64,000 nt of DNA from assembly GCA_945876285.1 (NCBI GenBank), contig CAMCNO010000006.1, forward strand, positions 1-64,000, written 5' to 3'. The notes under the pieces are model-generated. The model made no database searches, was not told the origin of the DNA, and worked only from the letters and a program-made list of their open reading frames with translations. The DNA is from an uncultured Clostridia bacterium (GTDB lineage Bacteria; Bacillota; Clostridia; Oscillospirales; Oscillospiraceae). Both the position numbers and the translations under genes were made by a program. Positions 1 through 64,000 of the stretch are shown here, one piece after another. Numbering within the stretch: position 1 is the stretch's first letter; every line of letters starts with the position of its first letter.

Positions 1-100
1 GTCAGGCGAGGGCCTGTTGGTAATGCCTGGGACCAGGGGTCCTGAATAGTTACAAAATTTAAAGATTTTGCGGGATGCGGCATAAGTGAAGAAAATCATT

Positions 101-132
101 GGAGCCAGCAGTCAATTGAGACCGCTGGCTCC
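101..132. terminator. Inverted repeat (GGAGCCAGC...GCTGGCTCC) downstream of the SNF2 gene, possible terminator
   Basis: Self-complementary arms ggagccagc/gctggctcc read directly; weak T-run follows on + strand. Confidence 0.35.
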
Positions 133-218
133 GATAATTTTTGTGTATGTGGAGAAAGAATGATTTTTACGCCTGCAGGCTACAGGGAAGCGTTCTTTGC
201 CGGAAATATATTCCCGGG

Positions 219-3200
219 TCACCGTGTTTCCAGCAGCGCCAGCAAGTCCTCCTTGGACATACTGAGAATGCCGCTTTCTTCTGCACCGGAGATGGTGTCC
301 ATCAGAGCGGCCTTTTTGTCCTGGAGCTCCAAAATTTTCTCTTCAATGGTGTCCTTGGTGATGAGCTTGTAGACCTGCACATGAGCCTGCTGACCAATTC
401 GGTGAGCACGGTCAGTAGCCTGATCCTGAGCAGCTTGGTTCCACCAGGGATCGTAGTGGATGACCACGTCCGCCGCTGTCAGATTTAACCCAGTTCCCCC
501 GGCCTTCAGAGAGATCAGGAAGACAGATGCTTCGCCGGCGTGAAAGGCTTTCACCAGCTTTGCCCGCGTCTCCTTGGGTGTTGAGCCTTGCAGGGTAAAG
601 CTGGAGATTTGCAGCTCGTCCAGCCGCGCCCGAATTCTGTCCAGCATGGAGGTGAACTGGGAAAACAGCAGGATCTGATGCCCGTTTTCCACCATAGCTT
701 CGCACAGCTCGATGCAGGCGTCCAGTTTGCTGGTGGAGCCTTCGTAGTTCTCGAAGCAGAGATTTGGGTCGCAGCAGATTTGCCGCAGCCGTGTCAGTGC
801 AGCAAGAATCTGCAGTTTGCCTTGATCCTCTCCGAGATTTTCTTTGATGGCATGTACACAGGAATAATACGTTTTTTGTTCCTCTTCGGAAAGAGCGATC
901 CGGCGGATATGTTCTTCCTTTGGCGGGAGTTCCTTCAACACGTCTTTCTTTAGCCGCCGCAGCATGAAGGGCTGCACCAGCCGCCGAAGCTGGGTGGAAG
1001 CCTCCGGATTTTTGCTTTTTACAATAGGCTTTTCCAACTTCTCCCGAAATGCGGTATTGGAGAACAGATAGCCGCTCATGAGAAAATCAAAGAGATTCCA
1101 CAGCTCACTGAGCCGGTTTTCGACCGGAGTACCTGTCAGAACAAACCTCTGACAGCAGGAAATCCGCTTGACTGCCTTGGATGCCAGCGTGGAACTGTTT
1201 TTAATGTGCTGGGCCTCATCCAAAATGCAGCAATAAAAGTCCAGCGCTTCGTATTCGGCAATGTCCTGCCGCAGCAGCTCATAAGAGGTGACCCATACAT
1301 CCGCATCGCCGCTGTCGGCGCGCAGAGCCTTTCGCTCTGCGGCGTTTCCTAAGATCAGACGGGCGGATAGCTGGGGAGCAAATTTTTGTAGTTCCTCACC
1401 CCAGTTGTAAATCAGGGAGGCAGGGCAGATCACCAGACTGGGATGTCCAACCGTTTCTTTCGGCACAGTGGACAGGAAGGCGATTACCTGCAACGTTTTT
1501 CCAAGGCCCATCTCATCTGCGAGAATGCCGCCAAAGCCATAGGATTCCAGCGTCTTCAGCCACTGAAAACCAACTTTCTGGTATGGTCGCAGCACAGATT
1601 CCAAATTGCCCGGCAGGGCATAGTCTCCTTCGGAGACGGCTTTGAAATTGCGAATCATGCTCCGGAACTGGCTGTCACGGCGGACCTGGATTCCTTCTTT
1701 ATCGGAGAGAAGTGCGTCTAGGTACAGGCCTCGATAGGCGGGCAGGGTGATGGTGTCATGGGAGAGATCCCGCTTGGAGAGCTGAAGCATCTGCGTCATC
1801 TCGGCAAGCTTTTCACATGAGGAACCGTTCAACTCCAGATAGCGCCCATCAGCGAGACGATGATATTTTTTGCGCAGCAACAGACTTTGGTACAGCGCCG
1901 AAAGTTCCTCCGGAGGGAAGCCGCCGGTGTCCAGATCCAGTGTCAGCAGGCCGTCAGACACCGATAATCCGACGCTGGCAGGGGATGGCTGAATACGCCG
2001 CCGGTTCAGACGGTCGCTGAAATATACTTCGCCCATGTTTCGGAAAGCATCCAGAGACTGGGTGAGAAAATCGTAGGAGGCATCTTCTCCCTCCAGTGTA
2101 AATTGACTGCCTTTCGGCTGGAAATACCGCTGCGCCAACGCTGTCGCACTGCTCTCCGTCTTGATATCCCGCCTGATCGAATCGGTGTGAGATGGCTTGT
2201 CCGACAGCGTGATCTCCCGGGTGCCATAGCGAAATGCCAGCTTCAGAGACAGCGTATCGCCGTCCATGTCAAAGTAGAAGCAAACCGTGCATTCCTCAGG
2301 CATGTAATCCTGAAGCAGATGACCGGGGTCGTCCACTTCAACATACTCCTCGATCTCGGGCAGAACACAGCTGCAGAAAGTGGGGAGATCCTGCAGTGAG
2401 AGCTGCAAGGTATTCTTTCTCTGAGCCAGCATCGGATATACCTTATCACGAAAGCTGCTGCTGCACTGCAGAAGGGTCTCTCCGCAAAAAGCATACAGAC
2501 TGCGGCAGCTGCCGAAAAACTGACAGGGGAAGGGTGTTTTAATCTCAAGAAGCGCATTTTTATCCTTTTTTTCCAAATGGATGCTAATCTTGGGATCTCC
2601 CTGAGCAAAAGTCACGGATTTGCCGCCGTTTGTTTCCACCAGCTGATCGGATAGGAATGCAAACCAACGATCAAAAGAATCGCCGGTGAAAGTAATTTCG
2701 TTTTTCAGGTAATTGGGTGGGGCGTAGCCGTAGGACAGGGAAGAGTATCGCATGGATCGAAATTCTCCGTACTCATTCATCATCAGGGTAATCATTTCCT
2801 GTGAGCGGGGATCAAAGTTCTCAATGCTGTGATCCAAGGTCAGACCTTTGCCGTAGGCCACTGTATTTCGGTGATCCACATTGCTCAAAAAATCCCTGAT
2901 GTTCTTTACAACGTAGAGTTTTTCCCGCCCAACCCGGAAGGAGAAAGCAGGGTAATCGTCCTGATATTGGTTTTTGATATCCATCACAGGCACCAGCCTT
3001 GCGGAGACCTCCGGCATATCGGACTTCTGCTTGCTTTTGTCCAGATAGCGTTTCAGCAGTGCTTGCGCATAGTAGTCGCTTTGTGACGAGACATCTTTGG
3101 GAGCATCCTGCACATAGGCGATCATAGCGGCGGCTACATGCTTGCACCTTCCCATATCATCGAAGCGGGGACAAGTACAGCTGATACGATAATAATTGTC

Positions 3201-3383
3201 GTCATAATCCTGAAAGTGCACCTGATAATCATCATTGCCCTCTACAGTGCATGTGACGAGCGTGTGGCCGTCAACGTTCGAACACTTCATATCCTGGACT
3301 CTGCCATGCCGAACGTAGTCTAACCCACGTGCATAGTCTTTGGGAGAAAACCACCGCTGTATGGTTTTTAAGTCTAGATCCAT
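219..3383 (-). CDS. SNF2-family DEAD/H helicase with N-terminal SWIM zinc finger
   Basis: SWIM motif CTCPRFDDMGRCKH; Walker A DEMGLGKTLQ; DEAQ box; helicase C motif LISLKAGGTGLNLTAADVVIHYDPWWNQAAQDQATDRAHRIGQ. Start chosen at MDLDLKTIQRWF rather than the longer ORF start at 3458. Confidence 0.93.
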   Translation of the reverse strand: MDLDLKTIQRWFSPKDYARGLDYVRHGRVQDMKCSNVDGHTLVTCTVEGNDDYQVHFQDYDDNYYRISCTCPRFDDMGRCKHVAAAMIAYVQDAPKDVSSQSDYYAQALLKRYLDKSKQKSDMPEVSARLVPVMDIKNQYQDDYPAFSFRVGREKLYVVKNIRDFLSNVDHRNTVAYGKGLTLDHSIENFDPRSQEMITLMMNEYGEFRSMRYSSLSYGYAPPNYLKNEITFTGDSFDRWFAFLSDQLVETNGGKSVTFAQGDPKISIHLEKKDKNALLEIKTPFPCQFFGSCRSLYAFCGETLLQCSSSFRDKVYPMLAQRKNTLQLSLQDLPTFCSCVLPEIEEYVEVDDPGHLLQDYMPEECTVCFYFDMDGDTLSLKLAFRYGTREITLSDKPSHTDSIRRDIKTESSATALAQRYFQPKGSQFTLEGEDASYDFLTQSLDAFRNMGEVYFSDRLNRRRIQPSPASVGLSVSDGLLTLDLDTGGFPPEELSALYQSLLLRKKYHRLADGRYLELNGSSCEKLAEMTQMLQLSKRDLSHDTITLPAYRGLYLDALLSDKEGIQVRRDSQFRSMIRNFKAVSEGDYALPGNLESVLRPYQKVGFQWLKTLESYGFGGILADEMGLGKTLQVIAFLSTVPKETVGHPSLVICPASLIYNWGEELQKFAPQLSARLILGNAAERKALRADSGDADVWVTSYELLRQDIAEYEALDFYCCILDEAQHIKNSSTLASKAVKRISCCQRFVLTGTPVENRLSELWNLFDFLMSGYLFSNTAFREKLEKPIVKSKNPEASTQLRRLVQPFMLRRLKKDVLKELPPKEEHIRRIALSEEEQKTYYSCVHAIKENLGEDQGKLQILAALTRLRQICCDPNLCFENYEGSTSKLDACIELCEAMVENGHQILLFSQFTSMLDRIRARLDELQISSFTLQGSTPKETRAKLVKAFHAGEASVFLISLKAGGTGLNLTAADVVIHYDPWWNQAAQDQATDRAHRIGQQAHVQVYKLITKDTIEEKILELQDKKAALMDTISGAEESGILSMSKEDLLALLETR

Positions 3384-3450
3384 AATATCGGCACAGGTAC
3401 ACCGTCCAGATTCGAAACTGGGCGGTGAGGAATTGCCAGCCCTCCTTTGA
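3378..3450. repeat. Solo IS200/IS605-type end (RE-like hairpin), near-identical to the right end of the IscB element at 45338-45413
   Basis: atccataatatcggcacaggtacaccgtccagattcgaaactgggcggtgaggaattgccagccctccttt versus atccataatatcggcaagggtacaccgtccagatgcgaagcattgggcggtgaggaattgccgttccctccttt. Confidence 0.8.
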
Positions 3451-4131
3451 TTTAGCAAACGCTCCGCCTGCTTTCTCGCTGTTCTTCCTGGTTTTTTCTG
3501 TTAGTATACCAAGTTTACGGGAAAACGGCAAGTCATTCCGCTCCGATGGCAAAGGTGATTTCTGCTCCTTGTTTGGAAGTATCTTGACCTTCGCAGTAGC
3601 GTTAAATTCATAATTTCACCACCTTTCATACTAATCAGCCATTCGGTCACTTTGCGTCCGCACAAATAGGAATGAAAGAGCGCAGACAAACGGCTGCCTT
3701 TCTTGTAAAATCCCACTGGGATAGAGCTTCGTGAATAGCTTTGGTGGGGTAACACCCATCAGAAGCATTTCTCCCTGCGTCCAGAAGCCCCGTCTGAAAA
3801 GACGTCGCAGACGTATGTCAGGCGGGGTAATTCACGAGAACTTCTTTTCCACAGAGCCGAATTTTCTGGGGGCGCTCTTTGTAGAAAGTGTTCGTGGCGG
3901 AGAAAACTGTTCCTTTGAATATGATGCCGAATGGTTGAAAAGCAGCTCACATTATCTGCACCTTGACCCAGACCTTCAACTCTATGAAGGGCGACAGTCC
4001 CCTGCTGGCAAAAAAATGTGTTCGGACTGTTCGCCGACTCTTCTCCAGACCGTTGAGGCCGTCTGCTCATGACTCGCAGGGAGAGGATTCTGGCAGAGGA
4101 TGTCTGCCTGGTCTTTTGCGAAAATTTTCTT

Positions 4132-4165
4132 GTGAACTACTCGGCTGAATAACCGAGTAGTTCAC
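4132..4165. repeat. Perfect 13-bp inverted repeat GTGAACTACTCGG-8nt-CCGAGTAGTTCAC
   Basis: Read directly; no T-run on either side. Confidence 0.7.
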
Positions 4166-4217
4166 ACGGGCAATCTCATCCGGGCGCTGAAAGATTTACA
4201 GGCGGCTCCTGCCAACA

Positions 4218-4268
4218 AAACAAGCCGAGTGCCGGGCAGAAATCTGTCCGGCACTCGGCTTGTTTTTT
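4218..4268. terminator. Strong terminator-like hairpin 3' of the NHL-SLH gene
   Basis: aacaagccgagtgccgggcaga aat ctgtccggcactcggcttgtttttt. Confidence 0.75.
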
Positions 4269-4290
4269 GTATCCTCAAATATATACCGCA

Positions 4291-5805
4291 TCAAATGCCC
4301 AGGGCATCCATAAAGCTCACCAGCATTTTTGCCGCCTGGGCGCGGGTGGCAGTACCGCGCGGGGCAAGCGTACCATCGGCCTTGCCGCCGAGGACGCCTA
4401 CCGCCACCGCCCAGCGCATGGCGTCCGCGGCGTAAGCGGACACGCCGGATGCATCGGGAAAACGGCTCAAGTCCGCCCGGGCGGAGGTATCATACCCCAT
4501 GGACGAAGCATAGCGGTACAGCAGCGCCGCCAGCGCCTCCCGGGTGATACCGGCGGAAGGGCGGAAGCTGCCATTGTCCCCCAGAACGATCTGCTCGTCA
4601 GCCGCCCACCGGGCCGCCGCGGCGTACCACGCGTCAGCGGGGACATCGGCGAAAGAGGATGCTCCGTCTATCACAGCACTGCCGTCCGTGCCCTGATGGA
4701 GACGGGACAGCATCACTACGAACATAGCCCGGGTCACCGGGGCGTTGGGCGTGAAATTGCCGTTCCCGGTGCCGCCGGTCAGGCCCCGCTCGGTAGCCTG
4801 CCGCACCGCGTCCTCGCACCATGCGCCGGAGGGCACGTCCCGGTAGCTCGCCGGCGCGGTGCTGAGGGTCAGCAGATTCTGGGCGAACAGGTCCGTCACC
4901 ACCAGCGTGTCGCCCTGAACCAGCAAGCCTCTGGGCTGTACCGGCGCCTCGGGCGTCTGCTTGGCGGAGGCCATGGTGGTCACCCGGCCATTCGCCAGCC
5001 TGCGCACAGCGTGGTTGCCGGTGTCGGCAATATACACCGTACCGTCACTTCCCACGGCCACGCCCTGAGGATGGTCGAACCGGGCCTTTGCCGCGGGGCC
5101 GTCAACATAGCCGCCCTCGTATTCGCCGTCGCCCAGCGGCACGCCGTCGCCCGCCAGAACTTCCATTCTGCCGTTCTTGACCCGCAGGATGCGGCTGCGG
5201 CCGGTCTCCGCCACATACAGCGCTCCATCGGCCCAGCACAGGCCCGTGGGGTCCGCCAGTCCGGTGAGGACCGTAGTCACCTTGCCCTTGGCGTCCATTT
5301 TTCGGATGGCGCCGTTGCCAGTATCCGCGATATACAAAGCGCCGTCATCGTCCGCGGCCAGACCCGTGGGACGGTTAAAGGAGACCTGCTTCCCGGTGCC
5401 GTTGGCCTTTCCGGCCTTGCCGCTGCCGGCGGCAGTGCGGACACTGTCACCGTTGATGTAGCGGATGACGTTGGCCGATGCGTCGGAGACGGCCCAGCCG
5501 TCCAGGAAGGGCGCGATGGCCCAAGGCTCCATGAACAGTGCCGTGGAGCGGGTGCCGTCCTCGTATTTGCCTATCGGTTCGCCGTCCAGCCCCGGCACGC
5601 TGATTTGTCCGGCAAAGCGGGAGACTTCTCCGTTCTCCACCCGCCAGACCACCTTGTTAAAGGTGTCCGTGACCAGCAGGGCATCGCCGTCTTGAACAAT
5701 GCCGGAGAGGGCGCCGCCGGAAAAGTCCGCCGGGGTCAGGGCGCCGGCGGTGACGGTCAGCGCCATGACCGCCGTCAGCAGCAGGGAAATGATTTTCCGT
5801 TTCAT
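4291..5805 (-). CDS. Secreted NHL-repeat (beta-propeller) protein with C-terminal SLH domains
   Basis: Signal peptide MKRKIISLLLTAVMALTVTAGALT; repeats such as DGTVYIADTGNHAVRRLANG and DGALYIADTGNGAIRKMDAKG; SLH repeats YRDVPSGAWCEDAVRQATERGLTGGTGNGNFTPNAPVTRAMFVVML and FADVPADAWYAAAARWAADEQIVLG. Confidence 0.88.
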   Translation of the reverse strand: MKRKIISLLLTAVMALTVTAGALTPADFSGGALSGIVQDGDALLVTDTFNKVVWRVENGEVSRFAGQISVPGLDGEPIGKYEDGTRSTALFMEPWAIAPFLDGWAVSDASANVIRYINGDSVRTAAGSGKAGKANGTGKQVSFNRPTGLAADDDGALYIADTGNGAIRKMDAKGKVTTVLTGLADPTGLCWADGALYVAETGRSRILRVKNGRMEVLAGDGVPLGDGEYEGGYVDGPAAKARFDHPQGVAVGSDGTVYIADTGNHAVRRLANGRVTTMASAKQTPEAPVQPRGLLVQGDTLVVTDLFAQNLLTLSTAPASYRDVPSGAWCEDAVRQATERGLTGGTGNGNFTPNAPVTRAMFVVMLSRLHQGTDGSAVIDGASSFADVPADAWYAAAARWAADEQIVLGDNGSFRPSAGITREALAALLYRYASSMGYDTSARADLSRFPDASGVSAYAADAMRWAVAVGVLGGKADGTLAPRGTATRAQAAKMLVSFMDALGI

Positions 5806-5839
5806 TGTGTATCTCTCCTTTTCAGGATGAAATATGCCA

Positions 5840-7657
5840 TCAGCCGCCGCGGCGGCAGTTTCGTTTCAGGGAATCTAGGGTCAGGGTCTCAAAGCCCTCG
5901 GCCTTGCCCTTGAGCTTAATGGAGCCACCCAGAGACGTGGTCTCCGCCCGGTTGCCCAGGGCGTCCGCCACGGCCCGGGAGATGAGCACCTTGCCGCCGG
6001 GGGCGTTGGCCTCCAGCCGGGCGGAGGTGTTCACCGTGTCGCCGATGGCGGTGTAGTCCATCCGCTGGGGGGCGCCGATGTTACCCACAACGGCGGGGCC
6101 TGCATGGACGCCTACGCCAAAGCTGACAGTGCGGCCGTATTTGGCCTCCAGCTCCTCGCCCAGGGCCTTGGAGCCCTCCACCATGTCCATGGCGGCGCAG
6201 CAGGCCAGGTACACCGCGTCCTCCTGGGGCAGAGGCGCGTTCCAGAAGGCCATGGTGCAGTCGCCCACGAACTTGTCCAGCGTGCCGTGATAGCGCATGA
6301 TGCACTCGGTGGTCAGCGTCAGGTAGCGGTTCAGAATTTCCACGATGGTGGTGGGGGGCAGGGCCTCGCTCATGGTGGTGAAGCCCCGGATGTCCACGAA
6401 CAGCACCGCGATGTCAAACAGTTTGCCGCCCAGGTCCTCGGCACTGCCGCCCTGGACCAGCAGTTCTTTCAAAATCGCCGGGTCCACATAGCGGCCAAAG
6501 GTGTCCGTGACCCGGCGCTTTTCCTTTTGGGCCCGGATGTAGTTGGCCGCCACGGAGCCGATGAACAGCACCGTCACCGCCAGGGGCACCCACAGCACAT
6601 GGAGCACCCAGCCCGCCCGGTACATCGCCGCGCACAGGCCCGCCCATCCGGCGGACATCGCCAGCCAAACCAGCAGGGAGGAGCCTACCCGCCTGTCGTG
6701 GAACCAGATGAGGGCCAGGGCGCTGATGAGAAACAGCAGCGCCAACTGGAGCGCCCGGGAGACCTCCCGGGGCAGGAATCCAGCGCGGTAGGCGTCGATC
6801 TGATTGGCCTGAATTTCAATGCCGTACATGGGGGCGGCGTGGTCAATAGCCGTGCGGTACTCATCCTGGAGCCCGGCGGCGTAGGGGCCGATGAGCACGA
6901 TCTTTCCCGCGAAGTAAGACGGGTCCACCGCGCCGTCCAGCACGTCCAGGAAGGACACGCCGTCGTAATAGCCGCCGGGAGCGACGGAATAGGGCAGATA
7001 GAAGAAGCCGTCCGTTGTCTCCGGCAGAGGCGTCACGTCCAGGCCGTGACAGGCGGCGTAGCGCTCGTAGACCGTGCGGGCGAAGGAGTTCACCCGCTCC
7101 CCCGCCGGGGTGTCCACATAGAGCAGGGCGTGACGGATGATGCCGTCGCCGTCCGCCATGGTGTTGATATGACCGGTGCCCGTGAGGTTGGCCAGGGCGT
7201 CAAAGGGCTCGTCCCAGGCCAGCACGGCCCGGGTGTCCATGTAGAAGCCGTCGCCGCCCTCCACCAGGCCGCTGCCGAAGGTGGCAGCGGCGGCGGTGAC
7301 CACATTGCCGCCCAGCTCGGCGGCGTCAGCCAATGCCGCGTCGCCGTCGGGGTCGGCGCTCTCCCCCACATACAGCACGTCAATGCCGATGACGGCGGGA
7401 GCCTGCTCCGGGTCAGAGTTGAGATAGTTGATGGCGTCTGCCATGTAGGCGCGGGGCCAGGGCATGGGGCCCAGGGCGTCCAGCGCCCGCTGGTCCATAC
7501 CGATGACTACGATCTCGCCGTCAGCGGCGGCGGGGCGCTGGTACAGCGCGTCGCTCACCGCGCCGTCCGGGCTGTCCAGCAGCCCGAACCCGGCGACGGC
7601 GGTGAACAGGGCGGCCACAAGAAGGGACGCCGCCAGAGTGCGGATGGTTCGTTTCAT
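5840..7657 (-). CDS. CHASE2-domain membrane adenylate/guanylate cyclase (class III)
   Basis: N-terminal CHASE2 features ([28 protein letters not shown]), TM segments near residues 300-370, cyclase domain [19 protein letters not shown]...[16 protein letters not shown]...[18 protein letters not shown]. Confidence 0.93.
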
Positions 7658-7668
7658 GGGTGGATACC

Positions 7669-9819
7669 TCAGCCGCCAGGAGTGGGGCTGGTCACAGAAT
7701 AATAACCGTCGGAATCAGGGCCGGACCGAGTACCGCTGAACATTTTATAGAGAATACCGGAGTCTTTTGCCCTCAACACGACATTATTATCATTGCCGTC
7801 AGCGTTTCCAAATGTAGCATTACCGGAAACAGGAAGCGCCTGAATCTCATCCCCCGTCGCCGTAATGACGGCACTGCCGAAAATGTTGACCGTGGCTTGG
7901 CCGGTATTTTGGATACCATAGTCATAGCCATCCACGGCGCCGCCGGACACCGTGACACTGCCGGATTCAGCTTGGATGGCGGTTCCGATGCTGCTGGTGA
8001 CCGTACCGCCGGAGATGCTGACCGTGCCGCCGCTTACATGGATGGGGAAGCCCTTCGTACTGGTGACGGTGCCTCTGTTCAGCGTCAGGGAGCCGCTGGA
8101 AACCAGGATGGTGTCGAAACCCACGTCATATTCGTCGGCGGGCTGGGCGGAGGTCAGCTTGCCCTTCTGGTCATCAGAGGAGTCCTTGATGGTGAAGGTT
8201 GCATTGAGGCCTAATCCATCCACTCCGCCAACGTACAGAGCGGCATTCAGTTCAGCGGTGCGGCCGTTCAGGTCCAGCGTCACATTGGACACGTTGACGT
8301 TGCCTCCCGGTAGAGTGCCATCCACGCCTTGCGATTCTTTCTTGCCCAGCAGGGTCACAGTGGTATCCGCATACCAGCCGGGCATTTCCCCGGCAGGCGC
8401 CAGCCAGCACACAAAGCCGTCGTCATTTCCCACCATGGCGTAGAGCTGGTCCCTGCGATGTTCCGTGTAGGTGCCGCCCATGCAGATGAGCTGTCCCATC
8501 TCTGTTACGGCAAAATCGCCGCTGTTTTCAAAGCTGCCCATCAGCTGAATGCTGCCGAAGCGGGTGCCATCGTCCGTCGAATCAGTGGCTGCCATGAAGG
8601 TGACGGTGCCGGTGTTTGTCAGGGTGCCCGTTACCTCCAGACGGCCCGCCAGCTCCAGCGTGCCGCTGTTGTTCAGGGAGCCCTCCACGAAAAGGAACTG
8701 ATCCGCTCCCACTGTAAAGGTTCCGGACTGAATGACCAGCGTCTGACCGGACGGCACCGTGCAATCGCTGGTCAGGGTAATATCCGCAGTTATGTTAATG
8801 GGCGTTAGACCGGCCTCCAGAGCCGCCACCAGTTCCTCTTCCGATGTCACGGAAGGGGGATCCGGCTCCGTGGGAGGCGTTTCCGGTTCCGTGGGAGGCG
8901 TTTCCGGCTCCGTGGGAGGCGTTTCCGGCTCCGCGGGCGGCACATAGGGCTCGTCGTCATCGTCATCATCGTCCTCCACCGGGCTCTGGAATACCTGATC
9001 CACGTCATCGGCCGCGATCTTGTTCAGGTCTTGCTGGATCTTTTGATTCGCCGCGTTGGCGGACGCCTGCTCGTTTTCCAGGCGAGTCCAGGCGTCCCCG
9101 ATGATCGCCGGGACGGAAAGCTGAGACTTTGCTGCAATTTTCTGCTGCAAAGCAGGATTCTTTTCCACCTCAACGGCCACAAAGCCGGGAACCTGCTTCT
9201 CCTGCAAGTTCGTTACGGTCAGCGTCATCTGCCTGCCGGCCTGGTCGAGCCCCTTCAGGGTCGCCGTGGCGGTCTGGCCGCTAGTGATGGTCGCCTGCCG
9301 CATCTGGCCGGTGGCGGGCTCCGAGCTGGTGACCGTCAGCGTACCCTCCAGCAAATGGACGCGGGAGGTGAAGCGGTTTGTCACTTCAACCCAGCCGGAG
9401 GTACCCCGGACGCCGGTGACCATGGTGGAGGTGCGGATATTCAGGCTCTCGTCCTTATCCACCGGGGCCGAAACATTGAAGAACAGCTTTCCGGCGGTGG
9501 CCGTCAGCTCCAGCTTTTTGCCGGACTTCTGCACCTCGGCCTTGCTGGAGGCGTCCAGCTTCACGGCCTTGGTGCTGTCCAGGCTCACATAGGCGTAGCT
9601 GTCCTTCTCCGTGGAGATGGTATAGCCGCTGTACAGCCGCATCCCCTTGGTGACGGTCACGCTCTTGCCGGAGGCATTGCTCACCGACACGGTGCCCTCC
9701 GTCTTCTCCAGCCGCAGCGTGGCGGCGGTCTCCGCTGCCGCTGCCGGAAGCGCCAGGCTCCACAGCAGCAGGAGCGACATCAGAATGGACAGCATTTTTT
9801 TCATATTGCTTCCTCCCAC
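7669..9819 (-). CDS. FecR-domain secreted protein with Pro/Glu/Thr linker and C-terminal beta-helix-like repeats
   Basis: Signal peptide MKKMLSILMSLLLLWSLALPAAAAE; FecR region (SGYTISTEKDSYAYVSLDSTKAVKLDASSKAEV...STMVTGVRGTSGWVEV); linker ETPPTEPETPPTEPETPPTEP. Start may be the internal Met of MKKMLS, 15 nt downstream. Confidence 0.85.
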   Translation of the reverse strand: MGGSNMKKMLSILMSLLLLWSLALPAAAAETAATLRLEKTEGTVSVSNASGKSVTVTKGMRLYSGYTISTEKDSYAYVSLDSTKAVKLDASSKAEVQKSGKKLELTATAGKLFFNVSAPVDKDESLNIRTSTMVTGVRGTSGWVEVTNRFTSRVHLLEGTLTVTSSEPATGQMRQATITSGQTATATLKGLDQAGRQMTLTVTNLQEKQVPGFVAVEVEKNPALQQKIAAKSQLSVPAIIGDAWTRLENEQASANAANQKIQQDLNKIAADDVDQVFQSPVEDDDDDDDEPYVPPAEPETPPTEPETPPTEPETPPTEPDPPSVTSEEELVAALEAGLTPINITADITLTSDCTVPSGQTLVIQSGTFTVGADQFLFVEGSLNNSGTLELAGRLEVTGTLTNTGTVTFMAATDSTDDGTRFGSIQLMGSFENSGDFAVTEMGQLICMGGTYTEHRRDQLYAMVGNDDGFVCWLAPAGEMPGWYADTTVTLLGKKESQGVDGTLPGGNVNVSNVTLDLNGRTAELNAALYVGGVDGLGLNATFTIKDSSDDQKGKLTSAQPADEYDVGFDTILVSSGSLTLNRGTVTSTKGFPIHVSGGTVSISGGTVTSSIGTAIQAESGSVTVSGGAVDGYDYGIQNTGQATVNIFGSAVITATGDEIQALPVSGNATFGNADGNDNNVVLRAKDSGILYKMFSGTRSGPDSDGYYSVTSPTPGG
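8863..8942. repeat. 21-bp in-frame tandem repeat encoding ETPPTEP units
   Basis: ggctccgtgggaggcgtttcc repeated about four times. Confidence 0.85.
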
Positions 9820-11252
9820 GCCCTGCTTTCCTCAAACAGGGCCAGTATTTCTTCGTCCAGGCTCCCCTCCCGCACCATGCTGTGCAGGATGGCGAGGGCC
9901 TTTTCCACCGGCATCGGTGGCTTGTAGGGACGGTCCCGGGCGGTCAGCGCGTCGAACACATCCAGGATGGTCAGCAGCCGCACCTCCCGGGGCAGGGACT
10001 CCGCCGTCCGGTGGTCGGGATAGCCCGTGCCGTTGAGCAGCTCATGGTGGGCGGCGGCCCACTCCGGCACCTGGGCATATTGCCTGGGAAACGCCACCTG
10101 CTCCAGAATGCGGGCGGTGGCGGTGACATGGCCCTCCATCACGGCCCGCTCGGCGGCGGTAAGGGTGCCCTTGCGGACGGTCAGGCAGACCCGTTCCTTC
10201 TCTGTCAGCCAGGGACGGGCTTCGCCATTTTCATCGGTATAGGTCCGCTTTGCCAGGTCCTCGATGGCGGCGATGCTCTCATCCGGCAGGAACCCGGCGG
10301 TGTTGGCCTTGCGGATCAAAGCCAGGGCCTCCTCCCGCTCCGCCGTTCTTGCGGAAAACGCGGCTTCATCCAGGCGGCCCTCCAGCAGGGCGATGCGATC
10401 CAGCAGGGCCATGATGGCAAACCGGCTTTCCACCCGCTCCAGGGCGGGACCCAGGCGGGTGGCCTTGTCCATGACCTCCAGCGGGACCACCAGTTTGCCG
10501 ACGTCATGGAGCCACACGCTCAGCAGGAAGGAGCGGCGGCGGTCGGTGTCAAAGCTCCAGTCGTTCCCGGTGCGCTCCAGCCAATCCAGGAACCGGGCGG
10601 CATATTTCACCATATTGCGGGTGTGGTTGGCATTGTACGGCGTGCGCTGGTCGATGGCGGTGGACAGTGCGCCTACCAGGGAGTCCATCAGTTCGGTGAT
10701 CTGCTCGGCGTACTGCATATTCGTCAGGCTGATAGCCGCCTGGGAGGCCAGCGCGGTGACCAGCGGTTCCATTTCAGGGATGAAGTCCGTGGGCTGCCCG
10801 GCCTCCGTCAGCGCGTTGATGAGCTGCAGCACACCGATGAGCCCGCCCCTGTCGTTGGTCAGGGGCACCACCAGCATGGAGCGGGTATGGTATCCGGTCA
10901 TGGCGTCGTACCGCCGGGCACCGGAGAAGTCAAATTCCCGGTCCTGATGGACGTCCGGCACATTGATGAGACGGTTTTCCAGCACCGCTCTGGCGCAGAC
11001 GTGGGACGGCTTCAGCGGCACCGGCGGCAGAGTGATGGGGGCGTCGTGTCCCCCCTGGCGCAGGCCGAAAGACCGGGTCACCATGCGGCAGAAGTGGAGG
11101 CCGTCTTCCTCCAGCAGGTACAGCGTGCCGCCGTCGCAGACGGTGAGATCCATGGCGGTGTCCAGGATACGGGATAGCAGCGCCTCCCGATCCCGCTCCG
11201 CCGACAGAGCGGCGCAGATATCCAACAGTGTCTGCATGTGCTGTGCGGTCAT
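9801..11252 (-). CDS. GAF domain plus HD-GYP-type phosphohydrolase domain protein
   Basis: GAF region MTAQHMQTLLDICAALSAERDREALLSRILDTAMDLTVCDGGTLYLLEEDG; HD motif LLSVWLHDVGKLVVPLEVMDKATRL; HHELLNGTGYPD; ILDVFDALTARDRPYK. Overlaps the downstream FecR gene start. Confidence 0.9.
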   Translation of the reverse strand: MTAQHMQTLLDICAALSAERDREALLSRILDTAMDLTVCDGGTLYLLEEDGLHFCRMVTRSFGLRQGGHDAPITLPPVPLKPSHVCARAVLENRLINVPDVHQDREFDFSGARRYDAMTGYHTRSMLVVPLTNDRGGLIGVLQLINALTEAGQPTDFIPEMEPLVTALASQAAISLTNMQYAEQITELMDSLVGALSTAIDQRTPYNANHTRNMVKYAARFLDWLERTGNDWSFDTDRRRSFLLSVWLHDVGKLVVPLEVMDKATRLGPALERVESRFAIMALLDRIALLEGRLDEAAFSARTAEREEALALIRKANTAGFLPDESIAAIEDLAKRTYTDENGEARPWLTEKERVCLTVRKGTLTAAERAVMEGHVTATARILEQVAFPRQYAQVPEWAAAHHELLNGTGYPDHRTAESLPREVRLLTILDVFDALTARDRPYKPPMPVEKALAILHSMVREGSLDEEILALFEESRAWEEAI

Positions 11253-12055
11253 AAAAAGACCTCCTCTCCGGCACGGGCAAACGCGCAATTGGGGTGGATG
11301 CGGCGCAGCTCCTCCGCCGCGCCGTCCAGCAGGGCATCTGTATGGGAGGGGTCGTGGTGGATGACCCGGACCTGTTTGGCACCGCAGTCCCGGCCCAGCC
11401 GGGCCACGGCGGTCCAGGTGCTGTGGCCGTAGCCCGCGTGAGCGGGCCACTCAGCGTCGCTGTACTGCCCGTCGCACAAAAGCAGGTCGCAGTCCCGGGC
11501 AAACTCCGTCAGCGCGGGGAGCAGGCCGTCCGTCAGGGTGCAGTCCGTGGCAAATACCACGCGGTATCCTCCCCCGGTAAGCCGCATCAGGGTCACCCCG
11601 CCGGGATGGACGCCCCCCATCGTGTTCACGGCGATATCCCCCAGTTCCAGATGCGTGGGCAAATCGTAAAAAGCAGGTTGAGACAGCAATTTCTCCGGAC
11701 CGATGGGCCACAGGGGCGGAGACATCAGGGCACGGACCTGCGCCTCCGCGTCCTGGCCGTTCCGCTGGGCGGCATAGATTTCCATTTGAAGATCCGTCCG
11801 AGAGAGCAGAGGGCACATGGGCAGGCCCAGCAGGTGGTCTGCGTGGGGGTGGCTCAACAGCAGTGAGATACGGCGTTCTCCTTCCTGCAGAGGCGGAATA
11901 TCCAGCAGGCCGGTGCCCGCGTCCAAAACCACAGTCTGTCCCGCCAGCCGGACCAGAACGCAGGTGGTGGCGCCTCCGTAGCGCTGAAAATCCCTGCCGC
12001 TGACAGGAACGGAGCCTCTTGCTCCCAGGATGGCAACAGATGCACCTTGCCTCAT
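11249..12055 (-). CDS. MBL-fold metallo-hydrolase (possible cyclic-nucleotide phosphodiesterase-like)
   Basis: ARGSVPVSGRDFQRYGGATTCVLV, LLLSHPHADHLLGLPM, FATDCTL, IHHDPSHTD; overlaps the downstream GAF/HD-GYP start by 4 nt. Confidence 0.88.
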   Translation of the reverse strand: MRQGASVAILGARGSVPVSGRDFQRYGGATTCVLVRLAGQTVVLDAGTGLLDIPPLQEGERRISLLLSHPHADHLLGLPMCPLLSRTDLQMEIYAAQRNGQDAEAQVRALMSPPLWPIGPEKLLSQPAFYDLPTHLELGDIAVNTMGGVHPGGVTLMRLTGGGYRVVFATDCTLTDGLLPALTEFARDCDLLLCDGQYSDAEWPAHAGYGHSTWTAVARLGRDCGAKQVRVIHHDPSHTDALLDGAAEELRRIHPNCAFARAGEEVFL

Positions 12056-12316
12056 TCCAGCATCACACTCCCCTTATCTTTATCACATCATATCATAAGC
12101 AAAACGTCCTTGCAATCAATCCCGGCAAATCATATTGTATTTTGACTGAATTCGCCATTTTTAACCAGCATTTTCAGGAATTCTCCCACCTATATGTGGT
12201 GAGATGAATTGCTTCTGTACAAGGTTGCTGAAGATAAGTCTATCACCCGACCGGATAATGGGAGATGGAGTTGTACTGCTTTTTCCTTTTGCGGGGCGTT
12301 TCAAAGGAGGGAGGGC

Positions 12317-13114
12317 TTGGAATTGCTGGAATCAAAACATCTTTCAATCATTTCAAATGGAAAGAACCTTGTGCTTGACAGCGACACGATCCTTTATGTG
12401 CTTATGAACAAAAAAATCGCTGAGATCCATGTGGCTGGCGGTAAAACCTACAATACGAGAATGACGCTGGGGGAACTGGAAGAAAAGCTGGGGGAGGGAT
12501 TCCTTAAAATCCATCGGGGATGTATCGTGTCTGTGATGGCGGTCCATGGTATTTCCGATAAGGTCGATCTCAGCAACGGGGAATCGCTGAGCTACACGAC
12601 GCGGAAGAGAAAGCAAATCATTGCCCGGTTTCTTTCCCAACAGGAGTCTATGATCCGAAGCTTCGATAGCTCTGACACTCCCGCCGCATCGGCGGAGTAC
12701 CACAGACATTACAGCGTATTCGACGCACTGCCCTTCGCGTTCACAGATATCGAGATGGTCTTTAATGAAGAAAAACGCGCGGTGGACTGGATCTTCCGGT
12801 ATGCCAATCCCGCCTTTGCAAAGCTGGAAAAACAGCCCCTGGAACAGCTGGTGGGCAGCTCCTTCGGCAGCCTGTTCAGCAACATGGATTCCAAATGGCT
12901 GCGCGCCTATGAGCGTGCAGCGCTCTATCATGAGGTGCTGGAGGTCATTGACTACAGTCCGGAGATCGATACCTATTTGAAGATCATCTGCTTTCCCACC
13001 TTCAAGGGTCATTGCGGATGTATTCTTTTTGAACTCTCAGAGATCACGTTGGTTCAAAACAGCAGCGATGCGCAAAAGGCATTGATGCTCTATCTGGAAA
13101 AAGCGGAAAAATGA
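12317..13114 (+). CDS. LytTR DNA-binding domain protein with C-terminal PAS-like domain, TTG start
   Basis: AAGGAGG at 12304-12310 then TTG; LytTR-like ISNGKNLVLDSDTILYVLMNKKIAEIHVAGGKTYNTRMTLGELEEKLGEGFLKIHRGCIVSVMAV; PAS-like FDALPFAFTDIEMVFNEEKRAVDWIFRYANPAFAKLEKQPLEQLVG. Confidence 0.8.
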   Translation: MELLESKHLSIISNGKNLVLDSDTILYVLMNKKIAEIHVAGGKTYNTRMTLGELEEKLGEGFLKIHRGCIVSVMAVHGISDKVDLSNGESLSYTTRKRKQIIARFLSQQESMIRSFDSSDTPAASAEYHRHYSVFDALPFAFTDIEMVFNEEKRAVDWIFRYANPAFAKLEKQPLEQLVGSSFGSLFSNMDSKWLRAYERAALYHEVLEVIDYSPEIDTYLKIICFPTFKGHCGCILFELSEITLVQNSSDAQKALMLYLEKAEK

Positions 13115-13334
13115 CGGTTTTAAGGAATGGAACCGTTTATCATACCGGGAATCGCCGCATACCTGCACCTGTGACCCTTTCTTAGATCCTAAGAGAGGAC
13201 ATGGTGGGGTGTGCGGCTGTTTTCATGTCGTTTCACGCCATAATGATGTTGTTTGGTTCCAATCTTATTGAAAATAACAGTACACGGTAAATAACCCGTA
13301 CCTGTAATGAGGATCCGAAAAGTAGGATAATGGA

Positions 13335-13374
13335 GTCGCCACACGTAAATAGAAGTCTGTCAACGTGTGGCGAC
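13335..13374. repeat. Perfect 11-bp inverted repeat GTCGCCACACG-18nt-CGTGTGGCGAC
   Basis: Read directly. Confidence 0.7.
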
Positions 13375-13472
13375 ACCAACTACATCGGAGGCGCAGAAAA
13401 TGACGGTACTCCAAGCCATCGGATCGGGAGTATTTCTCTCGATTGATGCAACTCTGCCCATCGAAAAAACAA

Positions 13473-13517
13473 CGGCTGATGGACTGTACTTAAAACAGTC
13501 CATCAGCCGCATTTTTT
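13473..13517 (+). terminator. Terminator-like hairpin (CGGCTGATGGACTGT...ACAGTCCATCAGCCG + T-run)
   Basis: cggctgatggactgtacttaaaacagtccatcagccgcattttttg. Confidence 0.75.
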
Positions 13518-13706
13518 GACCCTTTTTATTATAGCCGATCCCGGTCCATGGTTTCGGAAATTGCGCTGTCAAGAGTTATGCGTAAATCCGTTTACAGATA
13601 TAAAACAGAAGTTATCCGCCTGCGCTGTGATTTGCAACGCCGTTTCTGCCCGCTGCTCCGGGAGCGCCCGCCGGCTCGTCCTGATATATGCTGCCGTGCC
13701 GCAGCG

Positions 13707-14747
13707 TCAGATGTCCGCCTGCTCCGGCGCACGTTGGGGGGCGGACTGACGGAATACGATCTCCGGCTGAACTGTCAGACTGCGGGGGTCGGTCAGATGC
13801 CCCGCGGCGTAGTCAATAGCCAGGGAGAGACAGTGCTCCATGATCTCCCTTGTGCGCAGGTCTACCACGGTCATGGGCGGGCAGCTGCGGGCAAAGAGCC
13901 GCTGCGGCCCCGTGCTGACCGCGAGCACCTGCACTTCCTCGCCCACGCGGATGCCCGCTTCATACAATGCACCGAGGATACCGAGACCCACCATGTCATA
14001 GGCACAGAGGATCACGTGGGTCAGACGGTCTGCCCGCACAAGCTCACAGCCCAGCTCGTAGCCGTCGTCCACACGGTTGGCACAATAGAGCGTATGACCG
14101 GACGGCTCCCAGTCATGGGCGCGCAGAATCTCCACCATGTGTTCGCTGCGGGAAGTAAGTCCATAGTAGTCCACGGTGTTCATCACAATGGTGATGTCCG
14201 TGCCGCCGCAGCGGGCGGCGTGTTCCGCGGCAAGGCGCGCGGCTTCCATGTGGTCCACCGAAACGGAGGCGTATCCAGGCAGACTGCGGTTGAACAGAAC
14301 AGACGGCACTACGGGGGGATGGCTCTCCAGCCACGTCAGGTCCTCCTTCTGGCCCGCCACAAAGAGCATGGCATCGCAGGGGGGCGCCTGCCCCTGGAGC
14401 TGGTCGCCCAGATGGCCCTGGTCGTAGGGACGGATGGAGATGTTCACCGGAACGGTGGCCTTGGATAAGGCGTTGTTCAGCCCCTGGGTGAGCGGCGGCA
14501 TACACATCTCAAAGTCCCGCCGGGGCCAGTAGACCGCCACCACCGGCGGCGCGGCGGTGGGTTGGGGCACGGCGGGGGCCGATTTGCGGCGCTTGCGGGG
14601 CACGTAGCCCAGCTCCGCTGCCGTCTTTTGCACAAGAGCCTGTGTATCCGCCGAGATGCGGCGTTTTTCCCCCTGTCCGCTGAGAACGTAGGAGACGGTG
14701 GAGACAGAAACGCCGCATTTTTCAGCAATGTCATAGATGGTGACCAT
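13707..14747 (-). CDS. LacI-family transcriptional regulator
   Basis: N-terminal HTH MVTIYDIAEKCGVSVSTVSYVLSGQGEKRRISADTQALVQKTAAELGYVPRKRRKS; periplasmic-binding-like C-domain. Confidence 0.93.
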   Translation of the reverse strand: MVTIYDIAEKCGVSVSTVSYVLSGQGEKRRISADTQALVQKTAAELGYVPRKRRKSAPAVPQPTAAPPVVAVYWPRRDFEMCMPPLTQGLNNALSKATVPVNISIRPYDQGHLGDQLQGQAPPCDAMLFVAGQKEDLTWLESHPPVVPSVLFNRSLPGYASVSVDHMEAARLAAEHAARCGGTDITIVMNTVDYYGLTSRSEHMVEILRAHDWEPSGHTLYCANRVDDGYELGCELVRADRLTHVILCAYDMVGLGILGALYEAGIRVGEEVQVLAVSTGPQRLFARSCPPMTVVDLRTREIMEHCLSLAIDYAAGHLTDPRSLTVQPEIVFRQSAPQRAPEQADI

Positions 14748-14841
14748 GGCGACCTCCGGTGGCTTTTAATTTGTTGAGCAGCCTTTTGTTAAGCATACCG
14801 CCGATGGCGAAAAAAATCAAGGGGAACCTGCTTTTCTTCGC

Positions 14842-14883
14842 TTGACAACAGCCTTCCCACGTGCCATTATAAGACTATAATGG
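14842..14883 (+). promoter_or_regulatory. Putative promoter/operator of the PFOR gene: TTGACA (14842-14847), then IR CCATTATA-AGAC-TATAATGG (14864-14883) overlapping the -10 position
   Basis: Sequence match to -35 and palindrome over the expected -10; no experimental support. Confidence 0.4.
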
Positions 14884-14937
14884 CTTAATAAAGCTAAAAT
14901 ATTGAGCTAATTTGAGCAAATGAGGGGAATGACTGGT

Positions 14938-17900
14938 ATGGCAAAGATGAAAAAGAAAACGATGGACGGCAACGAAGCTGCCGCCTACGCAAGCTACGCA
15001 TTTACCGAAGTCGCAACGATCTATCCCATCACACCCTCCAGCCCCATGGCGGAACACGTGGACACCTGGGCCGCCAACGGACGCAAGAATATCTTCGGCC
15101 AGCCGGTGCGCCTGATGGAGATGCAGAGCGAGGCCGGCGCCTGCGGCGCCATGCACGGCTCCCTGGAGGCCGGCGCATTGACCACCAGCTACACCGCCTC
15201 CCAGGGCCTGATGCTGATGATCCCGCCCCTGTACCGTATCTCCGGCCAGCTGCTGCCGGGCGTGATCCATGTGGCGGCCCGGACCGTGGGCACCAGTGCC
15301 TTCTCCATTTTCGGAGACCACTCCGATGTGATGGCCTGCCGTCAGACAGGCTTCGCCCAGCTGGCATCTTCCTGTGTGCAGGAGTGCATGGACCTGGCCG
15401 CCGTGGCCCATCTCTCCGCCATCAAGGCCCGGGTGCCCTTCATGCATTTCTTCGACGGTTTCCGCACCAGCCATGAGATCCAGAAGATCGACGTGCTGGA
15501 CTACGGCGACCTGCGGGAAATGCTGGACATGGACGCGGTGGCCCGCTTCCGGGGGAACGCGCTGAACAGCGAGCATCCCCTGATGCGCTCCACGGTCATC
15601 AACCCGGACACGGCCTTCCAGCTGCGGGAGGCGGTGAACCCCTACTACGACGCGGTGCCCGGCATTGTGGAGGACTACATGGCCCGGATGAGCGCCCTGA
15701 CGGGCCGGGACTACAAGCTGTTCAACTACTACGGCGATCCTGAGGCCGAGGATGTTGTCATCGCCATGGGCAGTGTGTCCGGCTGCCTCCAGGAGGTCGT
15801 GAAGCACCTGAATGACCAGGGCCGGAAGGTAGGCTTCCTGCAGGTGCGGCTGTACCGTCCCTTCAGTGCGGAACATTTCCTGGCGGCTCTGCCGAGGAGC
15901 TGCAAGACGGTAACGGTGCTGGACCGTACCAAGGAGCCCGGCGCCAACGGCGAGCCGCTGTACGAGGACGTCTGCTCCGTGCTGCTCCACGGCGGCCGGC
16001 ACCTGACCGTGCTGGGCGGCCGCTACGGCCTGTCCAGCAAGGATACCACGCCCGCCCAGATGATCGCCGTGTACGACAACATGGCCGGGGAACAGAAGAA
16101 CCACTTCACCGTGGGTATCACCGACGATGTGACCTTCCATTCTCTGCCCATTGGCGAGAACGTGGTGACGGCAGATCCCCGTACCATCAGCTGCAAGTTC
16201 TGGGGCCTGGGCAGCGACGGCACCGTGGGCGCCAACAAGAACAGCATCAAGATCATCGGCGACAACACCGAGCAGTATGTGCAGGCCTATTTCGAGTATG
16301 ACACCAAGAAGTCCGGCGGCGTCACCAAGAGCCACCTGCGCTTCGGACATACGCCCATCCTGTCTACTTATTATGTGACCATGGCGGATTTCATTGCCTG
16401 CCACAACCAGAGCTACATGGCCAAGTACGACATCGTGACGGAGCTGAAGGAGGGCGGCACCTTCCTGCTGAACTGCGGCTGGTCGGACAGCGAGCTGGAG
16501 ACCCATCTGCCCAATAAGGTGAAGCGGCTGCTGGCTCAGCGCAAGGCCAAGTTCTACACCATTGACGCCACCCGCATCGCGGGAGGGATCGGCCTGGGCA
16601 ACCGCACCAACAGCGTGCTGCAGGCGGCTTTCTTCAAGCTCAGCGGCGTTCTGCCTGCTGACGAGGCCGTGACCTATATGAAGGAAGCCATCAAAAAGAC
16701 CTACGGCCGCAAGGGCGATAAGGTGGTTTCCATGAACTGCGCCGCTGTGGACGCAGGCATTACCGGCATCCACGAGGTCGCCATCCCCGACAACTGGGCC
16801 GGACTGACGGATGAGGTGGAGACCCAGGACACTACGCTACCTTACTACGTCCGTACCGTCATGAACGCCGTCAACGCCCAGAAGGGCGACAGCCTGCCGG
16901 TCAGCGTGTTCAAGGACGCGGCGGACGGCACGGTGCCCATGTCCACTTCCAAATACGAGAAGCGGGGCTTCGCTTCCCAGGTGGCCAGCTGGCTGCCGGA
17001 GAACTGCGTGGGCTGCAACATGTGCTCTCTGGTCTGCCCCCACGCCGCCATCCGTCCCTTCCTGCTGGATGAGGAAGAGGTGCGCAATGCTCCCGCGGGC
17101 TATGTGACCAAGGAAGGAAAGGGCAAGGGCTTTGAGGGCCTGCGCTACCGTCTGCAGGTAGACCCCCTGGACTGCACGGGCTGCGGCAGCTGCGCCGCCG
17201 CCTGTATCGCCAAGGAGAAGGCCATCGTGATGAAGCCGCTGGAGAGCCAGCTGCCGGAGCAGGCCAACTGGGATTACAGCATGTCTCTCCGGGCGAAGCC
17301 CAATCCCATGAGCAAGTTCACCGTCAAGGGCAGCCAGTACGAGCAGCCCTTGCTGGAATTCTCCGGCGCCTGCGCCGGCTGCGGCGAGACGCCCTACATG
17401 AAGCTGCTGACCCAGCTGTTCGGCGAGCGGATGGTGGTGGCAAACGCCACCGGCTGTACCCAGGCCTGGGGCTTCAGCGTGCCCAGCTATCCCTACACCA
17501 CCAAGCCCAACGGCCGTGGCCCGGCGCTGTCCAACTCCCTGTTTGAGAACAACGCCGAGTACTCTCTGGGCATGGTGCTGAGCATCCGGCAGCAGCGGCT
17601 GCGGCTGGCCCAGGAGGTGCAGGAGCTGCTGACCGAGACCCATGATGAGAAGCTGCGGACCGCGCTGCAGGCGTGGCTGGACGGCTTCGAGGATAAGGAA
17701 CACACCATCGAGCTGAGCGACGCCGTGATCGACGCGCTGAAGGCCTGTCCCGAGACCGGCGAGCGGATCGACAGGGTCCGTGCCGCCCAGGACCAGCTGG
17801 TGAAAAAGAGCATGTGGATGTACGGCGGCGATGGCTGGGCCTACGATATCGGCTACGGCGGCCTGGATCACGTTCTGGCCTCCGGTGAGGACGTGAATAT

Positions 17901-18522
17901 CCTGGTGGTGGATACGGAGGTCTATTCCAACACCGGCGGACAGTCCTCCAAGGCCACGCCTCTGGGCGCGGTGGCCCAGTTCGCGGCCTCCGGCAAGAAA
18001 ACCGCCAAGAAGGACCTGGGCATGCTGGCTACCCAGTATCAGAACGTGTATGTGGCGTCTGTCGCTCTGGGCGCGGACCCCGCGCAGTACATCAAGGCTT
18101 TGAAGGAAGCCGAGGCCCACGACGGCCCGTCCCTCATCGTGGCTTATGCGCCGTGTATCAACCACGGCATCGTCAAGGGCATGGCTTACGCCCAGGAGGA
18201 ATCCAAGCTGGCCGTCAAGAGCGGCTACTGGGTGCTTTACCGCTATGACCCGAAGCTGCGGCTGGAGGGCAAGAACCCCTTCATGCTGGACTTCAAGGAC
18301 CCGAAGTACGACCTGCGGGAGTTCCTCATGGGCGAGGTTCGGTTCAATTCGCTGCAGCGGACCTTCCCCGAAAAGGCGGAGGCGCTGCTGAGCGAGGCGC
18401 GGGCATATTGCCGCGACCGCTGGGCCCGCTATGCCCATCTGGCAAATCAGGATTACTCCAATATGCTGGATGTGCTGAAGGACTATCCGATCCTGCCCGC
18501 ACAGTCCGGTGAGGAAAAGTAA
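14938..18522 (+). CDS. nifJ: Pyruvate:ferredoxin (flavodoxin) oxidoreductase, single-chain
   Basis: N-terminus MDGNEAAAYASYAFTEVATIYPITPSSPMAEHVD; two 4Fe-4S motifs CVGCNMCSLVCP and CTGCGSCAAAC; TPP domain GGDGWAYDIGYGGLDHVLASGEDVNILVVDTEVYSNTGGQ. Confidence 0.97.
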   Translation: MAKMKKKTMDGNEAAAYASYAFTEVATIYPITPSSPMAEHVDTWAANGRKNIFGQPVRLMEMQSEAGACGAMHGSLEAGALTTSYTASQGLMLMIPPLYRISGQLLPGVIHVAARTVGTSAFSIFGDHSDVMACRQTGFAQLASSCVQECMDLAAVAHLSAIKARVPFMHFFDGFRTSHEIQKIDVLDYGDLREMLDMDAVARFRGNALNSEHPLMRSTVINPDTAFQLREAVNPYYDAVPGIVEDYMARMSALTGRDYKLFNYYGDPEAEDVVIAMGSVSGCLQEVVKHLNDQGRKVGFLQVRLYRPFSAEHFLAALPRSCKTVTVLDRTKEPGANGEPLYEDVCSVLLHGGRHLTVLGGRYGLSSKDTTPAQMIAVYDNMAGEQKNHFTVGITDDVTFHSLPIGENVVTADPRTISCKFWGLGSDGTVGANKNSIKIIGDNTEQYVQAYFEYDTKKSGGVTKSHLRFGHTPILSTYYVTMADFIACHNQSYMAKYDIVTELKEGGTFLLNCGWSDSELETHLPNKVKRLLAQRKAKFYTIDATRIAGGIGLGNRTNSVLQAAFFKLSGVLPADEAVTYMKEAIKKTYGRKGDKVVSMNCAAVDAGITGIHEVAIPDNWAGLTDEVETQDTTLPYYVRTVMNAVNAQKGDSLPVSVFKDAADGTVPMSTSKYEKRGFASQVASWLPENCVGCNMCSLVCPHAAIRPFLLDEEEVRNAPAGYVTKEGKGKGFEGLRYRLQVDPLDCTGCGSCAAACIAKEKAIVMKPLESQLPEQANWDYSMSLRAKPNPMSKFTVKGSQYEQPLLEFSGACAGCGETPYMKLLTQLFGERMVVANATGCTQAWGFSVPSYPYTTKPNGRGPALSNSLFENNAEYSLGMVLSIRQQRLRLAQEVQELLTETHDEKLRTALQAWLDGFEDKEHTIELSDAVIDALKACPETGERIDRVRAAQDQLVKKSMWMYGGDGWAYDIGYGGLDHVLASGEDVNILVVDTEVYSNTGGQSSKATPLGAVAQFAASGKKTAKKDLGMLATQYQNVYVASVALGADPAQYIKALKEAEAHDGPSLIVAYAPCINHGIVKGMAYAQEESKLAVKSGYWVLYRYDPKLRLEGKNPFMLDFKDPKYDLREFLMGEVRFNSLQRTFPEKAEALLSEARAYCRDRWARYAHLANQDYSNMLDVLKDYPILPAQSGEEK

Positions 18523-18670
18523 CGGAAAGAGCAGCAGCTATCAAGGACAGTGCCCTCCGGAGCATAGGCGGGATATGTCCGCTCCGCTGACCGGAGGCCC
18601 GGCTGTACGCACTTTGAACGCCCTTGACTGAAATGGACGGGTGTGGAAACGAAAATTCGTGACGCTGAAC

Positions 18671-18694
18671 GGGGCGGCCCAATAGGGCCGCCCC
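18671..18694 (+). terminator. GC-rich hairpin downstream of PFOR
   Basis: ggggcggccc aata gggccgcccc. Confidence 0.5.
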
Positions 18695-18960
18695 GTTGTG
18701 TGTGCCGGGCATAGCATAAACCTCACTGGTGATAGCCCAGTCACGGGCAGTTACCGCCAAGTGTAGGAACCACAAGCTGACACTGGAGTGGTGGAAGTAG
18801 TTGAAATTGACGTGTGCGGTACTTCAAAATGGTCATTCAGTGGGCGCTGTCTGTCGGCTCCAATAATCCTGATAATATCGTAAATTATGCATTTACAGTA
18901 GGTTCCGTATCTGATCAGACTTACACAACTGTACCAGTTTTTGACCCCGGCATCATAGCA

Positions 18961-19260
18961 TCAATCTTCCACGGTACGGAGGGGGGCGACGAAGTTTTCA
19001 ATCGCGCTCAGCAGTTTCGGATGACGGATCACAAAGTGGATCGCAGGGGCTTTATTCTTAGAGATGACCGCCCAATTGCCCTCATGAATGAATATCTGGA
19101 TATTTCGGAAAGTATGGGCGCTGCTGAGTTTGACAGTATAGTTGGGATGGGCGGCCGCATAGCCTTCTGTCTGCCTTTGGTGTTCCAGATAGTCCTCATA
19201 GGTACAGCGAACATCAGTCTCAAAGAAGATACCCGCCAGCGGCAGGAGCATGGGGTACTC
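18961..19260 (-). pseudogene. 5'-truncated fragment of a minus-strand gene (C-terminal part of an unidentified protein)
   Basis: Protein-like frame ...[99 protein letters not shown]; upstream of ~19260 the frame becomes antisense to the kinase fragment. Confidence 0.55.
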
Positions 19261-20263
19261 CGCCACTGTCAGTAAGATCCAGGGCACCGGTCTTGGTATG
19301 GCCATTTCCAAAAATATCATCGATATGATGGGCGGTACCATCGAGGTACACACCGAACAGGACAAGGGTACAGAATTTATCATCCGTCTGACCCTGCGCC
19401 TGCAGTCGGAGCATAGGAGCGTAGAAAAAATCAAGGAACTGGAGGGCCTGAAGGCCCTGGTGGTGGACGACGACTTCAACACCTGCGACAGCGTGACCAA
19501 AATGCTGGTGCAGGTGGGCATGCGCTCGGAATGGACGCTCTCCGGCAAAGAGGCCGTTCTCCGCGCCAGGCAGTCCGTGGAATTGGGCGATGCCTTCCAC
19601 GCCTACATCATCGACTGGTGCCTGCCGGATATGAACGGCATTGAAGTGACACGTCAGATCCGGGCGCTGGGAGACGACACACCCATCATCATCCTCACCG
19701 CCTACGACTGGACAGATATCGAGGAAGAGGCGAGAACTGCCGGCGTGACAGCGTTCTGCGCCAAGCCCGTGTTCATGTCTGATCTGCGTGAAACGCTGAT
19801 GACTGCCCTTGGACAGCTGGAAGCCAAGCGTGAGAGTATTCTCCCTTGTATCCAGGATACCGCCGACTTCAAGGGCAAGCGCCTGCTGCTGGCAGAGGAC
19901 AATGAGCTGAACCGGGAGATCGCCCTGGAGATCCTGGGCGAATACGGCTTCCAGATCGATACGGTGCAAAACGGCAAGGAAGCCGTGGAGAAAGTGATGG
20001 TTTCCGGGCCGGGCAAGTATGATTTGGTGCTGATGGACATTCAGATGCCGGTCATGGATGGCTACGAAGCTACCCGGGCGATCCGCGCATTGGAGGACCC
20101 TGCTCTGGCCGAAATCCCGATCCTGGCGATGACAGCGAACGCCTTCGAAGAAGACCGCAAGGCTGCTCTGGCGTGCGGCATGAACGGCTTCCTTTCCAAG
20201 CCCATCAACATTGAGGAAGTCATTCGGATGCTGCGGAGCGTGTTCGGGATTGTGCAAAAATAA
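19256..20263 (+). pseudogene. 5'-truncated hybrid histidine kinase: HATPase G-box plus two receiver domains
   Basis: Begins [44 protein letters not shown] (C-terminal part of HATPase_c), then receivers [14 protein letters not shown]...[12 protein letters not shown] and [17 protein letters not shown]...[21 protein letters not shown]; no HisKA or N box. Confidence 0.8.
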
Positions 20264-20281
20264 GATTTTTCCAAAATGATA

Positions 20282-20333
20282 AACAGCTATCACAGGTGAG
20301 GCACAAATCACCCGTGATAGCTGTTTTTTATGC
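20282..20333 (+). terminator. Terminator after the receiver-domain fragment
   Basis: acagctatcac...gtgatagctgttttttat. Confidence 0.75.
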
Positions 20334-20405
20334 GGCATCCCTGGAAAAACGGAACGCTGATACCTGTCGGCGTGACCGGCGGTCAGGAGGCCTTCTCTTT
20401 ATTCC

Positions 20406-20443
20406 GTTTTTGTCGAAAAAATCCCCCTTTTTTCGACAAAAAC
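20406..20443. promoter_or_regulatory. Perfect 16-bp inverted repeat containing two divergent Spo0A-box-like TGTCGAA motifs, with a third TGTCGAA at 20481-20487
   Basis: gtttttgtcgaaaaaa-tccccc-ttttttcgacaaaaac; matches the TGTCGAA 0A-box core known from Bacillus/Clostridium. Confidence 0.5.
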
Positions 20444-20501
20444 CGATTGATTTTTACAAACAACGGGTATACAGTGGAATTGTCGAAAAAGGGAAAAAAC
20501 G

Positions 20502-20547
20502 GGACTGTCCGGGCAGTCCCATTCCCGAAGCCGAAAGCTTCGGGAAT
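20502..20547 (+). promoter_or_regulatory. Two back-to-back hairpins in the 5' leader of the giant SLH protein
   Basis: gggactg-tccggg-cagtccc and attcccgaagc-cgaaa-gcttcgggaat. Confidence 0.5.
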
Positions 20548-20590
20548 CAAGAATGTATCAATCAATATTTATTAAGGAGGATTGAAAGAC

Positions 20591-23500
20591 ATGAAGAAAA
20601 ACAAACTTTTGGCAGTGTTTTTGGCGTTGGCAATGACGCTGACGCTGTTGCCCACCGCGGCGCTAGCGGACACGACCGAAAACTGTTCGGTCGAAAACTG
20701 CGGCCATGTCGCGGCCATCACAAATGACGGAGTGACGACGCACTACGATACGCTGGCCGATGCGCTGAAGGATGCAGAGTCCGGCAATGTTATCGAGATT
20801 CTTGCCGGTATTTGGGGCGCTGCGAAGATTGGTGTGCTGGATGAGCCGGGAGTCTACACGAATGCGAATCTCGTTCGATACAAGTCTCTGACGATTCGGC
20901 CGGCTGAAGGCGCAGATGTAACATTTACCTCGAATGTTTCTCTTGGTTATGATGACAGCTCCACTGCAAACGCCACTATGACCGTGCAGAATCTCAAGTT
21001 CCAGAACGCAAGCTTGATGTTGAGTAACTATGTGCAGGCAACTGTTGAGGGCTGTCAATTTGTGGGCAGCGGCAGTGCCAACGGTGCGCTGATTATTTTG
21101 GATTCCTGCTGCACCAACCATAAGACCGGAGATACATATCCTAATTCTATGGTTACCATTAAGAACTGCGAGATTGACGGTACTATGTCCGGCGCCCCTG
21201 GTATCCGTATCCGCAACAGCGGCAATGTCACGTTGACCAACAACACGATCGAAAATGCAAACCACAACGGCATCCTCTTTGAGAGCAACAACAAAATTGA
21301 TGCCACGCCTTCCAAAACAATTACCGTGACAGGAAACACTATTACCGAGTGGAATGCCAACAACGCAGAAGGAGGCGGCCGTGCTATCCGTCTGGCAGCT
21401 GGCAATCTGGCTGAAGGTAGTAGCGTTACCATTACCGGCAATACCTTTACCAAGGAAACACTCGGCCGTGACACTCCGGACTTCGTGAAGATTACGGATG
21501 CGGGCAATGCAACAGTAAATCTTAATGATAATAAGTGGAACAACAAGCTGCTCACCGCCGTAAACGGCAAAGATACGATTTACACCGTAAACTCCGCAAC
21601 CCCGGCCATTAGCAGCGTTGTCTCCGATCAAGAGCCTGTTGCGAAGATCGGCACAGTCGGCTACGAAACCCTTGCCGAAGCCCTCGCCGCCGCCGAGAAC
21701 GGCCAGACTGTGACACTGCTGAAGAGTATTGCGGTGTCTGATGTAATTGCGATCAATAAAAATTTAACTTTGAATTTAAACGGAAATACCATAACCAACA
21801 ATGTAACTGGTGACTTCCCACTCCATGTTGATAGTGCTGTCACATTTGAGATTGATGGAAGCAAAGCAGGCAGCGCCATGGTAATTCCCGCCGAAAATGA
21901 AGAAGCGTATGGTTTCATAAAAATATCTGCGGCTGCAACTGTTACACTTAACAGTGGTTCCTACACCGGCAGCACCAATGGTGGTGCTTTCATTATTGCT
22001 GCTAACTCGGGAGGAAACACACTTGCTCCTGATGCAACCATAACCTTGAACGGTGTAACAGCGACTACCAACACCCGTGTATTTACTATGGACACGGGAG
22101 ACAAACTGATACTGAATGTTATCGGTGGAACTTTCACCGCCACGGGCAGAGTTACAAACAACGGTGAAATGTATTCCGTGTTCGGAATTGATTGTTACGA
22201 TTTGGAAACTCCGTTTACATTTACGAATGCAACAGTGACAACGGCGGGTGGTGCCTGTGTAGAAACTTCCGGCGGTACTGCTACCTATACTAACTGCTCA
22301 TTTAATGTTACGGAGGTTAGTGACCCCGCTTTTGTCGCATCTGCGGTTGCGGTAAGTTGGGTAGGAACGGCCAATATCAAGAGTGGCACTTATTCTTCTG
22401 CCGGCTATGGCGTATATGTTTATACTAGCGGCGGTACCATCACTGTTGAGGACGGAACAATCTCTGGTACAATGGCTGCAGTATGTTCTGGACTAGGTGG
22501 CTATAATGATGTTTACTCCAAAGTCATTATTCAAGGCGGTAGTTTTACCGGTGCACTCAAGACTTACGGCACAAACAATTATGGCCCCGCCACGATTTCT
22601 ATCACCGCCGGTACTTTCTCTGTTGACCCCGCCGCCAATGTGGCTAACGGCTATGCCTCTGCTCTGGTCAACAGCTCCTATGTTGTCGGTTCCGCTACCC
22701 ACAGCGTGACCTTTGATTCCAACGGTGGCTCCGCTGTGCCGGCGATTAATGATGTTGAACATGGTACGGCCGTTTCCACCCCCACTGCTCCCACCCGCAG
22801 CGGCTACACCTTCGGCGGCTGGTACACTGACAGCGGGCTGACCACCGCCTATAATTTCAGCACCGCTGTGACCGACAACGTCACCCTGTATGCCAAGTGG
22901 ACGCTCAACACCTACACCGTGACCTTCGACAGCAACGGCGGCTCCGCTGTGGCGGCGATTGAGAATGTCACGCATGGTACGGCCGTTTCCGCCCCCACTG
23001 CTCCCACCCGCTCCGGCTACACCTTTGCGGGTTGGAAGCTGAACAGCAGCAACTATGAGTTTAGCACGCCTGTTACTGGAGATATTACCCTGATTGCCCA
23101 GTGGACTGCGATTCCTTCCACTCCCAGCGACAGCGACTCCTCTGATGACGATAGAGATTTCACCACTCCCTCCCAGCCCACCACCTCCACGGAGACCAAG
23201 CCCGACGGCTCCACTACCACCACCGAGAGCAAGCCCGACGGCACCGTGACGGAGAGCAATACCTCCAAGCCCACCACCGATGCGGAGGGCAACACCTCTC
23301 AGACCACCACGGAAGTCTCCACCGGCAAGGACGGCGTGACCGAGAGCAAGACCGAGACCGTTACCAAGCCCGACGGCTCTGCTTCCTCCACCACGGAGAG
23401 CACCACCACCAAGCCCGACGGCACCACCACGGAGAGCAAGACGGAGACCTCCATCAACGCCGACGGCTCCACTGCATCCACCACTACGGAGACCACCACC

Positions 23501-24922
23501 AATAAGGACGGCACCGTGACCGAGAGCAAGACCGAGGCCACCACCTCCACCGTCACCAACAAGGACGGCTCCACCACGGAGACCAAGCAGGAGACCACCA
23601 CGACCTCCACCGGCTCCAAGACCGAGAGCACCACGGTGACGACCGTCAACAAGGACGGCTCCTCCACCGCCACCACTACCGCCACCACCACCGACAAGGC
23701 GGGCACCGTGACGGAGAGCAAGACCGAGAGCACCACCAACAAGAACGGTACCACCACCGAAAAGACCACCACCACGGAGACCAAGGCAAACGGTACCGTC
23801 ACGGAGAGCAAGACCGAAACCACCATCAACAAGGACGGCTCCTCCAAGGCGACCACCACGGAGACCGTCACCAAGGCTGACGGCACCAAGGTGGAGAGCA
23901 CGACCACGGCCATCACCAGCCTGTCTACCAACAAGGCTACCGGCACTGTGACCGAGACCAAGAAGGAGACCACCACCACCTCCGACGGCGTGAAGAGCGA
24001 GGGCACCACCGTCACTCAGATCCAGAAGGACGGCACCGTGACCTCCACGGAGACCGTGAAGGCTTCCGACAGCACCGGCACCACTGCCACCAAGACCACC
24101 ACTTTGGACGCCAAGGGCGAGGTTACCACCACCGCTGAGGTTTCCGTGTCCGGCAAGGCCGTCACCGAGGCCGCTAAGACCGGCGGGACCGTGACCCTGC
24201 CCGTGGAGGTCCCCACTGCCAAGACCACCGAGGCCGCCCCCTCTGTTCAGGTCACCATGCCCAAGAGCGATTCCTCCGTCAAAGTGGAAATTCCCGTGGA
24301 GAACGTGACCCCCGGCACCGTGGCTATCATCGTGAATGCCGACGGCACTGAGAAGATCGTGTCCACCTCTGTTGTCACCGAGAACGGCGTGACTCTGACC
24401 CTGGACGGCAGCGCTACCGTGAAGCTGGTGGACAACGCCAAGAGCTTCGTCGACGTGCCCGAGACCAACGTGTTCTATAACGAGATCAGCTCCCTGAGTG
24501 CACGGAATATCATGATCGGCGTCTCCAATGAGAAGTTCGACCTGATTAACGGCGTCACACTGAACCAGGTCGCCAACGTGGCCGGCCGTATTACCGGCGA
24601 AGTAGATGTCAACGACTTCAACGCCGGAATCGTCTGGGGCAACGAAAACGGCCTGAGGACCGGCAACAACGCTGCCACCCGCGGTGAAGTGCTGAAGGCT
24701 CTGTACATCGCGGCCGGTTCTCCCGCTGTGGAGGATACCAGCATCCTGTCCCGCTTCAAGGACGCTTCCAGCATCCCCGCCGACCTGGCGGCCATCGCGG
24801 CCTGGGCGGCCCAGAACGGCATCCTGAAGGGCAACATGGACGGCACTGCCGCCCTGGGCGCCAACGTCACCCGCGGCCAGGCCTGCGCCCTGGCTGGCCG
24901 GACGATGGGTGCCTTGGCGTAA
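20591..24922 (+). CDS. Giant secreted surface protein: beta-helix-like N-terminus, two Listeria-Bacteroides (InlB B-type) repeats, Thr/Ser/Lys-rich repetitive stalk, C-terminal SLH-like region
   Basis: RBS aaggagg at 20574-20580; signal MKKNKLLAVFLALAMTLTLLPTAALA; VTFDSNGGSAVPAINDVEHGTAVSTPTAPTRSGYTFGGWYTDSGLTTAYNFSTAVTDNVTLYAKWTL; stalk TESKTETTINKDGSS-like units; FVDVPETNVFYNEISSLSARNIMIGVSNEKFDL...NVTRGQACALAGRTMG. Confidence 0.88.
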   Translation: MKKNKLLAVFLALAMTLTLLPTAALADTTENCSVENCGHVAAITNDGVTTHYDTLADALKDAESGNVIEILAGIWGAAKIGVLDEPGVYTNANLVRYKSLTIRPAEGADVTFTSNVSLGYDDSSTANATMTVQNLKFQNASLMLSNYVQATVEGCQFVGSGSANGALIILDSCCTNHKTGDTYPNSMVTIKNCEIDGTMSGAPGIRIRNSGNVTLTNNTIENANHNGILFESNNKIDATPSKTITVTGNTITEWNANNAEGGGRAIRLAAGNLAEGSSVTITGNTFTKETLGRDTPDFVKITDAGNATVNLNDNKWNNKLLTAVNGKDTIYTVNSATPAISSVVSDQEPVAKIGTVGYETLAEALAAAENGQTVTLLKSIAVSDVIAINKNLTLNLNGNTITNNVTGDFPLHVDSAVTFEIDGSKAGSAMVIPAENEEAYGFIKISAAATVTLNSGSYTGSTNGGAFIIAANSGGNTLAPDATITLNGVTATTNTRVFTMDTGDKLILNVIGGTFTATGRVTNNGEMYSVFGIDCYDLETPFTFTNATVTTAGGACVETSGGTATYTNCSFNVTEVSDPAFVASAVAVSWVGTANIKSGTYSSAGYGVYVYTSGGTITVEDGTISGTMAAVCSGLGGYNDVYSKVIIQGGSFTGALKTYGTNNYGPATISITAGTFSVDPAANVANGYASALVNSSYVVGSATHSVTFDSNGGSAVPAINDVEHGTAVSTPTAPTRSGYTFGGWYTDSGLTTAYNFSTAVTDNVTLYAKWTLNTYTVTFDSNGGSAVAAIENVTHGTAVSAPTAPTRSGYTFAGWKLNSSNYEFSTPVTGDITLIAQWTAIPSTPSDSDSSDDDRDFTTPSQPTTSTETKPDGSTTTTESKPDGTVTESNTSKPTTDAEGNTSQTTTEVSTGKDGVTESKTETVTKPDGSASSTTESTTTKPDGTTTESKTETSINADGSTASTTTETTTNKDGTVTESKTEATTSTVTNKDGSTTETKQETTTTSTGSKTESTTVTTVNKDGSSTATTTATTTDKAGTVTESKTESTTNKNGTTTEKTTTTETKANGTVTESKTETTINKDGSSKATTTETVTKADGTKVESTTTAITSLSTNKATGTVTETKKETTTTSDGVKSEGTTVTQIQKDGTVTSTETVKASDSTGTTATKTTTLDAKGEVTTTAEVSVSGKAVTEAAKTGGTVTLPVEVPTAKTTEAAPSVQVTMPKSDSSVKVEIPVENVTPGTVAIIVNADGTEKIVSTSVVTENGVTLTLDGSATVKLVDNAKSFVDVPETNVFYNEISSLSARNIMIGVSNEKFDLINGVTLNQVANVAGRITGEVDVNDFNAGIVWGNENGLRTGNNAATRGEVLKALYIAAGSPAVEDTSILSRFKDASSIPADLAAIAAWAAQNGILKGNMDGTAALGANVTRGQACALAGRTMGALA
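23180..24150. repeat. Degenerate coding tandem repeats in the Thr-rich stalk (NKDGTVTESKTETTT-like units)
   Basis: Recurrent accaccacggagagcaagaccgag / aacaaggacggc units. Confidence 0.8.
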
Positions 24923-24976
24923 ACTCCGGCGTTCATATGGACGCTAAGAAGTCCAAGTAATCCAATTAAATACGAA

Positions 24977-25010
24977 AAGCTGCCGGTTGGAAGTTTCCAA
25001 CCGGCAGCTT
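24977..25010. terminator. Bidirectional terminator between convergent genes
   Basis: aagctgccggttggaa-gt-ttccaaccggcagctt perfect arms. Confidence 0.75.
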
Positions 25011-25045
25011 GACGGTTACCCTGAATTTCGGAATGGCAGCCTTTG

Positions 25046-25894
25046 TCACAAATAAATAATGACAAGTCCTGTCAGCATACCGATGATGGTGGCAGTGGCG
25101 GGCAGCTTGGAGCGCCACATGAGGATGGACTCCGGAAGCAGTTCGCCGAACACCACATACAGCATAGCGCCGGAGGCAAAGCTCAGGGACACCGCTAAAG
25201 CGGTGGATCCCATGGCCCCCACGGCAAAGCCTAAAAGAGCTCCTAAAATCGTGGGGAATCCGGTGAGAGCCGTGACGATGACGGAGCGCCATTTCGGCAT
25301 TCCGCCGGAGATCAGAGGTACGGCTACGGCCATGCCCTCTGGGATATTATGCAGACCGATCACAATGGCCATGGTCAGCCCACCCCGGTTCAAAAGCATC
25401 TCCTTCGCAGAGCGGGCGAATGACGCACCGATGACCATGCCTTCCGGCACATTGTGCAGTGCGATGGCCGCGGCCATGACCAACCCGGCTAAAAACAATC
25501 CGCTGCGAGGCTGGCGGCCCTCGCGGTGTTCCTGCAGATGGTTGGCGTGGGTCAGCTCCTCCAGGGAGTCCGCGGTGCGGGGGTGATTCTCATCGATATG
25601 AGCGACCTCGTGGTCCGTATTGCGGTCGATCCACGCGTTGAGAATGGCAATGACAATGTATCCTGCCAGTACGCCGGCTACGACCAGACCCACCCTTCTG
25701 CTCATGCCATCCGGATGCAGTGCCTCTGCCAGCAGGTCAAAACACACCACAGAAGTCATCACTCCTGCGGCAAACGACAGAAGTAAACTGACCGTTTTGC
25801 TTGAATCCTTACGGAACAGGCAGGAAACCAGTCCTCCCATCCCCGTTCCACCCATTCCGGCCAGAGCCGTAATGCCGATGATGCTCCATATCAT
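25046..25894 (-). CDS. ZIP-family divalent metal transporter
   Basis: NVPEGMVIGASFA and GLHNIPEGMAVAVPL motifs typical of ZIP TM4/TM5; multi-TM profile; charged loop HANHLQEHREGRQ. Confidence 0.92.
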   Translation of the reverse strand: MIWSIIGITALAGMGGTGMGGLVSCLFRKDSSKTVSLLLSFAAGVMTSVVCFDLLAEALHPDGMSRRVGLVVAGVLAGYIVIAILNAWIDRNTDHEVAHIDENHPRTADSLEELTHANHLQEHREGRQPRSGLFLAGLVMAAAIALHNVPEGMVIGASFARSAKEMLLNRGGLTMAIVIGLHNIPEGMAVAVPLISGGMPKWRSVIVTALTGFPTILGALLGFAVGAMGSTALAVSLSFASGAMLYVVFGELLPESILMWRSKLPATATIIGMLTGLVIIYL

Positions 25895-26031
25895 TTCCTT
25901 AGGACCTCCTGTTAGACGAAACTAACTTTTTACATATCCTATCACAACGGCATACGGCTGTCAATTTATGTTCTGCAGTTTTTTATATCAAGCGCGGCGC
26001 TTTATGGACGGCCATTCTGCGGCTGGAGCGG

Positions 26032-26892
26032 TCAGCAGTAGGTCTCCACATGGGCGCGGGTGACTTCGGCGGCCTTTTTGATGTTTTCCTCATTGGAGAG
26101 CTTGTAGTAGTCAGGGCGGAACACCTCAATGGTACAGACGCCGCCGTCGAAGCCAATTTTTTTCAGAGTGTCCGCATACCGCTTGTGGTCCAGGCAGTCG
26201 CCGGGCTCGCCGGGCCACAGGCGTTTTTCATCGTTGTTGTAGGCGGCGCCGCAGGGCATGTTCTCCATGCCGTTCAGGTGCCAGATAAAAATCTTCTTTC
26301 CGTCGGCCTTCTCCAGAGCGTCCCAGCCGGAGGCCATGGCGTGGAAGTGGTACTGATCCAGCGTCACGCCCACCAGGGGATGGCCGACCTCCTCCACGAT
26401 GGCGTAGGCGTCCTCAAAGCGGTTGATGGACATGGTTGGGCAGCCGCAGAACTCCAGAGACAGCTTAATGCCGTAGGGTTCCACCTTCTTTACCATCTCC
26501 CGCAGGACGGCCACGGCATCGGCCTTGATGTCGTCCAGGGTGGCGTGAACGGTCAGGTCCATGGTGGGCACTACCACGACCATTTTGCAGTCCAGGATCC
26601 GGCAGCGGCAAATGATCTCGTCCAGTTGGGCCATGACGGCATCCTTTTCTGCCTGGGTCTGCTTCATGTTGAAACCAACGAGGGCGTTGTAGGACAGCAT
26701 CTTGATTTTGTGGGTGCGGAAGAAATCGCCCAGTTCCTCCAGCGTGTACTTGCCTGCCGCCAGTTCGCGGTCCAGACACTCGGACTGCACGTCAATGTAG
26801 TCAAAGCCGTACTTTTCGCACAGGGCCAGGTCCTCCAGAACGGAGTGATTCTCGCAGAAACGGTTGCAGCCTTCATTAAATCCGATTTTCAT
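26032..26892 (-). CDS. Sugar phosphate isomerase/epimerase (xylose isomerase-like TIM barrel)
   Basis: KIGFNEGCNRFCENHSVLEDLALCEKYGFDYIDVQ...LSLEFCGC...VGVTLDQYHFHAMASG...GVCTIEVFRPDYY. Confidence 0.88.
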   Translation of the reverse strand: MKIGFNEGCNRFCENHSVLEDLALCEKYGFDYIDVQSECLDRELAAGKYTLEELGDFFRTHKIKMLSYNALVGFNMKQTQAEKDAVMAQLDEIICRCRILDCKMVVVVPTMDLTVHATLDDIKADAVAVLREMVKKVEPYGIKLSLEFCGCPTMSINRFEDAYAIVEEVGHPLVGVTLDQYHFHAMASGWDALEKADGKKIFIWHLNGMENMPCGAAYNNDEKRLWPGEPGDCLDHKRYADTLKKIGFDGGVCTIEVFRPDYYKLSNEENIKKAAEVTRAHVETYC

Positions 26893-26992
26893 ACATTTTT
26901 CTCCTTACATATAATTGAATGGCTCTTGCGCAGAGCACATAGGAAAACCTACATCCATACGGAAATTCCTGCGCTTTTCATCGGTTTGGGGA

Positions 26993-27131
26993 TTGACGCT
27001 CCCCACGGCTAAAGCCGGGGGATTCATGGTTCGTCGACGACAACCTCAGAGACACGAAAGCCTCCGGGGGATTACATCATCTCCCCATGCGTTACGTTCG
27101 GGTCCGTCCGACCCTACGGTAGAAACTCAGC
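26993..27131 (-). ncRNA. Putative reRNA/omegaRNA 3' segment of TnpB (scaffold likely extends into the tnpB 3' end)
   Basis: Minus strand ends GAATCCCCCGGCTTTAGCCGTGGGGAGCGTCAA, resembling the reRNA 3' end described for ISDra2. Confidence 0.6.
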
Positions 27132-28250
27132 TTACGCTGAGAGAATCCTTAATCCTTCGTTTAAAATATTGATGGCGGCGTTGACATCCCGGTCATGGTA
27201 GGCGCCACAATGCGGGCACACCCACGAGCGCACGGAAAGGTCCTTCACATCGGGATTCTTTTCTCCGCAGCAAGAGCAAATCTGGCTCGAAGGGAAGAAC
27301 TTCCCCACAGTGACGACCACCTTTCCGTGGCGCTCCGCCTTATAGGAGAGCTGCCGGAGGAATTCACCCCATGCGGCGTCCCCGATACTCTTCGCCAGCT
27401 TATGATTTTTCATCATATTCTTGGCGGAGAGGCTCTCCACGCAGATGATGTCATTCTCCCGCACAATTTGAGTAGAGAGCTTCTGCTGGTTGTCCCGTCT
27501 CATGTTGGCGATATGCTCCTGAAGACGGGCGACCCGCAGGCGAGCCTTCTCACGGTTTCTGCTTCCTTTTTGCTTTCGGGAAAGCTGCCGCTGAAAGCGA
27601 GCCAACTTCTTCTCACATTGAGCGAGGTACTTGGGGTTCGCATACTTATCTCCATTGCTGGTGATAACGAAATCCTTGATGCCGAGGTCCAAACCAACGG
27701 ATGCTCCTGTGGATTCCCAGAGTTCCTCCGGGACATCCTTGCAGTGGATAGATACAAAGTATTTGCCACTGGGTTCTCTGGTTACAGTAGCGGATGTAAT
27801 TCTCCCCTTGATTTTCTGGGAGACTTTGCATTTCACCACCCCGAGTTTAGGAAGTTTGACAGCGTTTTCAAGCACATCAATGGATTTATTTACACAAATA
27901 GAGCGATAGCTCTGCCGGTGGTCATGTTTCTTCTTAAACTGAGGGTATCCGGCTTTCGGTTCATGGTTTCTGACCCCGCGAAAGAAATTCTTATAGGCGG
28001 TTTCAAGATCCTTCAAAGAAGACTGCAATGCAGTGGAGTCGACTTCTTTTAACCACTCCAAATTTTTCTTCAGAGCAGGTAAATCTTTACTGCAAGCATT
28101 GTAGTTGAAATTCTTCTTTTCTTTTGCGTAAAACTCTTTCCGCAGGTTGAGGTAGTAATTCCAGACATAGCGACAGCACCCAAGAGTTTTCGCAATCAAA
28201 ATCTCTTGAGCAACAGTTGGATATATGCGGAATTTGTAGCCTTGTTCCAT
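27132..28250 (-). CDS. tnpB: TnpB RNA-guided endonuclease (OrfB family)
   Basis: Ruv[12 protein letters not shown]; Ruv[16 protein letters not shown]; zinc ribbon CSCCG...[19 protein letters not shown]-terminal [16 protein letters not shown]. Confidence 0.97.
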
Positions 28251-28420
28251 GAATTATCACCAGTATTATGATACCATATTAAGAGTACAGAATCAAACAA
28301 AAGTTCTATTTTTAGGAGAAAACATTAACTGACGGCTTATATCCCCATGCCTAAAGGCAGGGGTCTTACGCCGCATCCGATAAATGCGGATGTTTCAATC
28401 AAAGCGCGGCATGGCTCTCC

Positions 28421-29191
28421 TCAGGAAGATTCGTGCCTTTGAAAGCGAGGAATGACCATGGGGATGCCGTCAAACTGCTCCACAGTGGCTTCCATGCCGT
28501 AGACGGCCCGGATGTTCTCAGACGACACCGCTTCCCGGCCACCGGATGCAAACACGGTGCCGTCCTTCAAAAGCAGGAAGCGGTCACAGAAGCGCAGGGC
28601 CAAGTTCAGGTCGTGGATGACCACCAGCACGGCGATGTTGTGGCCGTGGGCGCAGTGACGGATGAGCTCCATGGACTCGTATTGGTTGCGGGGGTCCAGG
28701 CTGCTTGTGGGCTCGTCCAGCAGCATCAGCTTCGGCTCCTGAGCGATGGCCCGGGCCAGCATGACCTTTTGCTGTTCGCCGCCGGAGAGCTGGTTCACAT
28801 ACCGCAGGCGGCAGTCCTCCATTCCTACGGCCCGCAGGGCATGCTCCGCTACATCGTAGTCAATGCCGGAGGGGCCCCATTTCATGTGGGGCTTGCGGCC
28901 CAGCAGTACCGCGTCGAACACCGTGGTATGGGACAGCTCATTTTTCTGGGCCACATAGGAGACCTGCTGCGCCAGCTGGCTTCGGGTCATTTGGGAGACA
29001 GGGGTGCCGTCGATCAGGACACTGCCTGACGAAGGACGACGGAGACGGCTGATGCAGGAGATCAGCGTGGACTTTCCCGCGCCGTTGTTGCCCAGCACTG
29101 CCACGCACTCGCCCTGCTCCAGAGAAAAACTCACGTCCTGCAAAATAGGACGGGAGCCATAGGAAAAGGAGAGGTTTTGAATTTCTATCAT
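28421..29191 (-). CDS. FecE/FepC-type ABC transporter ATP-binding protein
   Basis: Walker A GNNGAGKST; signature LSGGEQQKVMLARAIAQEPKLMLLDEPTSSLD; ATG at 29189-29191. Confidence 0.95.
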   Translation of the reverse strand: MIEIQNLSFSYGSRPILQDVSFSLEQGECVAVLGNNGAGKSTLISCISRLRRPSSGSVLIDGTPVSQMTRSQLAQQVSYVAQKNELSHTTVFDAVLLGRKPHMKWGPSGIDYDVAEHALRAVGMEDCRLRYVNQLSGGEQQKVMLARAIAQEPKLMLLDEPTSSLDPRNQYESMELIRHCAHGHNIAVLVVIHDLNLALRFCDRFLLLKDGTVFASGGREAVSSENIRAVYGMEATVEQFDGIPMVIPRFQRHESS

Positions 29192-30273
29192 CGCAGTGCC
29201 TCCCCTCTGAAAATCAGCAGCAGGAACAGCGGTGCCCCGAGGAAAGAGGTGATGGCGCCGATGGGCAGAATAGCGGGCGGCAGGATGGCCTTCGCTGCCA
29301 GGTCGCCCAGGAGGAGCAGGATGCTGCCTGCCAGAGCGGAGCAGGGCAGGAGAAACCGGTAGTCGCTGCCCACGAAACGGCGGACAATGTGGGGTGCGAT
29401 GAGGCCCACAAAGCTGACGATGCCCACGAAGGCCACCGCTACCGAGGCGATCAGGGTACACAGGCCCATGCTGATATAGCTCAAAAGGTCCACGCTTACT
29501 CCCAGACTTTTGGCGGTCTGAACGCCGCTGCTCAGCGCGTTGTAGTTCCAACGGTTCCAAAGGAAATAGAGGAATGCCGCCAGTGTCACGGCGTACATCA
29601 GCCGGATCTCCGACCAGCCGGGACGGCCCAGGTCGCCGAAGGTCCAGTAGACCACCGCGGACAGCTGCACATCGTCGGCAAAGTATTGCAGCAGGGTGGT
29701 GGCCCCGGAAAAGAGGGAGCTGAGGGCCACGCCCGCCAGGATCATGGAAGAGGGTGACGCGGACCGCAGGCGGCACAGGCCCAGAATGACCGCCGTGGTG
29801 GCAAGTCCCCCCAGAAAGGCGCAGAGGGTCACGGTGCCGGGAGAGCTGATGGTGACGGCAGTGGCCGCGTTGGCGGCGTTTTGAGCGCCGGCGTCCAGGG
29901 CAATGATGGCCAATGCCGCGCCGAAGGCGGCACCCTGAGACACGCCCAGGGTGGAGGCGGAAGCCAGCGGATTGCGCAGGACGTTCTGCATCACGCAGCC
30001 GGACAGCGCCAGGGCGGCGCCCACCACGATGGCCACGGCGATGCGGGGCAGCCGGACATGGAACACGATGGCCCGGCTCTGGGCCGTGCCGCCGCCTGTC
30101 AGGGTGTCCGCCAGCTCCGCGAGGGAAAGCCCGGCGGAGCCGCTGGTCAGTGACAGCAGGGCCAGCGCGGCCAGAACCGCCAGCAGGACAAGGGTCACCA
30201 GCCGCTTCCGCCGGAGAAAGAGGCGGTAGCTGTCCGGCGTACAGGTATGGAGTTGTTCACTGTGCAGGTCCAA
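29188..30273 (-). CDS. FecCD-family ABC transporter permease
   Basis: RLPRIAVAIVVGAALALSGCVMQNVLRNPLASASTLGVSQGAAFGA; GLIAPHIVRRFVG. Confidence 0.95.
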   Translation of the reverse strand: MDLHSEQLHTCTPDSYRLFLRRKRLVTLVLLAVLAALALLSLTSGSAGLSLAELADTLTGGGTAQSRAIVFHVRLPRIAVAIVVGAALALSGCVMQNVLRNPLASASTLGVSQGAAFGAALAIIALDAGAQNAANAATAVTISSPGTVTLCAFLGGLATTAVILGLCRLRSASPSSMILAGVALSSLFSGATTLLQYFADDVQLSAVVYWTFGDLGRPGWSEIRLMYAVTLAAFLYFLWNRWNYNALSSGVQTAKSLGVSVDLLSYISMGLCTLIASVAVAFVGIVSFVGLIAPHIVRRFVGSDYRFLLPCSALAGSILLLLGDLAAKAILPPAILPIGAITSFLGAPLFLLLIFRGEALR

Positions 30274-31384
30274 GTTCGATCACTCCAAAGGCAAGGCCGT
30301 CGGCCTCCATGTCGTTGTAATAGCGGCATCCCAGCAGGAATTCCAGGATATCGTCGGTCTTTTCGGCAATACCCACGTCATCAAAGCGCTCGGGGTAGAT
30401 GACGCTGCCGGCGTAGTAGGCGTTTGCCAGGGCGTAGCCCACGTTGGTGGAATAGTTGTTGAAGGAGACGCAGGCGTAGAGCTTGCCCTCCCGGACCGCG
30501 GTCAGGGAGTCAAAAAAGCTGGGGTTGGTCCGATACTCGTCCCGCACCAGAGGCATGTTGCCGGGATCCAGGAAAATCAGCTCCGGGTCCCAGGCCACCA
30601 CCCGCTCCGGGTCGGCGTCGAAGTAGCCGGTCTCACCTATTTCGTCAGCCACGTTGTTGGCGTGGATGGCCATAAAGGGACCGAAGTTGGAGTAGGTCCC
30701 GGTAAAGCCGTGGGCGCCGGAGAAGGTCACGGCGCCGGCATAGACGGCGGGCTTGTCTCCGTCGGGAATGTCCGCTGTCCGGGCATCCAGATCGGCCTTG
30801 CAGCCGTCGATGTACTGCAGGACTTCCTCGCACCGCTCCTGAACGGCCAGCACCTCGGCGGCTACCCGCATGGCGGTGTAAAAGCTGTCGTCGATGAAGT
30901 TGATGCTCTTGGCCCGGATGGATACGCAGGGGATGCCGGTGGACTGCGCCAGATCTTCCAGCGCCTCCTGGGTATAGCCGGACAGGATGACGTCCGGCTG
31001 CAGGCGGATCAGTTCCTCCACATAGGCGGTGTTGGCGGTGCCGCCGCCCTTGCCGATGGAGGGCAGGGCGTCAAAGGTATCGTGATAAGCGTAGGCGTAA
31101 TCCCGGAGGGTGGAGGTTGCATATTCCTTGTCGCAATCCTCCACGCCCACCAGGCGGTCGGTGCATTGCAGGTAGGTCACCATGCGCAGGGCGCCGGAGC
31201 CGGTGCAGACGATGGTTTTCACCTCGGCGGGAATGACGACCTCCCGGCCGAAGCTGTCGGTGACGGTGCGGGTAACAGGCGTTTCCGACGCGGTTTTTTC
31301 CGGGGCAGGCGTTTCTTTTTGGCCGCAGGCGGCCAGGGACAGCAGCAGGATACAGGATAACAGGATGGAAAACAGTTTTTTCAT
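30257..31384 (-). CDS. ABC transporter substrate-binding lipoprotein (FecB/BtuF-like)
   Basis: Lipobox LLSLAACGQKE; VTDSFGREVVIPAEVKTIVCTGSGALRMVTYLQ. Confidence 0.93.
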   Translation of the reverse strand: MKKLFSILLSCILLLSLAACGQKETPAPEKTASETPVTRTVTDSFGREVVIPAEVKTIVCTGSGALRMVTYLQCTDRLVGVEDCDKEYATSTLRDYAYAYHDTFDALPSIGKGGGTANTAYVEELIRLQPDVILSGYTQEALEDLAQSTGIPCVSIRAKSINFIDDSFYTAMRVAAEVLAVQERCEEVLQYIDGCKADLDARTADIPDGDKPAVYAGAVTFSGAHGFTGTYSNFGPFMAIHANNVADEIGETGYFDADPERVVAWDPELIFLDPGNMPLVRDEYRTNPSFFDSLTAVREGKLYACVSFNNYSTNVGYALANAYYAGSVIYPERFDDVGIAEKTDDILEFLLGCRYYNDMEADGLAFGVIELGPAQ

Positions 31385-31405
31385 AAAGTTTAATTCCTTT
31401 CTCGG

Positions 31406-31924
31406 TCAGCGGTCATAAGTGCGGAAGCAATGGAGACAGACCACCTTGCCGTCCTGCAGACGGGCCATGTGCTCCGCCACGCCCTCGCCGCAGCAGGCGC
31501 AGGTGAGGGTGGTGAAGATGCGGGCCTTTTCCGGCAGGGGCTCCCTGGGCTCAGTGACGGTGAACAGTTCCTCCAGCGGCGCGGTGAAAATTTGCTGCTT
31601 GCGCTCCTCCCGGCTGAGAGGAGACTGGTTCCGCCTGGCGACTACCCGGAAGCCCTCACCGGAGGCACGGTCATAAAAGGTGTAGGCGGTCTTGCCGGTG
31701 CAGTGGTAGATGAAATTCCCCTTGCCCAGGGTGCAGCCCAGCAGGGACTGGATGGCGTCGCCGGGGCAGGCGTCGGTCTCGGCGAGGCAGACAAGCTCCT
31801 CGTCAGGGGTGGACACATGGCCCAGCTTTGCCTGCACGAATTCGCACAGGCGCACGCCCAGGGCCAGGCCGGGGCACTCGTGGCCGTGGAAGGCCACCGC
31901 TTTTTCCCACATGGCCTTATCCAT
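31406..31924 (-). CDS. FmdE-family protein with C-terminal zinc-finger-like tail
   Basis: KAVAFHGHECPGLALGVRLCEF...ETDACPGDAIQSLLGCTLGKGNFIYH...CACCGEGVAEHMARLQDGKVVCLHC. Confidence 0.88.
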   Translation of the reverse strand: MDKAMWEKAVAFHGHECPGLALGVRLCEFVQAKLGHVSTPDEELVCLAETDACPGDAIQSLLGCTLGKGNFIYHCTGKTAYTFYDRASGEGFRVVARRNQSPLSREERKQQIFTAPLEELFTVTEPREPLPEKARIFTTLTCACCGEGVAEHMARLQDGKVVCLHCFRTYDR

Positions 31925-33242
31925 TCTTCTGCACCTCCCCATGAATGGAGGACAACACGTCCTCCCAGACCTTCTGGAAGGGCAGCCCGGCAGCTCTGGC
32001 GGCGGCGGCCACATCCTCATACTCCGGCTTTTCCCGGTGGATGCCCTCTCCGTCAGCGCACTTGATGCGGATGGGGCCATAGGCGGTCTCCACGGTCTTG
32101 ACAGAGGGCGTCAGAATGTACTTCCCGCAGCGGCGGGAGCGGACGCCGTTGGTGTTGGTCTCCCGCAGGATGGCGTGGGCGAGGCGCTCCTCGTCCCTGG
32201 GCTTGCAGAGTACGGTGAAGCTGACACCGGCCCGGCCCTTCTTCATGGTCAGCGGCGCGCAGGAGATGTCCAGAGCGCCCTGGGCCAGCAGCTGCTCTCC
32301 GGCAAAGGCCAGGGCCTCTGCAGTCATGTCGTCGATATGGCAGCACAGCTCCACGATCTCCGCTTGCTGGGGGTCGCCGCTCTCGCCCCAGAAGGCACGG
32401 ACGCAGTTGGCGGCAGGAAATTCCTTTTTGCCGATGCCGTAGCCGGTCTTCTTCAGGGACATGACCGGCATGGGGCCGAAGCTCTCAGCAAAGTGGGTCA
32501 GCAGGGCCGCGCCGGTGGGGGTGCACAGCTCACCACGGATGTCCCCGGTGTAGCAGGGGACGCCCTCCAGCAGGTGGGCGGTGGCGGGAGCGGGCACCGG
32601 CACGATGCCGTGGGCACAGCGGACCTGGCCGCTGCCCAGATGGACGGGGGATGCTGCGATACGGTCGGGGTGCAGCATGTGGACCGCCAGGCAGACGCCG
32701 GTGACATCCGCCACCGCGTCCAGAGTGCCTACCTCGTGGAAATGAATTTGCTCCACCGGCATCCCGTGGGCCTTGGATTCGGCATCCGCAATGCGGGTAT
32801 AGACGGCCTTGGCACCGTCCTTTACCTCCGCCGGAACATCCAGGGCATCCAGCAGGGCGTAAATGTCCGCCGGGGCGGTGTGATGGTGCGTGTGGCCGTG
32901 GTCATGGTCGTGGTCATGGTCGTGGTCGTGGTCATGATGATGGTCATGGTCGTGCTCGTGCTCATGCTCATGGTCATGATGGTGCTCATGGACATGGTCG
33001 TGCCCGCAGCCCAGGGCCACATCGTGGCTGTGCTCCTCCTCGCCGTGGACGGTGACATCCATGTGGGTGCCTGTGATGCCGCAGGTGGCAGTCTGACGGG
33101 GCTGAACTTCCACGCCGGGAAACAGACGGTTCATGGTCTCCAAAAAGCGGGTCTGTTCCTCCGGGGACATCAGCTCGTACAGCGCCGCCATCAGCATATC
33201 GCCGGCGGCGCCCATGTTGCATTCCAGATATAAGGTCTTCAT
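31917..33242 (-). CDS. larC: Nickel pincer cofactor biosynthesis protein LarC (single fused ORF, His-rich insert)
   Basis: LYLECNMGAAGDMLMAALYEL; HFHEVGTLDAVADVTGVCLAVHML; HHDHEHEHEHDHDHHHDHDHDHDHDHDHGHTHHH insert; C-terminal REKPEYEDVAAAARAAGLPFQKV. Confidence 0.95.
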   Translation of the reverse strand: MKTLYLECNMGAAGDMLMAALYELMSPEEQTRFLETMNRLFPGVEVQPRQTATCGITGTHMDVTVHGEEEHSHDVALGCGHDHVHEHHHDHEHEHEHDHDHHHDHDHDHDHDHDHGHTHHHTAPADIYALLDALDVPAEVKDGAKAVYTRIADAESKAHGMPVEQIHFHEVGTLDAVADVTGVCLAVHMLHPDRIAASPVHLGSGQVRCAHGIVPVPAPATAHLLEGVPCYTGDIRGELCTPTGAALLTHFAESFGPMPVMSLKKTGYGIGKKEFPAANCVRAFWGESGDPQQAEIVELCCHIDDMTAEALAFAGEQLLAQGALDISCAPLTMKKGRAGVSFTVLCKPRDEERLAHAILRETNTNGVRSRRCGKYILTPSVKTVETAYGPIRIKCADGEGIHREKPEYEDVAAAARAAGLPFQKVWEDVLSSIHGEVQKNG

Positions 33243-34000
33243 TCCTTTGCACTCTCCATCTGATTAATACGGCTGGCCAGGTATCCCGCGCCGAAGCCGT
33301 TGTCGATATTCACCACGCTGACGCCGCTGGCGCAGGAGTTCAGCATGGACAGCAGGGCGCTGACGCCGCCGAAGGAGGCACCGTAGCCAACGCTGGTGGG
33401 AACCGCGATGACGGGGCAGTCCACAAGACCGCCCACAACGCTGGCGAGAGCGCCCTCCATGCCCGCCACGGCAATGACCACCCGGGCGCTCATCAGCGGC
33501 TCCAGATTGCTCAGCAGGCGGTGCAGCCCCGCAATGCCCACATCGTACAGCCGGGTGACACGGTTGCCCAGGGCCTCGGCGGTGATGGCGGCTTCCTCCG
33601 CCACACCCATGTCGCTGGTGCCGCCGGTGGCTACCACGATGGAGCCCCGGCCGGGGACCTCCTGGGGCAGCACCACCGCCAGCTTTGCCAGCGGCTCATA
33701 CCGCAGAGGGAAGGTCTGCGCCAGATAGTCCGCCGTCTCCTGCTGGATGCGGGTCACCAGGATGTTGACGCAGCCCCGTTTCTCCATGGCGGCGAGGATG
33801 CCGTTGATCTGCTCCTTGGTCTTGGACTGGCCGTAGATCACCTCCGGCACGCCCTGGCGGACGGCCCGGTGGTAATCCACCTTGGCGTAGCCCAGGTCTT
33901 CAAAGGGGGCCAGCTTCAGGCGTAGAAGGGCGTCCTCCGGCGTCAGCGCACCGGACTGCACGTCCTGCAGCACAGAGAGAATGTCGTGTCTGGATGCCAT
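33239..34000 (-). CDS. larB: Nickel pincer cofactor biosynthesis protein LarB
   Basis: FEDLGYAKVDYHRAVRQGVPEVIYGQSKTKEQI...ATGGTSDMGVAEEAAITAEALGNRV...VVGGLVDCPVIAVPTSVGYGASFGG. Confidence 0.95.
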   Translation of the reverse strand: MASRHDILSVLQDVQSGALTPEDALLRLKLAPFEDLGYAKVDYHRAVRQGVPEVIYGQSKTKEQINGILAAMEKRGCVNILVTRIQQETADYLAQTFPLRYEPLAKLAVVLPQEVPGRGSIVVATGGTSDMGVAEEAAITAEALGNRVTRLYDVGIAGLHRLLSNLEPLMSARVVIAVAGMEGALASVVGGLVDCPVIAVPTSVGYGASFGGVSALLSMLNSCASGVSVVNIDNGFGAGYLASRINQMESAKE

Positions 34001-34016
34001 TGTCTATTCTCCTTTC

Positions 34017-34772
34017 TCAGCGTGAAGCGGCCCGGGGGGTCAGATCCAGGGTGACCTGCGCGAACATGGGGGACAATGCTGTGCGCAGCTTTTCTCGGCA
34101 TTCCCAGGCGTAAGGGAACTGATCCTCAGTGAACTGCAGCATCGCGGTATCGCCCCGGAGCCGGACACGGAAATCCTGAAAGCCCATGGAAGAGAGCAGA
34201 TTTTCACTCTGCTCCACCTTTTGCAGGGCTTCCGCCGTGATGGGGGTGCCGGCGGGGATGCGGGTGGCAAGGCAGGCGTAGGAGGGTTTGTTCCAGACGA
34301 ACAGGCCGGCTTCCCGGCACAGGATGCGGACGTCGCTCTTGGTCAGACCGCACTCCCGCAAGGGGGAGCGGACCTCCAACTCCCGCAGGGCCTTCATGCC
34401 GGGGCGGTCGCCTGCGTCATCGGAGGCGTTGGTGCCATCGATGACGAGAGAGTAGCCGTCCGCCGCGGCCTGATGGAGAATGGCGGAAAAGACCCGACGC
34501 TTGCAGTGATAGCAGCGGTCCGCGGGATTGGCGGTGACTTCCGGATGGCACAGAATGTCTGCTTCGATGATGGTCAGCGGAAGTCGGCACTGGTATGCGA
34601 TCTTCCGGGCGTCCGCCAGCTCAAAGGCGGGCTGAAAGGCGGAGTGGAGATAATAGGCGCGCCAACTTTTCCCGTATTTCGCGGCGGCCCAAACCAGCAG
34701 GGAGGAATCTGTTCCGCCGGAAAAGGCCAGCGCTCCGGATGGATTCTGTTCAAAAAAAGACTTCAGTTCCAT
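34017..34772 (-). CDS. larE: ATP-dependent sacrificial sulfur transferase LarE
   Basis: ALAFSGGTDSSLLVWAA (PP-loop); NPADRCYHCKRRVF; DGTNASDDAGDRPGMKALRELEVRSPL; PSYACLATRIPAGTPIT. Confidence 0.95.
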   Translation of the reverse strand: MELKSFFEQNPSGALAFSGGTDSSLLVWAAAKYGKSWRAYYLHSAFQPAFELADARKIAYQCRLPLTIIEADILCHPEVTANPADRCYHCKRRVFSAILHQAAADGYSLVIDGTNASDDAGDRPGMKALRELEVRSPLRECGLTKSDVRILCREAGLFVWNKPSYACLATRIPAGTPITAEALQKVEQSENLLSSMGFQDFRVRLRGDTAMLQFTEDQFPYAWECREKLRTALSPMFAQVTLDLTPRAASR

Positions 34773-34789
34773 GAACGCAGGACGCTCCT

Positions 34790-34945
34790 TTCAAGATGTG
34801 CGAAAAACAAAAAAGGCATACCGATTCCCGGTATGCCTTCTGGCATTTCACGCGGCTTGAGCCGCGGTTATGTATGGCGTGGAGGAGGATAGTGCGCGCC
34901 CTTCTGGACGATGTGCGGCCTCTTGACCGCTTACTTAATAAATAG
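34790..34945 (-). promoter_or_regulatory. Structured 5' leader of the lar operon ending in a Rho-independent-type terminator (attenuator/riboswitch candidate)
   Basis: Minus strand: gcgg-tcaagagg-ccgc, ccgcggc-tcaa-gccgcg, then aaggcataccgg-gaat-cggtatgccttttttg (34813-34839) upstream of larE. Confidence 0.5.
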
Positions 34946-35051
34946 TATAACAATGGAGAGGACAAGCGTCAAGAGATGACTTCGTCAAAAAACACAGTTG
35001 CAAATTTCAAAAAACTGTTCAATAAAATTTCTATAGCATAGAGGGAGAGGG

Positions 35052-35492
35052 ATGCCTGTGAAAAGGGAACACATCATGGTCGCTGTAATCGACGGACAAG
35101 GCGGCGGCGTGGGACGTGCGCTGGTTGAACAAATCAAGCGGACATTTCCGTCACTCCACGTGCGGGCGCTGGGAACAAATGCTTTGGCCACGGCGGCTAT
35201 GCTGAAGGGTGGCGCGGACGACGGAGCCACAGGCGAGAATGCCATCGTCCATAACGCCGGACAGATGCAGGTGCTCCTGGGGCCGATGGCGATCCTGGTG
35301 GCCAACGGACTATTGGGTGAGATGACGTCGCAGATGGCTGCGGCTGTCGGCGGCAGCGGCGCCCTCAAAATTCTGGTGCCTTCTCAGCGGTGCAATATCC
35401 GATTAGCAGGCGTGGCAATGCAGCCGATGCAGGTGTACCTCGAGGATGCTGTCCGTATGCTGGGGGAAGAACTGGACCGATTGTCAGAGTAA
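35052..35492 (+). CDS. DUF3842-family protein
   Basis: IMVAVIDGQGGGVGRALVEQIKRTFPSLHVRALGTNALATAAMLKGGADDGATGENAIVHNAGQMQVLLGPMAILVANGLLGEMT. Confidence 0.85.
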   Translation: MPVKREHIMVAVIDGQGGGVGRALVEQIKRTFPSLHVRALGTNALATAAMLKGGADDGATGENAIVHNAGQMQVLLGPMAILVANGLLGEMTSQMAAAVGGSGALKILVPSQRCNIRLAGVAMQPMQVYLEDAVRMLGEELDRLSE

Positions 35493-35562
35493 GGACTTCG
35501 TGGATACTCCAGCCTTGGGACTGCATCGGCAGATGATATGCTCTTTCAACAGAATCACAAGC

Positions 35563-35592
35563 AACAGCCAGTGCCTTTCGGCACTGGCTGTT
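35563..35592. terminator. Terminator-like hairpin between convergent genes
   Basis: aacagccagtgcc-tttc-ggcactggctgtt. Confidence 0.7.
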
Positions 35593-35649
35593 ACTTGTGA
35601 GGTGCCCTGTGGGCAGCTCTTTTTTCTGGTATCAGGGGATGGCTCCAAT

Positions 35650-38640
35650 TCAGAGGATGGTCAGACGGCCCCGGCCGGTTTCTTTTGACCGGTACAGCGC
35701 CTTGTCCGACGCTTCATACAACTGATTGAAGGTCATCTCCGGCTTTGCGGCAGTCATACCCATGGAGATGCCCACGCCCTCGCCGGCGGCCTTGAGCCGC
35801 ATGTTCACCTGGTCAAAGATCTGCCGTGCCCGTTCCCGGATCTGCGCGTCCGTCGCATCCGGGTCAAATACAAGGAGTACCGCAAACTCGTCGCCGCCCA
35901 TGCGGCAGGCGCGGTCCTCCTCCCGCAGGGAGGCCAGCAGCGTATGCGCGATCAGGACCAGGAGCTCGTCGCCGTTATGATGGCCGAATGTGTCATTATA
36001 CTCCTTGAATTTGTCCACATCCATCATCAGCATCACGGCCTTCGACGTTCCTTCCAGGAGCTTCAGTTCCACATCGCTGCGGAAAGCGGCGTGATTCAAA
36101 AGCCCTGTCAGAGAATCTCTGCGATAGGTCAGCTCCCAGTACCGCAGCCGGCTTTCGGCCTTGTGCTGCTCCGCGTCCAGCAGCATCTTCATCGAATAGG
36201 TGTTGGTGACATCCGCGATGATGATCTCCGACCGTTCCTCGCGGGCCGCCGAATCATAATACACTCTGCCGTAACAGAACACATAGATATCGGTGCCGTC
36301 CTTGCGGCGCAGCTTGTGTTCCTGAAAGACCTGGGGACTTCTGGACAGGCTGGTAGTGGTTTGACACAGGTACTCCGTGCGATCCTCCTCCGGGATCAGG
36401 TCCATCTGGTACATGGGCCTCTGCTGGATGTCGTCCCGGGTGTACCCCGTCAGTTTCTCGAAATTCTCGTCCACGGACACGATCATCATGGCCTCATCTA
36501 CCAGATAACGGCTGTATGGGACCGGATGTACGACGGTATGGGTGTCTGCCGCCTGCTCACTGTTCGGGCTGCCACTGTGTTCCGCAGTTCCATCTTCCGG
36601 CTGCCCGGCTCTGCACGTTACCTCCTCCGGTGGAGATTCTTTCAGCATCCCGAGAAACTCTGATACGATAAAGGGGTCAAACTGGCTGCCTGCGCAGCGC
36701 TTTAATTCCGCGACTGCTTTGGAGACGGACATGGCGGGGCGGTAAGCACGGTCATTGGTCATGGCGTCATAGGCGTCCACCACAGCAATGACGCGGGAAA
36801 GGAGGGGGATGCTCTCCCGGCTCAGACCGTCGGGATAGCCGCTGCCGTCCCAGTGTTCGTGGTGGTGCAGGATGTCCTCTGCGATCCCTTTAAGCTCCTG
36901 ATTGCTGTTGGCGATCTCATATCCCTTTTTCGAATGGGTCTGCAGGATCTTCCACTCCTCATCGGAGAGCTTGCCCGGCTTATTCAGAATCTCCAGGGGA
37001 ATACCGATCTTGCCGATATCGTGGAGCAGACAGAGCAAAGACAGGTTGCTCTGCTGGATGTCCGTCAGCCCAATTCGCCGACCCAGCTCTGCTCCCATGT
37101 TCTGGGTGCGGCGTACATGGTGCTCAGTGTCGCTGTCGCACTCCTGGAGGGCCCGGATCAGGGAAGACAGCATTTCAGAGTGAACAGACCCTTTGTCCAA
37201 CAGCTTCTTCGCCCGCATTGCCTTCATCGCCGTCTGCATCGCCTGCAGGATATCCGGCGTTTCTTCTGCAGCCGTACTGACCGCATACTGCAATTGGCCG
37301 GGGAACTGCTCCTTCACCTGCGTCAGACAGTCCCGCATCTCGGCTTCGCTGCCGTGGCTGCGCAGGGCATAGAGACTGGCTTCCGGCCCCCGCACATAAT
37401 AGGTCTGTTTGGGGAAGCACTGCCGCATGGTATCCGCCAGCAGTTTGATCTGCTGGTCTCCCACGTGGTTTCCCATGGTGCTGTTGATCACTGACAGGCT
37501 GTTGATGTCACAGATCGCCACCGCCACAGGGCTGTGAAAGGCGTCCTGATCCTCCCGTACGAACAACTGGAAGCTCTCCCAGTCCTGGAAGCCTGTCAGA
37601 AGGTCGGTCTCCAGCGCCGCGTCCGAAAAGACAAAGAGAAGTCCCAGCTGCTGCTGCCGTTCGTTTTTCAGACCGCGGATATCGCACCGCAGCGGCCGTT
37701 CCTCTCCGTCGTGATTGATGTAGCACTGCTGGGAAAAGCTTTCGTTTTCCGCCTGGGAATTGAGGGCGAGATCATAGTCGTCCAGAAATTCCTGCAGGGT
37801 CCTGCACTGTTCCAGCCGGAGCTTCCCCAGGAAAGCGTCCGCTTTTTCGTTGTGCAGAATCAGGCTGTCGTTATAGTCGAACAGGACGATGCCCTGACCG
37901 ATGTTTTCAAAGATGCTGGTTTTCAGGGAGTTGAGCATACCGTGGGTGGAGTAGTTAAAACAGCTCCAGTACAGCAGAACGGCCGTCAGACTGTAACCAC
38001 AGATAGAGTAGTCCAGCAGGGTGTAAACGGCATCCCCCGGCCAGAACAAAAACACGGCGTTTATCGATACGATGACCAGAATGCCCAGAATCACATAGCC
38101 GTACTGCGCCCGGTACTCCCAGGGGATTTTGTACATTTTCCGAATCAGCAGGAACAGGACTGTAAGCACCAGCGTATAGGTAAACACCAGATGAAGCCAG
38201 TAGAGGGGCTTCATCTGATAGCTGTACCTGGCGACAATGGTCTCTCTCGGCACATAATGGATGGCGATTTCCCAAAAGGGATTCACTGCAAAGACGACAA
38301 CCTCAAAGGCCGCATACAGGATACCCAGTCCGATGGCTCTCTTTTCCGATTTTCTGAATTTACCTTTGGTAAAGTACACGGTGAAGATGAGCAGGCACAG
38401 CAGCATGAGATCGATGGTGATAAAATAGATGCTGGACATGACCGACATAAACAGATAATTGTCGACCAGAATGCTGCCCAGATAGCTGATATCCACCACG
38501 GCTGCTCCCACGCAGGCAAAGCCCAAATACCGTCCGGTGGGCTCGTTCTTCCGAAAGGACTGCAAGGCCAGAATCATATCGCCAACGGCGATCAAGATGG
38601 AGATCTTAATGTATATATCCAAGAATATCGTTTGCCCCAT
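35650..38640 (-). CDS. Membrane c-di-GMP-type signalling protein: TM sensor, degenerate GGDEF, HD-GYP, PAS, GGDEF
   Basis: TM N-terminus; DLLTGFQDWESFQLF...RGPEASLYAL (degenerate GGDEF); LLCLLHDIGKIGIPLEILNKPGKLSDEEW...HHHEHWDGSGYPDGL; PAS FEKLTGYTRDDIQQRP; DSLTGLLNHAAFRSD...CRMGGDEFAVLLVF. Confidence 0.93.
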   Translation of the reverse strand: MGQTIFLDIYIKISILIAVGDMILALQSFRKNEPTGRYLGFACVGAAVVDISYLGSILVDNYLFMSVMSSIYFITIDLMLLCLLIFTVYFTKGKFRKSEKRAIGLGILYAAFEVVVFAVNPFWEIAIHYVPRETIVARYSYQMKPLYWLHLVFTYTLVLTVLFLLIRKMYKIPWEYRAQYGYVILGILVIVSINAVFLFWPGDAVYTLLDYSICGYSLTAVLLYWSCFNYSTHGMLNSLKTSIFENIGQGIVLFDYNDSLILHNEKADAFLGKLRLEQCRTLQEFLDDYDLALNSQAENESFSQQCYINHDGEERPLRCDIRGLKNERQQQLGLLFVFSDAALETDLLTGFQDWESFQLFVREDQDAFHSPVAVAICDINSLSVINSTMGNHVGDQQIKLLADTMRQCFPKQTYYVRGPEASLYALRSHGSEAEMRDCLTQVKEQFPGQLQYAVSTAAEETPDILQAMQTAMKAMRAKKLLDKGSVHSEMLSSLIRALQECDSDTEHHVRRTQNMGAELGRRIGLTDIQQSNLSLLCLLHDIGKIGIPLEILNKPGKLSDEEWKILQTHSKKGYEIANSNQELKGIAEDILHHHEHWDGSGYPDGLSRESIPLLSRVIAVVDAYDAMTNDRAYRPAMSVSKAVAELKRCAGSQFDPFIVSEFLGMLKESPPEEVTCRAGQPEDGTAEHSGSPNSEQAADTHTVVHPVPYSRYLVDEAMMIVSVDENFEKLTGYTRDDIQQRPMYQMDLIPEEDRTEYLCQTTTSLSRSPQVFQEHKLRRKDGTDIYVFCYGRVYYDSAAREERSEIIIADVTNTYSMKMLLDAEQHKAESRLRYWELTYRRDSLTGLLNHAAFRSDVELKLLEGTSKAVMLMMDVDKFKEYNDTFGHHNGDELLVLIAHTLLASLREEDRACRMGGDEFAVLLVFDPDATDAQIRERARQIFDQVNMRLKAAGEGVGISMGMTAAKPEMTFNQLYEASDKALYRSKETGRGRLTIL

Positions 38641-38760
38641 CCTGAGACCCGCCTTTCGTTCATTTTTGCGCCAAATATATCACCATTATATATTATTATT
38701 TAATGCATATCAATCACCGGTGGGCAGAAATTTGTTAGCGCCGGGAGAAAATCGCCATTT

Positions 38761-40623
38761 AACGGCGCGGACAAAACCCTGACTCAGATCACCAAGATCC
38801 TGTACAGCTTTAACCTGACAATTAATATGCATACCCACCGGTATACGCTCATCACTGGAACGGGGCTTGATCGTACCGTTGAGCTGTTCAAAAGCTCGGA
38901 TAACATTCTGGAGACGATGCCGGTCCTTGCGAAGTACATCCACCCCGCGTACCAGAAAAAGCCCATGGAGCTGGTTCGGAAGAAGCTGCTGGGCACAGAC
39001 CCTATCCAAAACGGCTTCGTGGGTTCCATCGAGTATCCGGTGCTCTACCCCGGCGACGAGAAGTATGAGTGGCAGGAGATCAATATTTTCGCCAGCACGG
39101 ACGATAACGGCAACCGCATCGCCAACCTGCTGGGGCGGGATGTGACGGAAGCCCATGAGACCCAGGAGCGCAACGAAAAGGAACTGAAGGCCGCCGCGGC
39201 CAAAAACCAGATCCTCCCTGAGCTGACCAAGATGCTGTATAGCTATAACCTGACGCTGAACCTGCACACCGGTAAGTACAGCATGATCGTCGGCACGGGC
39301 ATGACCAAATTCATGGAGATATTCAAGTCCACCGACGATTATGAGGTGGCCTATCAGGAGAAGATCAAGTATCTTGCGCCGGAGACCATCGACCAGTTCT
39401 CGAATCTTGCCAGCCTGGAGGCTCTCCGCGCCAGAAGAAACGCCAATGGCTTTATCGGCAGCGTGGAATATGGCGCCCTGACGGACAACGGAGAAGAATG
39501 GCATGAGGTCAATGCCTTCATCAGCACGGACGAATCCGGCGAACCCATTGCCAACCTGCTGGGCCGCGACATCACTGACGCCCACAAGCGGCAGGAGCAG
39601 AAGGAGAACGCCCAGAAGGCGGCCATGGCCCGGGACCAGCTCCTCTCCGGCGTCACCAAGATGCTGTACAGCTTTAACGCCACCATCAACCTGAACACTT
39701 GGAAGTACACCCTGATCACCGGCACCGGCATGAGTACGGCAGTCCCCATCATTCAGGCGTCGGATGACTATCTGGTCACCTATGACCGGCTGAAAACCAT
39801 GCTGCTTCCCGAATACCGGGAGATGGTGGAGAGCCTGGTCAGCGAGGAAGCCATCCTGTCGGTCGCGGATAAGAGCGGTTACATCGACACGATCACGACC
39901 GCGGCTCAGATCGGTGAGAATACGCTCTGGCAGGAATTCAACCTGTTCATGGGCACCGATGAAAACGGCAAGCCGGTGGCGAACCTGCTGGGCCGGGACA
40001 TTACGGAAGCCCATGAAAAGGCGGATACAAAAGCCCAGCTTGAGATCGCGCAGGCCGCCAATGAGGCAAAATCCCAATTCCTGTCCAATATGTCCCACGA
40101 TATCCGCACGCCCATCAACGGCATCATGGGCATGCTGACCATTGCCAAAACGCACCGGGACGACCAGGCCATGGTGGACGAGGCGCTGGATAAGATCGAG
40201 GTATCCTCCCACCATTTGCTGACGCTCATTAACGATATTCTGGATCTGAACAAGCTGGAAAGCGGCAAGATGGTATTCGCCAAGGAGCCTGTGGATATCT
40301 GCAAGCTGTCCAGAGAGGTCTTCACCATCGTGGAGCCCATGGCGAATGAGGTGGGTATCACCATGGAAATGGCGGAAGAAACCGCACATTCCAGAGTGAT
40401 CGGAAGTCCGCTCCATATCCGGGAAGTGCTGGTGAATATCCTCTCCAATGCGGTGAAATACAATAAAGCGAACGGGAGCATCCGCTTCGATGTGGAGGAG
40501 ACCGGCTATACGGGGGAAACGGTGACCTTCCGGTTCACCATAGCGGATACCGGCATCGGCATCCCCTGCTTCGTGCTGGAGGACGGCACCGTTACCCGCG
40601 ACCTGGAGGCTGCTCTGAAGTAA
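38761..40623 (+). pseudogene. Sensor histidine kinase fragment: three tandem PAS-like repeats, HisKA, HATPase truncated after the N/G1 box
   Basis: Open frame without ATG from 38704, repeat homology from 38767 (LTQITKILYSFNLTINMHTHRYTLITG, LPELTKMLYSYNLTLNLHTGKYSMIVG, LSGVTKMLYSFNATINLNTWKYTLITG); HisKA AKSQFLSNMSHDIRTPINGIMGM; ends DTGIGIP-CFVLEDGTVTRDLEAALK with no GTGLG box. Confidence 0.75.
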
Positions 40624-40659
40624 CTGCCTCAGAGACCATTTAGCGGTCAGAAATGTTTC

Positions 40660-40705
40660 AGGCGGACATCTTATCCGGTTCCAATGCCGGATAAGATGTC
40701 CGCCT
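40660..40705 (+). terminator. Long perfect hairpin between convergent kinase fragment and ygeY-like gene
   Basis: aggcggacatcttatccgg...ccggataagatgtccgcct then T-rich tract. Confidence 0.75.
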
Positions 40706-40710
40706 TGTTG

Positions 40711-41898
40711 TTATTTTTTCAGCAGCGCTCTCATAACGCCCTGATAGCAGTCCGCGACTTTGAACAGTTCGTCAAGCTCGATGTACTCGTTGACCGTGTG
40801 GGCCAGGTTTTCCCGGGAGGGGCCGATGCCCAGGGTGGGGATGCCTGCCTCGCCGGCGTAGTGGCTGCCGTTGGTGCAGAAATTGTACTGCGTGACCTCC
40901 GGCGCATAGCCCATGCTATGGAGCTCCGCCAGGACATCCTGCACGAAGGACTCTGTCTGGTCATAGAGCCAGCCGGGGAAGAAGCGCTCGCCCTGGATGG
41001 TCTCGCCCGTCCAGCACAGCTCTTTTCCGACGGCGAAGGATACCTTTGCTTTCAGCGTGGGGATTTCAACCGTCAGCCGGTCCAGCAGCGCCTGAATGGG
41101 CGCCAGGACGCTCTCTTTGGTCTCACCCACCAGCAGCCGGCGGTCATAGGTGGCCCGGCAGTAGTCGGGGACCACAGAGGCGCCGGGGTAGGGGGAGGAC
41201 TTGATGTCCGTCAGTTCCAGGATGCCCTTGCCCATGACGGGATGGCTGGGGGGCGTCAGCTTCTGCATCTCCTGAATGATGCGGCACATGCCGTAGACGG
41301 CGTTGACGCCCTTTTCCGGGTTGGCGGAATGGGCGGGTACGCCGAAGGTCTCCACGACCACTTCGGCCCGGCCCCGCTGCCCGATCTTCACGTTGCACAT
41401 GGAGGCCTCGCCGATGACCACCACATCCGGCTTCACATAGTCGCTGATGGCACGGGAAGCCACGCCCTCGAAGCACTCCTCATGGACCACGCCCGCCACA
41501 TAGATGTCGCCTGCGAAATCGTACTGGCAGTCCTGGGCAAAGAAGGAGGCGGCGGCCAGCATGGCGGACAGGGCACCCTTCATATCCGAGGTGCCCCGGC
41601 CATACATCCGCCCATCCACCATTTCGGCGCCGAAGGGGTCATGCGCCCATGCGGAGGGGTCCGGCACCGGAACTGTGTCCATGTGCCCGTCAAACAGGAT
41701 GCGGGGGCCGGGACGGCTGCCCTTGATGTGGCAGATGCAGTTGCCGTAACAGTCCACATGGACGTCGTGGTACCCATTGGTATTGCAGAAGGCTTTGATC
41801 TCCTCCGCCACCCGGCCCTCCTGACCGCTGTAGCTTGGCGCCTGGACCAGTTTCCTGCAAAACGCCAGCAGTTGCTCTTTCCGGCTTCCATCCATCAT
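40711..41898 (-). CDS. YgeY-family M20 hydrolase (selenium-metabolism-linked family)
   Basis: RILFDGHMDTVPVPDPSAWAHDPFGAEMVDGRMYGRGTSDMKGALSAML; VVHEECFEGVASRAI; GIPTLGIGPSRENLAHTVNEYIELDEL. Confidence 0.88.
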   Translation of the reverse strand: MMDGSRKEQLLAFCRKLVQAPSYSGQEGRVAEEIKAFCNTNGYHDVHVDCYGNCICHIKGSRPGPRILFDGHMDTVPVPDPSAWAHDPFGAEMVDGRMYGRGTSDMKGALSAMLAAASFFAQDCQYDFAGDIYVAGVVHEECFEGVASRAISDYVKPDVVVIGEASMCNVKIGQRGRAEVVVETFGVPAHSANPEKGVNAVYGMCRIIQEMQKLTPPSHPVMGKGILELTDIKSSPYPGASVVPDYCRATYDRRLLVGETKESVLAPIQALLDRLTVEIPTLKAKVSFAVGKELCWTGETIQGERFFPGWLYDQTESFVQDVLAELHSMGYAPEVTQYNFCTNGSHYAGEAGIPTLGIGPSRENLAHTVNEYIELDELFKVADCYQGVMRALLKK

Positions 41899-42094
41899 AG
41901 AACTGCTCACCCTTTCTCTCTGTATATGTTGCTTGTATTTTACTGCATCTTCCGGGGCCGTGCAAGTGCTGCCGGGCATCTTTTCGGCGCTTGCAATACT
42001 GGGGAAAACAGATATAATGAGAAATCAGAGGAAAACCGCTGCTGGGGACCAGCCTCCGGGAGCAGAGAGCGACATACGAAAAGAGGATACTCGA

Positions 42095-43276
42095 ATGAGA
42101 TATTTGTTCAATCGAACCATCAGTTCCATCCCTGCCTCCGCGTCTCTGGCTATCAATGAAAAGGCAAAGGCCATGCGGGCCGCCGGAAAGGACGTCATTA
42201 CGCTGGCGGCGGGCGAGCCGGATTTTGACACGCCGGACCGCGCCCGCATCGCCGGTATCCGGGCCATCTCCGAGGGACACACCCACTATACGGAATCCCG
42301 GGGTATCCGTCCCCTGCGGGAGGGCATCGCCCGGACGCTGCGGGAGGACAGGGGCATCGTCTGTACGGCAGACAATATCCTCATGGCGCCCGGTGGTAAA
42401 TACGCCATCTATGAGACGGTCCGCACCCTCATCGACCCCGGCGAGGGGCAGGAGGTCATGATCCTCAACCCCGGTTGGGTCTCCTACGCGCCTATCGTGT
42501 CGGCGGCGGGGGGCGTTCCCGTGGGTGTGGAGCTGACCTTTGAGGAGAACTACCACATCACCCGACTGGCACTGGAAAAGGTGGTCTCACCCCGCACCCG
42601 GCTGCTCATCATGAATTACCCCAACAACCCCACCGGCTGCGTCCTCTCCCGGGAGGAGGCGGAGTGCATCGCAGACTTTGCCCTAGATCACGAGTTGCTC
42701 ATCCTGTCCGACGAGGTGTACAGCACCATCGTCTATGACGGCGCCGAGAGCGTCAGCCCGGCGTCCATCGCCCGGGTGGCGGACCATGTCATCACCGTCA
42801 ACGGCTTTTCCAAGTGCGCGGCGATGACCGGGTGGCGTTTGGGCTATATCTGCGCGCCCAGGGAGATCGTGGACATGGTCCAGATGCTGAACCAGCATAC
42901 CATGAGCTGCCTCAGCGAGTTTGCCATGGAGGCCGCGCTGGAGGCCCTCCAGTGTAAGGACGAGATGGCCGCCATGGTGGAGAGCTACCGCCGTCGCCGG
43001 GACTTTTTCGTCGCCGGGCTGAACGCCATCCCCGGCGTCACCTGCCATGTGCCCAAGGGGACGTTCTACGCCTGGGCAAAGATAGAACTGGACGGAAAGA
43101 ACAGCCAGGAGATCGCGGACTATCTGCTGGAGGAAGCCGGGGTGGCAACGGTGCCCGGCGACGCCTACGGCCTCGGCGGTACCTGCTGCATCCGGATGTC
43201 CTTCGCCACGGCGGAGAGCGACCTGCGGGAGGCTCTGCGGCGGATGGACGCAGCTATTCGGAAAATAAACCGGTAA
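42095..43276 (+). CDS. Pyridoxal phosphate-dependent aminotransferase (class I/II, AspC-like)
   Basis: LAAGEPDFDTPDRARIAG; NYPNNPTGCVLSREE; LSDEVYSTIVYDG; NGFSKCAAMTGWRLGYI. Confidence 0.95.
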   Translation: MRYLFNRTISSIPASASLAINEKAKAMRAAGKDVITLAAGEPDFDTPDRARIAGIRAISEGHTHYTESRGIRPLREGIARTLREDRGIVCTADNILMAPGGKYAIYETVRTLIDPGEGQEVMILNPGWVSYAPIVSAAGGVPVGVELTFEENYHITRLALEKVVSPRTRLLIMNYPNNPTGCVLSREEAECIADFALDHELLILSDEVYSTIVYDGAESVSPASIARVADHVITVNGFSKCAAMTGWRLGYICAPREIVDMVQMLNQHTMSCLSEFAMEAALEALQCKDEMAAMVESYRRRRDFFVAGLNAIPGVTCHVPKGTFYAWAKIELDGKNSQEIADYLLEEAGVATVPGDAYGLGGTCCIRMSFATAESDLREALRRMDAAIRKINR

Positions 43277-43295
43277 ATAGTGATTTTTGACATCA

Positions 43296-43324
43296 AAACA
43301 GCCGCCCTCGGGCGGCTGTTTTGT
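43296..43324. terminator. Bidirectional terminator
   Basis: aaaacagccgccc-tc-gggcggctgtttt. Confidence 0.75.
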
Positions 43325-43329
43325 TTACC

Positions 43330-44847
43330 TCACTTTTTGGCTCTCCAACGCTTATAGGGGCCGCTGGAGGTGATCGCCATGCATACCACGAACACCAGCA
43401 GCACCAGGGAGACAGGGTGGCTGACCAGGTCAACCAGCAGGGCCGGCAGGCTGTTGTTCGTCATGGTGGCGGCACGGCGAAAGTTCAGCTCCAGCAGGTC
43501 GGAGAGGATGATGCCCAGCACCGTGGGGCCGACAGGGAAATGATAGAGCTTCATCACATAGCCCAGGATGCCGAAGGCGATCATCCAGTAGACGTCCATG
43601 ATGGAGCTGTTGATGGAGAACGCGCCCACCACAGACAGCAGGATGATAATGGGCATTAAAATTTCCTTGGGGATCTCCACGATTTTGGAGAACACCTTGA
43701 TGCCGGTGAAGCCGAAGATCAGCAGAAAGATGTTGCCCACGAACATGGCGCCGATGATGTAGTAGAACACGTCGGGGCTGTTGGTCATCAGCAGAGGGCC
43801 GGGATTCAGGCCGTGGATATACATGGCGCCCAGCATGATGGCGGTGACGGCGTCGCCGGGGATGCCCAGGGACAGCATGGGGATGCAGGCGCCGCCCACG
43901 GCGGCGTTGTTGGCGCTCTCCGGCGCCACCAGGCCCTCCATGGCGCCCTCACCGAAGGGCGTCTCCGGGTTTTTCGTGGTGCGTTTGGCCTGGTCGTAGG
44001 CCAGCAGGGCGGCGATGTCGCCGCCGGTGCCGGGCAGCGCGCCTACTACCGCGCCGATGAGGGAGCTTTTCAGGGTCAGAGGAATGAAGCGAACGGTGTT
44101 TTTCCAGCTTGGGATGATTTTATCGACTTTCTGCTTGACCGGCGTTGTGGTCAGGTCCCGGATCTGGATGAGGGCCTCTGACATACCGAACAGGCCGATC
44201 ATCACCACCACATAGCTGACACCCAGCATCATGTAGGTGCGGAACATGGAGTCGCTGGCGCCCAGCACAAAGCGGTTGTGGCCGGTCTGGTTGTCCAGGC
44301 CGATGAAGCCGATGAACAGGCCAAGAGCCGCCGAGAGGATGCCCCGGGCGGGGCGGTCATTGCCCAGGCTGCTGACCAGGAACAATCCGATAATTGCCAG
44401 CAGGAAGTAGTCCCGGGGCGCGAAACGCATGGCGAACTTGGAGAGATAGGGCGCGCCGAGGCACAGGATCATGGTGCCGATGAAGCCGCCCAGCACGGAC
44501 TGGATGACCGTCACGCCGATGGCCTGTCCGGCCAGGCCCTTCCGGGCCAGGGGATAGCCCTCTAGCGCGGTAGCCACGGCAGCGGGAGCGCCGGGGATGT
44601 TCAGCAGGATGGCGGAGCGGGAGCCGCCGTACACGCCGCCGATATAGACGCCTATCATGGCCGCCAGAGCGGGGAGCGTGGCCCAGGAGTAGGTGAACGA
44701 GATGAGCAGAGAGGTGGCCATCGTCACCGAGAGGCCGGGGATGGCGCCCACGTAAATGCCGAGAAAAACACCTGCCGCCAGACAGAACAGCAGCATGGGG
44801 TCCGTCAGCGCCTGCAGGGCATATCCGAATGCTTGTGAAAAATCCAT
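43330..44847 (-). CDS. tctA: Tripartite tricarboxylate transporter large permease TctA
   Basis: GVFLGIYVGAIPGLSVTMATSLLISFTYSW...GALPGTGGDIAALLAYDQAKRTTKNPETPFGEGAMEGLVAPESANNAAVGGACIPMLSLGIPGDAVTAIMLGAM. Confidence 0.97.
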   Translation of the reverse strand: MDFSQAFGYALQALTDPMLLFCLAAGVFLGIYVGAIPGLSVTMATSLLISFTYSWATLPALAAMIGVYIGGVYGGSRSAILLNIPGAPAAVATALEGYPLARKGLAGQAIGVTVIQSVLGGFIGTMILCLGAPYLSKFAMRFAPRDYFLLAIIGLFLVSSLGNDRPARGILSAALGLFIGFIGLDNQTGHNRFVLGASDSMFRTYMMLGVSYVVVMIGLFGMSEALIQIRDLTTTPVKQKVDKIIPSWKNTVRFIPLTLKSSLIGAVVGALPGTGGDIAALLAYDQAKRTTKNPETPFGEGAMEGLVAPESANNAAVGGACIPMLSLGIPGDAVTAIMLGAMYIHGLNPGPLLMTNSPDVFYYIIGAMFVGNIFLLIFGFTGIKVFSKIVEIPKEILMPIIILLSVVGAFSINSSIMDVYWMIAFGILGYVMKLYHFPVGPTVLGIILSDLLELNFRRAATMTNNSLPALLVDLVSHPVSLVLLVFVVCMAITSSGPYKRWRAKK

Positions 44848-44866
44848 AGTTCTGAGGACCCTCCTT

Positions 44867-45343
44867 TCAGGGAAGCTGAACCTGGAAGATGTACTGGAAC
44901 ACCACCAGGACACAGGCCGTCGTGATGCCTGCAATCACCAGCATACGGAGCTTTTTTTCATGGTTGAGCGTCAGCATGGAGAGAGCGAGAAACAAAACGG
45001 TGGATACTGCGAAGCCGATGAGATTGAGCATCACGGCGTACAGGATGCAGTAGAGCACGATGATGCCCACCTTGCCGGGAAAGAGAAACGCGAACGTCTC
45101 CTTTGCCTTTTTAACGAGAGGGGGCTTGTCCTCAAAGGGCTGGGGACAGCCCCGCAGCTCCGCGAAGCTGAGAACCGTGGTGACCAGCATGACCAGAGAG
45201 CAGAGCGCGGGCACCGTGCCCTCGCCGGAGAGCTTGGGCGCGGCGAGAAACAGCTTCATGGATGCAATGAAACAGACCAGGGAGAACAGGCCGAGGATGG
45301 CGAGGAAGCCCTTTTCGCCCTTTTGCTGCGTGTGTTTATCCAT
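44867..45343 (-). CDS. tctB: Tripartite tricarboxylate transporter small permease TctB
   Basis: Four-TM small protein between tctA and tctC; start codon ATGGAT lies inside the shared IS-end repeat. Confidence 0.85.
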   Translation of the reverse strand: MDKHTQQKGEKGFLAILGLFSLVCFIASMKLFLAAPKLSGEGTVPALCSLVMLVTTVLSFAELRGCPQPFEDKPPLVKKAKETFAFLFPGKVGIIVLYCILYAVMLNLIGFAVSTVLFLALSMLTLNHEKKLRMLVIAGITTACVLVVFQYIFQVQLP

Positions 45344-45413
45344 AATATCGGCAAGGGTACACCGTCCAGATGCGAAGCATTGGGCGGTGAGGAATTGCCG
45401 TTCCCTCCTTTAA
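45338..45413. repeat. Right end of the IscB element, repeated as a solo copy at 3378-3450
   Basis: Direct alignment by eye; outer pairing GGCAA...TTGCC encloses the hairpin. Confidence 0.8.
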
Positions 45414-45420
45414 TGTAAAA

Positions 45421-46710
45421 TCAAGCAATCAGATAACCAGAAGACCTCTCAAGAAGTTTTAATCTTTTGTAGGAGATGCCGTCTTTAATCATCTGACCAC
45501 TGATAGTCTTGATGGTAAAGATTCCGGTTTTTCTCCGCCCCCAGATAAAGCACTCTTCTCCTTCAAAAAGGACCTTATCAAAGAGACGGAAACCCTTAAC
45601 GTACTTATCTGCCTGATTTGATTTGCGTACGCCTCCCTTGGAGATTGTGGCCTTATGCAACTGCCGATTATGGCGTCTCACAGGCTTTACGGTGTAAACC
45701 CGGTTAGCTCGTTCGATGGCGAACTCCCCGGCATCGTTGAACCCTGCGGGTCCGTGGCAAATCGCCAGAGCATCATTGATGTGGCTCTTCGGCAGGTGCA
45801 TTTTTTCTTCTCTGATGTACTTGGTAATGTAGCCATGGGTCTCCCACACGGGGATATCCAACTCTGAACGAAGTCTAAGGAACAGTTCCTTCCGCATGAT
45901 GCCCATGAATGCAGCGTCTCTCGTAGAGTGACGTTTGCGTTTCTTGAGGTCCTCTGCGGTGATGATGCCCTTATGGAGCTTCTTGTGGCAATCCTCACAG
46001 AGAGTGACCAGATTATCCGGGGCGTTGCCCCCGGTCTTCCGGCTCTCCCGGTGATGCACATGGAGCTTGACGTCGTTCTTCTTGGTAGAGTGGGCGCCGC
46101 AGCACTGACAGGTGTAACCATCTCGCCAAAGGACGTACTGCCGAACATTGTATTGCCCGAGCATTTCACCCTTCTGGTAGTCTTCACCCTGCGGGACAGG
46201 CTTGCCTTCCTCCACTGCCTTGATGAGCTGGAGGTCAAACTCAGCGGTCTCAACGACCACCTTAGTCACGGGAAGCAGATTGCAAATCCGCTTGATTGCT
46301 GTGACGTGCTCCTGAATCTTGACCTCCACAGAGGGTGCGAGCCATCCCTTGTGTTTGCTGTGTACCCTGTTGTTGAACCGAGGCTTGCGATACCTTGTTT
46401 TGCGGTTTCTCCTTGCTCTGCGGAACTCCCGGCGGGTAGAGAGGTTGTCCACCACATCGTTGCGAGGTTTGACCTCCTCAGCGAGCAGTTCCTTCCTCGT
46501 GCCCCCGCTGGTAATTCCGATGGCCTTGCTTCCGGCATCCACACAGAGAAGCACTTCCTGAGTGTAATGCGTGGTCGGCACAACCATCTGAATGGTGAAT
46601 GGTGTCCGATGTTTCACTTTGGCTCTCTTGGCATCCAACAGGTGCCGAGCCTTCGCTTCGGAGCAGGGCATCAGGGGACGCCCATCTTCCGCGATAACAT
46701 AGACCGACAT
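45421..46710 (-). CDS. iscB: IscB RNA-guided nickase/nuclease homologue (PLMP, RuvC split by HNH)
   Basis: PLMP motif GRPLMPCSEAKARHLL; RuvC-I VLLCVDAGSKAIGI; Arg-rich bridge RREFRRARRNRKTRYRKPRF; RuvC-II KVVVETAEFD; HNH CQCCGAHSTKKNDVKLHVHHRESRKTGGNAPDNLVTLCEDCHKKLH; RuvC-III HINDALAICHG; RBS ggaggagg upstream of ATG 46710. Confidence 0.96.
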   Translation of the reverse strand: MSVYVIAEDGRPLMPCSEAKARHLLDAKRAKVKHRTPFTIQMVVPTTHYTQEVLLCVDAGSKAIGITSGGTRKELLAEEVKPRNDVVDNLSTRREFRRARRNRKTRYRKPRFNNRVHSKHKGWLAPSVEVKIQEHVTAIKRICNLLPVTKVVVETAEFDLQLIKAVEEGKPVPQGEDYQKGEMLGQYNVRQYVLWRDGYTCQCCGAHSTKKNDVKLHVHHRESRKTGGNAPDNLVTLCEDCHKKLHKGIITAEDLKKRKRHSTRDAAFMGIMRKELFLRLRSELDIPVWETHGYITKYIREEKMHLPKSHINDALAICHGPAGFNDAGEFAIERANRVYTVKPVRRHNRQLHKATISKGGVRKSNQADKYVKGFRLFDKVLFEGEECFIWGRRKTGIFTIKTISGQMIKDGISYKRLKLLERSSGYLIA

Positions 46711-46724
46711 TCTTGATGTCCTCC

Positions 46725-47050
46725 TCCCTTGAAAAAATTGGTTGGCGGCTAAAGGAAGTCGCCGCACCCATAAAAGGCCGAGCCTCTCATGGGCGTCAGG
46801 TGCCCGTCCCCCATGTTATCCCGTGGTTTCTTTAGATGTCACACTGTCCACAACCGATAAGACTGTTTAATGGCATCCCGCAGAGCAGTGGATTCGGGCG
46901 TACGTCCACTGGTGCCTATCCCGCATTCCTGCGATTCACGGGTAACGTAGTTCTTCCTTTTCGGAAGTCCTCGGGGTAGTCAACTCCAGCTTATGAGATA
47001 TTGCTCTCACAAGTCCCGTCCAAATCTTCAGATTTGGGCGGGGTTATTGA
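46725..47050 (-). ncRNA. Putative HEARO/omegaRNA upstream of iscB
   Basis: About 300 nt noncoding, highly structured (CAGTGGA...TCCACTG; CTTCC-GAAAA-GGAAG; LE hairpin), in the position expected for the HEARO RNA/IscB omegaRNA. Confidence 0.7.
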
Positions 47051-47084
47051 CACGTGTGTTCCTTTCAGGTAAAATCAGTGGGAA

Positions 47085-47113
47085 GAAGCAGGCCGCGCGA
47101 TGCGGCCTGCTTC
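47085..47113. terminator. Inverted repeat downstream of tctC
   Basis: gaagcaggccgc-gcgat-gcggcctgcttc. Confidence 0.5.
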
Positions 47114-47136
47114 CTTATGAGCTGCTATTTTCCAAA

Positions 47137-48189
47137 TTACCGCTCGATACCCACGGAGGCGGGGTCGATGCTGGCGACGCCGGAGTCATAGAGCATATAG
47201 CTGGTGGTGGAGCGGTACTTCTTCAGGTATTCCACCGCCTCGTCGCCGGTCATGTTCATCACGAAGCAGCCCTTGGAGGCCACCAGCTCCTGGAAGTCGG
47301 GAGCTTCGCAGGCCTTGGAGAAGGCGGCGGTCAGGGTGTCGATAATGGCCTGATCCGTGCCCTGCTTCACGAAGACGCCGTAGAAGGGGCCCCAGGGGAG
47401 GACTTCGTTGTACTCGGGGTAAATTTCGGTGATGGCGGGCACGTCATCGAAGCCCTTCAGCCGCTCGTTGTGGAACATAGCCAGGATGCGGATGTCGCCG
47501 GACTGGTAGAAGCTGGCGATGGAGCCCAAGGTGGAGACAGCGAAATCGGCGTTGCCGCCCATGACGGCGATGGCGCACTCGTTCTCACCGTCGAAGGGGA
47601 CCATGTTGGGCTCCGTGCCGCTGATGCTGCGGATGATGGTGGCGGCAGTCTCAGGCAGGCCGCCCGCGCCGGTGGTGGCGGCAACGACCTTGCCGGGATT
47701 GGCCAGCATATCGTTGAACAGGTCCTCCACAGTCTGATACTTGGAGTCCTTGGCGACGAAGATGCCGCCGTAGCTGTTGCTCAGCAGGCAGATGGGATAG
47801 AAGTCGTCGTAGTCCAGTTCGCTGGTGCCCATGACCTTGGCAATCTGGGGATTCTCCGCGCCGAACAGCAGTTCGTAGCCGTCCGCGGCCTGGGCGTTGA
47901 CGTAGGCGGTGGAGACGCCGCCGCCGGAGCCGGCACGATTGGTGAAGACGATGGACTGGCCCAGTTCCTCCTGGGCCACCAGGCCGGCGGCACGGGAGAC
48001 GGTATCACAAATGCCGCCGGCGCTCCACATGATGGAGCCCTGGATGCTCTTGGTGGGATAAGCGGCGGTCTCGGCCGGCTTTGCCGGAGATGCGCCGGAA
48101 TTGGAGGTGGCACCGCCGGAAGAAGCGCCACAGGCTGCCAGCGAGCATACCATAACAGCGGTCAGAAGCATTGCGATGATCTTTTTCAT
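47137..48189 (-). CDS. tctC: Tripartite tricarboxylate transporter substrate-binding lipoprotein TctC
   Basis: Lipobox VCSLAACGASS; YPTKSIQGSIMWSAGGICDTVSRAAGLVAQEELGQSIVFTNRAGSGGGVSTAYVNAQAADGYELL. Confidence 0.93.
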   Translation of the reverse strand: MKKIIAMLLTAVMVCSLAACGASSGGATSNSGASPAKPAETAAYPTKSIQGSIMWSAGGICDTVSRAAGLVAQEELGQSIVFTNRAGSGGGVSTAYVNAQAADGYELLFGAENPQIAKVMGTSELDYDDFYPICLLSNSYGGIFVAKDSKYQTVEDLFNDMLANPGKVVAATTGAGGLPETAATIIRSISGTEPNMVPFDGENECAIAVMGGNADFAVSTLGSIASFYQSGDIRILAMFHNERLKGFDDVPAITEIYPEYNEVLPWGPFYGVFVKQGTDQAIIDTLTAAFSKACEAPDFQELVASKGCFVMNMTGDEAVEYLKKYRSTTSYMLYDSGVASIDPASVGIER

Positions 48190-48439
48190 GGGGGAATTCT
48201 CTCCTTTTTCTCAGTAAGGACTTCATAAACTTTGATAGTTTAATACTTAAAAGCGATGAAGTCTTAACTATACTACTGCAAGAATCAAAAATAGTCAAGA
48301 AAAAATTTTGCCCTTTAAAGTGTGAAGCGCAAAACGGCGGGACGATAAAAGCTGCTGGCGAGAGAGCTCTTGCCGCCAGGGCGGGAAGGTGGTACAATAC
48401 GGTCTCGACACCAAATACCTCCGCTGGAAAGGAATAACC

Positions 48440-49591
48440 ATGAATCAGAAAGAACTTAATGAGATCCGCAGGCGCTTCCGCCTGGATAAAAGCAGTATCA
48501 GCCGCATCTTCGGCTGCTATGTGAACAGCAACCGGGAGGTCATCTCCTGGATCGACGCATCCCTTGGACTGATGTCCCAGGAGGAATCGGAAATGTATCT
48601 GACGCTCCTGAAAAAATCACTTTCCGGGGCCTTAGGCAAGAATCTGGTGGACATCGTGTTCAGCACCCAGCAGGTGGCCGACAGCGATGAGCACCGACTG
48701 CTCCAGACGCTGCGGATGACCGCCCTCCAGGACCCCAACGCCCGGGAGACTCTATGCCGCAAAATCATCGATTCCATCAACATGGGGGAGAGCAATTACC
48801 TCATCCTCCTGGCGGCGGACGCCTACGACGTGCCCTACCGGGGGCGGGATGGAGAGCTGCAGGCCGACGCCTCGGACCAGGTGTTCAAATACTTCGTGTG
48901 CAGCATCTGCCCGGTGAAGGCCCCCGACCTGGAGCTGCGCTATGACCTGGAGAGCCATGAGTTCCACAGTTCCTCCACGGGCTATGTGGCATCTTCACCG
49001 GAGCTGGGCTTTTTGTATCCGGCCTTTGACAACCGGGCCGCCAACATTTACAATGCACTTTTTTACAGCCGGAACGCCGCTGAGCTCCACCAGGAGGTCA
49101 TCGACGCGGTGTTCTGCGTGGAGCCTCCTATGTCTGCCGCCGAGCAGAAGAACGTGTTTGACTCTGCACTGGCGGATACGCTGGATAAGGACTGCAGCTA
49201 TGATGTGGTCCAGTCTGTACATGAACAGATCCGGGCCAGGATCGACGAGCATACGGAGAGCAAGAGCCCGGAGCCGCTGGATATGACCATTGGTGAAGTG
49301 GGCGGTATTCTGAGCAGCAGCGGCGTTTCCGCGGAAAAGGTGGAGGCTTTCCAGAAAGAGTGCGAAAAGCAGTACGGTGACGGGGCGGTGCTGAACCCCA
49401 AGAATATCATCGAAAGCAAAAAGTATGAGGTCACGACGCCGGAAGTCAAGATCACGGTGGCACCGGAGAATAGCTACCTGCTGGAAACCAGAGTCATCAA
49501 TGGCCGCAAGTACATCCTGATCCCCGCGGACGGGGGTGTGGCGGTCAATGGTATCGGTGTGACCATTCCGAACGAAGCGCCTGCAGAGTAA
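48440..49591 (+). CDS. DUF4317-family protein
   Basis: NQKELNEIRRRFRLDKSSISRIFGCYVNSNREVISWIDASLGLMSQEESEMYLTLLKKSLSG. Confidence 0.85.
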   Translation: MNQKELNEIRRRFRLDKSSISRIFGCYVNSNREVISWIDASLGLMSQEESEMYLTLLKKSLSGALGKNLVDIVFSTQQVADSDEHRLLQTLRMTALQDPNARETLCRKIIDSINMGESNYLILLAADAYDVPYRGRDGELQADASDQVFKYFVCSICPVKAPDLELRYDLESHEFHSSSTGYVASSPELGFLYPAFDNRAANIYNALFYSRNAAELHQEVIDAVFCVEPPMSAAEQKNVFDSALADTLDKDCSYDVVQSVHEQIRARIDEHTESKSPEPLDMTIGEVGGILSSSGVSAEKVEAFQKECEKQYGDGAVLNPKNIIESKKYEVTTPEVKITVAPENSYLLETRVINGRKYILIPADGGVAVNGIGVTIPNEAPAE

Positions 49592-49609
49592 TCATTTGAG
49601 CATCATGAA

Positions 49610-49648
49610 GCCGCCATGCCGGACATTGAACCGGCATGGCGGCATTTT
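49610..49648. terminator. Bidirectional terminator-like hairpin
   Basis: gccgccatgccgg-acattgaa-ccggcatggcggcattttt. Confidence 0.75.
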
Positions 49649-49668
49649 TGCGTTTTTCTGTTCGGAGG

Positions 49669-51609
49669 TTACAGCACCTCGCTCAAGTCGTGGACAGGCG
49701 GCAGACAGCTATGCCCCCGGCACACGTAAAACGTGTTTTTTCCATCCTTGAGGGGAAACTCCGCTGACGGTTCCCACAGCAAAAGTACCGCGTCCGGGGA
49801 GACAACGAGGGGCAGCCGGGCGGCGTCCGACTGCTGCGCAAGAATAGCGGTCACCTTCGGCGGCGGGGACTCATGCTCCAGAAGCGCCAGCAGGAACATG
49901 GCGTACCCGGTGGGATACCGCTCCGCCTCCGGGGCGAGGAAGGCCAGCTGGTGCTCCGCCGTGGCTTCGTAACTGCTGTCGGAGGTGAGCTGGGACAAAC
50001 GCACCAGGTTCCACGCCATCAGGGAATTACCGCTGGGTATCGCCCCGTCGTAGGTCTCCTTCGGGCGCAGGATCAGTGTCTCACTGTCTCCGCCGTACAG
50101 ATAGAAGCCGCCGTTTTCCCGGTCCTAGAACAAGGAGAGCACCGTTTCGCACAGCCCCTCCGCCCGGTCCAGATGCTCCTGTTCCAGCGTTGCCCCGTAC
50201 AGGGAGAGCTGGGCGAAGATACAGGCAGCGTAGTCGTCCAGAAAGCCCCTGACGCCCCGCCGTCCATCACGGAAGCTGACGAACAGCGTGCCGTTTTCCA
50301 TCAGATGTTCCCGGATAAAACTGTCCGCCCGTTTCGCGGCGGTCAGGTAAGCGGTGTTCCCGCTGAGACGGTAGAGCTGGCACATGGCGGCGATCATCAG
50401 ACTGTTCCAGGAGGTCAGGATCTTGTCGTCCAGGTGGAGGGCGCAGCGTGTTTTGCGATACTGTTGAACCCGCTCCATGTCCACGTCGAAGCGCTTGTCC
50501 GCCGGATCGCTGTTCAGAAGATTTGGGATGCTCTTTTCCTCGAAGTTGCCGCCGGGGGTGATGTCAAAATGGCGGCAGAAGGCTTCGCCCTCCTCCAGCC
50601 CCAGAAGAGCGGTGACCTCTCCCGGCGTCAGGAGATAGAATTTGCCCTCCTCGCCGTCGCTGTCGGCGTCCTGGGCGCTGTAAAAGCCTCCCTCCGGGGA
50701 GGTCATCTCCCGCAGGATATAGGCGGCGGTCTTTTCTGCGATCTCCAGATACAGCGTCTTTTTCGTCACAGCGTAGGCCTTGCAGTACGCCAGGATGAGC
50801 AGAGCGTTGTCGTACAGCATTTTCTCGAAGTGGGGGACAAGAAACCGCGCATCCGTGGAGTAGCGGCAGAAGCCATAGCCGATGTGGTCAAACAGACCGC
50901 CCCGGTACATCTGTGTCAGGGTGTGCTCCGCCATTTCCAGGCAGGCAGCGTCCCCGTGCCGCTCATACCAGGCCAGCAGAAACAGGAGGTTGTGGGGCGT
51001 TGGAAATTTCGGCGCACCGCCGAAGCCGCTGTGCTTCCGGTCGTAGGTCTGCCGGTAGAGCGACACGGCGTCCTCCAGAATCACTGTATCCGGCGAACCG
51101 CCGCTCTTTTCGCTGTGATCCAGCTCCGAGACAATTTCCTCCGCCTGGCGCAGCAGCAGCGTCCGGTCCCTCTCCCACTTCTGATGGATGGCTGTCAGCA
51201 GCTCCCGCAGCCCGATCATACCGCCCCGGCTGCTTTTGGGGAAATAGGTCCCGGCGAAAAACGGCTTTTGCTCCGCCGTCATAAAGATGCTGGTGGGCCA
51301 GCCGCCACTTCCGGTAAAGGCCTGACAGACCGCCATATAGATGCTGTCGATGTCCGGACGTTCCTCCTTGTCCACCTTGATGGAGATGAACCAGATGTTC
51401 AAAAGTTCGGCGATCTCCGGGTCCTCAAAGCTCTCATGGGCCATCACATGGCACCAGTGGCAGGTGCTGTACCCGATGCTTAAGAATACGGGCTTGTCCT
51501 CCTCCTTTGCCCGCCGGAACGCCTCAGCGCACCAGGGATACCAATCCACAGGATTTTCCGCGTGCTGGAGCAGGTAGGGACTTGATTCATGCTGCAAATG
51601 GTTGGACAA
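49669..51609 (-). pseudogene. YyaL/DUF255-type thioredoxin-domain protein interrupted by one in-frame TAG (50125-50127)
   Basis: [25 protein letters not shown]...[25 protein letters not shown]; after ...LCETVLSLF the frame has TAG then DRENGGFYLYGGDSETLILRPKETYDGAIPSGNSLMAWNLVRL in the same frame. Confidence 0.9.
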
Positions 51610-51735
51610 AAAACCACCCCTGTCGTTGTGTTTAAGGAATAAAATGGACGGAAATCATAAAAGTATGCGCTATTTACGTTGAATAAAAGCGGGGCGGATG
51701 ATTTTTGCAGTCATCCGCCCCGCCATGGGTCCGTA

Positions 51736-53283
51736 TTACGCGAGGTAAGGCGCGGCGACGCGCTCCACGCCATCCGGGTCTGTCTGGCGCCAATCGTCGA
51801 AGCCCTTGCCGCTGGCCGCTACAGTCTGGCCCAGCTCCACCAGGAACGCGGGGATGCGCTCCTCCAGCATCACGCCCAGCTCCCGGCCCATGGTCTCGTG
51901 GCCCTGGCGGTCATCGCCGCCCAGGAAGAAGGTAAAGGCCGCCTGGGGCTTGCCGTCCACCAGCTTGGAAGCGCCCCGGAAGCCCATGGCCCCGGTCTGA
52001 TGGGTGCCGCAGGAGGAGGGGCAGCCGGAGATGTGGATGCAGGGCAGGGCGCCGGCAGGCAGCTTGGCCTCCCGCACCGCCGCCACACACTCTGCCAGCA
52101 GACCCTGGGAGTCCCGGGTACCCACCTGGCAGGTCTGGCCGCCGATGCAGCTGACGGAGGCCTCGAAGGCGGTCTCCGCGCCGCCGGCCGTCAGGGCCAG
52201 CACCTTTTCGGCCTCAACTCCGGTGAGGTTGATGATAAAGGCAGTCTCGTTGGGGCTGAGACGCATTTCGGCCTCGGGAATATTCTCTAAGGCGTCGCTG
52301 AGGGCGCAGAGCATCTTCAGGTTCGGCTGGCCGCCGATGGGATGCCACGCCACGGTGTACAGGCCCTCCTGCTTCTGGGAGATGATGCGGGGGCCGCCCA
52401 CCACCACGCCGTCGCCGGTCTTGGTGACGGGGCGGGGCTCCACGGTCAGGTCCAGGTCCTCGCCGGAGGCCAGCACCTCCGCCAGCTTTTCGTTGTAAGC
52501 TTTGGCATAGCCCTCGGGACCGCCGCAGACGTCCTGCATGTAGCGGGTGCGGGCCTTGCCCCGGTTCTCATAGTTGCCGTAGGCGCGGAAGGTCAGCCAC
52601 ATGGCCTTAATATAGTAGAGAATTTTGCCGGGCTCCACAGCCTCGGCCACCTTCACGCCGAAGCGGGGGTTGTTGCCCAGGCCTCCGGCGCTGTACACGT
52701 CGAATTTCCCGTCAGGCCGGGCGGCGAAGCCCAGGTCCCGGTAGGTGGCGTGGGTCGCGTTGGCGGGAGAGTTGGAGAAGCCTACCTTCAGCTTTCGGGG
52801 CATCTTCTCCGCCTTGATGAAGTGCATCAGGTAGTCCGCCGCGGCCTCCGCCCAGGGCAGCACGTCAAAATACTCGCCCTGCTCCACGCCGGAGAGGGGA
52901 GAGCACATCACGTTCCGGGGAAAGTCTCCGCCGCCGCCCATGGTGACGATGCCCGCGTCCAGGGCCTTCTCCATAATGGCACAGACGGCGCCCTGCTGCA
53001 GGTCGTGGAGCTGGATGGTCTGGCAGGTGGTGAAGTGGGCCCGGGGCACATCGTACTCCCGGATGGCCCTGGCGGTGAACGCCAGCTTCTCCTTCGTCAC
53101 CCGGCCGGCGGTCATCCGCAGACGCAGCATACTGGCCTTTCCGCCCTTCTGGGCGTAGCTGCCGTACAGGCCGGAAAAGCCCTTATAGGCGGCCTTGTCC
53201 AGCTCTCCGGCGTAAAACGCGGCGGTCCGGGCCTGAAATTCCGGCAGGTCCTGCTTCCAGCTCTGAGGGTCGATCTTATGCAT
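51736..53283 (-). CDS. Ferredoxin-type nitrite/sulfite reductase (siroheme/4Fe-4S)
   Basis: LRMTAGRVTKEKLAFTARAIREYDVPRAHFTTCQTIQLHDL; GGGGDFPRNVMCSPLSGV; GGLGNNPRFGVKVAE; CIHISGCPSSCGTHQTGAMGF. Confidence 0.93.
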   Translation of the reverse strand: MHKIDPQSWKQDLPEFQARTAAFYAGELDKAAYKGFSGLYGSYAQKGGKASMLRLRMTAGRVTKEKLAFTARAIREYDVPRAHFTTCQTIQLHDLQQGAVCAIMEKALDAGIVTMGGGGDFPRNVMCSPLSGVEQGEYFDVLPWAEAAADYLMHFIKAEKMPRKLKVGFSNSPANATHATYRDLGFAARPDGKFDVYSAGGLGNNPRFGVKVAEAVEPGKILYYIKAMWLTFRAYGNYENRGKARTRYMQDVCGGPEGYAKAYNEKLAEVLASGEDLDLTVEPRPVTKTGDGVVVGGPRIISQKQEGLYTVAWHPIGGQPNLKMLCALSDALENIPEAEMRLSPNETAFIINLTGVEAEKVLALTAGGAETAFEASVSCIGGQTCQVGTRDSQGLLAECVAAVREAKLPAGALPCIHISGCPSSCGTHQTGAMGFRGASKLVDGKPQAAFTFFLGGDDRQGHETMGRELGVMLEERIPAFLVELGQTVAASGKGFDDWRQTDPDGVERVAAPYLA

Positions 53284-53530
53284 AGTGGATTCCTCCCTGT
53301 TTTCCAACAGTCGATTTTATTCGACGGAATTTTACCACATCTTCACGCCTTTGCGCAACCCGTGCCTGCCAAAATGTGCGGTTTACTTTCGCGTTTCGGC
53401 TTCCAATAAATTTGAAACGCGCCAAAAATCAACCGTTTTCTCACGCTTCGGCCGATATACTTCTGACGTGAACGGCGGGGGGATGCCCCTCCGCCGGGAT
53501 ATCATTCCATGTAAAGGAGAGGCTGAGAAG

Positions 53531-56500
53531 ATGGTTAGGAAAAAGCTGCGAGGGATGCTGGCACTGCTGTTGTCGCTCAGTATGGCCGTGGGCCTGATGG
53601 GCGGCACGGCGCTGGCGGCGGAGGACGAAGAAGATGGAGGGCAACCGGAAACGGCACTTCCCCAGGTCGTGACCTTTGACATCTCCCAGGGTCCCGTGAC
53701 CGCCGGAGCCGACGGTGTGACGGGCGTGCAGACCGGAGCGACGGAGTCGACCACCGTGTCCTGGGAGGACGCGGCGGACCGGGAGCTGGTGGTGACGGGT
53801 ACATCCGATATTACTACCAACGTCATCACTATGGCGGCGGACTGCCCCCAGGACCTGGCGCTGACGCTGGACAATGTGGACATTACATCCGAGGACAAGG
53901 TGGAAAATCCCCGCACCCGGGCGGCCATCAGCATCCAGACCATGGAGGCCAGAACGCTGACCCTGACGCTGGAGGGAGAAAACCGGCTCCATGCCACGGC
54001 GGGCCGCCTGCTGTGGACACAGAACGGCTCCATGATGAAGTTCGTGGGCCAGGATACGGACGGGAGCAAGGCAGCGCTGGAGCTGTCCGATGAGGATACT
54101 CCCATCTCCCTGCTCTTCAGTGGGACAAATGGGTCCGGTATGTTTGAATTCGAGAACTGCGCGGTGACGATGGCGGGCCGTGACCTGGACAACGGGAAAC
54201 AGGTCCTCTCCAAAGGGACGAAGCTCTATTTGGGGGAGAACGCCTCCATCACCGACGGCACGGGCGAGACTGTGGACAGCAACTCTATCAGGGAGGTCGT
54301 CCATGACATCAGCACCGGCGATGTGACCATCGGTAAAGAGGACACCTCTGTCTGCGGCGATGGCTGGCTCATCTTCCTCAATGGCGCGGCTGTCCGGCAT
54401 ATCGTCACCGGGACTTCCACCAGCGGCCGCGTGACGGTCACGTATCCCGAGGCAATGGTGGTGCTGAAGAACCTCACCATCACCACCACGAACCGCAGCG
54501 CGTTTCTGGTGAAATACGCGGACGCCGCCGACATCGGCGAGACGCTGACGGTGCAGGTGGCGGGTAAAGTTAATCTGCAGACCGACGCCGCCTCCACCTT
54601 TAACACCAACGAATCGGAAAAAGGCGCGGCCCTGGTGCCGGTAACGGTGGAGGGCATCGCGGAGGACGCCGAGCTGACCATTACCCGAACCGCGGAGGGC
54701 GACACCGCCGGAAACGCCGCCGTGGGCGTGGACCTGACGGTGAAGGACCTGAAATGCACTATCAGTCGGAACTGCATGGGCGACGTGACGGCTGACGCCG
54801 GCTCCGTGGTGTTCGTGGCCGGAGACATCGGCGGCAACGCCGAGGAGAAAGAGGATGGCCGCCTGATCCGGGGCACCTTCGGATACCGCTTCGTGGTGGA
54901 CGGCCGGGTGTTCAAGACCGTGGCGGACAAATCCAACGGCAATATGCCCACCCTGCTGCTGCCGGGAGACGCGGACCTGAGCCGCGTCACCATGGAAGGC
55001 ACGCCGGACTGGACCGTCACATACGGCGATACGTCGGACAGCAGCGGGAAGGTGGCTCTGGATTTTGCATCCGCAGAAAACAACACCCTCACGCTGACGG
55101 TCACGCCGCCGGAGCAGGCCGTGGCGCTGGGCGCTGTGGAACAGGAGCTGACCCTGCGGGCCATGAAGTCCAGCGAGGATATCCCCTCTCTGTATCTGAG
55201 CATTTCCCCGGACTCCGAAAAGACCATGGCCCAGGTGGAGGCCGATTCCAAACACGACACCAAGGCCACCGGAACGGCGGTGCTGCTGGGGGATAATTCC
55301 CTGCCTGAGATGGAGATGGAGGTCAAGGGCCGGGGCAACGCCAGTTGGGGGCGGGAGAAGAAGGGCTTCCAGGTGAAGCTGGACAAAAAGACCGACGTGA
55401 TGGGCATGGGCAAGGCGAAAAAGTGGGTGCTGCTGCCCAGCGCCGCCGACCTGTCCCTGATCCGCAACTCCGTGGCCCTGGACCTGGCCCAGAAGCTGGA
55501 GCTGGACTACACCAGTGAGTGGCGGTTCGTGGATTTCTATGTGGACGGTGCGTACTACGGCCTCTACATCCTCTGCGAAAAGCCGGAGATCGGCGGCAAC
55601 CGCGTGGAGATCACCAACATGGATGACGCCATCGAGGACGCCATCGGCAAAGAAAACGATGACGGCAGCGACAAGCTGCTGAATGAGGAACCCGGCGTTA
55701 CTTATAACGAGGACCACAGTGCGGCCACCCTGGCGGACGGCACGGTCATCGACCTGACCGGCGGCTATCATCTGGAATTTGACAACTATGACGATGTCCT
55801 CCAGTTCGGTGCCGGGGCCATCAAGCACATCACCGTGAAGGAGCCGGAACGGCTGGGCAGTGATGCGAAAACGGATGAGAGCTTTACCTATATCCGTAAT
55901 TTCATGGCACAGGCGGACGCCGCCGTCACCGATTACAGCAATGACGAGGAACTGCTGAAGTATATCGACCTGGAGTCCTTTGCCAAGATGTGGCTGATTC
56001 AGGAGTATACCTACGGACATGACGCCACGGACAATCTGCACATCTGGAAGGATTCCAACGAGAACGGAGACGGCCTCATCCACGCCGGTCCCGCCTGGGA
56101 CTTCGACAATATCATGGCCCGTGACGAGAACTTTGCAAACGTGGCCACGGTGGCACAGAAGGAGCGCATCACGGACGCCCACGCTGATAAAGAACCGCAG
56201 GACAATCCGTCGGCGGCGGACTACAACGCCAGATGGCTCGCCCAGCTCATGCGCCACAAGGTGTTCCAGGAGGAAGTCACCCGGCAGTATGAGAAGTACA
56301 AGGACCTGTTCACCTGCTGCGAGGGATGCAACTGCGCCTCAGCCAAGAGCTTTGATGACCTGAAGTCCTGCGACAGCTGCGGCGGCTGCTATGTCCACAA
56401 CACGGCGGCCAGCCAGTGGGAGTTTGTCCGGGAGTCCATCGCCATGGACACGGTGCGTTGGTACGATGTCGTATTCAGGGGCCTGAATAGACCTGTTCAG

Positions 56501-58168
56501 CCCCAATACCGGGAACAGTCCGCCCGCAACATTATGCTGTTTGCCTGTGTCCGTAACGGTTATCTGGCGGAGCGCATCGCCAAGTGGGGTGCGGAGCTGT
56601 ATGACGTGACCTTTGTCAGCAACGGCAAGACCGTGAAGACCCTGCGGGCGGGCAGCACCGGGCTTCAGACCCTGCCTGCGGTCACCAGAAGCGGCTATAC
56701 CTTTGACGGCTGGTTCTATACCGTGGACGGTGTGGAAACAGCATTTACTGCCGGAACTTCGGTCACTGAGAACCTGACCGTCACCGCGAAATGGACCCTG
56801 CGCGATGACCTGACCGTCACTGAAAAGCAGAACACGGTGGATAAGGTCTATGACGGCCAGACCGCCGCGCTCTCCGTCACCGCCTCCATCAGCGCTGAGG
56901 GCGCCACCTTTGCTTACCAGTGGTATCGGATGGATGGGGAAACTCCTGTAAAGGTGGAGGGCGCCGACGGCACCTCCCTGGCAGTCGCCAACGCGGCGGA
57001 CAGCGGCACCTACTTCTGCCGGGTGACCGCCGCCGTGGATGGGGTGACCCTCTCCTGTGACAGCGGAGAAATGACTGTCAGCATCCGGCCCAAAACCCTG
57101 GGCGCGGACGCCGTGGCGGACATTCCCGACCAGACCTATACCAGCTCCGCCATCACCCCGGCCCTGACCGTCACCGACGGCGATACCGTCCTGACGGAAG
57201 GCACCGATTATACGGCGGCTTATGCGGATAACGTCAAAACGGGCACCGCCCAAGTGACAGTTACCTTCCAAGGCAACTATACTGGTACTGCTGTCAAGAT
57301 GTTCAATATCGTGAAAAAGAACGGTTCCTCCGGCGGCGGAGGCGGCAGCGGCAATGCCGGGTATTTCATCAAGGACGGAACCGCAAAGGATGCCCATGGC
57401 ACCATCACCATTGCCCCCAGGCAGGCGAAGCAGGGCAAGACCGTCCATATCATTCCCAAGCCCGACAAGGGATATGAGGTGGACACCATCACTGTGCTGG
57501 ACACCAATGGGAAGACACTGGCGGTCACGGAGAAGAACGGACATTTCTCTTTCGTCATGCCCGCCTGCACCGTCACGGTAAAGGCCACCTTCCGGGAGAC
57601 TGGCAAAAAATTCCCCTTCCAGGATGTGAAGCCGGGAGACTGGTTCTACGAGGTGGTGCGCTATGTTTACGAACACGGCCTGATGCAGGGGATCGGTGAC
57701 GCCGCCTTCTGCCCTGGCGGCTTTACCACCCGGGGGATGATCGTCACCATCCTGTGGAACCTGGAGGGCCGTCCCACCGTCGCCGGAAGCATTCCCTTTA
57801 CCGACGTGCCGGAGGATGCGTACTGCGCCCAGGCGGTGAAGTGGGCCGCTGAGAACGGCATCGTGACCGGCTATGAAAACGGAGAATTCCGACCCGGCGA
57901 TCCTGTGAAGCGGGAGCAGATAGCCGCCATCCTGTTCAACTACGCCAAATTCAAGGGCTATGATGTATCGGAACATGAAAACGTCGATTTTTCCAAATTC
58001 AAAGACATTTCTGAGATGAGCGCATACGCGTTTCCCGCCATGCGGTGGTGCGCGGACAACGGCGTCATCAGCGGCAAGGGCGGCGGCATCCTGGATCCCA
58101 GAGGAAAGGCGACCCGGGGCCAGACCGCGAAGATGCTCTACTATTTCTGTGAAAATATCGCCGGCTGA
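53531..58168 (+). CDS. Giant secreted CotH-kinase-family surface protein with carbohydrate-binding-like N-terminus, InlB B-type repeat and C-terminal SLH domains
   Basis: Signal MVRKKLRGMLALLLSLSMAVGLMGGTALA; CotH core KGRGNASWGREKKGFQVKLDKKTDVMGMGKAKKWVLLPSAADLSLIRNSVALDLA...GAYYGLYILCEKPEIGGNRVEI...AWDFDNIMARDENF; SLH FQDVKPGDWFYEVVRYVYEHGLMQGIGDAAFCPGGFTTRGMIVTIL. Confidence 0.93.
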   Translation: MVRKKLRGMLALLLSLSMAVGLMGGTALAAEDEEDGGQPETALPQVVTFDISQGPVTAGADGVTGVQTGATESTTVSWEDAADRELVVTGTSDITTNVITMAADCPQDLALTLDNVDITSEDKVENPRTRAAISIQTMEARTLTLTLEGENRLHATAGRLLWTQNGSMMKFVGQDTDGSKAALELSDEDTPISLLFSGTNGSGMFEFENCAVTMAGRDLDNGKQVLSKGTKLYLGENASITDGTGETVDSNSIREVVHDISTGDVTIGKEDTSVCGDGWLIFLNGAAVRHIVTGTSTSGRVTVTYPEAMVVLKNLTITTTNRSAFLVKYADAADIGETLTVQVAGKVNLQTDAASTFNTNESEKGAALVPVTVEGIAEDAELTITRTAEGDTAGNAAVGVDLTVKDLKCTISRNCMGDVTADAGSVVFVAGDIGGNAEEKEDGRLIRGTFGYRFVVDGRVFKTVADKSNGNMPTLLLPGDADLSRVTMEGTPDWTVTYGDTSDSSGKVALDFASAENNTLTLTVTPPEQAVALGAVEQELTLRAMKSSEDIPSLYLSISPDSEKTMAQVEADSKHDTKATGTAVLLGDNSLPEMEMEVKGRGNASWGREKKGFQVKLDKKTDVMGMGKAKKWVLLPSAADLSLIRNSVALDLAQKLELDYTSEWRFVDFYVDGAYYGLYILCEKPEIGGNRVEITNMDDAIEDAIGKENDDGSDKLLNEEPGVTYNEDHSAATLADGTVIDLTGGYHLEFDNYDDVLQFGAGAIKHITVKEPERLGSDAKTDESFTYIRNFMAQADAAVTDYSNDEELLKYIDLESFAKMWLIQEYTYGHDATDNLHIWKDSNENGDGLIHAGPAWDFDNIMARDENFANVATVAQKERITDAHADKEPQDNPSAADYNARWLAQLMRHKVFQEEVTRQYEKYKDLFTCCEGCNCASAKSFDDLKSCDSCGGCYVHNTAASQWEFVRESIAMDTVRWYDVVFRGLNRPVQPQYREQSARNIMLFACVRNGYLAERIAKWGAELYDVTFVSNGKTVKTLRAGSTGLQTLPAVTRSGYTFDGWFYTVDGVETAFTAGTSVTENLTVTAKWTLRDDLTVTEKQNTVDKVYDGQTAALSVTASISAEGATFAYQWYRMDGETPVKVEGADGTSLAVANAADSGTYFCRVTAAVDGVTLSCDSGEMTVSIRPKTLGADAVADIPDQTYTSSAITPALTVTDGDTVLTEGTDYTAAYADNVKTGTAQVTVTFQGNYTGTAVKMFNIVKKNGSSGGGGGSGNAGYFIKDGTAKDAHGTITIAPRQAKQGKTVHIIPKPDKGYEVDTITVLDTNGKTLAVTEKNGHFSFVMPACTVTVKATFRETGKKFPFQDVKPGDWFYEVVRYVYEHGLMQGIGDAAFCPGGFTTRGMIVTILWNLEGRPTVAGSIPFTDVPEDAYCAQAVKWAAENGIVTGYENGEFRPGDPVKREQIAAILFNYAKFKGYDVSEHENVDFSKFKDISEMSAYAFPAMRWCADNGVISGKGGGILDPRGKATRGQTAKMLYYFCENIAG

Positions 58169-58181
58169 CATGGCTCGACAA

Positions 58182-58218
58182 AGCCCAGGCGGACCACAAA
58201 GGTCCGCCCGGGCTTTTC
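58182..58218. terminator. Bidirectional terminator between convergent genes
   Basis: aaagcccaggcggacc-acaaa-ggtccgcccgggctttt. Confidence 0.8.
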
Positions 58219-58285
58219 CTTGATCTGGAAATGCCAATTACCATACCCGGCCGCAAAATGGAAGCGGGAAAACGTTTCAGCACGC

Positions 58286-59668
58286 TTATTTTTGCGAATA
58301 GGAGTAGATGATCTGGCTGTCATCCACGATCTCCCTGTTTATATCCATTGCCAGCATGACGCTGTCCTTTCCGTCGTAGCTCCTGATGGAGATACCCACC
58401 GACAGACCATCCCGGATCTCATCCAGATACGGGACCTTGGTCACGGTCGTGATGGTTTTGCCGGGGGCGAGCTGGGATAGCTTCAGGTCCAGGGTCTCCC
58501 AGTAGACCAGGGTGCCGCTGTGGTCAAAAATCTTGATCATGACGGGCCAGTCCCAGTACAGCGGCGCGCTGCCGTCATTTTCCCAGTCCAGCCGGATGTC
58601 GATGGAATCGTCGGCAAAGGAAAACGTCGTTGAGAGCCTGGACACATAGTACTTGTATCCCACCCGCCGCAGGATGGAGTCGTAGGCGTTCGTATCCACG
58701 TCAGGGATGTGGGGCCCGACAAAGGTCAGGTGACAGTCCTCCAGCTGCCGGAGCAGGGAGGAGAGGTCTTCGTTATACAGACGGCTCTCGTCGATGCCGC
58801 TGGTGATCTCGCCGCCCGCCGGCGCGGTTTCCCAGAAGTTCGGATATGGCTGAATTTCAATTTCATCCACGGAGGTGGCCTGGCTGCCGCCGGATCTTGT
58901 CCACTCCAGCCATCTGTCCGTCTGCGCCTGGTCGCCCAGCACATCGTTGTAGATGCCCAGCCTGGCGTCCACCGCGTAGATGTAGCTTCTGCGCATCAGG
59001 AACCGCACGTTTTGGAAGTGCTCCGTGTAGGCGAGGATGTAGTCCCAGCAGGTCTCGGACGAGGGCATCAGGGAATTGCCGTCGTTGTCCCGGGCGTGCC
59101 ACTCGCCCCAGTGGCCCAGACTTCCCAGCTCCACATAGGCCGCAAAGTCATCCTGATTGAAGTAATCGGCTAGTGCGGTGACAGCCATGGTATGACGGGA
59201 ACGGAAAAACTCGTTTTCGTAGTTCGGGGAATACCCACTTCCGCTGCTCCCGGAATAGTAGGTGCCGTCTCCGGTGGACTCCAGCAGCCATCCGGGGATG
59301 TCCGCGCCGCCGTCCGTGTCCGGGTCGTCGCAGACGAAGCGGATGACGGCGTGTTTTCCCTGGGCCTTCCACTGGGGGATGTGGAATTTGGATTCCAGGA
59401 AGGCGGTGTCATACTGCCCCATCTCCGGCTCCCAGTCCGACCATTTCAGCTTGATAAAAACCAGGTCGGTGTCCTGGCATTTGTCCACATTTTCCGCGTA
59501 GGGCGCGTAGCCCATCAGCGGATTTGCCACAATGCCCTTGTCCGGCTCGAAGGTCACCTCGTCGTTCAGGTGGTAGCGGCCCAGCATATAGGCGAGGAGG
59601 CCGACGATGGCGGTGGTCAGCAGGAACAGGAGGATGTAGTCAGCCACCCGGCTTTTCTTCTCAGCCAT
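58286..59668 (-). CDS. Membrane-anchored DUF4832-type (glycoside-hydrolase-like) protein
   Basis: N-terminal TM; ANPLMGYAPYA...LVFIKLKWSDWEPEMGQYDTAFLESKFHIPQWKAQGKHAVIRFVCDDP...AAYVELGSLGHWGEWHA. Confidence 0.75.
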   Translation of the reverse strand: MAEKKSRVADYILLFLLTTAIVGLLAYMLGRYHLNDEVTFEPDKGIVANPLMGYAPYAENVDKCQDTDLVFIKLKWSDWEPEMGQYDTAFLESKFHIPQWKAQGKHAVIRFVCDDPDTDGGADIPGWLLESTGDGTYYSGSSGSGYSPNYENEFFRSRHTMAVTALADYFNQDDFAAYVELGSLGHWGEWHARDNDGNSLMPSSETCWDYILAYTEHFQNVRFLMRRSYIYAVDARLGIYNDVLGDQAQTDRWLEWTRSGGSQATSVDEIEIQPYPNFWETAPAGGEITSGIDESRLYNEDLSSLLRQLEDCHLTFVGPHIPDVDTNAYDSILRRVGYKYYVSRLSTTFSFADDSIDIRLDWENDGSAPLYWDWPVMIKIFDHSGTLVYWETLDLKLSQLAPGKTITTVTKVPYLDEIRDGLSVGISIRSYDGKDSVMLAMDINREIVDDSQIIYSYSQK

Positions 59669-60344
59669 TGTATTCTCCGTTGTATTGGATGAGGTTGATG
59701 TCCTTGACGCCCTCGATCTCCCTGATCTTATCCATGAAGGTGGTGCCGTTCTTGTCGCAGATCAGCTCCAGCGTCAGCTCGCAGGCGGAGCCGCGCATGG
59801 TCTTGCTCTTGACCTGATAGCGGTAGCGGCTCAGACAGCGGAGGATCTCGTCATCCGCCGTGTCGCCCTCATAGTGAACGACCAGGATGTAGATGACCCC
59901 GCTCTTCCGCTTGTGGTAGAAGAGGTAGACGATGAAAATCATCACGATCATGGTCAGGGCGGCCAGGACATAAAGCCCCGCGGCCAGCGTGATGCCCACG
60001 GAGATGGACCAGAACAGATACAGAAGGTCCATGGGGTCCTTGATGGCTGTGCGGTAGCGGACGATGGAGAGAGCGCCCACCATGCCCAGGGAGATCACAA
60101 TGTTGCTGCTGATGGCAAGGGTCAGCATACAGGTCAGCACGGTCATGCCGATCAGCGTGACACCGAAGGAAGCGGAGTACACAACGCCGCCGTAGTAGTG
60201 GCCGTATACCTTATAGATCACAATGCCCAGCAGCACGGCGGCGGTCATGGCGACGATGGCTGTGATGACGAAATCCAGGGTGATGCCGCCGCTGGCGGCA
60301 AAGGAATCCCATACTGTTTTCTTAAAATAATCCCGAATAGACAT
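59661..60344 (-). CDS. DUF4956-family membrane protein
   Basis: ISLGMVGALSIVRYRTAIKDPMDLLYLFWSISVGITLAAGLYVLA. Confidence 0.85.
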   Translation of the reverse strand: MSIRDYFKKTVWDSFAASGGITLDFVITAIVAMTAAVLLGIVIYKVYGHYYGGVVYSASFGVTLIGMTVLTCMLTLAISSNIVISLGMVGALSIVRYRTAIKDPMDLLYLFWSISVGITLAAGLYVLAALTMIVMIFIVYLFYHKRKSGVIYILVVHYEGDTADDEILRCLSRYRYQVKSKTMRGSACELTLELICDKNGTTFMDKIREIEGVKDINLIQYNGEYNG

Positions 60345-61095
60345 TTCTTGATCTCCTCCCGCTCATGAATGTTTTGGATACTCCGGCCGTAAGATCGGTC
60401 AGATGGTGGGCTGCCTCATAACACATGGCATACTTGGAAAACGCGGAAAATTCCTGGCCGTCCAGCGGCAGGAGCGTTTTGACCACCTGGGGCAGAAAGG
60501 CGGTGTACTTGACCTCCAGGACCAGCTTGCCCGGCTCAATGGCCGGGAGCGTGGGAAGCTCCGCGTCGAAGATGTCGAAGGAGCCGATAGCGGCCCGGAC
60601 GCTTTTGTCAAAAGTGATGCGGACGGTGCCCGCGTCCATGATCATCGGTGTTCTTTCGTAGTCCACCACTACCTTCGGGCGGAGGAGCTTCACCATGCAC
60701 TCGTAGTAGAACTCTTTGCAGAGGTTTTCCTCCCTGGTCAGAAGGAACGGATAGTCCCCGTCCAGGATTCTCTGAAACTCCTCTCTGGTGAGTGCGGCGG
60801 ATTCCTTGTAGATGTAGCTGCCGCGTTTGGTTTTCCGCTCCAGACTGATGCGCTGGTCGCTGCAATTATAGATCCTGATGCGCCACTTCTGACGGAAATC
60901 CACGCCCATGATCTTTTCCCGGTAAGCGGAGTCGTGCATATCGTCGAAGTAGAGGCTTCGGATCATGTACGCTCCGTCCGCCGCGTTCCGGTCAAGGGAC
61001 AAAAACGGGCTCAGGCGCCGCTGAAGCAGCTCTGCTTCCGGGTAGGAGATGAGATATTTCCACTCATGGCGGAAGACTTTCTTTTTTTCACACAT
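60322..61095 (-). CDS. VTC-domain polyphosphate polymerase-like protein
   Basis: CEKKKVFRHEWKYLISYPEAELLQRRLSPFLSLDRNA...YMIRSLYFDDMHDSAYREKIMGVDFRQKWRIRIYN...ISLERKTKRGSYIYKESAALTREEF...LRPKVVVDYERTPMI. Confidence 0.9.
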   Translation of the reverse strand: MCEKKKVFRHEWKYLISYPEAELLQRRLSPFLSLDRNAADGAYMIRSLYFDDMHDSAYREKIMGVDFRQKWRIRIYNCSDQRISLERKTKRGSYIYKESAALTREEFQRILDGDYPFLLTREENLCKEFYYECMVKLLRPKVVVDYERTPMIMDAGTVRITFDKSVRAAIGSFDIFDAELPTLPAIEPGKLVLEVKYTAFLPQVVKTLLPLDGQEFSAFSKYAMCYEAAHHLTDLTAGVSKTFMSGRRSRNVYSGLF

Positions 61096-61096
61096 C

Positions 61097-62860
61097 TCAT
61101 TCACCTTCGTTGAAGTAGGAGGCATGGACACTGCCGTCAGGCATCACGTAAAAGCAGAGCGTGCCGTAAACGGTTGTCTTGACCTCGGTGGGATAGGTCT
61201 CATAGGCGATCTGGCTCTTTCCGTCGTCGGTCTGTGCCGTGACGGAGAGGAAATACTGCCCGACAGGGAGCCGGTCGATGATCCATTCCGTGGATTTGCA
61301 GCCGGAATCGCTGAACAGGGGCGTCTCAAAATCCCAGGAGTCATCCAGAATGATGCTATAGGTGACGGCTTTATCCCGGGCAGCGTCCTCCCAGGAGAGA
61401 CGGAGAGTGCCGTCCGCCTGTGTTTCCGGCTCGCGGATATGGAAGGGAGCGGGAAGCTCCAGACTCTCATAATAGGCGTAATAGTTCCTCACGATCTGCT
61501 CATGGATGCCTGCCGCAAGGGCGTCGTACTGGGCCGGGGTCACCCGGGCAAAGGTCTTATCCGGCAGGCTGAATACGTATTCTTCCGCCAGCCCGGTAAG
61601 CCTGGATACGGCGGAGGAAACAACAGGCTCGGTCAGATATGTCTCATACAGAGTATCTACCGCCGTGCTGAGGCCGGAGATGCAGGCATCGTCCTCCAGG
61701 ATTCTGGCGAACAGGACGTTATCGTAAAAACTGAAGATGCCGGTGTCCCAGGCAGCCGACTGGCCCGGGCCCCGCAGTTCCTCATAATCCGCGCGGAAGG
61801 CGCCGTCGTTGTCCCAGGAGATGAAGTAAAACTTCTCGGAGCCGGTGGGGCTGTACAGATAATAGTTCTCTGTGGAGGTGCCCTTGTTGCCGGTCAGGAT
61901 ATTGAAGGCAAGCCAGTGATAGAGGTTGTCTCTGTCAAAATAGGTGTCGAGGACCTCCTGAATGGAGAGGTTGGGATCGTTGACGGCCTTGAGCATTGCC
62001 AGCAGCTTGGCATGGTCGTCGCTGCCTTTGCTCTCCAGCAGCGCTTCGAATGCGTCCTTCTGGAATTGGGAGGAGGTGGACAGGGTGATGACATCCTCGT
62101 GGCGGGCAAAATCGAAAGCATTAGCTTTGTAGAGCGCGCCGTCATCGTCCAGATGGCGGCTTTTCAAATAGGACTTGTTGATGGGCTCCACCATGGTGTA
62201 CAGGCCGTAATCCTGGTAAAGCGTATCCGCACCGGAGGTAGTGTCTTTCACATAGAGGTGGACCAGCCGCGTCCGTGTGCTCAGAAGAGATGGGATATCC
62301 TCCATCAGCTCATAGCACAGCTTGTTCGTGATGCGGAGCGGGTCGGCAAAGCTCTTTGACAGGACCACGGTCTTCATTCCGTCCAGGGAGCCCTTGCCGT
62401 CCTTGATGGAAATGCGATAGCTCTTTTGCTGCCGCTTGGAGGCGTTTGCTCCCTGTAGCCGGACGACAGCGTTGGCGGTCAGCGCTCTGTATCCGAAAGC
62501 GCCCTCGGTGGGCGCGTTTTCATCGCCCATCTGGAACACGGCCTCGCATTGATACGGAATCGTTCCCTGTTCCTCCAGGGGAATGGAGTTGATCTCCGTC
62601 CAGGTGTGGTCGGTGCCGTCGGCCTCGTTGCCCAGGCCCACCGCCAGATAAACGACGGCAATGCCGTCTTCTGTTTCCGCATACAGGTCGTTGGCGTCGG
62701 AGACAAGAATGGCGGCAGCATCGGTTTTCTCATAGGTCTCCTCCGGCGTCAGGATGCTGTTGAGGACGTTCTCTCCCTGAAAGCCGCACCCGGCCAGCAG
62801 CAGGCAGAGCAGCACCGGCAGCATGCACCGGTACCTGGCAAAATGGGTTTTCGTTCTCAT
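61097..62860 (-). CDS. CotH-kinase-family lipoprotein
   Basis: Lipobox LLCLLLAGCGF; RQQKSYRISIKDGKGSLDGMKTVVLSKSFADPLRITNKLCYELMEDI; YQDYGLYTMVEPINKSYLKSRHLDDDGALYKANAFDF; FYFISWDNDGAF. Confidence 0.9.
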   Translation of the reverse strand: MRTKTHFARYRCMLPVLLCLLLAGCGFQGENVLNSILTPEETYEKTDAAAILVSDANDLYAETEDGIAVVYLAVGLGNEADGTDHTWTEINSIPLEEQGTIPYQCEAVFQMGDENAPTEGAFGYRALTANAVVRLQGANASKRQQKSYRISIKDGKGSLDGMKTVVLSKSFADPLRITNKLCYELMEDIPSLLSTRTRLVHLYVKDTTSGADTLYQDYGLYTMVEPINKSYLKSRHLDDDGALYKANAFDFARHEDVITLSTSSQFQKDAFEALLESKGSDDHAKLLAMLKAVNDPNLSIQEVLDTYFDRDNLYHWLAFNILTGNKGTSTENYYLYSPTGSEKFYFISWDNDGAFRADYEELRGPGQSAAWDTGIFSFYDNVLFARILEDDACISGLSTAVDTLYETYLTEPVVSSAVSRLTGLAEEYVFSLPDKTFARVTPAQYDALAAGIHEQIVRNYYAYYESLELPAPFHIREPETQADGTLRLSWEDAARDKAVTYSIILDDSWDFETPLFSDSGCKSTEWIIDRLPVGQYFLSVTAQTDDGKSQIAYETYPTEVKTTVYGTLCFYVMPDGSVHASYFNEGE

Positions 62861-64000
62861 TTACACATCCTCCCCTGCATAGACGGAAATGGTCCCATCC
62901 AGTGCTACCGTAAAGACGTAGCAGCCATAGATCTTTCCAACGTTTGCAATGCTGTAATAGTCAAAGCAGTCAGTGGTGTGGCCGGACTCATTGGTGGCCG
63001 TGACCTTCAGATAATAGGTGCCCGGCTCCAGAAGTCCCACCCTGGCATAAGGGATCGTCAGATCGGAACCAGTAGACAGGATATGCCGGAACTGGTAGTC
63101 AGTGGCCAACTGATAATCGTAGGTCACGGATTCGCCCCGGAGATCATAAGCGGTGCCCCAGGAGAAAAAGATGCTGTCCTCGTGGGATTCCGGGGTGTTG
63201 ACAAAGAACGGCCACGGGCATGCCAGACTGTCCAGATAATATTCATAGTTGATCTGTATCTCGGATGAGAGCATATCGACGTATCTGTCGTACTCCTTTG
63301 GTGTCAGCTGGCTGTTGTAATTGCTGAACGCATTGTTGAAAATGTCATATTTGACCACCTTGCTGTATGCGGCGGCGCGTTCCGAAATTTTATCGGGGCT
63401 CAGCGCGTGCTCCATCAGGTCGTGAATGGCATCCTCCAACTGCTTGCGGTAACATTCTTCCTTCATCATCCGCTGGAAAAGTACCAGAGAGACATATTGG
63501 GTCAGACCGTGTTCCCAGGAAAGACCTTCCAGGTATCCGATTTTCTGAAAGTAATTTCTTCGGAAGGAGGCGTCCATGTCCCAGGAGATGAAGTACCACT
63601 TCTGAGAGTTCAGCGGACTGTAAATGTATGCGTTTCTGGGACCGGAGTCGTAGTTGCCGATAAGAATTTGAAAGGCCATCCAGTAGCACAGGTTCTCCGC
63701 GTCAAAATCGTTTTCGATGATCTCTGTGATGGGGATGCTGTAATTCTGCAGTCTGGTCAGTGTGTCCCGCAGATTGGCGTGGTCATCGCTGCCCTTGATC
63801 TCCAGATAAGATTCAAACGCGTCCTCGTCGTAGTCGTCTCCGATTGCCATGATCTCGTCGTAGTCATACCATTCAAACATATTGACCTTATACAGCTCAC
63901 CGCGTTCATCCAGGCCGTGGTTCTTCAGGTAGGTCCGGTTGATCTGCTCCACCATGGTGTAAAGACCGTAGTCCACATAGTTCCCGGAACCGCCCGCTGT
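62861..64000 (-). CDS. CotH-kinase-family protein (5' end beyond window)
   Basis: TAGGSGNYVDYGLYTMVEQINRTYLKNHGLDERGELYKVNMFEW; WYFISWDMDASFRRNYF; tandem paralogue of the preceding gene. Confidence 0.9.
   Translation of the reverse strand, partial: TAGGSGNYVDYGLYTMVEQINRTYLKNHGLDERGELYKVNMFEWYDYDEIMAIGDDYDEDAFESYLEIKGSDDHANLRDTLTRLQNYSIPITEIIENDFDAENLCYWMAFQILIGNYDSGPRNAYIYSPLNSQKWYFISWDMDASFRRNYFQKIGYLEGLSWEHGLTQYVSLVLFQRMMKEECYRKQLEDAIHDLMEHALSPDKISERAAAYSKVVKYDIFNNAFSNYNSQLTPKEYDRYVDMLSSEIQINYEYYLDSLACPWPFFVNTPESHEDSIFFSWGTAYDLRGESVTYDYQLATDYQFRHILSTGSDLTIPYARVGLLEPGTYYLKVTATNESGHTTDCFDYYSIANVGKIYGCYVFTVALDGTISVYAGEDV

What the first reader, a model, noticed from the sequence alone, without database searches (positions are those of the whole stretch)
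45338..47050. Apparently intact IscB system inserted between tctC and tctB
iscB has PLMP, all three RuvC segments, the Arg-rich bridge and the HNH, so it looks catalytically intact. It is preceded by a ~300-nt structured noncoding region in the HEARO/omegaRNA position and bounded by LE/RE hairpins with similar stems (CCGTCCA...TGGGCGG). It separates tctC from tctBA in what should be one operon. The omegaRNA guide would come from sequence just outside LE (roughly + strand 47045-47070, exact edge uncertain). No TnpA is in the window.
Basis: partly seen in the sequence, partly recalled or inferred. Interest (0 to 1): 0.75.

Follow-up and report, generated by a model that had tools for sequence, protein, structure and literature searches.

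The report
IscB transposon with built-in ribosome-binding site
A small gut-bacterial transposon that encodes an RNA-guided DNA cutter (IscB) has landed exactly between a transporter gene's ribosome-binding site and its start codon, and its far end appears to carry a folded replacement ribosome-binding site that would keep the interrupted gene switched on.

Summary
HEARO scores 97.2 bits against a gathering score of 83; the protein matches NCBIfam guided_IscB with all catalytic motifs; four close relatives have the empty site. No transposase is in the window. The genome's only detected Y1 TnpA lies 13 kb beyond it on the same contig, in an IS605 with matching end hairpins. The new part: the element lies between tctB's Shine-Dalgarno (SD) and its ATG. 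Across related elements the right end abuts ATGA/ATGG (62 of 62 where an ATG follows), and 44% of insertions separate an SD from a start codon, against 5% of random ATGR sites (p=5e-15). The right end carries a conserved module, AAAGGAGG - covarying outer stem - 5-11 nt - host ATG, so that folding leaves about 9 nt between SD and AUG. The SD is kept in different reading frames and where noncoding, so selection acts on the nucleotides. Best reading: start-codon-inserting IscB transposons use the host promoter for their guide RNA and carry a portable structured ribosome-binding site that restores translation of the split gene. Expression was not tested.

The parts
45344..47051 (-). Whole IscB transposon, 1,708 bp, LE at 47051, RE at 45344
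   Evidence: HEARO 5' end; family-wide LE GTCAAT and RE|ATGR boundaries; empty sites in four relatives; coordinates
46795..47051 (-). omegaRNA (HEARO, RF02033) scaffold
   Evidence: 97.2 bits, full model 1-211
47052..47068 (-). Inferred guide segment of the omegaRNA, taken from host DNA; contains the displaced tctB Shine-Dalgarno (GAAAGGAAC, + 47058-47066)
   Evidence: Position 5' of HEARO by the IscB guide rule (established knowledge); unique at 0 mismatches in own genome; coordinates
45421..46710 (-). iscB, 429 aa, intact PLMP, RuvC I-III, bridge helix, HNH
45404..45411 (-). RE Shine-Dalgarno-like AAAGGAGG, noncoding here, 9 nt after the iscB stop
   Evidence: dG -12.1 to anti-SD; conserved in the family
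45349..45400 (-). RE stem: outer helix CGGCAA/TTGCCG (45395-45400 with 45349-45354) around inner hairpin CACCG...CGGTG (45385-45389 with 45360-45364)
   Evidence: MFE fold, outer-stem probability 0.96, covariation across 44 relatives
44867..45343 (-). tctB, whose ATG (45341-45343) abuts the RE of the element; ATGG is the inferred target/TAM
   Evidence: Pfam TctB; empty-site alignment
47137..48189 (-). tctC, upstream gene of the split operon
   Evidence: Pfam TctC; 97-77% identical orthologues next to tctB in relatives

Best explanation
An intact, non-autonomous IS200/IS605-type transposon encoding IscB and its omegaRNA. (1) A Y1 TnpA acting in trans, probably that of the IS605 on the same contig, inserted it next to a YCAY/RTGR tetranucleotide, here the ATGG at the tctB start codon (target shown; transposase inferred). 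(2) Because the guide lies in host DNA just upstream of LE, transcription must start in the host; sitting between a host SD and its ATG puts guide, omegaRNA and iscB under the host operon promoter (inferred). (3) IscB with that guide would recut an empty tctC-tctB site bearing the ATGG TAM, so the element is retained (inferred from IscB/TnpB biology). (4) The RE carries a portable, structured ribosome-binding site: SD AAAGGAGG, an outer stem that loops out the TnpA hairpin, then a short spacer and the host ATG. Folding brings the SD to about 8 nt from the tctB AUG and would restore translation of the gene whose own SD was displaced 1.7 kb (anatomy and conservation shown; translation inferred).
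For: HEARO and IscB identity. Empty sites in four relatives; the insertion is between SD and ATG. RE abuts ATGA (54) or ATGG (8) in all 62 elements with an ATG nearby, at 5-11 nt from the stem in 59 of 65. 22 of 50 insertions have an upstream SD and a downstream ORF of at least 60 codons, against 5.4% of 4,650 random ATGR sites, p=5e-15. RE SD of dG -6 or better in 53 of 61 (87%; shuffles 41%); effective SD-AUG spacing median 9, 49 of 53 within 4-13 nt. Stem covariation score 0.789 against 0.184+-0.020 in shuffles and at most 0.16 when slid. The SD is conserved in different frames and where noncoding, as in the window; AGG codons 50/72 against 241/1671, p=2e-24. Independently annotated next genes start exactly at the RE in Cetobacterium, Anoxybacillus, Finegoldia, Shewanella and Pseudoalteromonas plasmids. 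Second empty-site case: yhbY in G392, relatives with the SD directly upstream. The co-resident IS605 has the same end hairpins, end motif and a CCAY flank, and matches the window element best among about 50 relatives.
Against: No expression, ribosome or cleavage data. The RE stem must also serve TnpA as a DNA hairpin, and covariation alone cannot tell RNA from DNA; the wobble-type test that separates them (outer stem GT 9: AC 4, inner GT 8: AC 43, p=3.6e-4) rests on few, partly related cases. Fold energy of the window RE is not exceptional (z -1.2). Gaps on the two sides of the stem do not compensate each other. About half of the insertions are not at a recognisable start codon, and some relatives lack the SD. 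The TTCCTCC loop could pair with the SD. Several plasmid cases have no SD left of LE.
Confidence: 0.7

Rival explanations
1. Ordinary IscB transposon; the RE SD-like sequence and stem are only TnpA recognition features, and insertion at start codons merely reflects the ATGA target plus selection against insertions inside genes.
For: IS200/IS605 ends carry hairpins; the inner hairpin shows bottom-strand DNA wobbles and resembles the co-resident IS605 ends; the ATGR target alone enriches for start codons.
Against: AAAGGAGG lies on the side of the hairpin away from the cleavage site and abuts the outer stem; it keeps SD identity in different frames and when noncoding; the outer stem lacks the bottom-strand wobble bias; effective spacing fits SD-AUG optima.
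Confidence: 0.22
2. Downstream genes are translated by coupling: ribosomes finishing iscB terminate in or after the RE and reinitiate at the AUG; the SD assists reinitiation and the stem is incidental.
For: iscB stops inside the hairpin in 27 of 60 elements and overlaps the AUG (AUGA, UGAUG, UAAUG) in 7.
Against: In the window iscB stops before the SD, about 80 nt from the ATG; the outer stem covaries strongly.
Confidence: 0.3
3. The element is polar: it abolishes tctBA expression, so tctCBA is broken here and the SD is decorative.
For: The native SD is displaced 1.7 kb; a conserved hairpin lies between tctC and LE.
Against: tctB and tctA remain full-length and match their families; no minus-strand terminator-like site in the element; strong RE SD.
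Confidence: 0.15
4. The whole element is a decayed remnant with no nuclease function.
For: Single copy in the genome; HEARO score is moderate.
Against: Full-length ORF, all catalytic residues, full-length HEARO and matching ends.
Confidence: 0.05

Closest known systems
IscB / HEARO OMEGA elements (NF040563 with RF02033)
   Same: Protein architecture, omegaRNA upstream of iscB, guide from the LE flank, RTGR-type TAM (NTGA/NTGG is measured for the relative IsrB, PMC9581776)
   Different: I found no published account, in the library held, of an RE-borne SD plus stem or of insertion between host SD and start codon; from memory, the original HEARO report noted ATGA/GTGA insertion sites (not checkable here)
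IS200/IS605 (IS605 tnpA-tnpB)
   Same: End hairpins, no target duplication, YCAY-like flank; similar end motifs to the IS605 on the same contig
   Different: No tnpA; iscB instead of tnpB; mobilised in trans by inference
IStrons (group I intron + IS605/IS607)
   Same: An IS-borne RNA structure that lessens harm to the host gene (PMC4227781 abstract)
   Different: IStrons restore the gene by splicing; here translation initiation would be restored after insertion
Phage T4 gene 25 type ribosome-binding sites (from memory)
   Same: A hairpin between SD and AUG shortens their effective distance
   Different: There a fixed gene, here a mobile module supplied to arbitrary genes

Membership tests
IscB (OMEGA) | PLMP, RuvC I-III, Arg-rich bridge helix and HNH | tested here: met
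   NF040563 321 bits, PF14239, PF01844; catalytic columns invariant in 12 relatives
IscB (OMEGA) | omegaRNA (HEARO) encoded upstream with guide from the LE flank | tested here: met
   RF02033 97.2 bits ending at LE; guide position inferred
IscB (OMEGA) | RNA-guided cleavage at a TAM-flanked target | not testable with these tools
   Requires RNP assay; insertion flank predicts an ATGG/ATGA TAM
IsrB | RuvC only, HNH absent | tested here: not met
   HNH PF01844 present
IS200/IS605 superfamily element | Subterminal hairpins and a fixed flanking tetranucleotide; precise empty site | tested here: met
   (3-nt length difference at the empty site)
IS200/IS605 superfamily element | Own Y1 transposase tnpA | tested here: not met
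   None in the element or window; one elsewhere on the contig
Portable structured ribosome-binding site (proposed) | SD, covarying stem and short spacer ending at a host start codon | tested here: met
Portable structured ribosome-binding site (proposed) | Drives translation of the downstream host gene | not testable with these tools
   Needs a reporter or ribosome profiling

The most novel reading that the evidence does not exclude
A widespread lineage of IscB/HEARO transposons is adapted to insertion at start codons: it takes the host operon's promoter to transcribe its guide and omegaRNA, and repays the host with a portable hairpin-spaced ribosome-binding site at its right end, making insertions between an SD and an ATG nearly harmless.
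Probability: 0.6. Interest if true: 0.75.

Novelty: new variant of a known kind. Interest (0 to 1): 0.62.

Why it matters
IscB is the likely ancestor of Cas9, yet how IscB transposons persist and get their guide RNAs transcribed in nature is little described. A start-codon landing site explains where the promoter for the guide comes from, and a built-in ribosome-binding site explains why the host tolerates the insertion. It would be a translational counterpart to self-splicing IStrons, is testable with one reporter construct, and predicts which host genes carry such elements.

Tried and rejected
The first automatic RE-stem search picked wrong stems in some loci; it was replaced by an anchored search. 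Compensation between SD-stem and stem-ATG gaps was expected but absent. Conservation of AAAGGAG as an ERR protein motif was considered and rejected by frame and codon analysis. RE as an intrinsic terminator was rejected: no minus-strand terminator-like site in the element. Guide self-targeting elsewhere: only one 3-mismatch site in the genome. A relatives search around the Anoxybacillus locus was not possible. Literature searches for IscB with start codon, ribosome-binding site or Shine-Dalgarno found nothing on RE or insertion; the only relevant Shine-Dalgarno mention is of IsrB's own, inside its omegaRNA. The original HEARO paper is not held.

Full report
What is there. On the minus strand, window 45344-47051 is a 1,708-bp IscB transposon. 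HEARO RF02033 matches 46795-47051 over its full length at 97.2 bits, gathering score 83. iscB runs from ATG 46710 to stop 45421, 429 aa, NF040563 guided_IscB 321 bits with RRXRR and HNH; its closest solved relatives are IscB structures. PLMP, RuvC-I Asp, bridge arginines, RuvC-II Glu, HNH histidines and RuvC-III HxxDA are invariant in 12 relatives. tctC lies upstream and tctB, tctA downstream.

It is an insertion. Four genomes of the same genus with tctC 97-77% identical have tctC directly followed by tctB and no element. Alignment places the element between GAAAGGAAC, the tctB Shine-Dalgarno, and the tctB ATG; a 3-nt length difference to the relatives remains and is taken as drift. iscB and HEARO are single-copy in this 85%-complete assembly.

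Who moves it. No TnpA is in the window. The only Y1 TnpA detected in the genome is at contig position 77387-77746, beside a tnpB. The ends of that IS605 and of the IscB element share the CCGTC.../GGCGG hairpin core, the terminal GGGGT(T/A)ATT(G/C)AC and a TATCCAY flank. Local alignment scores are 36 and 31 against shuffle maxima of 33 and 26, and the window element is the best joint match among about 50 relatives. Trans-mobilisation is therefore likely but inferred.

The family pattern. Relatives were collected from genomes, viral contigs, plasmids and phages. In every one of 62 elements with an ATG near the RE stem, the flanking tetranucleotide is ATGA (54) or ATGG (8). This fits the NTGA/NTGG TAMs measured for the related IsrB (PMC9581776). 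In 22 of 50 elements with both ends located, the excised site has a Shine-Dalgarno upstream and an ORF of at least 60 codons starting at that ATG, against 5.4% of 4,650 other ATGR sites in the same flanks (odds ratio 14, p=5e-15). Survivorship and relatedness are not corrected for. A second locus, yhbY in G392, was checked against relatives 93% and 90% identical: they carry the SD directly before the ATG and no element. In annotated plasmids of Cetobacterium, Anoxybacillus, Finegoldia, Shewanella and Pseudoalteromonas the next gene is annotated to start exactly at the RE.

The RE module. After iscB comes AAAGGAGG or similar, then an outer stem enclosing a C-rich internal loop and an inner hairpin, then 5-11 nt, then the host ATG. 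SD-antiSD energy is -6 or better in 53 of 61. Linear SD-AUG distance is 47-67 nt, too long for ordinary initiation, but with the stem closed it is 9 nt at the median and within 4-13 nt in 49 of 53. The outer stem is predicted to form (p>0.5) in 50 of 61. Both helices covary: score 0.789 against 0.184+-0.020 for shuffles and at most 0.16 for slid controls. For the window the module is AAAGGAGG-GAA-[CGGCAA...TTGCCG]-ATATT-ATG(tctB), with outer-stem probability 0.96.

Is it for protein, DNA or RNA? The SD-like sequence is kept in different reading frames relative to iscB (GAA AGG AGG, AGA AAG GAG, ATA GGA GGC) and where noncoding, as in the window; arginine codons there are AGG in 69% against 14% elsewhere in iscB, p=2e-24. 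So it is not a protein motif. The inner hairpin tolerates A-C far more than G-T mismatches on the coding strand (43 to 8), that is G-T wobbles on the other strand, as expected for a TnpA ssDNA hairpin; the outer stem shows 9 G-T to 4 A-C (p=3.6e-4). This suggests, on few and partly related cases, that the outer stem acts as RNA.

Mechanism. IscB guides lie outside the element, so a host promoter must transcribe them. The minus-strand promoter-like site upstream of tctC (48298-48270) and the absence of one between tctC and LE fit this, weakly. Sitting between SD and ATG secures co-directional transcription, and the RE ribosome-binding site would pay for it. iscB stops within the hairpin or overlapping the AUG in many relatives, so translational coupling may add to it. 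The steps after anatomy and conservation are inference; no expression data exist here. The rivals overlap: structured RBS and coupling could both act, so their confidences need not sum to one.

Known or new. As an IscB transposon it is a new member of a known kind. The RE ribosome-binding module and the SD/ATG insertion preference were not found in the literature held; absence from that library is not proof, and the original HEARO paper could not be read.

Noticed in passing
window 47047-47075 (+): Promoter-like TTGACA-17-TAAAAT (11 of 12) spanning the LE junction and reading outward, antisense to the guide; the -35 is the reverse complement of the LE terminus GTCAA, so other copies may create similar hybrid promoters.
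   Followed up: no
window 47083-47116 (-): Strong hairpin between tctC and LE, kept in three relatives without the element; possibly an attenuator or 3' end of the tctC mRNA.
   Followed up: no
L069 3373-5351 (contig C6, beyond the window): IS605 with divergent tnpA and tnpB, the only Y1 TnpA detected in the genome, with ends resembling the IscB element.
   Followed up: partly
L055, L127, L161, L163, L170, L174, L225, L228: iscB reading frame runs through the RE and stops on UGA or UAA overlapping the host start codon (AUGA, UGAUG, UAAUG); in the AUGA cases the target site supplies the iscB stop.
   Followed up: partly
G033 contig C2 (L018, L020): One of the iscB copies is matched in two adjacent pieces (385594-386247 and 386253-386816), apparently a broken copy beside an intact one.
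   Followed up: no
IscB N-terminus, window 46530-46708 (-): The PLMP domain of the related IsrB resembles the IF-3 N-terminal domain and contacts an SD sequence in its omegaRNA (PMC9581776); whether IscB also touches the RE SD is an open question.
   Followed up: no
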